Shown here: piece after piece, positions 1 through 37,974 of the stretch | Position numbering within the stretch: position 1 is the stretch's first letter | How the letters are laid out: each line of letters starts with the position of its first letter | Source of the DNA: a virus | IMG/VR virus record: IMGVR_UViG_3300032213_000108 | Coordinates: 1-37,974 of that record | Strand: one strand, 5' to 3' | Length of the DNA: 37,974 bases | Made by a program: the position numbers and the translations under genes | The notes under the pieces: model-generated | What the model was told of the DNA's origin: nothing | Databases searched by the model: none | What the model saw: only the letters and a program-made list of their open reading frames with translations

Positions 1-1
1 T

Positions 2-64
2 GCACCTATACAGAAGCCAAATGATGTAAGTAGCATTGTTAAAAAATGGTCGGTTAAAACTTAA
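2..64 (+). CDS. C-terminal end of a truncated upstream gene
   Basis: An open frame enters from the left edge and ends at TAA 62-64, leaving only 20 residues (ending KKWSVKT). The stop overlaps the AAGGA ribosome site (63-67) of the next gene, and the next ATG follows 8 bases later, which is typical phage operon spacing. The other two plus frames are closed within this stretch. Too little is present to name a product; an early or replication gene is likely from its position upstream of a regulator and a primase-helicase. Confidence 0.5.
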   Translation, partial: APIQKPNDVSSIVKKWSVKT

Positions 65-72
65 GGACTATC

Positions 73-384
73 ATGGCTAAGTGTTATAGTGAAAAATATT
101 TACTAAGTCTTAATGGTCTTAATCAAAAAAGATTAGGTGTGCAGTTAGGTAAGCTATGTGTTAAAGCTAATCTGCCACCTGATCCTATTGCTAAACTATT
201 AGGCGTATCTCGCATGTCAGTGTATAACTGGTTTAGGGGAAAACCCATACGAGAAAGAAATATAGATAAAGTCGAAAAGCTAATGGACATTATTAGTGAT
301 TCTTTAGAAGTAGGAGAATTACCTTTGTCAAGTACATTACAAGTAAAAGAATATATAGATACTAAAGTTATCGACAAACTTTAA
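73..384 (+). CDS. Small helix-turn-helix DNA-binding protein
   Basis: This 103-residue protein has a helix-turn-helix at about residues 37-57, with the core LLGVSRMSVYNWFRG, where the second helix (VSRMSVYNWF) would read DNA. The resemblance is to Cro/CI-like and phage regulator HTH proteins. The rest is Lys-rich and has no recognisable dimerisation or protease domain, so a small transcriptional regulator is likelier than a full CI repressor. The start is set by AAGGA five bases upstream of the ATG. It lies in the same direction as the primase-helicase, 94 bases ahead of it, so it may control that early block; inverted repeats lie in this gap. The target is unknown. Confidence 0.75.
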   Translation: MAKCYSEKYLLSLNGLNQKRLGVQLGKLCVKANLPPDPIAKLLGVSRMSVYNWFRGKPIRERNIDKVEKLMDIISDSLEVGELPLSSTLQVKEYIDTKVIDKL

Positions 385-402
385 AAAAGTAGTAGAATAG
401 AA

Positions 403-449
403 TTCTCCCCGTGAGCGATAAAAAACACATGATTTTATGTGGCGGAGAA
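403..449 (+). promoter_or_regulatory. Nested inverted repeats upstream of the primase-helicase gene
   Basis: An outer pair TTCTCC (403-408) and GGAGAA (444-449) encloses an inner pair CACAT (426-430) and ATGTG (437-441) with a 6-base loop. No T-tract follows, so it is not a normal intrinsic terminator. It could be an operator for the adjacent HTH protein or an RNA structure ahead of the primase-helicase start. The arms are short and may be fortuitous. Confidence 0.3.
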
Positions 450-478
450 CTGTTGACTAAAAATTTAGGAAACTGCAA

Positions 479-3325
479 ATGATGAAAGAATTTTATAAAA
501 AAGCATTGCCATCTACAGGCGTTTATTGCGTAGCTACAATCGATCCGATAGTTAAGTTAACTAAACACAAATTCGTAGAAAATATAGATGAGCTTGCTGA
601 GTTCATCGAGTCTAAAAAGAATACACCTACCAACATCTTTGTTGCGCTTAGTTCGTTCGGCGGATATAGTCGGAAAGCAGATGAGGCTAAGTTTGTTAGG
701 TCTTTCTTTGTTGACCTCGATGTAGGCGACGGCAAAGGCTACGCATCAAAAAAAGATGCACTTCAAGCGCTTGATCAATTCGTACTAGAAAATAATTTAC
801 CTCCTCCTGTTAAGATTGACTCGGGAACAGGTATCCATTCTTATTGGTTATTTGACCGAGACATTCCCGCGACTGAGTGGAAACCTTACGCAGAAAAATT
901 TAAAGACTTCTGTTTAACACATGGTTTAAACATAGACCCTGTGGTTACCGCTGATCTAGCACGTATCTTACGTTGCCCTGATACATTTAATCAAAAGACT
1001 ATGCCTCCTTCGCCAACTAAAGTTATCGGCGATGATTTACCTATTTATGTATTTGATGAGTTCAAAGAGTTCTTAGGTAATCTTGAACCAAGTCTTGCTG
1101 ATATATTACAAGCCGCACCTAAAGGACTTAGCGAAGATCAACGTAAAGCATTAAAGCTAGATAACTTTGAATCTAATTTTGAGAAGATTATACAATCGAA
1201 AGGTTGTGCTCAGATTAACTTCATTATGGATAATGTTAAAACACTACAAGAACCTTTGTGGTATTCAGGCTTATCCATAGCGCAACATTGTGCTGATAAA
1301 GAATCAGCAATTCATTTAATCTCAAAGGAGTATCCTAATTATGATGAAAGAGAAACTATTAGAAAAGCGCAAGCAACACAAGGCATGCCTCACTCATGTG
1401 AGACTTTCAATAATGTTAATCCAGGTATATGTACTGGATGCCCTAGTAGGGGCAAAATTACGAATCCGCTTGCTCTTGGAAAAATATTTAAAATAGCTGT
1501 CGAAGAACCGATCAAACCATTAGATCAATCAATGTCAGTTAAGACTATTGAGCATATTAAAGAACATGCAGAGGTAGTTACACGGGGTTTATCATCGTTG
1601 CCCGAGGCTCTCTATCCATTCGTATATGGTAAGCAAGGCGGTATCTATTGTATGCCTGCTCCCAAGTACGATGAAGATGGTGTGCCTATTCCTGGTGATC
1701 CAATATTAGTAACATTGTATGACCTATTCCCATTGAAACGGATTTATAGTCCAGCAGATGGAGATTGTTTATTGATGAAAGCGATATTGCCAAATGACCC
1801 TGAACGTGAGTTTTTACTCCCTATGAGCAGAGTTTATGCGGTAGAGGATTTAAAAAAGATTATTGCGTCTCAGGGTGTTTTATTTAATACAGATGCCAAA
1901 GGAGGCCAATATCTTATGAATTATATAGTTAAATGGGGTCACTACCTCACAAATAAAAATGCAGCAGAAATTATGCGTATGCAAATGGGTTGGACGCCCA
2001 ATCAAGAATCCTTTGTAGTAGGAGAATCAGAACTACTACGAGATGGTAAAGAAGTAACATCACCAACATCACCTTTATGTAAGAGTATAGCTAAACACTT
2101 AACGCCTGCAGGTTCCTACGAAGCATGGAAAGAAGCAGCTAATAAACTTAGTAAACCTAGTCTTGAACTACATGCGTTTACTTTGTTAACCGGGTTCGGC
2201 TCAATCCTCATGAATAAAACTTCGACATCAGGAGTTACTATATCCTTAACAGGTGAATCAGGTGCGGCTAAAACAGGCGCTCTATATAGTTGCCTCTCAG
2301 TTTGGGGTAACCCGAAAGACCTATCGGTACTAGAAGCTACAACAAATGGTATGACAGGGCGCTATTTAGGTTTACACAATATCCCATTTGGTTTAGATGA
2401 GGTAGGTAACATTATTCCTAAAGACTTATCTCAGTTGATCCACAAGATTTCACAGGGTAAATCTAAAATCCGTATGCAAGCATCAGTCAACGCAGAACGA
2501 GATCACGAGATGTCAGCATCATTGATTGCTATATTTACTTCTAACCAGAGTATGTATGACAAACTAAGTATACTGAAGAAAGACCCTAATGGTGAGGTAG
2601 CTAGGTTAATTGAGTTTGCAGTACGTAAACCTCAAGCGTTCCTTGACGAGCCTACACTTGGTAAAGAAATATTCGACAAGTTTAGATTTAATTATGGCTG
2701 GGCTGGCCGTGAGTTTATTTTTGCTTTGTATAAACATAGTGATGATGAAATTCAAAAGATGATGGATAAATGGGTTGACCAATTTAGAAAAGACTTTGGC
2801 GAAGATACCGCGTATCGATTCTATGAGAACTTAATCGCAGCTACAATGACAGGCGGCGAGATAGCTATTAAAACAGGCATAGTAAATTATGATCTTAAAA
2901 AGATTTATAACAGAATTGTCGGCGAGATGGTAGCTATACGTGATAACGTAGTTAAAGTTAATGTGATTGATTATGAAGCCCTTATCGGTGAATTTATTAA
3001 CACTCATCAAACAGGCATTCTTGCGTTCAAAGAAAATAAGATTTCAATGGAACCTCGTTCACCATTAGTTATTCGTGCTGAACTTGATACACATATGATC
3101 TATATATCTAAGCCTGAGTTTAGAAAACACTTAGCAGAGAACCAAGTCAGTACTCGCGAGTTCTTATATCAAATGAAACTAGCAGGTATAGAAGTAATTG
3201 AAAAACGTAAGAAGATGGGTTCAGGTTGGAAAGACGCGACAGGTACAATTAACATTGAAACTTATGTTATTAACACGACTAAATTATCAGACCGAGCATT
3301 AGGAGCCACACCTGAGCTTACTTAG
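479..3325 (+). CDS. Primase-helicase: AEP-type primase fused to DUF927-like helicase
   Basis: The 948-residue protein looks like a phage replication primase-helicase. The N-terminal part matches archaeo-eukaryotic primases: FFVDLD with D79 and D81 for metal binding, SGTGIH with H120, and ARILRCPDTFNQK at 161-173. A middle section carries a possible zinc site (C307, C318, C321). The C-terminal part is a P-loop ATPase resembling DUF927/helicase superfamily proteins: Walker A GESGAAKT at 592-599, where the usual GxGKT is replaced by GAAKT, and Walker B-like FGLDE at 637-641. It would make primers and unwind DNA at the phage origin. The start at the first of two ATGs is preceded by TTAGGAA. No separate polymerase gene lies in the window. 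Confidence 0.85.
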   Translation: MMKEFYKKALPSTGVYCVATIDPIVKLTKHKFVENIDELAEFIESKKNTPTNIFVALSSFGGYSRKADEAKFVRSFFVDLDVGDGKGYASKKDALQALDQFVLENNLPPPVKIDSGTGIHSYWLFDRDIPATEWKPYAEKFKDFCLTHGLNIDPVVTADLARILRCPDTFNQKTMPPSPTKVIGDDLPIYVFDEFKEFLGNLEPSLADILQAAPKGLSEDQRKALKLDNFESNFEKIIQSKGCAQINFIMDNVKTLQEPLWYSGLSIAQHCADKESAIHLISKEYPNYDERETIRKAQATQGMPHSCETFNNVNPGICTGCPSRGKITNPLALGKIFKIAVEEPIKPLDQSMSVKTIEHIKEHAEVVTRGLSSLPEALYPFVYGKQGGIYCMPAPKYDEDGVPIPGDPILVTLYDLFPLKRIYSPADGDCLLMKAILPNDPEREFLLPMSRVYAVEDLKKIIASQGVLFNTDAKGGQYLMNYIVKWGHYLTNKNAAEIMRMQMGWTPNQESFVVGESELLRDGKEVTSPTSPLCKSIAKHLTPAGSYEAWKEAANKLSKPSLELHAFTLLTGFGSILMNKTSTSGVTISLTGESGAAKTGALYSCLSVWGNPKDLSVLEATTNGMTGRYLGLHNIPFGLDEVGNIIPKDLSQLIHKISQGKSKIRMQASVNAERDHEMSASLIAIFTSNQSMYDKLSILKKDPNGEVARLIEFAVRKPQAFLDEPTLGKEIFDKFRFNYGWAGREFIFALYKHSDDEIQKMMDKWVDQFRKDFGEDTAYRFYENLIAATMTGGEIAIKTGIVNYDLKKIYNRIVGEMVAIRDNVVKVNVIDYEALIGEFINTHQTGILAFKENKISMEPRSPLVIRAELDTHMIYISKPEFRKHLAENQVSTREFLYQMKLAGIEVIEKRKKMGSGWKDATGTINIETYVINTTKLSDRALGATPELT

Positions 3326-3338
3326 TGAAATAGAATGG

Positions 3339-3512
3339 GTGTTTCCGTTTGAGGGTATGAGTATTGGGGATAGCTTTTTTGTTCCTACGCTTAAACCCTC
3401 ACCACTCATTTACGCATTAGAGACGGGAGCTAAAAGAGCAGGCGTTAAGGTTAGAGCGTTTGCTACTATAAAAGATGGCTGTCTTGGTGTGAGGTGCTGG
3501 AGATTAGCTTAG
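3339..3512 (+). CDS. Short conserved-looking phage protein (GDSFFVP type), start uncertain
   Basis: A frame that is open from base 3303 encodes a compact protein with the core FPFEGMSIGDSFFVPTL and the tail DGCLGVRCWRLA. This resembles a family of about 60-residue phage proteins of unknown function with a (W/F)PFExMxVGDSFF start and a GxRVWR end. The only in-frame ATG (3357) would cut off the PFEGM segment, so I use GTG 3339 (57 aa). A CTG at 3312 with AGGAG six bases upstream is another candidate and would overlap the primase-helicase gene by 14 bases. Its stop (3510-3512) overlaps the stop of the convergent giant gene (3509-3511). Function is unknown. Confidence 0.6.
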   Translation: MFPFEGMSIGDSFFVPTLKPSPLIYALETGAKRAGVKVRAFATIKDGCLGVRCWRLA

Positions 3513-6500
3513 CTTTGATTTATTTCTACCGCTCGTTTATGTAGTTGTTTTACATTATCAAGCATATTATTTTCAGACTCATTCAATCTATCAATAGCCT
3601 CTCGTTTTTCTTCAGGGGTTCTATTGCTATTCATGATAGCCTTTTTGTATTCTCTAAGTTTAGTAATTTGATTATGTAAGTTATTAACTGATTTATCTAC
3701 GGCCATAAAACCTTTATTTTTAGCTACATATTCTCTATACCCCTCAACATCGCCCTCTTGTAATAGCGCATTTGCAGAAGCTTTAGCAGTTAGTACCTTT
3801 TCATATAGTTCATAGAAGTCACTACGGTTACCTGTAGCTCTTTGGTTTTCTAACATAGATCCAACAAAGATAATATCGTTTGCGGTAGGCGCAGCTCTAT
3901 CATCCGAGAAGTAATTAGTAACTTGACCTATTGTTTGACCTAAATATCCAAAATAACCTTTTAATAATTTGTCAATCTTAATCGGAGAATAATTAAGTTG
4001 TGCACCAACTGCTTTAGCTAGTTCAGAAGTTTTTTCTGTATATTGTAAATAAGGTTCTTTTCTTTGTTGACCGGCACTTACTACAGGAAGGCCAGAGAAT
4101 AAGTCAAAGTTAGTATAGTTTTCAGCTAGAGGTCTAACAATAGAAGGTACTGGCGCAAAGCCTGCTATAAGTTCCCATGATTTACGTAATACAGCTGCAG
4201 CAACATCAGCGTCTTCTATATCAGCTTTAGGCGCATTTAATACCCACGCTCTTGTACCGCGTTCAACAGCTACCTTGAAGGGTCTTAATTCTTGTGGTAC
4301 TGGCATACGTAATCCACCAATAAAGAAGTTATTATCTTGTTGAGCTTCACTTTGATCTTCATAATCATCATCGCCACTCATGAATGCGGCGTACATACCT
4401 GTAAATATTGCGTATTTAGTAAGTCTCCACACTAATAGTTTCTTACCTTGTGCTTTAGAAACACCACCTATACGACCTCGAGCCGCTGCAATATCACGAG
4501 CCATACCTTGAATTGGAGGGTTAACGAAAGGCATCATACGACGTAAGTAAGCTAATGATCTAGACATACCCATTTGTTGATATGGCATATATCGATGTGC
4601 TCTTACTGCCGCGTAGTCTTCCGCAGTTTCTCTATCATAACCTTCAGCTTCTAATTCTTTTACAGCATTTTCATAGATAGCTTCACGAGCACCTAAATCA
4701 GAACCTTGCGCCATACGTTCGAAGAAGAACAATGACTTCTGCCAAATCTTTTTATCTTTGCCCTTATAGATATTAATTAAGTCTTTACTATCTAATACAT
4801 CTCGTTGACCAATAATACCGTAACGATTAAGCTTTTGAGCATTAGGTGATTGATCTGCACTAAATTGATTAATTGCAATAGACTTCCAAGTTTTTTTAAT
4901 ATTGTTAAGGAATCCAGCTTTATTACCTGATGTAAATGTAGCACGAATTGGATCTTCCCACGCTTGGTTCCATACGAATTGAGGCATCATTGTAATACCG
5001 TGGCGTAAACCTGCTACAGGATATTTCATTAAGTCCCAAGCGGCACCCGTAATAATAGGCGATGATGAAAAAGCTGCCATATCATTCGGGTCCATAACTC
5101 TAAAGTCTTTTGGTAGCCCATTAACATGAACTGTAACATAATGATATGCTTTCTTTTCTACATCAGTCATAGGTCTGTCGTACCATTGACCAACACCTAA
5201 TTGTTGCATCATATCAGCAGTAGATTTAGCAGCATTATTTTTAATACCGCGTTGCATCATCCATGACATATTTTCAATGTAGTTATCAATCGGATCTGCC
5301 GCGGCTCTCTTAGAACCTACGAGTCTATATTCTTTACCTGCGCCTAATAAACCTTTACCCCGCAGGTTAGGTCTATCAAATGTTTCAATTTCTTCTTCTG
5401 GTACGCGGTATAGAGCTACATATTCTGATCTATCTAAGAAGCGCTGAGCTTTTTCTCTAGTATAAAGATTTGCATCAACCAAGAAATCTAATAAGTCTTT
5501 ACGTTGAACATTACGCATATCTTGTAATTCTTTTAGTTCGTTGCCATATCTTCTATACGCTTCTTCAGCGGTTCTTTTATCTGATTCAGTCCACTCATCA
5601 ATATTAACTTTTTCATCTGCGTTTGCAGTTGCATTAAACTCTGCTAATTTAGCATAGCGTGGGCCATAGTAACCCGCCACTAACATATCATATGCAAGTT
5701 CTTTAGAACCTAATTCTTGTGTGGCGCGATCAACTAACTCATTCCATTTTTTAGATATGTCAATCATCTTAACTTTGTTAGGACCTGAGCTTGAGTCCGC
5801 AACAATTAAACCGCTCTTACGGAGTATTAATCTTCCCCAATAAAGCCCTGCTTGTGCAATAGACATAGAGTTATAGGCTTGTAAGTTAATCAAGTCACCT
5901 CTAATTCTACCTTCACGGAATCGATCTACTTCTGGTAAGTTAGCATCAAGACCTTTACGTTCAACGCTATAACGACCACCAACAATTTTATTACCTAACC
6001 AGTCACCCCATTTACGCCATTGATTAGTATCACCATTAAATGCTTCTCTAAACTTATCCATGATACCTTCTGGAGTATCTTCAACATATTTAAGTGGCGT
6101 GCCATCTGGTCGGGTCATACCTGCTGGCGCACGTCTAGCTTCTAATACTTCTTTAGGCGCTGTTGTTACTTCTGGTCCTGTCATAAATTGAGGACTGAGT
6201 AAAAGAATCTCATCTAGCATACTATGCGCAGAATCAGGTACACCAAATATAGATTTAAGTAAGTTAACAAAGTCAGACCATAATGTTGCAATCTTACCTT
6301 TAGCTGGTTTTAGTTTTAATATGCTCTCTTGATTTTGTAAAAATTGTTTGAGCTCTGGACTAGTTTCAGCTTCAGAGAAAAATTCTTTAATATCTTTTTG
6401 TCCATAAAAACTTACATTCTTTTTAGCAGCAGCTTGATTAAACGCCTCAAACAATCTTACAGCTTTTTTACCTAATGGAGTAACACCTATAGGTCTACCA

Positions 6501-9049
6501 TTTACTTCTTTAACATGTTTACTTAAAGCAGCTTCAGTTGCCGCATGATATATCTCATGCAAGGTAATTTGTACATGATCTTTAGCTTTAGGATTTACAT
6601 AGATATGATTAGTATTAGGATCGTAATAACCTGGTGCATTTCCTGTTGAAGCTACTTCTCGAGCAGTTGTAAATCGAGTTGTACCAATATTAGGAACGCG
6701 TCGTAATAAATTAATTAATGATTTTTGAGGTTGATTAGCCTCTTTAATAATAGTTTTTAGCGCTTCATCAGCATTAGTTACTTTGTTATAAATAGGTGTA
6801 GGCTCTGCTAATTCTTTTGGTGGTGCTTCAAGTATACCTTTTTCTGCTGCTGCAGCTTCTGCTAAATCTTTGTTAGCTTGCTCTATAGTTGTTCCCTCTG
6901 GATATGATTCAAGTGTACGCAACGGAGCTTCTTCTGCAGGAGCTTCTTCTCGCAAAGCCTGTCTTTGTTCTTCACGAGCAAGATATGCTTCTAATTCTGC
7001 ATCAGCTTGTTGATCGAGTGGTACTGCTTTCTTACCTTGTATTTCATCTATAATGAGATCAGACAATTCTCCTACTCCGCCATCAACCTCATTTAATACG
7101 TCAGCATTTAAATAACCTTTATCAACCGCAACTTGAACTGCGTCATCTAAGCCTCTACCATTTTTAGTAAATAGTCCTACAGTAGTACCAGATTTATTTA
7201 CACTTCGTTCACCTGTAAGATCAAATAGATGTTCAATATTAATACCACCACTTTGTTTTAACGCGGCTTGAATGCCCATAGCCGGTTTAAATTTAGGAAG
7301 CTTAATAACCTCTTCTGCTTCCGGCACAGTCTCAGGGGCTAGTGCAAGGTCGCTACTTCCCTCTCGTCCAGCAAGTTGTTGAACATTAGTTGCAACATCT
7401 CCCACTCCATTTCCGTCAACTCCTTCAATTCCTCCGGCAATTTCTCCTGCCATGGGTTCTCCAGATACTTGAACGCTTTCTCTAGATCCTTCGGGGATAG
7501 TTGTTTCATCTTTAGTAAATCCTTTTAATTCATAAGTTGTTGGGATTGAATCTAAATAATTCTTAATGCCTTCATATTGCTTAGACCCTTCTTCTTTGGT
7601 CTCTAGTAGTGCAGTTAATGCATTTCTAATCTGTTCATTCTCAGCAGGAATTTGTGGATCAAGTCCATGTAATTCTTTTTTCTTTCTTATTGTAGCAGTA
7701 GGTCCAATACTCATATCAGCAAATGTTTGATCATTTACTACTTTAGGCATTGTAGCTAAGCTGACTAGGTTAGTTGGTACACTTGTAAGTTCTTGTATCG
7801 CTTTTTTCTGTGCATCAAGGTCACCTTGTTCAATCGCTTTGTCGAACGCAATCTGCATGGTCTTAATAGATCTTGCAATCTTAGACTTCTCTGGCGCATA
7901 GTTACCTAGTTCATTGAGTGAGTCCTTAGCCAACTGAGCTGCTTCTTCCGCAGCTTGTTTAGTTTCAGCTTCACTTTGTGCAGCAAGTACAATCTCGTCA
8001 ATACGTTGTCTTTCTGAGTCTATTCTAGCGAGTGTTTGTTGACGACGTTGTTCATCTAGTTGTATCGTATTTTTAGCTTCAGTTCTTTCGGATAGACGGG
8101 ATACTGCACCTAGTGGACCAAGTGCAGCTGTTTGAGCAGCGATATCTGTGTATTCTTTTATAGCATCAGGCGTAGTGAGTGGTAAGTCAGCTTGGTAACG
8201 CTCAATCATTTGCTGTATAACTTCGGTAGGCACTTCTGCACCGACTAGCTTTCCGACCCCGACTGCACCAGATTTTAACGCAGATTCTTTAGCTATTTTT
8301 TCTAAAGTTTCTTGTGCTGCTTTTTCAGATGCCCTAGTACCTAACTTAGTTAAACCTAAGAATTTACCAAGTCCAATCTGCATCGCACCTACGTCTAACA
8401 AAGCGGAAGGAACAGCGCTACCATAAGCACCTAGCTTATCAATATCAACAGGTCTACCCGCAGCTTCGTCTTCTTGTATTTGTCGTTCAATGTTTGAGCC
8501 TGCAGTAGGTAAATAAGATGCACCAAATGCACCGAGTATAGCACCTGCCGGCTTAGCAAACGGTCCTACAATAGGAAGTACAGGAGGAGTTACTGCAAAA
8601 CCAGCTTTAGCACCTGCGGCCATTGAAGCAAAGTTAGGGATTTGTGAAGCTATACCCGCTGGGATTTCAGAAAGTAATTCGCGTGTACCTGGAATAAAGC
8701 CTTCTTTATAAGCTTTTTTGATTTCATCTAAACTAAAACCTGGACGCTCTGTAATTTTTTCTTGTCGAGCTTGGGCTCTTTGAGCTACTTCTTCATCCCG
8801 TAAGAAAGGAGTTTGGGCAGCAGTTAACGCAGATGCATATAATTGTTTAGCACCACCAACACCAGCTTCTAACATACCGCCTGTTTTAGGAGTAACTAAA
8901 TAACTAAGAATCTGATCATCTGTATAGCCTTCTTTACGGGCTTCAGCTATCTTTTCTTGTTCTGATTGCCATTTAGTTTTACCTAAATAATCTAGAACTT
9001 CAGAAGGACTATATCCTTGTTCAAGGGCTTCTTGGACTTTAGATTTCAT
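3509..9049 (-). CDS. Giant virion-associated polyvalent protein with HExxH metallopeptidase motif
   Basis: This 1846-residue protein is the last gene of the late block. The N-terminus has two short repeats of the EGYSxxEILxYL kind (residues 1-50). A Gly/Ala-rich hydrophobic stretch at about 145-190 could be membrane-active. Residues 831-835 are HEIYH, a zinc metallopeptidase motif, preceded by a strand (NHIYVNP) and followed by EFFSEA at 889-894, which could supply the third ligand. At about 1330-1600, including FVNPPIQGMARD near 1505, it resembles the LPD38 region of large polyvalent phage proteins. Such proteins are thought to be packaged and injected with DNA, so an internal/ejection role is inferred. 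It starts by a TAATG overlap with the previous gene. Confidence 0.7.
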   Translation of the reverse strand: MKSKVQEALEQGYSPSEVLDYLGKTKWQSEQEKIAEARKEGYTDDQILSYLVTPKTGGMLEAGVGGAKQLYASALTAAQTPFLRDEEVAQRAQARQEKITERPGFSLDEIKKAYKEGFIPGTRELLSEIPAGIASQIPNFASMAAGAKAGFAVTPPVLPIVGPFAKPAGAILGAFGASYLPTAGSNIERQIQEDEAAGRPVDIDKLGAYGSAVPSALLDVGAMQIGLGKFLGLTKLGTRASEKAAQETLEKIAKESALKSGAVGVGKLVGAEVPTEVIQQMIERYQADLPLTTPDAIKEYTDIAAQTAALGPLGAVSRLSERTEAKNTIQLDEQRRQQTLARIDSERQRIDEIVLAAQSEAETKQAAEEAAQLAKDSLNELGNYAPEKSKIARSIKTMQIAFDKAIEQGDLDAQKKAIQELTSVPTNLVSLATMPKVVNDQTFADMSIGPTATIRKKKELHGLDPQIPAENEQIRNALTALLETKEEGSKQYEGIKNYLDSIPTTYELKGFTKDETTIPEGSRESVQVSGEPMAGEIAGGIEGVDGNGVGDVATNVQQLAGREGSSDLALAPETVPEAEEVIKLPKFKPAMGIQAALKQSGGINIEHLFDLTGERSVNKSGTTVGLFTKNGRGLDDAVQVAVDKGYLNADVLNEVDGGVGELSDLIIDEIQGKKAVPLDQQADAELEAYLAREEQRQALREEAPAEEAPLRTLESYPEGTTIEQANKDLAEAAAAEKGILEAPPKELAEPTPIYNKVTNADEALKTIIKEANQPQKSLINLLRRVPNIGTTRFTTAREVASTGNAPGYYDPNTNHIYVNPKAKDHVQITLHEIYHAATEAALSKHVKEVNGRPIGVTPLGKKAVRLFEAFNQAAAKKNVSFYGQKDIKEFFSEAETSPELKQFLQNQESILKLKPAKGKIATLWSDFVNLLKSIFGVPDSAHSMLDEILLLSPQFMTGPEVTTAPKEVLEARRAPAGMTRPDGTPLKYVEDTPEGIMDKFREAFNGDTNQWRKWGDWLGNKIVGGRYSVERKGLDANLPEVDRFREGRIRGDLINLQAYNSMSIAQAGLYWGRLILRKSGLIVADSSSGPNKVKMIDISKKWNELVDRATQELGSKELAYDMLVAGYYGPRYAKLAEFNATANADEKVNIDEWTESDKRTAEEAYRRYGNELKELQDMRNVQRKDLLDFLVDANLYTREKAQRFLDRSEYVALYRVPEEEIETFDRPNLRGKGLLGAGKEYRLVGSKRAAADPIDNYIENMSWMMQRGIKNNAAKSTADMMQQLGVGQWYDRPMTDVEKKAYHYVTVHVNGLPKDFRVMDPNDMAAFSSSPIITGAAWDLMKYPVAGLRHGITMMPQFVWNQAWEDPIRATFTSGNKAGFLNNIKKTWKSIAINQFSADQSPNAQKLNRYGIIGQRDVLDSKDLINIYKGKDKKIWQKSLFFFERMAQGSDLGAREAIYENAVKELEAEGYDRETAEDYAAVRAHRYMPYQQMGMSRSLAYLRRMMPFVNPPIQGMARDIAAARGRIGGVSKAQGKKLLVWRLTKYAIFTGMYAAFMSGDDDYEDQSEAQQDNNFFIGGLRMPVPQELRPFKVAVERGTRAWVLNAPKADIEDADVAAAVLRKSWELIAGFAPVPSIVRPLAENYTNFDLFSGLPVVSAGQQRKEPYLQYTEKTSELAKAVGAQLNYSPIKIDKLLKGYFGYLGQTIGQVTNYFSDDRAAPTANDIIFVGSMLENQRATGNRSDFYELYEKVLTAKASANALLQEGDVEGYREYVAKNKGFMAVDKSVNNLHNQITKLREYKKAIMNSNRTPEEKREAIDRLNESENNMLDNVKQLHKRAVEINQS

Positions 9050-11472
9050 TATTTAAATATGTTGTTTAATGTCTTTGTAGGTGTTGCTGATTGAGTAGTA
9101 CCACCAAGTTTAGATCTCATCATATTAGCATACTCTTGGAAGGACATCTTAAAGTTTTTATCCATCATTTTTTCTTGTTGCCATAGGGGTAGTAGTTTAT
9201 CATCATCTAGACCACTTGATCCACTAAATGATTTATATGCTTGTGTAACTTTTGGTGCATCAAACACTTTAGTTGATTCACCTGTTTCAGGGTTCTTGAC
9301 AAGTTTATAATTATCAGGGTCTTGTTGAGCAATTGATAAGTATGTTTCATAGTCAGATTTCTTAGCTGCTGCTATTGCCGCTGTCTTCAACTGAACTTGA
9401 TTAGTAGCTGCATTACGTGCATTAGCATTATCTTCTTCCATTTGTTTAAGTTCTTTAGTAAGACCTGCTGAAACACCCGCAGCTTTTTCACCACGTTGAA
9501 CTTGATTGAGTTTAGCTCTAATATCAAGTTGTCTTTCATTAAGTTTATCAAGTCTATCACGAGCCGCAACATATTCAGAGATACCTAATTGAGCACCCTC
9601 ACCAATATTTTGTAAAGCAAACGGAGATTTACCCGCGGCTATACCAAACCCTGCTTTAGTTAATGCTAACCATGGTGCCATACGTTCTTGTTCTTTAGAG
9701 CCTAATTCAAGGTCTTGAACTTTTTTCATCAAAGTTTCGCGTTCTGGATCAGCACCCATCATCTCTTGGAATCGTTTAGCTGTTTCTTCCGCTGTATTAA
9801 CTGTAGATTTAGGTTTCTCTACGTTAGCATATGGGTTAAATTCTTGTGTCGCATTAGGCGGAACTTTGCCCTTTTCAGGAAGAGCTGGAATTCTAGGTTT
9901 AGTCATATTATATAGTTCAGACATATTGGGGTCTTTATATAAAGCATCTCTACTAAATGTAGCAGCTGCTAATGTAGGATCAAGTTCTGTTAAGTTCTCC
10001 TTTTTAGCCGCTTCAGATTTTTTTACTTCTTTTATTTTTTCAGCTTTATCTAATAGTTCTTCAACTTCAGATTTCTTTTTCTTTCTAAGCGCATCTGTTG
10101 AAGATGGTAAATCTTTTGCTTGAATAAGTTCACCTGTTACGGGATCTCTTACTACTCTATAACCAAATAAATTTCTTGATACTAAATCTTGAGCGCCTGA
10201 CACTAAATATCTTGGGTCTAAATAACTGTCAGCTAATGCAGCTTGATATTTTAAACTAGCTACAGATGGGCCACCTTCTACAAAGCGTTTAACTTCGCCG
10301 CCTTGTGCCATGCCTGGCATTCCTTGTGATATAGTTCTTCCATCGCCTGTTCTTTGTTGCGGACCACTATTATCGTATCTTGATACAAGTTCGCCTGTAC
10401 CCGTGTAATATTCTTTCTTAGGCACTTCTTGCACCCCAAAAAAAGCTCCCATACCTGAGCTTAAAAATTTTGCTCGATCTGACGGAGACATTTGAGAAAG
10501 AAACATTTTTCCTACTGGTGACATTGCGGCGCCATCATTAATTTGATATAAAAGATCATTAATTCCACTACCCCCACCACCGCCTTGCGTACCAGTATTT
10601 AGATTAAGTGAAGGAAGGTTATCTAAGTTCATACCTTTTTCTGTATCTCCACCTTCTGCATACCTTACTGGACCGCCTTGTGCCATAAATGGTGTATTAA
10701 TATCGCCTAGATAAGAGGCAGCTGACGTTGCTGGAGCATTAGAGAATTCTTGTGGTTCTTGTGCCATACCTTGTGATTTTTTTACCATGTGATCAACCAT
10801 AGCATTCATAGCGTTAGCAGGACGAGAATTAGGGTCTTGTTTGCCTCCCATTAAACCTGGTGCTATATGATCATACATAGCAGTCACAGCATTAGTATAT
10901 CGAGGTTCATCATTCTTATCAAAACCTGGAATAGCCATTCTAAGATATTCTTCCATACGTCTATCATACGGACGATTATCAAGTTGAATAGGGTCTATAT
11001 TTTGAGACATAGATTCACCAGTATTTAAATTAAGTGAAGGAAGGTTATCTAAGTTCATACCTTTTTCTGTATCTCCACCATCAGCGAATGCAACAATACC
11101 ACCATCAGCGTAGCTTTGTTCATTAAACATATCACCTACATCTAGCTCAGCTAGACCACCTTGTGCCATTTGTTGCATAGGCATTTCAGGCGGAGGAGCC
11201 ATAGCTTGCATCATAGGTTGGGCTTGTGGTAATCCTGCTACACCTTGTGGAGGCGGTGGTGGGGGTGGTTGGGTAGCCTCAGCAACTAAATCATCTGCTA
11301 CAGTCTTTTCTTCAGGCTTGTTAGCTTGGTATGAATTTCGCATTTCTTTTCTGCGTTGTAATTCACTTAACGCTAAATAGGTTGGTACTCGGCCTGTAGG
11401 GTTCTGCACATGCATAATAAGTGCATTATCAGGTAAGCCTTTAAGTTGATCCTGTAGTTTTAAGATGTTCAT
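9049..11472 (-). CDS. Large internal-virion candidate with GG motifs and LPSLNLNTG repeats
   Basis: 807 residues. The N-terminus (LQDQLKGLPDNALI, then YLALSELQRRKEMR) resembles a conserved uncharacterised family found beside internal proteins of marine and freshwater podovirus-like phages. A proline run (about 69-75) leads to a low-complexity region with MAQGGLAEL, YADGGIVAF, MAQGGPVRY and MAQGGEVKRF, and two copies of MNLDNLPSLNLNTG. The C-terminal half is Lys/Glu/Gln-rich and probably helical or coiled-coil. It is placed between the Gln-rich 598-aa protein and the 1846-aa protein, with a 1-base TAATG overlap with the latter. I infer a capsid-internal or ejection protein; no enzymatic motif is visible. 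Confidence 0.6.
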   Translation of the reverse strand: MNILKLQDQLKGLPDNALIMHVQNPTGRVPTYLALSELQRRKEMRNSYQANKPEEKTVADDLVAEATQPPPPPPPQGVAGLPQAQPMMQAMAPPPEMPMQQMAQGGLAELDVGDMFNEQSYADGGIVAFADGGDTEKGMNLDNLPSLNLNTGESMSQNIDPIQLDNRPYDRRMEEYLRMAIPGFDKNDEPRYTNAVTAMYDHIAPGLMGGKQDPNSRPANAMNAMVDHMVKKSQGMAQEPQEFSNAPATSAASYLGDINTPFMAQGGPVRYAEGGDTEKGMNLDNLPSLNLNTGTQGGGGGSGINDLLYQINDGAAMSPVGKMFLSQMSPSDRAKFLSSGMGAFFGVQEVPKKEYYTGTGELVSRYDNSGPQQRTGDGRTISQGMPGMAQGGEVKRFVEGGPSVASLKYQAALADSYLDPRYLVSGAQDLVSRNLFGYRVVRDPVTGELIQAKDLPSSTDALRKKKKSEVEELLDKAEKIKEVKKSEAAKKENLTELDPTLAAATFSRDALYKDPNMSELYNMTKPRIPALPEKGKVPPNATQEFNPYANVEKPKSTVNTAEETAKRFQEMMGADPERETLMKKVQDLELGSKEQERMAPWLALTKAGFGIAAGKSPFALQNIGEGAQLGISEYVAARDRLDKLNERQLDIRAKLNQVQRGEKAAGVSAGLTKELKQMEEDNANARNAATNQVQLKTAAIAAAKKSDYETYLSIAQQDPDNYKLVKNPETGESTKVFDAPKVTQAYKSFSGSSGLDDDKLLPLWQQEKMMDKNFKMSFQEYANMMRSKLGGTTQSATPTKTLNNIFK
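10591..10653 (-). repeat. Dispersed 63-bp repeat, copy 1 (encodes LPSLNLNTG block)
   Basis: This segment is nearly identical to 11017-11079 and related to 14182-14238. It encodes GGDTEKG followed by MNLDNLPSLNLNTG. The DNA identity is higher than the low-complexity surroundings would require. Confidence 0.85.
11017..11079 (-). repeat. Dispersed 63-bp repeat, copy 2 (encodes LPSLNLNTG block)
   Basis: Second copy inside the same gene, differing from copy 1 by a single base in 63 by eye. It is preceded in the protein by ADGGIVAFADGG. Confidence 0.85.
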
Positions 11473-11474
11473 AA

Positions 11475-13271
11475 TTATCCTCTGCCTAATACGTTAGCTA
11501 AACCAAGACCCGCTAAACCTAAACCACCAATTTGTGATGCCATAGATGGCGCAGGAGTATATGCAACTTGTGTTGAACCAAGCGCACCAGCGTTACCACG
11601 TAGAATATTACCATAATATTCAAGTAATGTTCTTTGATAGTTTTGAGCTTCTTGGAATTTTTGATATTCAAGATCTCTAATTTGTTGATTAAGCGCTTGT
11701 TTTTCTTCAGCAGTTGCAGCTTGCGCTTTAAGTCTTTCAAGATTAACTTGTTGTTCAGTAGCACCAAGAGCGCCGAGCGCTTTAGAACCTTCAAGCGCAG
11801 TAGAGAGCCCAGCTAAACCTACATCTTTACCTAAACCAGCAGCATATTGTTTGCCTTGTTGAGATAATTGTTGAGCTTGTAGAGCAGCAGCTTGGTTTGC
11901 TTTTTGGGCTTCTAGTGATTGTCCAGCACCTAATTGTTGTACACCAAGTAGAGCAGCTAAGTTTTGTTGACCTGTAGTTAAACCTGCTTGTTGGTTAGCC
12001 AACGCTGCTTTCATCGCTTGCTCTGCACTTAAACCTTGGGTTTGTAGTTGAGCGGCTAAGTTTTGTTGTTGTGTTGTTTGTTGTGTTTGTTGGTTAGCCA
12101 ACGCTGCTCTCAATGCTTGCTCTGCACTTAGCCCTTGAGTTTGTAGTTGAGCTGCTAAGTTTTGTACGTTAGCTGCTTGTGCATTTGTTAGATTAGCTAA
12201 TTGAGCTTGTAAATTAGATTGAGTACCTAGCTGTTGTACACCAAGTTTTGCGGCTAAGTTTTGTTGACCTGTAGTTAAACCTGCTTGTTGGTTAGCTAAT
12301 GCCGCTTGCAATCCATATTGTTGGTTAGCTTGTTGTGCTTGTAATTGACGCGCTTGATCTGCTTGGAACTGTGCTTGAGCATTTTGATATGCTTTTTCCA
12401 TACCTGTAGCTTGGATATCTGCCATAGTACGTTGAGTACCACGCTCTTGTTCTGCTTGTAATAAGGCTTGACGTGCACCACCAAAAGTTCCTCGACCCAT
12501 AGCCCCTGTCATACCTGCTTGTTTTTGTAAGTCGCCTTGTAAACGCGCTTCACGTAACGCTGGATTAATGGCCGCTTGTATATAAGGACTCATGTAATAA
12601 TCCGCTGCACCTTGACCAAAATTTTGTGTTGCTATATTTGAAGCGGCTACATTTTGTGCTGGACCCATTTGATATTGAGTAAGACTAGGGTTATAAGCCA
12701 TTTGTGCTGCGTTCATTTTGTATTGTTGTAATGACGGAACATTAATATTAGAAGCCCCACTCATTTGGTAATTTGTTAAGTTTGGCGCTGCTATATTTTG
12801 CGCTTGGCCCATTTGGTAATTCATTAAGTTTGGCGCCGCTATATTTTGTGCTGATATATCACCAGGGGCATATCCTAAAGCTTTATTTAAACCCGCTTGA
12901 GAAGCACCTAGACCTGTAGCTTGTAATGCACTTAACCCTGCGCCTGCTTGACCAAATTGTCCTGGAGTTTCGAGTCCTGCAACTTGTTGTTGTATTGCTA
13001 GCTGTTCTGGAGTAAATCCTGCAATTCTTTCGCCTGTGTATGGTACATAGGGTTTAATACCAGTAACGTTACCTGATGTATCAGTAGTAAATGACTGTTT
13101 ACCAGCTTGTTTTAAAAGTTCTTCATAGAACGGTTTAGCATACTCAGGTAAGTTAGTAGAATAAGAAGTGTTGGTAGTACTAGAAGGACCCCCACCTCCG
13201 CCGCCACCAAAGCTTAATGTAAAGAAGCTGATTAAGCTTTCTACCCAATTAAACAAGTTAAACAATTTCAT
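11475..13271 (-). CDS. Gln/Ala-rich helical internal-virion candidate
   Basis: 598 residues. A short hydrophobic N-terminus (residues 4-21) is followed by a glycine run and then a region with repeated NxxxYQM-type units (IAAPNLxNYQM, about 145-205). The centre and C-terminal half (about 260-520) are very rich in Gln and Ala with longer repeats such as NLAAQLQTQGLSAEQA and ALANQQAGLTTGQQNLAA, each present at least twice; these should form long helices or coiled coils. The end is hydrophobic and Gly-rich. This composition is typical of podovirus internal core/ejection proteins that line or exit the capsid, but no family can be named firmly. It starts with a 4-base ATGA overlap with the GNAT-like gene. 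Confidence 0.6.
   Translation of the reverse strand: MKLFNLFNWVESLISFFTLSFGGGGGGGPSSTTNTSYSTNLPEYAKPFYEELLKQAGKQSFTTDTSGNVTGIKPYVPYTGERIAGFTPEQLAIQQQVAGLETPGQFGQAGAGLSALQATGLGASQAGLNKALGYAPGDISAQNIAAPNLMNYQMGQAQNIAAPNLTNYQMSGASNINVPSLQQYKMNAAQMAYNPSLTQYQMGPAQNVAASNIATQNFGQGAADYYMSPYIQAAINPALREARLQGDLQKQAGMTGAMGRGTFGGARQALLQAEQERGTQRTMADIQATGMEKAYQNAQAQFQADQARQLQAQQANQQYGLQAALANQQAGLTTGQQNLAAKLGVQQLGTQSNLQAQLANLTNAQAANVQNLAAQLQTQGLSAEQALRAALANQQTQQTTQQQNLAAQLQTQGLSAEQAMKAALANQQAGLTTGQQNLAALLGVQQLGAGQSLEAQKANQAAALQAQQLSQQGKQYAAGLGKDVGLAGLSTALEGSKALGALGATEQQVNLERLKAQAATAEEKQALNQQIRDLEYQKFQEAQNYQRTLLEYYGNILRGNAGALGSTQVAYTPAPSMASQIGGLGLAGLGLANVLGRG
11930..12310 (-). repeat. Imperfect coding repeats (GLTTGQQNLAA and GLSAEQA units)
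   Basis: Within the Gln-rich gene, two kinds of unit recur. One encodes ANQQAGLTTGQQNLAAxLGVQQLG (two copies), the other NLAAQLQTQGLSAEQAxxAALANQQ (two copies). Long stretches are near-identical at DNA level, for example near 11965-12060 and 12075-12170. They look like internal duplications that lengthen a helical rod. Boundaries are approximate. Confidence 0.7.
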
Positions 13272-13678
13272 ATATTTTTCTCCACGACGTTTGTCACGAC
13301 ATTAAAACCCATTTTTATTTTATAAAGTCTTGCTTGAGCATCTTTTGCAAACGCTCTAATCTTAGTTGCACCTTGAGACCTTGCCCAGTCCTCATATTGC
13401 TTAATGGTGTTTTCATCGAATATTCCCTTGCCGCCTACAGCTGAAGTATGGACAACTCTATTATTTGGATAACTAATAACTTCTGCCGATAAAGCACCAA
13501 TAATTTTTTCATCTTCTACAAACACGAATAAGGTTTGTTTACCTTCAGTAAGTAACATTTTTAGCTGGTCAACGCTATAATCGTCTGTCCCTGCTCCCAT
13601 CGCCCTGTCAAAAAATGTTTCTATTTTGTCCCAAACTTGATGTATATAGTTGGGATGTACTATTTGCATTTGTTTCAT
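13268..13678 (-). CDS. GNAT-like N-acetyltransferase
   Basis: The 136-residue protein has the outline of a GNAT acetyltransferase as found among phage virion genes. Features are an N-terminal helix with VDQLKMLLTEGK, two strands TLFVFVED and IIGALSAEVISYP, a central VGGKG turn where acetyl-CoA would bind, a helix YEDWARSQGA, a strand IRAFAK and a final hydrophobic segment YKIKMGFNVV. GNATs transfer an acetyl group to amines; the substrate is unknown. The gene is joined to both neighbours by 4-base ATGA overlaps, so it is translated with the internal virion proteins. The canonical Q/RxxGxG/A loop is degenerate, so activity is uncertain. Confidence 0.6.
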   Translation of the reverse strand: MKQMQIVHPNYIHQVWDKIETFFDRAMGAGTDDYSVDQLKMLLTEGKQTLFVFVEDEKIIGALSAEVISYPNNRVVHTSAVGGKGIFDENTIKQYEDWARSQGATKIRAFAKDAQARLYKIKMGFNVVTNVVEKNI

Positions 13679-15483
13679 GCGGGCATGTATTTAGCAGGGT
13701 TGATTTGTTTACCTTGTTTAGTATGGCCTGTTCTTGCGTGTCTTACTTTATCTAACATTGCATATAATCTTTTTGATCCTGCTTTAGAAGAGCCGTTACC
13801 TAAATGACTTACCACATCTGCAGGGATTACAAATTCACCATCAGCTAAACGAGCGGGTTGTTTGCCTTCTATTGTAGCAGGTATTGAATCCGACATGCCA
13901 TCACCTTGACCATCTAAGTAGCCACCTTTAGCCATGTTTGGGCCTAACACAACACCTCGATTAGACAAATTATTTTTCATTTGTGTAAATGCTTTATTAG
14001 CAGTATAAAATGGATTAATTACCGTTTTACTTTCAAAAGGCCCAATTCCGGGGAATGTAATAGTTGTTGGATTATCAACAGTATATTTTATTGCTCTTCC
14101 AAACTCTTGCATACGTTCTTGCAGCGTTCCATCAGACATATTAAAATCCCCAAATCTACCTAAGCCACCATATCCTTGCCTACCAGTATTTAAATTAAGT
14201 GAAGGGAGTTCATCTAAGTTCATGCCTGTATCACCACCATCAGCAAAACTTACTGGGCCACCCCCTGCATAGAACATGTCACCTGCTTTAGAGAGTGAAC
14301 CTTGTTGTGCTAGTCTATCTAATCTTCCCATACCATAGCCATCATTAGAAAGTGATTGAGTTGTAGCACCTTCTGGACGATTATATAAATCAGATAACCC
14401 GCCACCTACAGAAGGATTAAGATCAACTTGGCCGCCTGTAGCTAGTTGTAATGGAGGAAGGCCTTCGTATTCACCTGTTTCAGGGTTGTAATTAGAATCT
14501 AAATTAAGTTGACCTGATGGGCCTCTGTATCTAGTTTGTTTTTTTAGTTCATCAATGCTTGGTCCGCCGTAGCCTAAATCAGAAGGTTCTATGCCACCTA
14601 ACACAGCACCACCTACAGGCAACATAGACTTACCAAATGCACCTAAATTAGATTCAGCGCCCATACCTTGTCTAAAAGCACTTAAAGCTGCTTCATCACC
14701 TGATAGTACATTACCAAAACCTCGTCCTGTTTGACTTAAGTTTTCCATCGAAATATCACCGAATGGTTTATATCCGCCTGATGTATTAAGTGTAGCGGCA
14801 GGATTTGGTGTTACTGGGTTAACTTGTCCCATATTGGGACCTGAACCTGGCATAAATTGTGTTGCACCTAATTGAGCATTTTGATATGGGAGATTTGTAG
14901 CCATGGTTGCAGGGTTCACTGTAGTAGCATTAAACATACCTTGTTGAGGAATTGTACCTACTGAGGAATTAACTTGCTGTTTAATTAAATCTTGTACTAA
15001 TGGGTCACTTAGATTAGCACCTGCATTTGCAAGACTTTGACTTACTTGAGCGCCTGTACCTGCTGCTGCACCTGTTTGAGCCGTAGTTGCCGCTGCGGGA
15101 ACAGCTGGAGCCCCTGCTTTAAATAGACTTGAGCCAATACCTTGGCCACCGTAACCACCAAGACCTCCCATAAGAGCACCCATTAATGGATCGTCTTTAT
15201 TAGTTAAAGCTCCTACGCCCGCCCCCGCTGCAATCCCTGCATATAAAGGTAGTCCCGCACCGCCAGTACCAATACCAATTAGAGTAGGTAATAAAGATTT
15301 AAAAAAGTTACCTAAGTTAAACGCTTCTGGCATACCTGTATTAGGGTTAACAGTGAGGGAAGTGCCTTGTGATTGAGCTAAAGCTTGAAGACCAGCAACT
15401 TCTTGTGGTTGCATATGAACCAAAACAGAGTCACCATGTCGACCTAAATTTGCTAAACCTTGAGCTGTAGAATGAAGTGCCAT
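13675..15483 (-). CDS. Gly-rich structural or internal-virion protein with DGEFVIPADVVSHLG domain
   Basis: 602 residues. The N-terminus (HGDSVLVHMQPQEVAGLQALA) and a Gly/Ala-rich hydrophobic section at about 65-115 are followed by low-complexity Ala/Thr/Gly sequence. Three GG-type motifs occur (LATGGQVDL, YAGGGPVSF, MAKGGYLDG), with one MNLDELPSLNLNTG block after the second. The C-terminus carries a conserved segment, LADGEFVIPADVVSHLGNG then KRLYAMLDKVR, which I recognise from many podovirus-like proteins of unknown function. It likely sits inside the capsid or at the portal exit (inference from neighbours). AAGGA lies 8 bases upstream of the ATG, and a promoter candidate lies just ahead of it. 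Confidence 0.6.
   Translation of the reverse strand: MALHSTAQGLANLGRHGDSVLVHMQPQEVAGLQALAQSQGTSLTVNPNTGMPEAFNLGNFFKSLLPTLIGIGTGGAGLPLYAGIAAGAGVGALTNKDDPLMGALMGGLGGYGGQGIGSSLFKAGAPAVPAAATTAQTGAAAGTGAQVSQSLANAGANLSDPLVQDLIKQQVNSSVGTIPQQGMFNATTVNPATMATNLPYQNAQLGATQFMPGSGPNMGQVNPVTPNPAATLNTSGGYKPFGDISMENLSQTGRGFGNVLSGDEAALSAFRQGMGAESNLGAFGKSMLPVGGAVLGGIEPSDLGYGGPSIDELKKQTRYRGPSGQLNLDSNYNPETGEYEGLPPLQLATGGQVDLNPSVGGGLSDLYNRPEGATTQSLSNDGYGMGRLDRLAQQGSLSKAGDMFYAGGGPVSFADGGDTGMNLDELPSLNLNTGRQGYGGLGRFGDFNMSDGTLQERMQEFGRAIKYTVDNPTTITFPGIGPFESKTVINPFYTANKAFTQMKNNLSNRGVVLGPNMAKGGYLDGQGDGMSDSIPATIEGKQPARLADGEFVIPADVVSHLGNGSSKAGSKRLYAMLDKVRHARTGHTKQGKQINPAKYMPA
14182..14238 (-). repeat. Dispersed repeat, copy 3 (shorter, in the 602-aa gene)
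   Basis: A related copy of the repeats at 10591 and 11017, shorter by 6 bases so that the Glu-Lys before Gly is missing, with LPSLNLNTG retained. It lies in a different gene about 3 kb away, which shows that the block moves between genes rather than being a simple tandem slip. Confidence 0.8.
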
Positions 15484-15507
15484 AAAAAGTCCTTGAGAAT
15501 TAGTGTA

Positions 15508-15536
15508 ATAATATCATTAATAAAGCGCCTATACAA
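15508..15536 (-). promoter_or_regulatory. Candidate sigma70-type promoter ahead of the 602-aa gene
   Basis: On the minus strand, TTGTAT (15536-15531), a 17-base spacer, and TATTAT (15513-15508). It occupies one of the few non-coding gaps in the late block (15484-15538), which supports it. The -35 match is only three of six. Confidence 0.35.
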
Positions 15537-15538
15537 CG

Positions 15539-15814
15539 TTAAACCACAGTTCCTGCAGCATTTATCCAATTAGTTCCAGTCCACCAAATAGGTCTATTTA
15601 TTGTTGTATCAAAATATTGCTGTCCTACTTGTAAACCAACGGTTGGACGAGCGGCTGTAGTCCCTGCAGTTGGGGTTAATAAGTCATTAAGAACTGAATC
15701 CACAGTATTAAAGTATAAACGTAATGCATTACTAAAAGATTCTGTGTACGTTTGACTATACGCAATTGTAGGTATAGGTAAGTTAGGTGCTTTTGGTCTA
15801 CGAACATTAGACAT
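15539..15814 (-). CDS. Small structural protein with YFDTTxxRPIWWTGTNW domain
   Basis: 91 residues. The N-terminus is basic and Pro-rich; the middle (SFSNALRLYFNTVDSVLNDLL) is an amphipathic helix. The C-terminus has GQQYFDTTINRPIWWTGTNW, a short module seen at the ends of many phage tail or fibre proteins that ask for a small beta fold. It follows the nozzle-like gene with a TAATG overlap, so it may be a tail-tip or plug component. The exact role is unknown. Confidence 0.6.
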   Translation of the reverse strand: MSNVRRPKAPNLPIPTIAYSQTYTESFSNALRLYFNTVDSVLNDLLTPTAGTTAARPTVGLQVGQQYFDTTINRPIWWTGTNWINAAGTVV

Positions 15815-17787
15815 TATGACCTCGTTCCATCTGGTCGTGCATCAACTCTTGGTAAACCTAGTTGCCACTGTGTACCTACTGTGTCAGACGCAATCTTAAA
15901 GTTCATTTGACGACCACGAGCCCTAATAAATACTTGGTTTGTATATTGGTCTACAGTTGCTGTCGCAGTTACGATTGTAGCATCCGTAGTTTGTCCTTCC
16001 GCATTTGTAATAGACGATGCAGCACCAGGAAAGTTACGTACCCCCACAGTAATATCGGCTTCAGGAACAAGGGGCGCACCTGTAACAGGATTAGTAGTTT
16101 CAGAACCTCTGAAGTTAATATCGGGTATAACACGACGTATTAACATAAATTTATCGCCATCCTCAATATCAATGTCAGCAGATTGAATATAAGCAGTCAT
16201 AGGAAGAGGAGCTGCGCCATTAGGTTGTCCATCGTCAGTACCATTTTCATGTTGGTATACCCAACCATCAGATAGTCCTACAGGATTATTAAAGACGCCA
16301 GAATCAATCCATGCAGTTCTTTCTAATTGTCCATAGTACCAAATATTTTCTAAGTAATTAAATACAACATATCGATTAATTTCGTTAGAATCAGCTGAAG
16401 GATAGAACCAAATAATCTCTGTAAATTTGTTGTTAACCCCTGCAAAAATAAGTGCACTTTGCTCATAGTTAAGGTCTGTAAATATGTATTGCCTAATTGT
16501 ACAAGGCAGTGTATCAACCCGTCCAGAGTATGTATAAAATCTATCTCGACCCATCCAGTAAGTAATATTGTTAGAACCTACTAATGCATTAGGACCAATA
16601 ATAGATATGTTATGAGATAACTCTTGTAAACCAAATACTTCAGCGGTACCTAAAAATTGAATAGATGTAAGTGATAAGTTAGTAAATACAAGTGTTTCTT
16701 GTCTAGTATTAATTGCAGTGATAATACGTGAGCCTGATTGTAGTCGTAAGAACCCAGCTGTATTAGTAAGAGTTGGTTGCCAATTCTCAGGTTCAGGGCC
16801 AATATCAGGATCAACATTAGACCAACGGATAAGTAACGGATCATAAGTACCTAAATAGTTAGGAGGGGCTGCAGTTGCATCATAATTAGTACAGCCAAGG
16901 GCTAGTAAGAAACCTTGTGGTGTAAACATAACCTTAGTTACTTTTTGTGGAACTGCTACTGCTCCTGATACCGTATTTAATAAAACAGCATCATTACTAA
17001 AGGAGTTTGTATAAACCCAATAATAAATTTGACCGCCTGCATCTGATACAGTATCGTATTGCGTATTAAATACTAAATCGTTATTAAACTTATCCATATA
17101 AATAAGTCTAGCAGGTTGAAATATTGGAGTTGTAGAACCAGAACCCCAAGCACCGCGCCCCCAAGTACCTGTACTCCAACCAAAACCCGCTGTAGTAATT
17201 GGAAACCCTGCTGGCATATAGCATACCGCAGTAATCGCTGTACCGCCTTGCCCTGTAGTAGTTGATGTTGCCGTTGTTGTAGCTTGAAACGTAAATGTAT
17301 TAGCAGTAAGAACTGTGATTTGCACAGATGTATTCATTTCAGTCACAGGAATGCCACCAATTGTAGGTCCCGCAATACCACTAAATGTTACATAAGTAAG
17401 TGATGTTAATCCATGTGCTGTAAGAGTTACAGTTACTGTTTTAGAGCCGTTTGTAGTACCAATACAATTATCTGTGTCTGGTGTGGTAGAAGTTGTATAA
17501 GTAGCAAATATAGGTGTTATATCATGTAGTGTTGTACCTGCTCCTACATAAACTCTTGAGTTAGTGCCTATACCTAGTAAGTTAATCCCATCAGTTGTAG
17601 ACCATGAAAATATAGAGCGAGCAGAATCCGTATAAGAATTTAAATTAGATACAGTCCAACCACCAAACTTTTCAGGGTAACCTGATCTAAAACGGACGAG
17701 TTGAGTTTCATACCAACCACCTTCTGATGCGTAGTTAGTTTGATCTCGGTTAACACCGGGTTTAAATACTAATTTACTTAATGGCAT
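15814..17787 (-). CDS. Tail nozzle-like or tail-stabilising structural protein
   Basis: 657 residues, beta-rich. The N-terminus (KLVFKPGVNRDQTNYASEGG, then RFRSGYPEKFGGW) matches a conserved podovirus-like tail protein often compared with the P22 gp10 or T7 gp12 nozzle. Later segments such as LLGIGTNSRVYVG, ILIRWSNVDPD-type and NNITYWMGRDRFYTYSGR fit a beta-propeller-like repeat. It would form the DNA exit channel below the adaptors. A Thr-rich insert at about 105-185 looks like an Ig-like or variable insertion. It is translationally coupled to the lysozyme gene upstream (TAATG) and to the 91-aa gene downstream. Family assignment is from memory of the N-terminal motif. Confidence 0.65.
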   Translation of the reverse strand: MPLSKLVFKPGVNRDQTNYASEGGWYETQLVRFRSGYPEKFGGWTVSNLNSYTDSARSIFSWSTTDGINLLGIGTNSRVYVGAGTTLHDITPIFATYTTSTTPDTDNCIGTTNGSKTVTVTLTAHGLTSLTYVTFSGIAGPTIGGIPVTEMNTSVQITVLTANTFTFQATTTATSTTTGQGGTAITAVCYMPAGFPITTAGFGWSTGTWGRGAWGSGSTTPIFQPARLIYMDKFNNDLVFNTQYDTVSDAGGQIYYWVYTNSFSNDAVLLNTVSGAVAVPQKVTKVMFTPQGFLLALGCTNYDATAAPPNYLGTYDPLLIRWSNVDPDIGPEPENWQPTLTNTAGFLRLQSGSRIITAINTRQETLVFTNLSLTSIQFLGTAEVFGLQELSHNISIIGPNALVGSNNITYWMGRDRFYTYSGRVDTLPCTIRQYIFTDLNYEQSALIFAGVNNKFTEIIWFYPSADSNEINRYVVFNYLENIWYYGQLERTAWIDSGVFNNPVGLSDGWVYQHENGTDDGQPNGAAPLPMTAYIQSADIDIEDGDKFMLIRRVIPDINFRGSETTNPVTGAPLVPEADITVGVRNFPGAASSITNAEGQTTDATIVTATATVDQYTNQVFIRARGRQMNFKIASDTVGTQWQLGLPRVDARPDGTRS

Positions 17788-18236
17788 TATCTACCCTCAA
17801 AGAGCGCACGTTCATCTAATCTACGAATTTGTAGGCCTCGCAATATTTTACCACCTGCACGACAATATTTTACTAACGAATCCATAGCCGCCTTTTTATT
17901 GCCCCTAAGCAACGCTTGACGGATGGTTGATCTTTGAAAGCATCCAAGACCCAAATTAAAGCAAAAGCTGACAAGAGCGTCAAACTCATGTTGTCGTAAA
18001 GACACGTTAGGTAACATCTTACATACTCCCAACTCGAAGCGACGTAGGTCTGATTTAAGAATTCCATCTATTTCTTCCTGTGAAAAAGTTCTGTTATAAG
18101 AATCAGGCAACAATTTGCCATCGCCGATAAGGTGACCCACACCAACAGTCCACAAGTTTGCAGGACAACGATAGGGACGACTACGCACACCCTCGTGATG
18201 TTTGATAAGAGCGATAGCAGCTTTTGATACATTCAC
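17787..18236 (-). CDS. Endolysin, T4-type lysozyme (GH24)
   Basis: 149 residues. The fold signature of phage lysozymes is clear: a Glu in HHEGVRSRPYRC (E15), Cys24 at the position of T4 Asp20, and Thr30 in LWTVGVGH at the position of T4 Thr26. A second conserved block is QHEFDALVSFCFNLG. The enzyme cleaves the glycan strands of peptidoglycan. There is no signal anchor, so release should depend on the holin encoded just before it. The start codon is GTG (18236-18234), directly after the holin TAA, with only a weak GGGAAAAG ahead, so translation probably relies on coupling. Cys in place of Asp is found in other active GH24 phage enzymes. Confidence 0.9.
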   Translation of the reverse strand: MNVSKAAIALIKHHEGVRSRPYRCPANLWTVGVGHLIGDGKLLPDSYNRTFSQEEIDGILKSDLRRFELGVCKMLPNVSLRQHEFDALVSFCFNLGLGCFQRSTIRQALLRGNKKAAMDSLVKYCRAGGKILRGLQIRRLDERALFEGR

Positions 18237-18722
18237 TTATTTCTTTTCCCAAGTTCTAGCTCCAAAGTAGAAGCCAATAATAGAACCTACAATAGCCATT
18301 TCATCAGATGAAAATATAACATCCATAGACTCACGACTAAACCCTACAGTTTTGACAGCCCAAATAAATCCTGCTATATCTACAAATATAAGTAGTCCTA
18401 CAAAAGTGAAAGCAACAATAGGGCGGACAGCTGCGTTAAGAGTTCTAACCCATGGGGCTGCATCGTGTACAAGTTTTGCATCATGCTCATAAAGTGCTTG
18501 CCTTTCTTGTGCAAATGTTTCTGCATAAGTACCCTCCAATTCAATAGCGGCTATTTTTTCTTGTGATTGAAAACCTTTTTCAGCCATGAGCATAGCTTGT
18601 TCGTTTTGCATTCTTGCCATTTCACGTTCATGAGATTGATCCCCTTTTTGCTGAAAAAATCCTAGTATGCTAGGTAACCCTGCAGTAGCAAATCCTAATA
18701 TAGATGATAATATGCTAAACAT
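18237..18722 (-). CDS. Holin, three-transmembrane type
   Basis: 161 residues. Predicted membrane segments are at about 2-22, 101-123 and 141-155, separated by a charged helical region (28-90) and ending in RTWEKK. This matches the 3TM holin family often found beside GH24 endolysins in aquatic phages. It would form the inner-membrane lesion that lets lysozyme reach the cell wall and so set lysis time. It lies directly upstream of the lysozyme and overlaps the 90-aa membrane protein gene by one base. Confidence 0.8.
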   Translation of the reverse strand: MFSILSSILGFATAGLPSILGFFQQKGDQSHEREMARMQNEQAMLMAEKGFQSQEKIAAIELEGTYAETFAQERQALYEHDAKLVHDAAPWVRTLNAAVRPIVAFTFVGLLIFVDIAGFIWAVKTVGFSRESMDVIFSSDEMAIVGSIIGFYFGARTWEKK

Positions 18723-18994
18723 TATTTACCCTTTCTTTGTATATCGTGTTCTTCTAAAATTCTAATACGTACGTTAAGTTCGCCCATCTGAGCTCTTAAT
18801 TCTTCTTTTAACTTAGCTCTTGCTTCTGCTGATATAGGGCTGTCAGTTGGTACACCTTGTTCTGTAATAAGGTTAGGCATTTTAGATTTGATACTAATGA
18901 GGTCTGCTTGTATAGACGCCATAGATGTAAGTAACCAAGCAATAGCCGAGACTATCACTGGGAACAACATATTGGTTATTTTTTCCATATTCAT
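18722..18994 (-). CDS. Small membrane/coiled-coil protein of the lysis cassette
   Basis: 90 residues with one N-terminal membrane helix (about 8-26) and a charged C-terminal helix (57-85). The middle has KMPNLITEQGVPTDSPISAEAR. It resembles small uncharacterised proteins that precede the 3TM holin in similar phages. A spanin-like or holin-regulating role is possible, but there is no lipobox, and no partner spanin is visible. AGGAG lies 6 bases ahead of the first ATG; a second Met at residue 3 is an alternative start. Confidence 0.6.
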   Translation of the reverse strand: MNMEKITNMLFPVIVSAIAWLLTSMASIQADLISIKSKMPNLITEQGVPTDSPISAEARAKLKEELRAQMGELNVRIRILEEHDIQRKGK

Positions 18995-19003
18995 AATTAG
19001 CTC

Positions 19004-22000
19004 CTAAAAGAGTAAGAAGAAGTTTCCTGTAGTTACGGTAAATATCCATCCAGTATTGTTACCTCCATTAGTGGAGTTTACCCCTGCAAACCAAGTATTT
19101 GCTGGGGTTGCAGCAGAGTTACTAATACTTAAATAATTTATTCCTGTTATTTGACCACCACCTGATTTAGCAAGAGTAAATGTACCACTTGCACCAGTTC
19201 TTGAAAGTGTAACAACATTGCCCGCCGTTCCTGTAATAGTCCAATTAGATACTGTTGTAGTTACATTAGGAAATGTAATAGTATATGCAACTATTTTTGT
19301 GGAGGCTAATGTATTAAATGTATTAGTACCTGTTATAGTTAATGGAGATCCTCCGGTGAGACCACCTATGGTTAAATTGTTGTAAGTAAGGCTACCCCCT
19401 GCAAAAGTTCTAGCTGTAAAACTTATATCAGATAATACTATTGTTGACGTATTAGCGTTTAATGTAAGATTTGTAGAGGTAGTACAATCCCAAACTGTTC
19501 CTGTTCCTGATAATGTCCAAGTGCCAGAACCCATGGTAATTGTTCTAACATTGCTATTGCTTGATGAAAAGTTTGCGGCAGTAAAATCTTGATTACTTGC
19601 GTTAAATGTGCCGTTGGTTAGTGTGTATGTACCATTTGAAACAAAAGCATCTCCTAATGCCACTGTTCCTCCTACACCACTTTGAGTTACAGGGCCAAGT
19701 GTTTTACCGCCTGATGTAATTGTTTGGGTACCTGATGTTGCAGCTAATGTCCATAAACCTGTGGGAGTAGTATATGTCATGCCAGCTACTAAAGTTATAC
19801 TTCCAATAATAGTATATGTAGCGGTGCCTGGTGCCCATGTACCTGTAAATCCAGTGAAGTTTAAGTTTCTGACATTGGAACCTGTAGTTAATGTTAAAGC
19901 ATATGTGCCTGTAGTGAAGTTAAAGTTAAGTGGATTAGTTATCGTGCTTCCTGCAGTAGACCCAGCAGAAATAGTAGTAGCAGTTGCAGAATTGTTTGAT
20001 ATATTTACAGTAGGTGTGCCTGTAAAGCTAAAAGCTGTAGCTGTAGCCATATTAAAAACTGTTCCAGACCCTGTAGTTGTAATGTTACCTGTACCAAATT
20101 GAATAGATCTTGTACTAGACGTGTTCGAGCTAAACGTGTCACAAGTTAATGTTGCAGTATTAGTGCCTAAATCTAATATACCAAATTGTAATGCAAATCT
20201 TCCACTAGTAGTTAAATTGTCGGCTAATCGAAGTCCGCCACCACCATCTTTATCAACAGGATTTATAGTTTTGCCAGCTGATGTAATAATTTGAGTACCA
20301 GATTGAAGTCCAAATCTTACAACTCCTGTACTTGTTACTGTAGACATGCCAGATACTAAGGTTAAGTCACCTACGTCAATAGATACTGCATTAACACTTT
20401 GAGACCATGTTCCAGTAAATCCTGTAAAGTTGAGAGACGCTACAGATCCTACAAAACTTACTACATCTGTTCCAGCAGTGCCAAATGAAAACTGATTACT
20501 TGACCCTGAACCTGCAGTAAAAGGAGATGATATTGAACCGAAGTTAAATGTTCTTGTTCCAGTTGAGCCACTATAGTTTGAAACAATTTTAGCTGTACCT
20601 GAGTAGGAAAAGTTTGAAGCAGTTGATGTATTCCAAACAGTTGTATTATTTCCAGTCAAAGTAATTTGACCAGTACCAAAAGCTATAGTACGAGTATTAG
20701 AATTACTTGAAGCAAACGCATTACATGTTAATGTTTGATTAGCTAGATTTACTGTACCTGCTGTAAAGTTGTAGTTGCCTGTAGTTGTTAATATTCCAGG
20801 ACCTGTAGCACTTAAATTAAATATTCCTGATGTATGAGTAACGCCTGTGCAATTAAGTGTACCATTAGTAATAGTTGTGCTACCATAAACATTATTGATT
20901 GTAACAGTAGTAATTCCAGTTTCAGTTTGTGAATTTAAATTAAAGGTACCTCTTGTTAATGTTAATGTAGTTGTATTAACAGTTAAAGCATCTAATAGTT
21001 GAACAGACCCAGCAGTATCAATTGTAATTGGACCTAATGTTTTTCCTGCAGATGTGATAGTTTGATTACTACTAGTTGCAATAGTATATCTAATTACAAT
21101 AATACCTTGAGCGCCAAATGCTCCCTGACCATTAGAAGTAGATCCGCCACCAGCACCACCATATAGCCCACCATTTCCGCCAATATGGCCAAGTCCAGAA
21201 GTACCCTCACCTGCACCGCCACCGCCACCTCCTGAACCAGCTGTAGCAGAATTAGAAGTTTGAGTCCAATATGTTCCTGAAGATCCGTTACTAGCTTTGC
21301 CTGTGTTACCACCAGCTCCACCGCCGCCGCCACCACCATTTGAACCAATTGTACCGTCAGTAGTGACTGATCCTCCTGTACCAGCAGTTTGACCAGCCGA
21401 TGCACCACCAGGACGTCCTTGGGTACTAGCAGTAGAACCTGTTCCTGCTGTTCCTGCCACAGTAAATGTGGCTCCAGAACCACCACCAGGACCGCCAGCA
21501 TTACTAGTACCACTTAATGTATTACCCCCAATACCACCAGCGCCTCCTGGTCCCGCAGCTCCACCACCACCAGATTTAGACGCAGTGGCTCCAGTGCCGC
21601 TCTCGCCACTATTACCTCCACCACGCGTAATATTTCCCACACTGTTAGCTATAGTCCCGCCAGAAACACTAGTGGTAGCAGTTGTAGACACTCCACCACT
21701 ACCCCCAGCTGCTTTAATACCTGATGTAGTTGTAGGTGAAGCTGAACCAAACCATGTATCTCCACCATTTTGACCGACTGCACCAATCGCACCAGTAGAA
21801 CCGCCAACACCTATTTGATAAGAAATATTAGTTGAACCAGGTACCCATGCTGATGTATTAATACTAGTAGATATTGCATAAGCACCACCTCCACCGCCAG
21901 ATGATTGACCACCAGAACCACCTTGGCCACCACCACCAATACCTTCTACAGAGTCAAGACTACCAAAATTAGCAGGTACCGTCCAAGTTTGAGTTGTTCC

Positions 22001-23803
22001 TGGACTATTAGTAAGAAAGACAACAGTAGGTTCATCACTTCCAAATGACCATTGTCCAGTGCCAGCGGTAAATGTCATGCCGGCTACAAGTGTTAGATTG
22101 CCAAAGTAAGTACAAGTAGCAGTTGATGGACTCCAAGAACCTGTAAAGCCTGTGAAGTTTAAGTTTCTGACATTGGAACCTGTAGTTAATGTTAAAGCAT
22201 ATGTGCCTGTAGTAAAGTTAAAGTTAAGTGCATTACTATCTAAACCGCCTGTTGTTCCTGCAGTAACAGTCGTAGCAGTTGCACTGTTATTAGATATGTT
22301 AATTGTTGGTGTGCCAGTATAGGTAAGGCCTGTTGCAGTTGCAGTTGTAAATGCTGTACCTGAACCTGTAGTTGTAATATTACCTGTACCAAACGCAATA
22401 GCACGAGTATTAGAGTTACTAGATGAAAACGCATCGCACGTTAATGTGGTTGTATTAGTGCTAAGCGTTATAGTTCCACGAGTTAAGGTTACTGTTGCAC
22501 TTGCAGTAAGAGCACTAGGTAATGTCCAGTTTCCTCCGGGACCGTCAAATGTTAATGATGAAAATGATTTACCATTTGTAGTAATAGTTTGTGTAGTAGC
22601 AGATCCTAATGTAATAGTATTAGCGTTTGTATTTGCACTAAATGAACCTCCAGCTGGGAATGATAAATCTCCATACACAGATAAGGTTGATGATGCTGCA
22701 CCTAATATAATAGCTTGAGACGCAGTGACTGTCAGGTTTCTACATACACCTCCAGTCATTGTAATGGTACCTGTGCCAGAGTTTGTATCTATAATTACAT
22801 TAGTGGAAGGTGTTGGTACAGATGCTCCACCTGCTCCACCTGAAGTTAAAGACCAATTAGTTGTAGTTGTTGTGTTCCAAGTACCAGTACCGCCTACCCA
22901 ATATCTTGTTGCAGGAGTATTATCATAGGTAATAACAATAATACCTCGTGCGCCATTACCACCAGAACCAGCTCCACCAGCACCGCCGCCACCATAGTTT
23001 CCCCCTGCACCGCCAGTTGCTCCTGTAGCACCGCCACCGCCACCGCCACCTGAACCTGCAGTAAGAGGAGGAGAAGTTTGAGTCCAATAATTACCTGTAG
23101 CACCTGCACCGCCAGGGCTTCCTCCAGATGTGCTTCCAAAACCACCACCCCCACCACCACCAGTGCCAACAGTACCAGCCGTACCAGCTACTGAACCAGA
23201 TGTACTTCCAGCACCACCACCCGTACCACCACCACCGTTACCACCAGCGCCACCAGCTGAGGCTGAAGCTGCGCCAGCATTAGAACCAGCAGCAGAAAGT
23301 CCAGCACCCCCTCCACCACCACCACGACCAGTAGTATTACTATTACCAACACCGCCGTTACCACCAATACCTCCAGGTCCAGCGGCACCGCCACCGCCAG
23401 CAGCAGTTAGAGATGCAAAATTTGCGCCATTACCACCAGCAAATTTAGTTGTACCTACAGAATTTACAGAAGATCCACCAGCACCACCGGTTGCTCCTGA
23501 ACTAGAAGCTCCAGCTTTAGCTAATATACCAGTCGTAGTTGTTGGAGTTGCTGAGCCAAACCAAGTATCTGTAGCTGCTGCACCTACTTGATAAGATATT
23601 CCTGTTGTGCCTGGAATCCATGAAGTTGCAGTAATGGTATTAGACGCCGCGTAAGCTCCGCCACCGCCACCAGCTGCACTAAGACCAGCACCAGCATTAC
23701 CACCACCACCAATACCTTCTACTGTAGTAAGTGTAGCGAAGTCAGTAGGTACTGTCCAAGTACCCGTTCCTATATTGCTAAGAAAGACGACTATAGTTGC
23801 CAT
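19004..23803 (-). CDS. Giant glycine-rich fibre or adhesin-like protein
   Basis: 1599 residues, the second-largest protein in the window. It has two Gly-rich modules (about 30-295 and 595-905). Each starts with a TWTVP...VEGIGGGG segment and ends in a GIIVI(T/R)Y strand, like the Gly-rich C-terminal domains of phage fibres. Between and after them are Thr/Ser/Asn-rich repeats with TLTRGTxxL, SSSNSNTRxIxFGTG and NVRNLNFTGFTG motifs, which suggest a beta-solenoid. The gene lies between a tail-fibre gene and the lysis genes, consistent with receptor binding. Trimeric Gly-rich sandwiches are known in phage adhesins, but that fold is only inferred here. No catalytic motif is visible. Confidence 0.7.
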   Translation of the reverse strand: MATIVVFLSNIGTGTWTVPTDFATLTTVEGIGGGGNAGAGLSAAGGGGGAYAASNTITATSWIPGTTGISYQVGAAATDTWFGSATPTTTTGILAKAGASSSGATGGAGGSSVNSVGTTKFAGGNGANFASLTAAGGGGAAGPGGIGGNGGVGNSNTTGRGGGGGGAGLSAAGSNAGAASASAGGAGGNGGGGTGGGAGSTSGSVAGTAGTVGTGGGGGGGFGSTSGGSPGGAGATGNYWTQTSPPLTAGSGGGGGGGATGATGGAGGNYGGGGAGGAGSGGNGARGIIVITYDNTPATRYWVGGTGTWNTTTTTNWSLTSGGAGGASVPTPSTNVIIDTNSGTGTITMTGGVCRNLTVTASQAIILGAASSTLSVYGDLSFPAGGSFSANTNANTITLGSATTQTITTNGKSFSSLTFDGPGGNWTLPSALTASATVTLTRGTITLSTNTTTLTCDAFSSSNSNTRAIAFGTGNITTTGSGTAFTTATATGLTYTGTPTINISNNSATATTVTAGTTGGLDSNALNFNFTTGTYALTLTTGSNVRNLNFTGFTGSWSPSTATCTYFGNLTLVAGMTFTAGTGQWSFGSDEPTVVFLTNSPGTTQTWTVPANFGSLDSVEGIGGGGQGGSGGQSSGGGGGAYAISTSINTSAWVPGSTNISYQIGVGGSTGAIGAVGQNGGDTWFGSASPTTTSGIKAAGGSGGVSTTATTSVSGGTIANSVGNITRGGGNSGESGTGATASKSGGGGAAGPGGAGGIGGNTLSGTSNAGGPGGGSGATFTVAGTAGTGSTASTQGRPGGASAGQTAGTGGSVTTDGTIGSNGGGGGGGAGGNTGKASNGSSGTYWTQTSNSATAGSGGGGGGAGEGTSGLGHIGGNGGLYGGAGGGSTSNGQGAFGAQGIIVIRYTIATSSNQTITSAGKTLGPITIDTAGSVQLLDALTVNTTTLTLTRGTFNLNSQTETGITTVTINNVYGSTTITNGTLNCTGVTHTSGIFNLSATGPGILTTTGNYNFTAGTVNLANQTLTCNAFASSNSNTRTIAFGTGQITLTGNNTTVWNTSTASNFSYSGTAKIVSNYSGSTGTRTFNFGSISSPFTAGSGSSNQFSFGTAGTDVVSFVGSVASLNFTGFTGTWSQSVNAVSIDVGDLTLVSGMSTVTSTGVVRFGLQSGTQIITSAGKTINPVDKDGGGGLRLADNLTTSGRFALQFGILDLGTNTATLTCDTFSSNTSSTRSIQFGTGNITTTGSGTVFNMATATAFSFTGTPTVNISNNSATATTISAGSTAGSTITNPLNFNFTTGTYALTLTTGSNVRNLNFTGFTGTWAPGTATYTIIGSITLVAGMTYTTPTGLWTLAATSGTQTITSGGKTLGPVTQSGVGGTVALGDAFVSNGTYTLTNGTFNASNQDFTAANFSSSNSNVRTITMGSGTWTLSGTGTVWDCTTSTNLTLNANTSTIVLSDISFTARTFAGGSLTYNNLTIGGLTGGSPLTITGTNTFNTLASTKIVAYTITFPNVTTTVSNWTITGTAGNVVTLSRTGASGTFTLAKSGGGQITGINYLSISNSAATPANTWFAGVNSTNGGNNTGWIFTVTTGNFFLLF
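19854..19932 (-). repeat. 79-bp near-identical intragenic repeat, copy 1
   Basis: It differs by one base from 22152-22230, 2.3 kb away in the same gene. It encodes the end of the FNFTTGTYALTLTTGSNVRN-type unit of the solenoid repeats. Confidence 0.9.
22152..22230 (-). repeat. 79-bp near-identical intragenic repeat, copy 2
   Basis: Partner of 19854-19932. The surrounding units are more diverged, so the identity is patchy, as expected from gene conversion or recent recombination between repeats. Confidence 0.9.
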
Positions 23804-23821
23804 TTATTTTCCTGTATTAAA

Positions 23822-25057
23822 TTAGGTTTGTGCTGCTACTGCAATAACGTCCCAAAATGAATCTGTTGAATTCCATATACAACCAACATAAATTGTTTTA
23901 CCTGCAGGGACAGAAGTTGGTAATGTTACACCAATAGCTCTATAACCATTTGCAGAAGATGACCAAGAAGAAATTGTTTGAGTTGACACTGCATATAATC
24001 GAATTGTTAGCTTTTGTCCATTTGTGGGCGTTCCACTTGGATTTGAGAATGATGATGATCCTGTAAGTAAATAATTAACTTGATCATACGTATCAGATGC
24101 TGGAGTAATCGCGCCTGAAGTGTTAGCAGCAGCAAGTGATCTTGATGTAATACGTTTATTAGTAAGTGTTTGAGCTGTACTTACGTCTACTGTTACCGCA
24201 GTATTAATTGAAATAGTACCTGATGTAGTAATTGTGCCCCCACTTAACCCAGTACCTGCTGTAATACTTGTAACTGTCCCTGATGCAGCTGCTGACCATG
24301 TTGGTAAAGCGCCTGCTCCATTTGATGTTAAAACTTGTCCTGCGGTACCTACTGAAGCAACAGATTGATAGGCACCTGTTGATGTTGTGCCCCCACAAAG
24401 TACAGAGTATGCTGTTTGTGTTGTAGCTCCTGTACCGCCGTTAGCTACAGGAAGTGTGCCAGATACATGCGTAGTAAGTCCTATTTTTCCATATGCTGGA
24501 GCAACGCCTACACCACCTGATATTAATGCATTACCGGTAGCAACATCTGCTAATTGAGATAAAGTACCTGAAGCACTTGCATAGATAATATCGCCTGTTG
24601 TATAAGAAGTTATTGCGGTACCACCGTTGGCTACTGGAACTACAATACTTGTACCTAGAGTAGTTGAAGTTTCAACCACATTTGACCCTGTATTAAACAC
24701 AATTATTGATTTACCAGCAGGCACTGCCACACCTGTACCAGTAGAGTTTTTTACTGTAATAGCAAAGCTTAAAGTGTTATTAATAATATATTGCTTTTCA
24801 ATTGCTGGAACAATTAAGTTTTGAGTAGCGCTTACCGTGCCTATTAGGTTCAAGCGTAGATTACGAGCAGCTTGGGATGTGTTGTTATTGGTTAGAGTTA
24901 AGGTAACATCAGCGCTTGAGAAAGTAACATCAGCAGACCCAGTAATAGCCTCTTCAATTGCTGTGCCTAAATTAATATTGGTCGTGTCGCCCCAAGTACC
25001 AGACTGTTCGCCTGTTCCAATAAGTTCTATTTTTAGATTACTATAGGTGGATGCCAT
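23822..25057 (-). CDS. Tail fibre protein
   Basis: 411 residues. The N-terminus (TYSNLKIELIGTGEQSGTWG, then NLGTAIEEAI) is a conserved phage-fibre attachment module. The middle has repeats with LPVANGGTGATT and the segment DVATGNALISGG, and the C-terminus includes TLTNKRITSRS and a beta-rich tip. Several of these modules also occur in the 919-aa fibre, which suggests exchange between the two. It likely forms a trimeric fibre on the tail. It is preceded by a promoter candidate with a perfect -10, and by AAAGGA 10 bases before the ATG. Confidence 0.75.
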   Translation of the reverse strand: MASTYSNLKIELIGTGEQSGTWGDTTNINLGTAIEEAITGSADVTFSSADVTLTLTNNNTSQAARNLRLNLIGTVSATQNLIVPAIEKQYIINNTLSFAITVKNSTGTGVAVPAGKSIIVFNTGSNVVETSTTLGTSIVVPVANGGTAITSYTTGDIIYASASGTLSQLADVATGNALISGGVGVAPAYGKIGLTTHVSGTLPVANGGTGATTQTAYSVLCGGTTSTGAYQSVASVGTAGQVLTSNGAGALPTWSAAASGTVTSITAGTGLSGGTITTSGTISINTAVTVDVSTAQTLTNKRITSRSLAAANTSGAITPASDTYDQVNYLLTGSSSFSNPSGTPTNGQKLTIRLYAVSTQTISSWSSSANGYRAIGVTLPTSVPAGKTIYVGCIWNSTDSFWDVIAVAAQT

Positions 25058-25095
25058 GTTTTTTAATCCTTTGTTCCTAGTTTGTTTTTGTTTAT

Positions 25096-25122
25096 ATTAT
25101 ACCTTAACTACAAGGTTGTGAA
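25096..25122 (-). promoter_or_regulatory. Candidate promoter ahead of the 411-aa fibre gene
   Basis: On the minus strand, TTCACA (25122-25117), a short 15-base spacer, and TATAAT (25101-25096). The -10 is perfect and the -35 is five of six, but the spacer is shorter than usual. It overlaps the end of the upstream gene and sits in a 46-base gap. Confidence 0.45.
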
Positions 25123-26324
25123 GTATTAATTGTGTCCCAACTTGGCGTTTGGTCGTCGTTTATATCTGTCCATGTACCTGAAGGCGTTGAAATTGTAGAC
25201 CAACTTGGCGTTTGAGCATCGTTTATATCTACCCATACCCCAGCCGGTGTTGCAATAGCATTCCACGAAGGTGTTTGGCTATCGTCAATTCTAAACCAAC
25301 CGTTATAGCATATATCATCAAGTAAAGTTATTGCCTCAATGATTGACTGTGAAAAATTAGACTGCTGAGTAGATGCATCGTTTAACTCTATATTTTCTAC
25401 TCTTACTACGACAAATTGATTAACTGCAAAACTATCATCATTAGCTGTAAGAGGCTCAGTAATAGTAAATAGATAAGCAAACCCGATAGCCTCAGCGTCT
25501 TCTATTACTATATCTTCTACTTGTGTAACAGTAAAATTAGAGACAATACTATTTAAATCGGCTATATTTATGTCTTCAATTGTAGATACTGCAAACTGAG
25601 CTGTAATAGTAGGCGTGTCATTTAAATCTACATTTTCTGATCTATCCACTGCAAACTGAGCTGCAATAGTAGGCGTATCATTTAAATTTACATTTTCTGC
25701 TTTAGATACACTAAACTGCGCTGCAATAGCACGAGTATCATTTAAATCTACATTTTCTGTTCTATTTACTGCAAACTGAGCTGCAATAGCGGGTGTATCA
25801 TTTAAATTAACATTTTCTGACCTAGATACCGCAAACTGCGCTGCAATAGCTTCTATATCATCAAGTCTACTATTTTCTGTTAATACATCTACATATTGAG
25901 CTGCTAGTGTAGCTGAATCATTAAAATTAGCATTTTCAGTTGCTGACTGTAAAGCCGCAAAAAAGGGTACTAGTACATCATTTAAATTAACATTTTCTGT
26001 AACACTTTGTGAGAACCCAGCTGATATTGTTTGTTGATTTTCTACTGTTTGATTCTCAGTAATACTTTGTAAGAAGTTAAACTGATCTGATCTAACATCA
26101 TTTACACTTATAAGTTCATTAAGAGTTCCAATGAATAAAGCACCTAGTGAATTAAAGTCATCTATTTCAGTTATAGGTTCAGTAATACTTTGTGTAAAAC
26201 CCCAAACTTGAGCATTATTATCAGCTATACCAAAGTTTTCAGTTAATGACTCAAAAAAACTAGCCCCTCCTCCTGAAGGCAGCGCAGCAAACGGTACCTC
26301 GGCAAATGAAGCGTATCCAAACAT
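25104..26324 (-). CDS. Repeat-containing structural protein (20-residue repeats)
   Basis: 406 residues. The N-terminus MFGYASFAEVPFAALPSGG is a motif known from phage structural proteins. The body is made of about a dozen 20-residue repeats of the form AIAAQFxVxRxENVNLNDTP, acidic and strand/turn-like. The last part has three 21-residue repeats centred on QTPSW and WxDIND. Such repeats should build an extended shaft or a decorated surface, probably on a tail fibre or appendage. It lies between two fibre genes. No enzymatic motif is present. Confidence 0.6.
   Translation of the reverse strand: MFGYASFAEVPFAALPSGGGASFFESLTENFGIADNNAQVWGFTQSITEPITEIDDFNSLGALFIGTLNELISVNDVRSDQFNFLQSITENQTVENQQTISAGFSQSVTENVNLNDVLVPFFAALQSATENANFNDSATLAAQYVDVLTENSRLDDIEAIAAQFAVSRSENVNLNDTPAIAAQFAVNRTENVDLNDTRAIAAQFSVSKAENVNLNDTPTIAAQFAVDRSENVDLNDTPTITAQFAVSTIEDINIADLNSIVSNFTVTQVEDIVIEDAEAIGFAYLFTITEPLTANDDSFAVNQFVVVRVENIELNDASTQQSNFSQSIIEAITLLDDICYNGWFRIDDSQTPSWNAIATPAGVWVDINDAQTPSWSTISTPSGTWTDINDDQTPSWDTINTSQPCS
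25137..25290 (-). repeat. 63-bp tandem repeat (three units)
   Basis: Units of 63 bp encode 21 residues around DxQTPSWxxI. The first two units are the most alike; the third is diverged. Confidence 0.75.
25561..26040 (-). repeat. 60-bp tandem repeat array, about eight units
   Basis: The period is exactly 60 bp, so the frame is kept; units 25591-25850 are the most alike, and outer units fade into weaker copies. Each encodes a 20-residue unit ending in ENVNLND. Confidence 0.9.
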
Positions 26325-26347
26325 TTAATTACCTCTACGCACTATTA

Positions 26348-29107
26348 TTATGCTGTTGCTACACAGCGCCATTTAGAAGTAGCAGCGTTCCATACAAAGC
26401 CTACATCTAAACGATTAGTTGTTACTGTTGTTGTTGGTAATGCTACTACAGAGGCTTCAAAAGACGCGCCCCATGTAATTGTTCTAGCGGCTGTTCCTAC
26501 AATATAAATCCATAACTTTTGACCGTCTGTGGGCGTGCCTGATAAATTTGTAGTAAATGATGTAATGTTTACAGCTTGAGCAGTTAAACCAAATTGGTCT
26601 GTAGTATCAGTATTTATTGTTGGTGTCGCACTAGATGCTGTAGTAGATACTCTAGGCGTTATGCGTTTATTAGTAAGAGTTTGTGTATCTGTTGTACCTA
26701 CAATAGTTCCTGAAGGACCAGTCATTGTAGCTGCAGTACCAAGCCCTAATGATGTTCTTCCAGTAGCTGCTACAAGATTAGTAGCTCCACCATCCCATTG
26801 TTGTCTTTCAGAATAAGCTGTATTCCAGTTAGATGAATTATCTGTTAGAGAAGTAGCCCATGCAGAACCCGTAGATACTGCAATACCAGCTCCAGGGTAA
26901 ACCATATTACTTTGTGTAGCTGCCCATGCAGGAATACCACCCACAACTGTTAAAACTTGATTTGTAGATCCGATACCTAATCTTGTAGCAGTGGGTCCTG
27001 TGCCCTCATATATTATATCCCCTAACGTTGTCATAGGGTTTAGTGCATCAAAAGCTGCTGCAGCTGTAGTTGCTCCTGTACCACCTGAAGTTATGGGTAA
27101 TGTTCCTGTAGTTAAAGCTGATGTTGATGTGGCATATAAAGCGCCACCTGATGTAAACGATGTTAAATTAGTACCGCCGTTAGCTGTGGGTAATGTGCCT
27201 GACACATGCGTAGTTAAATCAATTTTACCCCATAACGGGTCCCCAGCAACCCCACCTGAAATTAATGCATTACCTGTTGCTACGTCAGCTAATCTACTTA
27301 GTGTATTTGTAGCTGAAGCATAAATAAGATCGCCTTGAGTGTAAGAAGATAACCCTGTACCACCTGATGTAGGACCTAATGTGCCTGCTAAAGTAACTGC
27401 ACCTGTTGTAGCTGTACTTGGTGTAAGTCCACTTAATGAAGTTTGAAATGATGATACATTACTTGCTGGAGTAGACCATTGTGGAGCTGTTGCACCAGAA
27501 TTTACTGTTAATACTTGCCCTGCTGTGCCTATAGCTAATCTTGTTCCTGCACCGCTTGTTCCGCCATAAAGTGTGTCACCTTGTGTAGTTAATGGACTTA
27601 AAGCATTGAATGCTGTTGATGCAGTAGTAGAACCTGTACCTCCATATGCTATACCTAAAGTGCCCGCTACCGTAACCACGCCTGTAGTTGCTGTATTAGG
27701 AGTTAATCCTGTAGCGCCAAAACTAATAGATGTAACAGCGCCTGTAGTTGGAATTGCCCCCCATGTAGGAGCGCTTCCTGTTGTAGCTATAAGAACTTGT
27801 CCTGTAGTCCCTACTGCAGTTACCCCTAGGGCAGATGTACCATTACCAAAAACAACGCCGTTTGTTGTAAATGTAGTTTTTGCAGTACCACCCGCTGCAA
27901 TAGGAAGAGTACCAGCAACTAAAGCTGAGGCTGATGTAGAATATAGAGCGTTGTTAGCGGCAGTAAATGTAGTAAGTCCTGTACCGCCATAACCTGAAGC
28001 GATTGTAGTGCCGTTCCAAACGGCATCAGTAATTGTAGCATTACCAAAATTAGCGGTTGTAGCATTAAAGTTGTAAGTTGCTGGGAGAAACGCGTGATCG
28101 TTCCAACTACCTGCAACAGTACTGTTATTAGTTAAATAAACAAAACCTGCAGCGCCACCTGGAATAATATCAACAGATCCAGAGGCATTATCAACAACAG
28201 TTAAAGTGTTTGTTGAATTATTATCAAATATAAATGTAGTGCCAACTAGTAGTGTTGTAGCATCAGGTAAGCGGAATGTTTGAGTTGTAGTACCAACTAG
28301 ATTTTGATAGTAATTAGAAGACGCTGTTAAAACTGTAGTACCAGCAGCTGCTGTAACCGCTGTGTAGCCTGGCACAAACTTACTTGCTGCCATATTACCT
28401 ATACCAGGATTTGCAAATCCACCTAATGAAATACCGCCATTATTAAAGATGGTCATAGAGTCAGTTGTACTACTATTGGTTACAAAGTGAACACTATAAG
28501 CACCATATGTACCAATTGTTAAATCAGTAGAAGCAGATGCTACGTAAGATGCACCAGCAATATTAAATGAACCAGAACCTGTAAAAGTAGATGAGTTAAT
28601 GCCTAATTCAGCATAGTTAGTTCCTGCAGTTCCTGCGTCATTAGATACATTTAAGTTAGATGACGCGTTAGTAGCGGTGCTTTTATTTTGAACAACAACT
28701 TGGTTGTAGCCAGCAACAGTAGACGTAAAAGACCCGACAATTCCTGTATCAGAATACCCAAGTACTTCACCAATAGTTGCAACATCATTAGCATCGTAGT
28801 TAATAGATTTTTCAGAAGGATATGTACAAAATACAAAAGCTGTATTTCCAGCCAAGTTAATACGAGATGTTGTACCAGATGAATTAGATAAAACAGTAGT
28901 ACGAGCTAAAGTGCCTGCACCTACAGTACCAATACCTACTTCCCATACATACGCCGTATTGTCATATATGGTATAGAATGTAGTATTGCCATTACCAATT
29001 GCAGTAGAGAATGTTTGAAATCCTGATACTGCTCCTGATAACGTAAGTGTACCTGTACCACTCGTCGTGGATGTTTCTTGTACACGGTCTTTTAATACAA
29101 GAGCCAT
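26348..29107 (-). CDS. Large tail fibre protein
   Basis: 919 residues. The N-terminus (LVLKDRVQETSTTSGTGTL, then WEVGIGT and FCTYPSEKS) is a conserved virion-attachment domain of many phage fibres. The middle and C-terminal half have many repeats with LPxxxGGTGxTT, GDxLYGGTSGAGTRLAIG and GQVLTVNSGATAPQW units typical of beta-structured fibre shafts. The segment DVATGNALISGG and TLTNKRITPR recur in the 411-aa fibre. It should bind the host surface. GGAGCC lies ahead of the ATG, and it follows the 203-aa gene by 10 bases. Confidence 0.8.
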   Translation of the reverse strand: MALVLKDRVQETSTTSGTGTLTLSGAVSGFQTFSTAIGNGNTTFYTIYDNTAYVWEVGIGTVGAGTLARTTVLSNSSGTTSRINLAGNTAFVFCTYPSEKSINYDANDVATIGEVLGYSDTGIVGSFTSTVAGYNQVVVQNKSTATNASSNLNVSNDAGTAGTNYAELGINSSTFTGSGSFNIAGASYVASASTDLTIGTYGAYSVHFVTNSSTTDSMTIFNNGGISLGGFANPGIGNMAASKFVPGYTAVTAAAGTTVLTASSNYYQNLVGTTTQTFRLPDATTLLVGTTFIFDNNSTNTLTVVDNASGSVDIIPGGAAGFVYLTNNSTVAGSWNDHAFLPATYNFNATTANFGNATITDAVWNGTTIASGYGGTGLTTFTAANNALYSTSASALVAGTLPIAAGGTAKTTFTTNGVVFGNGTSALGVTAVGTTGQVLIATTGSAPTWGAIPTTGAVTSISFGATGLTPNTATTGVVTVAGTLGIAYGGTGSTTASTAFNALSPLTTQGDTLYGGTSGAGTRLAIGTAGQVLTVNSGATAPQWSTPASNVSSFQTSLSGLTPSTATTGAVTLAGTLGPTSGGTGLSSYTQGDLIYASATNTLSRLADVATGNALISGGVAGDPLWGKIDLTTHVSGTLPTANGGTNLTSFTSGGALYATSTSALTTGTLPITSGGTGATTAAAAFDALNPMTTLGDIIYEGTGPTATRLGIGSTNQVLTVVGGIPAWAATQSNMVYPGAGIAVSTGSAWATSLTDNSSNWNTAYSERQQWDGGATNLVAATGRTSLGLGTAATMTGPSGTIVGTTDTQTLTNKRITPRVSTTASSATPTINTDTTDQFGLTAQAVNITSFTTNLSGTPTDGQKLWIYIVGTAARTITWGASFEASVVALPTTTVTTNRLDVGFVWNAATSKWRCVATA

Positions 29108-29117
29108 TTAAGGCTCC

Positions 29118-29729
29118 TTAGCTTGTTGCTGTAGTTGAGTATGTAACTGCTACGGTATCACCAGCTGTTGTAATTTTAGCCACTGCAAAAGCACCCGCTG
29201 AATACAATACACCTGCAGTGGAGCTTTGAGTACTTACAGCACCAGAACCTGTGACTAAGAAGCAACCACTTACTGTACCGCCAGCACCTGTAATAGTGTA
29301 AGTAATAGCTGTTGCAGAACAAGTAGTCACATTAGATGGTGTTGATCCTGTTGATGTTGAAGCTGAAAATACTGCTGTACCACGCACTGCTGAACCACCC
29401 ACTGTATAGTTAGTAAATTCTGTCCAACCAGCGTGAGATGTTCCAGTATCAGAGCCTGTACCAAATGTCGGAGTAGCGCCACCAATTAAACCTAAAAATG
29501 GTCCTACTGTTGTATATGTACCAGATGTACGAAGTAGTGTATTAAGTAATAACTCTTTACCTACAGCGTTAACTAGATTAGGAAATGATTCTTCCCATTT
29601 TAAATTGCCTTCTTTGTCACGGCATGTAACTTTATAGTGGCCTTCTATACCGACTGTTTCATTTGCTTGAGCTCCGGCATTTAATGTGATCATAGCATTA
29701 TCACCGAATCCGCCTGTTTCTTTAATCAT
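29118..29729 (-). CDS. Virion structural protein (beta-rich, GLIGG type)
   Basis: 203 residues. The N-terminus includes HYKVTCRDKEGNLKWEESFPN and NAVGKELLLNTLL, followed by FLGLIGG and HAGWTEFTNYT. These occur in a conserved phage structural family that sits between adaptor and fibre genes. The C-terminal part is Thr/Ser/Ala-rich beta sequence. It may form a fibre base or collar. The start at 29729 has AAGGAG at good spacing; the internal Met at residue 13 is less likely. Confidence 0.6.
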   Translation of the reverse strand: MIKETGGFGDNAMITLNAGAQANETVGIEGHYKVTCRDKEGNLKWEESFPNLVNAVGKELLLNTLLRTSGTYTTVGPFLGLIGGATPTFGTGSDTGTSHAGWTEFTNYTVGGSAVRGTAVFSASTSTGSTPSNVTTCSATAITYTITGAGGTVSGCFLVTGSGAVSTQSSTAGVLYSAGAFAVAKITTAGDTVAVTYSTTATS

Positions 29730-29739
29730 GTCTTTCTCC

Positions 29740-30165
29740 TTAATTAATTCTTAATATTGCACTGGTTGATGTTGCCGTAGGAAACGTTATTGTGAATGTA
29801 TTTGTTGCTGTTTTAACAGCTCCAAAATTTAATACTGCAACCGATGCATTTGTAGTGCTATTATATATTAAAGCTCCGGCTGCTGTAAAATTTGCAGGGC
29901 TCCATGTAACATTAGCAAACGTAACATATGCTGTATTATTACTAGTATCACTACCTAATGAAGGAGATAAAACTTCTCCCCCTGCGGTGTAGCCTGTACC
30001 TGTAATTTCGTTAGTTGTTGTATATGCAGTTGTTTCACTATTAATTGTAGCCGTTGCATCATACAAAGCTATTTTATATGTATAAGGTGAACCAGTAAAA
30101 AAATTCTCTAAACCTTTTAATAGATTTAGTTTAAATGTAGTGGTCTGTGCTTGTCCTAAAATCAT
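29740..30165 (-). CDS. Virion structural protein (YKIALYDATATIN type)
   Basis: 141 residues, beta-rich. The segment YTYKIALYDATATIN, then TGYTAGGEVL, YVTFANVTWSPANFTAAGAL and VAVLNFGAVKTATNTFTI, matches a conserved phage protein of unknown role seen in many podo- and siphovirus-like genomes. It may be a capsid-surface or tail-associated protein. Its start overlaps the end of the 213-aa adaptor-like gene by 4 bases (ATGA). Confidence 0.6.
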   Translation of the reverse strand: MILGQAQTTTFKLNLLKGLENFFTGSPYTYKIALYDATATINSETTAYTTTNEITGTGYTAGGEVLSPSLGSDTSNNTAYVTFANVTWSPANFTAAGALIYNSTTNASVAVLNFGAVKTATNTFTITFPTATSTSAILRIN

Positions 30166-30803
30166 TGAACTGGGTACCTTACTTGACCTGATCTATAAGC
30201 ATCTTGTCTATCTTTACCGTCTGCAAGTTGTTTCAACAATGCCATAGCTTCGTCATAACGTTTTTGATATTGAGCAATTACATCTGCTTCACCCTTCATG
30301 TAGGTATATGCTTCTAATAATGATCCGTATAATAATGCAGAACTAAAATTATCGCCTAACCAAGTTTGGCCACCTACTACTGTAGTAATAGACTCAGGAT
30401 AATAAAAGTAATGTAGTTCTACATTGTAATTAGCATCGGGTGTCGGGCCTAATATAAACGCTGTGTTATCAAAAACAGCATAGTATTGTGGCTCTCCATA
30501 AAAGTCTGCATCTGTATCAGGAAAAGATTGCCTAATAAAGTTTACATCTTTATTTAATAGATATTTATATTCATTGTCGGCACCAAATACAGCTAAGCTA
30601 AACGTAGCTAACCACCCAGTAGGTATAGCTAAATACTTATTTCCAGAGGTTGTAGTACCTGTCACATTTTTACGAAGCGCAGGGAGTTGTACTGAGTTGT
30701 ATATACGTTGTTCAGCTTGAGTTATAAACGTATTTATATCTACGGTTTGAAACGTATTCTCAGTATAACTTTGTATCTCTGCAACTAACTGGGAGTAATT
30801 CAT
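30162..30803 (-). CDS. Head-to-tail adaptor-like protein
   Basis: 213 residues, mostly helical: LVAEIQSYTENTFQ, then INTFITQAEQRIYNSVQLPALR, a beta region with DADFYGEPQYYAVFDN and ILGPTPDANYNVELHYFYYP, and a C-terminal helix bundle with YQKRYDEAMALLKQLADG. This pattern fits the phage adaptor proteins (SU10/P22 gp4-like) that sit under the portal and connect to the tail. The family match is from memory of motifs rather than a search. It is followed by an overlapping structural gene, consistent with tail assembly. Confidence 0.65.
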   Translation of the reverse strand: MNYSQLVAEIQSYTENTFQTVDINTFITQAEQRIYNSVQLPALRKNVTGTTTSGNKYLAIPTGWLATFSLAVFGADNEYKYLLNKDVNFIRQSFPDTDADFYGEPQYYAVFDNTAFILGPTPDANYNVELHYFYYPESITTVVGGQTWLGDNFSSALLYGSLLEAYTYMKGEADVIAQYQKRYDEAMALLKQLADGKDRQDAYRSGQVRYPVQ

Positions 30804-30806
30804 TTA

Positions 30807-31103
30807 TTACGCCATTGGACCGCGAGCTTTAGTACCTTTAGTAGCTGCACCACATCCACGAATAGTAACTTCACCATTTCGATTAATAGCTTTAGAACCA
30901 GGATCTCCTGCGCTAACACGTTGTCTAGCTGTTTTAAAATCAAGGTCTTGTGACTTTAATGTGTTAGGATCTTGAGAAACTTGAATATCTGTACTATTTG
31001 GATTTACTCTTGGTTGAATATACTTTTCTAATGGTTGTGCAGTATCACCAGGAAAAAACTCAGTACCTGTTGATTGTGCTGCTGATCTATTATCTTTAGC
31101 CAT
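30807..31103 (-). CDS. Small phage protein with GCGAATKGTKARGPMA tail
   Basis: 98 residues, hydrophilic and probably disordered. The C-terminus VTIRGCGAATKGTKARGPMA is conserved-looking in small virion-cluster proteins. The body has EFFPGDTAQPLEKYIQPR and DFKTARQRVSAGDPGSKA. I do not recognise a function. It sits between the 64-aa basic protein and the adaptor-like gene, three to five bases from each, so it is co-translated with the connector proteins. A scaffold or minor capsid component is possible. Confidence 0.5.
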   Translation of the reverse strand: MAKDNRSAAQSTGTEFFPGDTAQPLEKYIQPRVNPNSTDIQVSQDPNTLKSQDLDFKTARQRVSAGDPGSKAINRNGEVTIRGCGAATKGTKARGPMA

Positions 31104-31108
31104 GATTA

Positions 31109-31303
31109 TTATCCTTTTTTCTGTGCTGCAATTTTAGCTAAGCCGCGGCCCATTTTCTTCATATCTGCATTAGATTTACCACCTTTAGAACCTGCGTGTT
31201 TTGGTCCTTTTTCAATGCCTACTGAAGCGCCATCATTACCTAAATTTTTACCTTTGGTTTTACCTTGTTTAGCAATACCGTCAGCTGCTGATCTAAATCC
31301 CAT
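31109..31303 (-). CDS. Small basic protein with ADGIAKQGKTKG motif
   Basis: 64 residues, rich in Lys and Gly. Residues 7-16 (ADGIAKQGKTKG region) closely resemble the C-terminal tails of two other small proteins in the same block (34131-34439 and 34442-34810). The remainder (HAGSKGGKSNADMKKMG) is basic and may bind DNA or capsid. AAGGAG precedes the ATG. No function is known to me. Confidence 0.55.
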   Translation of the reverse strand: MGFRSAADGIAKQGKTKGKNLGNDGASVGIEKGPKHAGSKGGKSNADMKKMGRGLAKIAAQKKG

Positions 31304-31313
31304 ATACTTCTCC

Positions 31314-31745
31314 TTATGTTGTTGTTACTGTTACCGTACCTACGTTGCCTATTCCTACTAAATCATTAGGTGTTAACCCAGCATCATTTAATCTTGATCC
31401 ACCTACGGGAGCCCAGCCCCACTGTATTATTCTACTACCTAATGTTGGTACACCTGTTGCATCGATAGAAGTACCTGTAGTTTCTGTTATTTGTAGTCCA
31501 TTTAACCCAGATTGATAATAACTTGGACTATCAGGTCTTGGGTTTCTTACCGCCTGCGGATCATTTACTGGATATAAGCCTAAACTTAACTGCGGCTGAT
31601 CCGGTTCCCAGCATTCTGGGCATACCAGTATATTAACATTTTTTGTCTTAATAACTAAGCGTTTTAATTGTTTTAACTTATATCTAAACCCACAGCGATC
31701 ACATTGCGATATGGCATTTTTACCACTTGAATATTTACTAGGCAT
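31314..31745 (-). CDS. Zinc-ribbon structural protein
   Basis: 143 residues. The N-terminal half has a zinc ribbon: C15-x2-C18 and C42-x2-C45 (CDRCGFRYK and CPECWEP). It is followed by QLSLGLYPVNDPQAVRNPRPD, a signature of an uncharacterised phage family encoded beside adaptor genes. The C-terminal part is Gly/Thr-rich. Zinc would stabilise a small fold; a connector or minor capsid role is inferred from position, five bases downstream of the 313-aa protein. Confidence 0.65.
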   Translation of the reverse strand: MPSKYSSGKNAISQCDRCGFRYKLKQLKRLVIKTKNVNILVCPECWEPDQPQLSLGLYPVNDPQAVRNPRPDSPSYYQSGLNGLQITETTGTSIDATGVPTLGSRIIQWGWAPVGGSRLNDAGLTPNDLVGIGNVGTVTVTTT

Positions 31746-31749
31746 TTAA

Positions 31750-32691
31750 TTATCCGTGATAGAACATTTCACGAGGTACAAACCTTACTGATGCTTTTTC
31801 TCTATCCTCGTCAGCTGCTAATTGAAATGCTTCTTCATATGCTGCTTTTAACATGTCAATTCTCATTTCAGCGCCAGGTAATTTAAGACTTAAATAGTAA
31901 GCTAATCCTGCTACCATGCATGGAATAAATCTAAACGGAATATCTTCTACGTTCATACCTGTACCCGCATCTTGTATGCGTCTTAATCTGTAGTAAACAA
32001 ACTGATAAAAATTACTTTGATCAGGTGCTGGCCATATATTGACTGTAGGTAAATTTTGTACATAGACTCTAGCACCAATTGAGTGACCAGCTAGTGTAGT
32101 ATTATTTACCGCTCTGATACACCCTGTTATTGTATTACCGCTTACACCACCATATTGAATCGTTTCATTGTCTATTTTAATAAAACCAAATTGAGCTAAG
32201 CCTGCGGTCGATGATAATGTAATTGTTTCTGGGTTAGCTGCTGTAGATGCAGTGGCAGTTAAAGTCTCGTTTAAAGTAATTGTAGTAGGGTTCTCTTGAC
32301 CACTTTGTCTATTAATCCATACTTGGATAGGACGTCCTGTAGCATTTTTATTAGGTATAGTGATGTATGTTGATTCACTAATACGATTGATATTAATGTC
32401 TTGTTGGTTTTGTCCTGAGCCTGTTCTTGTTACCATGTCAAGCAAGTCAACCGTGTCTACAGGTAATGCATACATAATTTGGTTTTGGTTTAACGTAATT
32501 TGACCAGGTTCTACAGTCCACAAGTTAATACCACGATTAGCCCATTCAGCTGTCATAATATTGAGTGAACGACGTGCAGTTCTTAAGTCATACCCAGTAC
32601 GTAACTCTTGTCCACAACGTTCAAATGCGTCTTCAACGAGATTGTTTAAATCTAAGTTAAAAGTGCTCGTGCCTGTGGTTCTATCTACCAT
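31750..32691 (-). CDS. Adaptor-like head-to-tail connector protein
   Basis: 313 residues. The N-terminus (LDLNNLVEDAFERCGQELR, then ARRSLNIMTAEWANRGINLW) matches a conserved podovirus-like adaptor family (compared with P22 gp4 and SU10 adaptor). A Thr-rich Ig-like insert lies at about 130-215, and the C-terminal helices (IPCMVAGLAYYLSLKLPG, then MLKAAYEEAFQLAADED) resemble the base of a connector. It likely joins portal to tail together with the 213-aa protein. It starts by TAATG overlap with the basic 86-aa gene. Confidence 0.7.
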   Translation of the reverse strand: MVDRTTGTSTFNLDLNNLVEDAFERCGQELRTGYDLRTARRSLNIMTAEWANRGINLWTVEPGQITLNQNQIMYALPVDTVDLLDMVTRTGSGQNQQDININRISESTYITIPNKNATGRPIQVWINRQSGQENPTTITLNETLTATASTAANPETITLSSTAGLAQFGFIKIDNETIQYGGVSGNTITGCIRAVNNTTLAGHSIGARVYVQNLPTVNIWPAPDQSNFYQFVYYRLRRIQDAGTGMNVEDIPFRFIPCMVAGLAYYLSLKLPGAEMRIDMLKAAYEEAFQLAADEDREKASVRFVPREMFYHG

Positions 32692-32951
32692 TATTTTTTA
32701 CCCTTTGGAAATCCAGCTTTCATGTTTGCATATGCTTTTGGCGTTATTGTAGATTTAGATTTTGATCTTGAAATACCTTGTTTTTTTCTAGCATTTATAT
32801 TTGCATATAAACCTACAGGTCCGCCTTCTTTATACTGAGTAAAGTCTGTGTTGTCACGACGTTTTTTAACCACGCCCTTAGGCATAGTGTTCTCAGTAGC
32901 ACTAGGTATCTTAGTCTTTTTTATTGCGCCCATACCACGTGAAGGTCTCAT
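32691..32951 (-). CDS. Small basic phage protein with KEGGPVGLY motif
   Basis: 86 residues, strongly basic. The middle (MPKGVVKKRRDN, then FTQYKEGGPVGLYANINARKK) is a recurrent phage signature; the end is Lys-rich with TPKAYANMKAGFPKGKK. The KEGGPVGLY segment belongs to the GG-x-hydrophobic motifs found across this late block. AAGGAG sits 7 bases ahead of the first ATG, so that start is used rather than the Met at residue 23. The function is unknown; DNA or RNA binding in the virion is possible. Confidence 0.6.
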   Translation of the reverse strand: MRPSRGMGAIKKTKIPSATENTMPKGVVKKRRDNTDFTQYKEGGPVGLYANINARKKQGISRSKSKSTITPKAYANMKAGFPKGKK

Positions 32952-34120
32952 TTTTTTCTCCTTAATATTGCGATTCCACCTTGTGCCATTCTAGATGGCG
33001 GTGTATATGGCGTTGTAATAATACCTGGGTAAGACGGAGGTGCTACAGGTGTAGGCGTTGTAGGTGTAGTAGGTCTTACAGGTGTAGTAGGTGTAGTAGG
33101 TGTTGTAGGTCTTACAGGTGTAGGTCTATTAGCTCGTCTTGCTTGTTCTTGGGCTTGTCGTTGAGCTTCTTGTTGAGCTTGTTGTGCTTTTTGTTGGTCT
33201 CTAAGATATTTTTCTTGTTGTTGCGCGGCGTTTTGGTATCCACTTAAATAAGGTGATGAATCAATTGCCCCCAACGCATTTTGAGACGGAGTAAAACCTA
33301 ACGGTGTGGCGCCTTGTGCTGTTTCAAAAGGTAAGAAGAATGGGTTTTTATTTTCAGTAGCATACTTAGCCAAGTCACTATAGTAAGAATTGGGATTAGT
33401 ACTTGATTGACTAGGTAGAGTTTTGTTTAATCCAAAATTAACATATTGGCCGTACGGATTAGGCGTAGTGGCATTAAATTGACCTAACGGACTATTTGGA
33501 GATGGGCCAATTGGAATACTATGGCCACCAAGTACACCAGGTAATTTAATGTTTGAAGAACCCATCGTAGCTGGTCTATAAGCTTTATTAAACGCGGCTA
33601 ATGCAGTTGGGTCGTTTGCCATTTGAGCTTGAATGTCTTGGTATGCTTCGTAAGGTGTGTAAGCATTAGCGGCACCCATTGCATTAAATCTTTTAGTTCT
33701 GCTATCATTAAGTCTATTAAGGCGATAAAGAGATGATTCTTGTCCTGCATTAATTTGACCTAACGCTGGAAGTAAATTGTAAACGCCTTTGTCGCCAGTA
33801 ATAAAATATTTAGACGCATCTACCGGGTTACTACCATATTGATATGTTTGGTTGCCATAGTTAAAACCAGGTTGAGCATACGTAGGAGCAGAACTTGCAC
33901 CGCCTCCGCCACCGCCACCGCCACCTCCGTAATTACCTTGAAGCGCGTTGCCTGCTAATGACGTAGCAAAGCCTAGTGGGCCACCAGTCATACCACCTAC
34001 GATAGGGCCAACATAAGGTCCAACCACTGGAATTTGGTTAGCTACACCGCTAACTACGCCACCAACTCCGCCTACTACGTCTCCTATTGCATTACCTATT
34101 CCGCTAACTACGCCGCCCAT
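32948..34120 (-). CDS. Gly-rich and Gln/Arg-rich structural or internal protein
   Basis: 390 residues. The N-terminus is a Gly/Val-rich, hydrophobic segment (residues 1-60, with VVGPYVGPIVGGMTGGPLG) that could insert in a membrane, followed by a run of ten glycines. A long middle region is Asn/Pro/Tyr-rich. Near the end are a Gln/Ala/Arg-rich helix (EKYLRDQQKAQQAQQEAQRQ), Thr-Pro repeats (RPTTPTTPTTPV) and the tail RMAQGGIAILRRKK. The build fits internal virion or ejection proteins of this phage group. It begins after AAGGAG and overlaps the basic 86-aa gene by 4 bases (ATGA). Confidence 0.55.
   Translation of the reverse strand: MGGVVSGIGNAIGDVVGGVGGVVSGVANQIPVVGPYVGPIVGGMTGGPLGFATSLAGNALQGNYGGGGGGGGGGASSAPTYAQPGFNYGNQTYQYGSNPVDASKYFITGDKGVYNLLPALGQINAGQESSLYRLNRLNDSRTKRFNAMGAANAYTPYEAYQDIQAQMANDPTALAAFNKAYRPATMGSSNIKLPGVLGGHSIPIGPSPNSPLGQFNATTPNPYGQYVNFGLNKTLPSQSSTNPNSYYSDLAKYATENKNPFFLPFETAQGATPLGFTPSQNALGAIDSSPYLSGYQNAAQQQEKYLRDQQKAQQAQQEAQRQAQEQARRANRPTPVRPTTPTTPTTPVRPTTPTTPTPVAPPSYPGIITTPYTPPSRMAQGGIAILRRKK
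33049..33126 (-). repeat. Thr-Pro coding repeat region
   Basis: Short repeats of about 9-24 bases (GGTGTAGTAGGT-like on the plus strand) encode Pro-Thr-Thr and Pro-Val-Arg-Pro units near the end of the 390-aa protein. They are prone to slippage. Confidence 0.7.
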
Positions 34121-34130
34121 AATGTTCTCC

Positions 34131-34439
34131 TTAAATCATTCTGCCTTTTGTTTTACCTTTTACAGCAATACCATCTGCACGTTTAGATGCGGTAGAACCG
34201 CCTTTAGACATACATTTAACTTTGCCGCCTTTTTTCATTGGTGCTCCTTGTGGAGGCATTGGCGCTGCTATTGGGGGTTCTGGAGCCATTGGTTGTAATC
34301 TTGAAGGAGCAATTGGTGGAACGCCTTGATCTTGTAACATAGCAGATTCCATAAGTTTACGTCTCATTTTAGCTTCAGGTCCACTAAGTTGCATTTCAAT
34401 TTGTTTCTTTTCCATTTTAGACTTTTTAATTTTATCCAT
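34131..34439 (-). CDS. Small basic protein with GIAVKGKTKGRMI tail
   Basis: 102 residues. The N-terminus is charged helix (KKSKMEKKQIEMQLSGPEAK), the middle is Pro/Met-rich (PMAPEPPIAAPMPPQG), and the end is KKGGKVKCMSKGG followed by ADGIAVKGKTKGRMI. That tail is almost the same as in the next gene upstream. It could be a DNA-condensing or scaffold-related virion protein, but no family is recognised. The gene follows its neighbour within two bases. Confidence 0.5.
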   Translation of the reverse strand: MDKIKKSKMEKKQIEMQLSGPEAKMRRKLMESAMLQDQGVPPIAPSRLQPMAPEPPIAAPMPPQGAPMKKGGKVKCMSKGGSTASKRADGIAVKGKTKGRMI

Positions 34440-34441
34440 GA

Positions 34442-34810
34442 TTAAATTATCTTTCCTTTAGTTTTACCTTTAACAGCAATACCGTTAGCTTTAGAAAGTT
34501 GGCCACCTTTAGAATAGCATGATCCACCTGCTTTCATCTTAGTCATACCACCTGATTTAAGCTTAGCTAAGTCTGACTTCTTACCACCATGAAGTTGTTT
34601 CTCATGCATACCTACAGCTTTTTTTGCCATAGCTTTATCTTGTTTAATATCTTTCTTGTCCATCATACCGCCTCCTTTAAATTTCTTACCTTTATCTGCT
34701 TGGAGAAATTCCTCGCCTACTGATTTTGATATACCAACTTTCTTAGCAAACTTTGGGTTATTAGCCACGGCAGCCATTAAGTTGTGTTGTGCTTTAGATT
34801 TACTAGGCAT
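34442..34810 (-). CDS. Small Lys/Gly-rich protein with GIAVKGKTKG tail
   Basis: 122 residues. The N-terminus MPSKSKAQHNLMAAVANNP, followed by FAKKVGISKSVGEEFLQAD, is a common signature of small uncharacterised phage proteins. The rest is Lys/Gly-rich (MKAGGSCYSKGG), ending NGIAVKGKTKGKII. High basic charge suggests nucleic-acid contact. The ATG lies inside the end of the 59-aa gene (8-base overlap), so the two are coupled. Confidence 0.55.
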   Translation of the reverse strand: MPSKSKAQHNLMAAVANNPKFAKKVGISKSVGEEFLQADKGKKFKGGGMMDKKDIKQDKAMAKKAVGMHEKQLHGGKKSDLAKLKSGGMTKMKAGGSCYSKGGQLSKANGIAVKGKTKGKII

Positions 34811-34982
34811 CTGGAAACATCCTAATAACCGGTTTTGTATCTTCTTTTTTTACTTTTTTGCTAGTATCTTCGACAACAATTTCTGTAGTTTTGTCTGTAC
34901 TTTCTGTATTAATAATTTCATCTAGTAATTCCTTTTGTTTTTGTTTTTTCATTTTAAACACCTTTTCTATAAAAGCTTTCAT
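34803..34982 (-). CDS. Small hypothetical protein of 59 residues
   Basis: A frame from ATG 34982, directly after the TAA of the upstream gene, to TAG at 34803-34805. It has the composition of a real coupled gene: charged Lys/Glu-rich helix with KMKKQKQKELLDEIIN, then a Thr/Glu/Val-rich section and the end KPVIRMFPDA. It overlaps the next gene by 8 bases. The function is unknown. Without it a 170-base non-coding gap would break an otherwise continuous run. Confidence 0.6.
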   Translation of the reverse strand: MKAFIEKVFKMKKQKQKELLDEIINTESTDKTTEIVVEDTSKKVKKEDTKPVIRMFPDA

Positions 34983-35204
34983 TTATTTACCCAACCAATG
35001 CGTTACCATCCAGCTTACTATGCCCGAAAAGAATGTAGCAATAGCAATAAATACTTTCCATCCGCCTTTGATTTCTTCTAATGTTTTTTCAATGCCATCT
35101 AAGCGTTTTTTTAATTGATCCATGTCTTCCATAATAGTATCTACGTCTGATTGAATGTGTTTAATTTCAACACCATGTTCTGCTAGTTCACGTTCATTAC
35201 TCAT
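34983..35204 (-). CDS. Coiled-coil protein with C-terminal membrane helix (XhlA-like)
   Basis: 73 residues from ATG 35204. The first 45 residues form an amphipathic charged coiled coil (IQSDVDTIMEDMDQLKKRLD), and residues 48-70 form a membrane helix ending HWLGK. The layout resembles hemolysin XhlA-type lysis-associated proteins, which can cooperate with holins, but it may also be a structural membrane protein. An in-frame GTG at 35216 would lengthen it; the ATG is preferred because it overlaps the preceding stop as ATGA and has AGGTGG ahead. Confidence 0.55.
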   Translation of the reverse strand: MSNERELAEHGVEIKHIQSDVDTIMEDMDQLKKRLDGIEKTLEEIKGGWKVFIAIATFFSGIVSWMVTHWLGK

Positions 35205-35458
35205 TTGCAATTCCACCTTTTTAAAGAAGCAGCCTTACGAGTAGGTCTACCTTTTTCATCTTTCATAGGACCAGGCATTCCAGACATTCTAGCACAAAAC
35301 GACTTCTTACGAGCGCCACCTTGTGGTTGAGGAGCCTTTAGGTTTGACCCTGTTGCCTTGTTATACTTAGCTCGTCCTTTTGCAGTGAGTCCAGCGCCTT
35401 TAGACACAGGGAGCTTCTCACCACGTCCGACTGCTAATGATACTGATTTCTTAGCCAT
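35201..35458 (-). CDS. Small basic conserved phage protein (DUF6321-like)
   Basis: 85 residues, strongly basic. The segments VGRGEKLPVSKGAGLTAKGR and PQGGARKKSFCARMSGMPG, followed by DEKGRPTRKAASLKRWNC, form a well-conserved signature of small phage proteins (I associate it with DUF6321, from memory). The function is not known; a role in virion or DNA packaging is possible. It overlaps the upstream structural gene by 8 bases and the downstream coiled-coil gene by 4. Confidence 0.65.
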   Translation of the reverse strand: MAKKSVSLAVGRGEKLPVSKGAGLTAKGRAKYNKATGSNLKAPQPQGGARKKSFCARMSGMPGPMKDEKGRPTRKAASLKRWNCK

Positions 35459-35960
35459 AATATATTGTCGCCGTAACTGAAGAACCTAATACTGCATAAA
35501 TACCGTTAGGGCATCTAATACCTTCACCTGGAACAAGAATTGGTAAAGACACTGTACTAAAAGTATCTACTTCTAAAATAATATTGTTTGATGTAATTAT
35601 AGTACAAGTTCCAGATGCAGCTCCCGTTGTAAGTGATTGTACAGTAAATGTTGTAAGCCCTGTTACTGTTACGTCATACACACCATCTCTCATAAGAGAA
35701 CCAGAAAAATCTATAGCTACTCTGTCGCCTGTTGTAAGACCGTGATTTGTTGATGTAGTTATTGTAGTAGTTATTGGTTGGGGTGTGCCTGCGGGCCTAT
35801 TCCATGTACCTGTTAATGCGCCTGTTGAATCACATAAAGCAATATTACGCGCAGATACAGTAGCTGATGCAACTACAACACCTTTTATACGAGATTCAAA
35901 ACTTACAATTTGTCCCGATGCTTTTGCGTGGTAAGACTTTACATCATATTGCATTGCCAT
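35451..35960 (-). CDS. Virion structural protein, paralogue of its upstream neighbour
   Basis: 169 residues, beta-rich. The start (MQYDVKSYH), a middle (TTTITTSTNHGLTTGDRVAIDF) and the end (LVPGEGIRCPNGIYAVLG, then ATIYYG) align with the 162-aa protein encoded just before it, so the two are tandem duplicates. The fold looks like a small beta sandwich. Candidates are capsid decoration or fibre-like surface proteins; no firm family is known to me. AAGGA lies at suitable distance from the ATG. Confidence 0.6.
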   Translation of the reverse strand: MAMQYDVKSYHAKASGQIVSFESRIKGVVVASATVSARNIALCDSTGALTGTWNRPAGTPQPITTTITTSTNHGLTTGDRVAIDFSGSLMRDGVYDVTVTGLTTFTVQSLTTGAASGTCTIITSNNIILEVDTFSTVSLPILVPGEGIRCPNGIYAVLGSSVTATIYYG

Positions 35961-35969
35961 AATAAGTCC

Positions 35970-36458
35970 TTATCCGTAAAAGATTGTTGTCGTTACTGTA
36001 GCTGACGGAATAAATGTGTAAATACCGGTTTTAGCTAACACGCCTTCACCTGGAATTAATGTATAAAACGAAGTAGCTGTAGAGCAATCAAACTCAGCTA
36101 AAATTGTAGCATACATAGTCACATTACCTGATGTTGAGGTAGAAGCCGCGGTAGTTACAGTAAATGTATTAGCGTCAACAACTGTAGCAATGTAAGTATC
36201 TGATACTGCAGTACCTGTAGTAAAGTTTAAAACAACGCGTTGTTGGTCTACTAGGCCGTGATTTGCAATAGTTACTGTTAATGTAGTTGATGGTGATACT
36301 CTAGCGTATGTACCTGTTTGAGCTACATTATCACAGAATGAAACATTAAATGTTGTAGATGATTGAGGCGAAATAATAACGCCTTTTAAACGCGTACGGA
36401 ATGGTACAGCTACACCTGTTACTGTATTGTGGTACGACTTTACGTCATATTGCATCAT
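35970..36458 (-). CDS. Virion structural protein, first of a duplicated pair
   Basis: 162 residues, beta-rich. MQYDVKSYHNTVTG at the start, TIANHGLVDQQRVVLNF in the middle and LIPGEGVLAKTGIYTF near the end match the next gene downstream. It follows a stem-loop (36483-36499) after the 143-aa protein, with AAGGAG ahead of its ATG. The near-capsid position suggests a decoration or surface protein made in large amounts (inference). Confidence 0.6.
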   Translation of the reverse strand: MMQYDVKSYHNTVTGVAVPFRTRLKGVIISPQSSTTFNVSFCDNVAQTGTYARVSPSTTLTVTIANHGLVDQQRVVLNFTTGTAVSDTYIATVVDANTFTVTTAASTSTSGNVTMYATILAEFDCSTATSFYTLIPGEGVLAKTGIYTFIPSATVTTTIFYG

Positions 36459-36482
36459 AATTAATCTCCTTAGTTTTGGTAA

Positions 36483-36499
36483 GGGGGCTTGTCGCCCCC
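36483..36499 (-). other. GC-rich stem-loop between structural genes
   Basis: GGGGGC/GCCCCC arms with a 5-base loop lie directly after the 143-aa gene. No U-tract follows on the minus strand (CTTACCAAAAC), so it is a weak terminator at best. It could protect the 3' end of an abundant mRNA or reduce readthrough. Confidence 0.65.
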
Positions 36500-36507
36500 A
36501 AGATTAA

Positions 36508-36939
36508 TTAAGCAGCTAAGATAGCGTTACTGATTGCAATCCAAGGAGCATTCGGATTACCGTTACCACCCCATTGAACAATAGCACCAGCAGCAACAGT
36601 TACACCAGAAGCATTACCAGATACGGGTTGTGTGCCAGTACCTTTTAGTACGTGAGCAACTGCGCCATAGTTAGTAATTGAACCTTGGATACCATTAAGT
36701 TCTGGTTTAGCAGATTGAGGACCTACCCAAGCATTACCGTCGTTTGTTTCAACGTTAGGAAGAATAAAGTCAACCGCTGAAGCTGGACCACCATCAGCTG
36801 GTGATAAAACTAAAACTTGAGCACCTGCATCTAAAATTTGGTATTCGCCGCCAACGATGTCAGTTGCATAAACGTAAGTGATTGGAGTGATAAAACCCGT
36901 AAGCGAACGCCATGGGCCTGAAGCTGTAGATATAGCCAT
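36508..36939 (-). CDS. Probable capsid-associated or decoration protein
   Basis: 143 residues, beta-rich and with no Cys. Segments include GGEYQILDAGAQVLVLSPAD, AVDFILPNVETND and VAAGAIVQWGGNGNPNAPW. I do not recognise a named family. It is the first conventional structural gene after the capsid protein, has its own promoter candidate and AAGGA ribosome site, and ends at a GC-rich hairpin. These features suggest strong expression, as for decoration proteins. A head-stabilising role is inferred only from this context. Confidence 0.5.
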   Translation of the reverse strand: MAISTASGPWRSLTGFITPITYVYATDIVGGEYQILDAGAQVLVLSPADGGPASAVDFILPNVETNDGNAWVGPQSAKPELNGIQGSITNYGAVAHVLKGTGTQPVSGNASGVTVAAGAIVQWGGNGNPNAPWIAISNAILAA

Positions 36940-37007
36940 AATAATTTTCCTTCATACAAAGTTAAGTTTATCAGTTGTGTATGCATCTGCCGGGACAGTC
37001 TAATAAA

Positions 37008-37026
37008 CCGGATATACCCGGATATA
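37008..37026 (-). repeat. Tandem 10-bp repeat just downstream of the promoter
   Basis: The nine-base word CCGGATATA occurs twice with a one-base gap (37008-37016 and 37018-37026). On the minus strand it starts a few bases after the -10, where an operator or the initial transcript would lie. Confidence 0.55.
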
Positions 37027-37029
37027 GAA

Positions 37030-37057
37030 ATAATACCTGAATTAACAGTATTTGCAA
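37030..37057 (-). promoter_or_regulatory. Candidate promoter for the structural genes downstream of the HNH gene
   Basis: On the minus strand, TTGCAA (37057-37052), 16 bases, then TATTAT (37035-37030). It is in the longest non-coding gap of the late block (36940-37060), with a leader of about 85 bases to the ATG at 36939. A TATAAT also occurs just upstream at the end of the HNH gene, but without a good -35. Confidence 0.5.
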
Positions 37058-37060
37058 GCA

Positions 37061-37480
37061 TTATATCACGGGTTTGCGTAGGTATTCCACAGCTTTTAGA
37101 AGGAATTCTGTATTATCTTTAAAGTGCCCTAAACCTGAATTACATTGGTGACATAATAGTCCTCTAATATGTTTAGTTTTATGACAATGATCTATATTTA
37201 ACGATTCTATTCTATCCCCTCTTTTATTATCCTCCGCTTTTTTATCACATATAGCACATTTATAATTTTGTGCTTCTAGCATAGCTTCGTACTCTTGAGG
37301 GGTTATATTGTATCGTTTTTTAAAATGGCACTTTTGCCCAATGGCTTTTTGCCAGCCGTCCGGTTTAGTTTTTTTATACTCAAGAATTTGAGCATTTCGT
37401 TTTTCTTTATTTTCTTTATACCATTTTGCATGGTATTCTTTCATGTAGGCCTTACGTGCTGCTTCGTCTTTAAATGGCAT
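37061..37480 (-). CDS. Recombination endonuclease VII-like HNH nuclease
   Basis: 139 residues from ATG 37480. The N-terminus is a basic helix (ARKAYMKEYHAKWYKENKEK). The C-terminal half is an endonuclease VII/HNH zinc fold: C75-x2-C78 (YKCAICDKK), the catalytic DHCH at 97-100, C110-x2-C113 and N114 (GLLCHQCNSGLG). Such enzymes resolve DNA branches before packaging, or act as free-standing homing endonucleases. AGGAG lies 5 bases before this ATG; an upstream in-frame start would begin inside the terminator tail and is rejected. It lies between the pqqA-like gene and a promoter. Confidence 0.85.
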   Translation of the reverse strand: MPFKDEAARKAYMKEYHAKWYKENKEKRNAQILEYKKTKPDGWQKAIGQKCHFKKRYNITPQEYEAMLEAQNYKCAICDKKAEDNKRGDRIESLNIDHCHKTKHIRGLLCHQCNSGLGHFKDNTEFLLKAVEYLRKPVI

Positions 37481-37511
37481 AACGGCTCCTAAGTTCAAAA
37501 CAGTATAACAC

Positions 37512-37533
37512 AAAAAAGGGGCCGAAGCCCCTT
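37512..37533 (-). terminator. Intrinsic terminator after the pqqA-like gene
   Basis: AAGGGGC (37533-37527 on the minus strand) pairs with GCCCCTT (37522-37516) around a TTCG loop, and is followed by TTTTTT (37517-37512). The UUCG tetraloop is exceptionally stable. Confidence 0.9.
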
Positions 37534-37562
37534 AATTTAATAACAGTCTGTTACGATGACCA

Positions 37563-37640
37563 TTACTTGTTCATCACGTACATCGTCACTTCAAAGCCAA
37601 ATCTCATTTCTGTTGCTGCTGGTTTAGTCCAAGCTTTCAT
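37563..37640 (-). CDS. pqqA: PqqA-like precursor peptide of the cofactor PQQ
   Basis: A 25-residue peptide with the hallmarks of PqqA: WTKP at 4-7, RFGFEVTMY at 13-21, and a basic/polar end (NK). E17 and Y21 are at the Glu-x-x-x-Tyr spacing that the radical SAM enzyme PqqE cross-links, after which the peptide is trimmed and oxidised to pyrroloquinoline quinone. PqqA peptides from bacteria are usually 23-29 residues, so this is full length. AAGGAG lies 8 bases before the ATG. No pqqB-E are in the window, so host enzymes would have to process it. The gene stands alone between the capsid-gene terminator and its own terminator, as an auxiliary metabolic gene or moron would. PQQ serves methanol and other alcohol or sugar dehydrogenases in the periplasm. 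Confidence 0.88.
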   Translation of the reverse strand: MKAWTKPAATEMRFGFEVTMYVMNK

Positions 37641-37672
37641 AGTAGTTCTCCTTTTGTGTTGTATTTTTAACA

Positions 37673-37716
37673 AGCTACATCGTAGCTATGCATATATTGC
37701 TCTTTTTGCGATACAA
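37673..37716 (-). promoter_or_regulatory. Weak promoter candidate and inverted repeat ahead of the pqqA-like gene
   Basis: On the minus strand TTGTAT (37716-37711), 16 bases, and TATGCA (37694-37689), a poor -10. It is followed by the inverted repeat AGCTAC-n3-GTAGCT (37687-37673). The latter may be an operator or a leader hairpin. The -35 hexamer equals that of the 15508-15536 candidate. Confidence 0.3.
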
Positions 37717-37742
37717 AGTCCTAGAGAAAATCATGAATTACA

Positions 37743-37772
37743 GGCAAAGAAAAACCCGGCCTAAACCGGGTT
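37743..37772 (-). terminator. Intrinsic terminator after the major capsid gene
   Basis: On the minus strand AACCCGG (37772-37766) pairs with CCGGGTT (37759-37753) around a 6-base loop and is followed by a T-rich tract (37754-37744). It lies 28 bases after the capsid stop codon. Confidence 0.9.
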
Positions 37773-37799
37773 AATCTGGTATTACTTAGCCAAACGCAA

Positions 37800-37973
37800 T
37801 TAAGCGCCTGGTGAGCCCCACATACCGAGAGGATCTGACCAACCAAATGAATAACGCTCACGAGCCTTGTAACGAACGTTGCCTGTATCAAAATCGCCAT
37901 CCATAGATGTAGATAATGGTGTACGAACAAAGTGTTTCATGCCGTTAGGTACATCAGTTGTTAAGAAGTAAGC
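37800..37973 (-). CDS. Major capsid protein, C-terminal end (cut by the window edge)
   Basis: The last 57 codons of a gene that runs in from the right edge. The end has PNGMKHFVRTPLSTSMDGDF, then NVRYKARERYSFGWSDPLG and MWGSPGA. The ARERYSFGW(S/T)DPxG signature is one I recognise from the C-termini of major capsid proteins of podovirus-like and related aquatic phages. The gene is followed by a strong terminator, consistent with a very abundant product. Portal, scaffold and terminase genes would lie further right. Confidence 0.75.
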   Translation of the reverse strand, partial: AYFLTTDVPNGMKHFVRTPLSTSMDGDFDTGNVRYKARERYSFGWSDPLGMWGSPGA

Positions 37974-37974
37974 A

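What the first reader, a model, noticed from the sequence alone, without database searches (positions are those of the whole stretch)
3509..9049. HExxH metallopeptidase motif buried in a 1846-aa late protein
HEIYH at residues 831-835, a beta strand before it and EFFSEA 54 residues later look like a zinc peptidase. It lies in the last gene of the late operon, with a possible LPD38-like C-terminal region. An injected protease could attack host or superinfecting-phage proteins, or self-process the polyprotein.
Basis: partly seen in the sequence, partly recalled or inferred. Interest (0 to 1): 0.55.

Follow-up and report, generated by a model that had tools for sequence, protein, structure and literature searches.

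The report
Zinc-protease domain in phage ejection protein
A phage carries a very large late protein with a convincing zinc-protease domain of a kind already described in proteins that phages carry in their particles and inject; it is probably a working enzyme, but what it cuts is unknown.

Summary
The 1846-aa ORF has one HExxH (HEIYH, 831-835) and a Glu 54 residues on (E889). HExxH is kept at 85 of 86 loci with the domain (the exception is cut by its contig end) and in 11 of 11 fetched named-phage proteins found through the domain without a motif pattern. An AlphaFold2 model (pLDDT 87) places HExxH and E889 on two helices beside a small sheet. The domain profile against PDB sequences returns, below E 0.001, only phage ejection or internal virion proteins (ΦM1 tetrameric ejection protein 2e-10) and anthrax lethal factor (4e-4). 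LPD38 is real (88.7 bits, cut-off 27). This is the zincin-like metallopeptidase of phage 'polyvalent proteins' (Iyer et al. 2017), probably in an ejected virion protein. The peptidase reading is supported; the target (own chain, ejection complex, or host) is not established. Post-ejection processing is my first choice. By-product: the ΦM1 ejectosome domain published as 'endolysin/exotransglycosidase-like' (268-528) appears to contain this zincin, as do proteins annotated 'internal virion protein with endolysin domain'. New member of a known kind.

The parts
3509..9049 (-). 1846-aa polyvalent late protein, last gene of the - strand late cluster
   Evidence: long relatives in separate metagenome contigs
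6194..6835 (-). zincin-like metallopeptidase domain, residues about 739-952
   Evidence: AF2 pLDDT 87.4, pTM 0.83; profile hits to ejection proteins and lethal factor
6545..6559 (-). HEIYH, residues 831-835: two predicted zinc-ligand His and the general-base Glu
6404..6406 (-). Y882, seven residues before E889, aligned with the Tyr of lethal factor
6368..6385 (-). EFFSEA, residues 889-894; E889 is the predicted third zinc ligand
3512..6172 (-). C-terminal half, residues 960-1846, the most conserved part among close relatives (mean column identity 88% over 8 rows)
3875..4372 (-). LPD38 (PF18857), residues 1560-1725
   Evidence: 88.7 bits against cut-off 27
8348..8632 (-). Ala/Gly-rich moderately hydrophobic stretch, residues 140-234, possible membrane-active segment (speculative)
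   Evidence: Kyte-Doolittle peaks 1.2-1.5, none above 1.6
9049..11472 (-). 807-aa upstream late protein, gp15-like position (by order only)
   Evidence: relatives in the same place in several loci; no PDB relative (one chance-level row at E 0.52)
11475..13271 (-). 598-aa late protein, weak DNA-ejection-protein match, gp14-like position (by order only)
   Evidence: phrog_4287 E 0.037; no PDB relative
13268..13678 (-). 136-aa GNAT-acetyltransferase-like protein in the same block
   Evidence: (phrog_1249 E 5e-05)

Best explanation
Residues about 739-952 are a zincin-like metallopeptidase domain of the lethal-factor-like (gluzincin) type. H831, H835 and E889 bind zinc, E832 is the general base and Y882 a likely transition-state stabiliser (roles inferred from the family). 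It is embedded in a large LPD38 polyvalent protein that is probably packaged in the virion and ejected with the DNA, in the role of T7 gp16 / ΦM1 gp48. Most likely it acts after ejection, cutting its own chain or neighbouring ejection proteins so that the conserved C-terminal half is freed or the transient channel is remodelled. Shown here: motif, conservation, predicted fold, family. Inferred: virion location, activity. Guess: post-ejection self or ejectosome processing rather than a host target (about 0.4 for that last step taken alone; the 0.6 below is for the reading as a whole, carried mainly by the first two).
For: HExxH at 85 of 86 loci with the domain and in 11 of 11 fetched named-phage proteins found through the domain; the downstream Glu in register in 6 of 6 printed profile alignments. 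AF2 model with confident catalytic helices. Domain profile against 177635 PDB sequences: 8vb2_A ΦM1 tetrameric ejection protein 2.4e-10, 23sg_S 'gp10' 7e-09 (by eye very close to the AltoGao internal core protein L096), 9sfn_G internal virion protein 2.8e-08, lethal factor about 4e-04, nothing else below 0.001. Structural matches (Z, rmsd, aligned): lethal factor 4pku 7.5, 4.7, 158; 8vb2_A 7.1, 5.1, 152; Certhrax 6.0, 4.2, 138; N4 vRNAP 2124-2362 5.9, 4.3, 167; PPEP-3 5.8, 4.7, 136. BB8, KiKu and HRP29 carry the domain in the third of three consecutive internal virion genes, AltoGao likewise with the middle one annotated hypothetical. The window domain matches phrog_4529 'minor head protein and DNA pilot' at 1.1e-06; 13 of 14 aligned members match virion RNA polymerase phrog_2206 and 10 of 14 metallo-protease phrog_87, the window itself not at E 0.1. 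Iyer et al. 2017 describe this domain class and list LPD38 as phage-type only.
Against: No activity, zinc or virion data. Foldseek against PDB gave no match at E<=0.001 (best row is lethal factor at 0.06), and all VIA Z-scores are under 8, which the tool says may be a common arrangement. Pfam metallopeptidase models stay under their cut-offs (DUF6782 22.1 against 27); NCBIfam gives nothing. The LPD38 half has no sequence relative among solved ejection proteins, and the two upstream genes have none either, so gp16-likeness rests on the zincin domain and gene order. Of four phage proteins fetched for their LPD38 half, only Pag-Yong1 has a zincin; HTVC010P, PTXU04 and the fetched part of phiARM81mr have no HExxH, so the protease is not needed for the LPD38 function. 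Tyr before the Glu is missing in 5 of the 11 named-phage proteins.
Confidence: 0.6

Rival explanations
1. It is an injected effector that cuts a host or rival-phage protein early in infection.
For: Lethal-factor-like profile and fold; Iyer et al. name host targets as one possibility.
Against: No target evidence. The same domain recurs in phages of very different hosts and in solved ejection proteins, which fits a delivery role at least as well.
Confidence: 0.25
2. It self-processes before or during packaging, as proposed for P1 DdrB.
For: The domain lies between a less conserved N-terminal and a more conserved C-terminal half; DdrB precedent in Iyer et al..
Against: ΦM1's homologous protein is present over most of its length in the mature particle (1103 of 1263 residues); N4 vRNAP is reported packaged unprocessed.
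Confidence: 0.2
3. A catalytically dead zincin kept as a structural spacer, or a non-proteolytic HExxH enzyme.
For: The N4 structure preprint mentions HExxH also in radical-SAM enzymes; a HExxH oxygenase domain scores Z 3.9, rmsd 5.3, 140 aligned.
Against: HExxH is among the seven invariant columns of a domain whose distant rows are only about 19-30% identical to the window; a spacer would not be expected to keep it.
Confidence: 0.12
4. Chance motif in a long protein.
For: A shuffle of this protein has an HExxH in 11 of 2000 cases.
Against: Conservation, model and profile hits.
Confidence: 0.01

Closest known systems
Zincin-like MPTase domains of phage polyvalent proteins (Iyer et al. 2017, PMC5512222)
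   Same: HExxH helix, downstream Glu helix, small sheet, large late phage protein with LPD domains; LPD38 listed as phage-type only
   Different: This sequence scores under Pfam's DUF6782 cut-off and does not match MPTase-PolyVal; which of Iyer's 12 clades it belongs to was not tested
ΦM1 tetrameric ejection protein gp48 (PDB 8VB2, PMC11440229)
   Same: Same domain by profile (2.4e-10) with HExxH and Y-x6-E-F in register; one of three ejection proteins
   Different: Published region 268-528 is called endolysin/exotransglycosidase-like; no relation found to the LPD38 half; 1263 aa instead of 1846
N4 virion RNA polymerase gp50, C1 domain (PMC12633501)
   Same: HExxH zincin-like domain in a giant ejected protein; Z 5.9
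   Different: No RNA polymerase found in the window protein; the Tyr before the Glu is absent in L028 (annotated vRNAP) and in L024 (unannotated Schitoviridae ORF)
Anthrax lethal factor and Pro-Pro endopeptidases (family label M34 recalled)
   Same: Top structural matches; Y-x6-E spacing and EF aligned
   Different: Bacterial secreted enzymes; identity about 19%
P1 DdrB (from Iyer et al.)
   Same: Phage virion polyvalent protein with an MPTase domain
   Different: Different partner domains; processed before packaging

Membership tests
Zincin-like metallopeptidase superfamily | HExxH on a helix | tested here: met
Zincin-like metallopeptidase superfamily | third ligand, Glu on a following helix (gluzincin) | tested here: met
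   49 of 49 rows, but 48 match a search pattern containing it; in register in 6 of 6 printed alignments of pattern-free named-phage proteins; E[FLMI] by loose criterion in 11 of 11
Zincin-like metallopeptidase superfamily | three-stranded sheet with flanking helices | tested here: met
   predicted model only
Zincin-like metallopeptidase superfamily | zinc bound and proteolytic activity | not testable with these tools
   needs protein
Phage polyvalent proteins (Iyer et al. 2017) | MPTase plus LPD domains in one large late protein | tested here: met
Phage polyvalent proteins (Iyer et al. 2017) | carried in the particle and delivered | not testable with these tools
   gene order and relatives only
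Pfam LPD38 PF18857 | curated score | tested here: met
   88.7 bits against 27
Pfam DUF6782 PF20573 | curated score | tested here: not met
   22.1 bits against 27
Pfam MPTase-PolyVal PF18818 | curated score | tested here: not met
   matched by 1 of 14 members at best E 0.084; not listed for the window domain at E 1
T7 gp16 / ΦM1 gp48 type tetrameric ejection protein | zincin domain homologous to ΦM1 gp48 | tested here: met
T7 gp16 / ΦM1 gp48 type tetrameric ejection protein | hub region related to gp16/gp48 outside the zincin | tested here: inconclusive
   C-terminal profile found only a designed repeat protein at E 0.0013
T7 gp16 / ΦM1 gp48 type tetrameric ejection protein | one of a set of neighbouring ejection-protein genes | tested here: inconclusive
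   third of three large adjacent late genes, but the other two have no recognised ejection-protein relative beyond a PHROG match at E 0.037
Lethal factor / PPEP family | Tyr seven residues before the Glu ligand | tested here: met
   present in the window; read by eye in 6 of 11 pattern-free relatives
Lethal factor / PPEP family | fold match clearly above background | tested here: inconclusive
   Z 7.5, rmsd 4.7, 158 aligned, under 8

The most novel reading that the evidence does not exclude
A lethal-factor-like protease is a widespread working part of podophage DNA-ejection machines, mislabelled 'endolysin domain', and it cuts ejection proteins after delivery to remodel or close the trans-envelope channel.
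Probability: 0.2. Interest if true: 0.7.

Novelty: new member of a known kind. Interest (0 to 1): 0.36.

Why it matters
How phages close the ejection channel after DNA entry, and how giant injected proteins become active, is open (the N4 preprint says the ejectosome must gate or disassemble). A conserved protease in the ejection protein gives a single-residue test. It also suggests that a domain in a solved ejectosome (ΦM1) and in annotated internal virion proteins should be re-examined as a zinc peptidase rather than a peptidoglycan enzyme.

Tried and rejected
Whole-protein PDB search: three chance-level decarboxylase rows. First AF2 model with 7 rows had pLDDT 71.8 and no significant PDB match; a 49-row alignment gave the better one. 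GTDB genome scan with the domain: 136 candidate stretches, none confirmed. Domain-only scan of viral contigs with the single sequence: 2 loci. C-terminal half against PDB: only a designed repeat protein. The 807- and 598-aa neighbours: no PDB relatives and no match in the phage collection at E 0.001; the 203-aa ORF 29118-29729 likewise. tRNA and Rfam scans of the window found nothing and NCBIfam nothing for this protein. PADLOC was not run. Chance motif rejected on conservation.

Literature: PMC5512222, PMC12633501, PMC8954989, PMC8472413 and PMC6115819 were seen as passages; PMC11440229 as outline, section 7 and passages. In PMC11440229 the terms protease, peptidase, HExxH and metallo have no occurrence in the main text. 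I saw no paper calling the domain of Autographiviridae ejection proteins a zincin in searches; two searches listed 15 of 30 and 15 of 80 papers, and of the listed papers I opened only the six above. Supplements (including Iyer's) and most subscription journals were not searched.

Full report
The ORF 3509-9049 on the - strand encodes 1846 aa. HEIYH at 831-835 is its only HExxH, and E889 of EFFSEA lies 54 residues after H835. Shuffling the protein gives an HExxH in 11 of 2000 trials, so the motif alone would be modest evidence. LPD38 at 1560-1725 is clear (88.7 bits, cut-off 27). The window is a virus record of 37974 bases.

Conservation settles that the motif is real. Seven loci match large parts of the protein. 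Alignment-based scans added further loci, the distant ones about 19-30% identical to the window in the domain. Of 86 loci with a domain hit (L008-L014 dropped first; L024-L029 from annotated phages included; many near-identical), 85 carry HExxH; L019 begins after the motif. L007 begins after the domain and gave no hit. In 49 non-redundant rows the only invariant columns are H831, E832, H835, Y882, E889, F890 and L904. A caution: 48 of the 49 rows match the search pattern with Y and EF, so only HExxH escapes that selection. Eleven proteins from named phages, found by tblastn with the domain and no pattern, were fetched out of the 19, 26 and 17 records listed there. All 11 have HExxH and, by a loose criterion, an E[FLMI] 47 to 66 residues after the first His (58 in the window). 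Profile alignments were printed for six, and the Glu is in register in 6 of 6. By eye, 6 of the 11 have Tyr seven residues before that Glu; 5 do not. Four more phage proteins were fetched for their LPD38 half: Pag-Yong1 has a zincin hit with HExxH, the other three have none.

Fold. With 49 rows AlphaFold2 gives pLDDT 87.4 and pTM 0.83 for the domain: strands, the HExxH helix (825-842), one more helix, and the helix with E889 (887-894). The domain profile against PDB sequences returns seven distinct sequences below E 0.001: 8vb2_A (ΦM1 tetrameric ejection protein), 23sg_S ('gp10', by eye very close to the AltoGao internal core protein), 9sfn_G (internal virion protein) and four lethal factor constructs. 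Foldseek alone finds nothing at E<=0.001 (lethal factor is first at 0.06). VIA-align gives lethal factor Z 7.5 (rmsd 4.7, 158 aligned), 8vb2_A 7.1 (5.1, 152), Certhrax 6.0 (4.2, 138), N4 vRNAP 2124-2362 5.9 (4.3, 167) and PPEP-3 5.8 (4.7, 136). All are under 8, so the fold match alone is not proof, but it agrees with the sequence profile. With the first, weaker model the BFVD library gave 11 matches at E<=0.001, among them polyvalent proteins and Bordetella phage BB8 internal protein D.

Context. In BB8, KiKu and HRP29/Buco the domain lies in the third of three consecutive internal virion genes, and in AltoGao in the same place with the middle gene annotated hypothetical. In the window the protein is likewise the third of three large adjacent late genes (598, 807, 1846 aa), and parts of the block, with a GNAT-like gene in front, recur in relatives. 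The first two have no recognised ejection-protein relatives beyond a 0.037 PHROG match, so this part is an argument from order. The modules are mosaic: 3 of 4 distant relatives scanned carry LPD39 and one LPD38, 5 of 6 checked loci have a second HExxH domain, and LPD38-half proteins without HExxH exist (HTVC010P, PTXU04, the fetched part of phiARM81mr).

Re-reading of a published structure. The ΦM1 paper assigns TEP residues Asp268-Asp528 to an 'endolysin/exotransglycosidase-like domain' from BLASTP and DALI. Our profile aligns TEP 353-510 to the zincin with HExxH and Y-x6-EF in register, and the model superposes on 279-506. I take this as a probable zincin; the map was not inspected. The terms protease, peptidase, HExxH and metallo do not occur in the main text.

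Mechanism. Iyer et al. propose for these domains self-processing before or after delivery, or cleavage of host proteins. ΦM1 TEP is present over 1103 of 1263 residues in the mature-particle structure and N4 vRNAP is packaged unprocessed, so cleavage before packaging seems not general. The zincin lies between a less conserved N-terminal part (9-61% identity per 50-residue block, but 67-75% at 601-700) and a C-terminal half at 64-89%, which would suit release of the C-terminal half after entry. I rate post-ejection self or ejectosome processing at about 0.4, a host or rival-phage target at 0.25. No data here decide it.

Verdict: a real, probably active zincin of a known class, a new member of a known kind. 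The extra value is the link to solved and annotated ejection proteins labelled as endolysins.

Noticed in passing
PDB 8VB2 chain A residues about 279-510; L095, L096, L097: ΦM1 tetrameric ejection protein and Autographiviridae counterparts, labelled endolysin-like or internal core protein, contain the same HExxH zincin.
   Followed up: partly
L054, L056, L063, L089, L092: Relatives with a second HExxH domain in the same protein.
   Followed up: no
window 11988-12197 and 12745-12845: The 598-aa late protein has coding tandem repeats (99- and 48-base units) and is about 200 aa longer than its five best-scoring relatives (375-402 aa, stop to stop).
   Followed up: no
window 25583-25941: Tandem repeat of 60-base units inside the 406-aa ORF 25104-26324.
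   Followed up: no
window 13268-13678: Small GNAT-like acetyltransferase gene with relatives at many of the loci upstream of the polyvalent gene.
   Followed up: no
window 479-3325: 948-aa + strand ORF with DUF927 and primase/helicase matches, convergent with the late cluster.
   Followed up: no
L101 5770-7284: Pelagibacter phage HTVC010P has a 504-aa LPD38-half protein without the zincin, so the two modules are separable.
   Followed up: partly

Follow-up and report, generated by a model that had tools for sequence, protein, structure and literature searches.

PqqA is the precursor consumed in PQQ synthesis, one peptide being spent for each PQQ that is made. A viral PqqA has been described in Lake Baikal virus VP_266, a presumed methylotroph virus, and a role in supporting methanol oxidation was suggested for it (Coutinho et al. 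2020, PMC7678222), and a reservoir study from 2026 lists pqqA among viral genes (PMC13188868). On the bacterial side, a 2014 study reported multiple copies of pqqA, 3 to 12 in number, where the other pqq genes occur once (PMC4109929). The published descriptions of the phages Melnitz, MEP301 and Venkman and of the MEP401/402 lineage make no mention of pqqA, and the open-licence literature yielded no account of how widespread the gene is or of its occurrence in cultured OM43 phages.

The pqqA locus of the window

The DNA analysed here, called the window throughout, is a stretch of 37,974 bases of viral sequence. An earlier note had placed a pqqA gene at 37563-37640 and left the strand unstated; the ORF is real, and it lies on the minus strand, running from 37640 to 37563. 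The plus strand of this interval reads LLVHHVHRHFKAK... and is meaningless. The features of the locus are as follows.

37803..37974, minus strand: last 57 codons of the gene for the major capsid protein, truncated where the contig ends; its stop codon occupies 37800-37802
37753..37772, minus strand: intrinsic terminator in the gap between capsid gene and pqqA, AACCCGGTTTAGGCCGGGTT with a T-rich tail; hairpin retained in relatives
37691..37696, minus strand: possible -10 box TATATG immediately ahead of the leader hairpin, proposed from leader comparison
37673..37687, minus strand: 5'-leader hairpin AGCTACGATGTAGCT; hairpins of differing sequence recur at the same place in phage pqqA leaders
37648..37653, minus strand: ribosome-binding site AAGGAG, separated from the ATG by 7 bases; retained in most relatives
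37563..37640, minus strand: pqqA ORF, 25 codons plus stop TAA, encoding MKAWTKPAATEMRFGFEVTMYVMNK, which matches the PqqA profiles
37515..37533, minus strand: intrinsic terminator 3' of pqqA, AAGGGGCTTCGGCCCCTT with a T run; retained in most relatives
37061..37480, minus strand: endonuclease VII-like HNH gene, downstream of pqqA and outside the pqqA unit; the listed TTG-start ORF reaches 37513

The HMM comparison suggested in the earlier note places the peptide above the curated cut-offs of both PqqA families, with 42.6 bits against PF08042 (E 5.5e-11, cut-off 21.1, model positions 1-19 of 19 covered) and 40 bits against TIGR02107, the NCBIfam PqqA equivalog (E 2.3e-10, cut-off 20, positions 1-21 of 21 covered), and a six-frame scan of the whole window gave this single PqqA match. 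At 25 residues the peptide falls within the length of PqqA (about 22-29 residues). The glutamate and tyrosine that had been claimed are both in place, E17 and Y21 with three residues between them, and these would be the residues that are cross-linked. The consensus ribosome site had likewise been read correctly. No match was obtained for the peptide among solved structures or for the window in Rfam. A chance ORF is ruled out by the profile scores together with the pattern of silent substitutions described below. The ORF is a genuine and constrained phage pqqA.

That the neighbour is a capsid gene could be confirmed from its last 57 codons alone by way of a relative with the full-length gene, L044: the window fragment is 98% identical to the C-terminus of the L044 capsid protein, which itself has major capsid proteins as its best named relatives. 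With its capsid gene cut at the contig end, the window is an incomplete virus record. The description of this region as fully packed did not hold, as pqqA occupies a gap of ~290-320 bp between the capsid stop and the endonuclease VII-like gene and is flanked on both sides by intrinsic terminators, for which reason the gap looks like a separate transcription unit. One terminator thus lies between pqqA and the capsid gene, the latter presumably strongly expressed. Taken together, the window pqqA looks like a self-contained unit composed of a -10-like box, a 5' hairpin, a ribosome site, the ORF and a terminator. A consensus scan for sigma-70 promoters before the window pqqA passed no pair.

The window also encodes a lysozyme, an adaptor and a primase/helicase besides the capsid and endonuclease VII proteins, which places pqqA within a genuine phage genome, as is looked for in an auxiliary gene. 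Bacterial contamination of the contig is ruled out by phage genes throughout the window and by the same place of pqqA in capsid relatives. A small acetyltransferase-like gene lies among the virion genes (13268-13678, minus strand).

Farther downstream, a conserved structured RNA leader (36946-37023, minus strand) immediately precedes a gene (36508-36939) that may by its position encode a cement or decoration protein. The same leader is found in L010, L044, L071, L262, L244, L432 and others, including phages without pqqA. It has four short helices, two pseudoknots among them (CCGGG with a CCCGG loop, and CATACA with TGTATG adjoining the ribosome site). Across 41 contigs, 96.1% of cells pair against 81.0% in shuffled alignments, and changes on both sides are seen in 15 of 19 pairs (135 such cells against 39 in shuffles). 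It had no match in Rfam even at E 10 and is possibly an undescribed RNA family. One contig, L419, matches the window across the endonuclease VII-like stretch, where most aligned relatives have the structured leader instead; the HNH gene is perhaps a mobile endonuclease.

PqqA in the presumed hosts

A genome scan recovered 567 stretches encoding PqqA relatives, the best 80 of which come almost entirely from Methylophilaceae (Methylophilus, Methylotenera, Methylopumilus and OM43-type strains). Many of these 80 encode MWTKPAATEMRFGFEVTMYVMNK, which is also the sequence of residues 4-25 in the phage peptide, an identity that sets the viral gene close to a host metabolic gene, again as looked for in an auxiliary gene. 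Judging from the peptide and from the relatives of the window, the virus is most likely a tailed phage infecting Methylophilaceae. A comparison of endolysins, which gave matches in 9 of 150 Methylophilaceae genomes at just 31-44% identity, was given no weight as to the host.

PqqA is encoded in 149 of the 150 Methylophilaceae genomes, mostly in 2 to 12 copies (range 1-12), and strain KB13 has two copies together with no pqqB behind them. It is thus only the gene for the consumed peptide that the hosts multiply, the other pqq genes being present once.

A unit-like layout in phage and host copies

The arrangement seen in the window recurs among other pqqA copies. A terminator-like hairpin follows the gene in 86 of 161 phage copies and in 74 of 87 host copies, as opposed to 24 of 516 control ORF ends, and the strand of phage pqqA is unrelated to that of its neighbours. 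Upstream, 51% of 106 non-redundant phage leaders contain a strong hairpin whose end lies 15-31 bases ahead of the start codon (19 +/- 4% in shuffled sequences), and the hairpin of the window sits somewhat farther from the start codon than this usual distance. The phage leader hairpins have many different sequences. A TATAAT-like box is present within 22 bases before the leader hairpin in 39 of 54 cases, the shuffle comparison covering the hairpin and not the box, and host leaders show a weaker form of the same arrangement. We infer that the leader hairpin would mark the 5' end of a short mRNA; 5' hairpins of this kind are known to protect transcripts.

Conservation, gain and loss in the capsid lineage

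Glutamate and tyrosine are kept in 172 of 172 phage copies, a set found with a pattern that selects for these residues. As this biases the conservation counts, they were repeated on a sample anchored on the major capsid protein (MCP), in which contigs were picked by the capsid C-terminus and the downstream region was inspected, pqqA playing no part in the choice. Among the 100 usable contigs, 24 carry pqqA, all at 56-64 bits, and the other 76 reach at most 7.9 bits; no decayed copies were seen among the 100. Thus, related phage contigs do carry the peptide at the same place downstream of the capsid gene, and the loss of Glu, Tyr or frame that the earlier note had named as grounds for rejection was not seen in the 172 pattern-selected copies or in the 25 copies of the anchored set (the 24 plus the window). 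W4, P7, G15, E17 and Y21 are kept in all 25.

In the same 25 copies, 22 codons of pqqA give pS 0.45 and pN 0.076, and the 11-codon core gives pS 0.56 and pN 0.014, i.e., a pN/pS of about 0.03. The five nearest IMG/VR copies show 3-6 base differences from the window gene, none of which alters an amino acid.

On the capsid tree the presence of pqqA is strongly clustered, 19 of the 21 members of one clade carrying it. In 24 records from capsid relatives, HTVC027P and DSL-LC04 among them, the gene was absent; some of these records are fragments. Since many capsid relatives are without it, the lineage as a whole does not depend on pqqA, which perhaps reflects different hosts.

A filled and an empty version of the site can be compared directly. 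In L091 pqqA follows the capsid stop at a distance of a few tens of bases, and L438 and L451, which encode nearly the same capsid protein in flanking DNA that is 87-93% identical, are without it. The difference is one segment of ~121-124 bp comprising hairpin, ribosome site and ORF, a pattern that indicates gain or loss of a ~121-bp unit behind the capsid stop. As the L091 peptide, WNTPEYTEMRFGFEVTMYIANK, is of another type than that of the window, the position behind the capsid gene has probably been used by pqqA more than once.

Spread among viruses

The exact core EMRFGFEVTMY occurs in at least 120 IMG/VR stretches and a wider PqqA pattern in at least 599. A tblastn search of 50,697 phage records (E<=10) found PqqA in nine Methylophilales phage records (P19250A, Venkman, MEP301, MEP401, MEP402 and four of Melnitz), a number that refers to the records searched, the taxonomy naming further Methylophilales phages. 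The only other matches were to one phage from spring water and to two contigs that bear the name Acinetobacter phage. These two contigs, CAKLQF020000010.1 and CAKLQH020000055.1 ('Acinetobacter phage MD-2021a'), were dropped as viral evidence. In the former, fur, ppk and pqqBCDE surround the match, with pqqA preceding pqqBCDE among other cellular genes; it is evidently bacterial and looks like chromosomal DNA.

The cultured phages that carry pqqA belong to different groups (Kyanoviridae, Zobellviridae and others), and the gene is found beside recombination genes, the tail lysozyme gene or tail genes. None of the nine records from cultured Methylophilales phages annotates it as pqqA. The annotations of Melnitz and the spring phage place an ORF on the opposite strand over it, and in the other cultured phages it is left unannotated. 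These opposite-strand 'hypothetical proteins', at 3006-3101 in L005 (Melnitz) and 3997-4125 in L006 (ctXG6705), are probably false calls.

We examined 51 viral records with pqqA, six of them cultured or named phages and many of them fragments. Each has one pqqA, and no PqqE scored over the cut-off in any of these often fragmentary records. The company of pqqBCDE, common for PqqA and not strictly required, was not found in the 51 records; hosts too have stand-alone copies. A methanol/ethanol-type PQQ dehydrogenase was found in one of the 51, the 72-kb contig of L039 (L475/L476, 34049-35731), which in this respect is like the Baikal virus. Grouping the pqqA-carrying contigs by shared genes gave 2, 14 or 26 groups depending on the threshold, low-complexity proteins probably joining unrelated contigs, and the independence of carriers was judged instead from the taxonomy of cultured phages and from capsid trees.

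Proposed function and alternatives

We consider it likely, with a probability of roughly three in four, that the window carries a functional phage pqqA that feeds substrate to the host PqqB-E and so sustains methanol oxidation during infection. The gene would be transcribed as its own small mRNA, with promoter, 5' hairpin and terminator. Host PqqD would bind the 25-residue phage peptide, host PqqE would cross-link E17 to Y21, and the remaining Pqq enzymes of the host would trim and cyclise the cross-linked product to PQQ. The extra pqqA would raise or maintain the PQQ supply of the periplasmic methanol dehydrogenases (XoxF/MxaF), providing energy and carbon while the infection lasts. This reading presumes that the gene is expressed in infection, that PqqA supply would be limiting there and that the phage would benefit. 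The idea of the earlier note that the substrate gene by itself could suffice gains support from viruses that carry pqqA alone, without PqqE, and from hosts that multiply pqqA beside a single pqqBCDE (PMC4109929, and the copy counts above).

We lean slightly towards a broader reading as well, namely that several unrelated methylotroph phage groups have repeatedly taken up a minimal pqqA unit because PqqA supply, and not the enzymes, limits PQQ in infection. The slight leaning applies to this reading as a whole, in which the unit taken up would consist of a promoter, an mRNA-protecting 5' hairpin, a ribosome site, 23-25 codons and a terminator.

The peptide might be processed by host PqqD and PqqE for another end, either as a decoy occupying or diverting the PQQ machinery or as a cross-linked signal or anti-competitor peptide. 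PqqA-like peptides are of the radical-SAM RiPP kind, a PqqA-annotated family was co-expressed with phage-defence systems in one study (PMC11118758), and positions 6, 8 and 23 are somewhat more variable in phage than in host copies. However, the window peptide does not depart from the host sequence anywhere in residues 4-25, and the GFEVTMY core is intact, E and Y included, although a decoy would not be required to retain the two cross-linked residues together. Moreover, the multiple pqqA copies of the hosts point to supply, and we regard such another end as unlikely.

It is quite improbable that pqqA is a passenger, that is, that small and frequent host units are gained and lost by phages without benefit. 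Its patchy presence, the clean coming or going of a ~121 bp unit and the several copies in hosts are what a passenger would show, but the low pN/pS of the core, with many silent changes and no decayed copies, speaks for selection. So do its recurrence in unrelated phage groups and its retention across the 21-member capsid clade. That the selected product is a small RNA with a 5' hairpin and terminator, the ORF being incidental, would suit the compact hairpin-ORF-terminator layout but is very improbable, since conservation tracks codon structure and the peptide, unlike the leader and the 3' untranslated sequence, does not change fast.

If PqqA supply does limit PQQ in infection, as the supply reading holds, a gene of 25 codons would let viruses steer methanol oxidation in abundant methylotrophs. 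The phage would then boost a cofactor through its raw material and not through an enzyme, which would be a general and overlooked way to push a cofactor pathway by means of a ribosomal substrate. The gene is constrained and has been missed by gene callers, and cultured phage-host pairs that carry it exist. Its breadth, its unit-like layout and this oversight make phage pqqA more than a single auxiliary gene.

Comparison with known systems

The HTVC023P/HTVC027P-type phages and DSL-LC04 have capsid proteins that are 63-65% identical, over the whole length, to that of L044. Unlike the window virus they appear to be without pqqA, which was absent from HTVC027P and DSL-LC04, both checked whole, and gave no tblastn match in any of these records. 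The cultured OM43/Methylophilales phages P19250A, Venkman, MEP301, MEP401/402 and Melnitz encode a pqqA near-identical to that of the window, but they belong to other phage groups (e.g. Zobellviridae, Kyanoviridae) and have the gene at other places of the genome.

The closest cellular counterpart is the PqqA of Methylophilaceae (PF08042/TIGR02107), with residues 4-25 identical, the same layout of ribosome site, short ORF and terminator, and scattered stand-alone copies in the hosts too. In contrast to it, the window copy lies in a phage genome behind a capsid gene and starts with MKA-W where the host peptide usually starts with M-W, and the phage copies as a group are more variable at positions 6, 8 and 23. 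VP_266 also encodes a methanol dehydrogenase, whereas 50 of the 51 viral records have pqqA without one. The same functional idea was already put forward for a viral PqqA in 2020 (PMC7678222), and the spread of viral PqqA is far wider in the present data.
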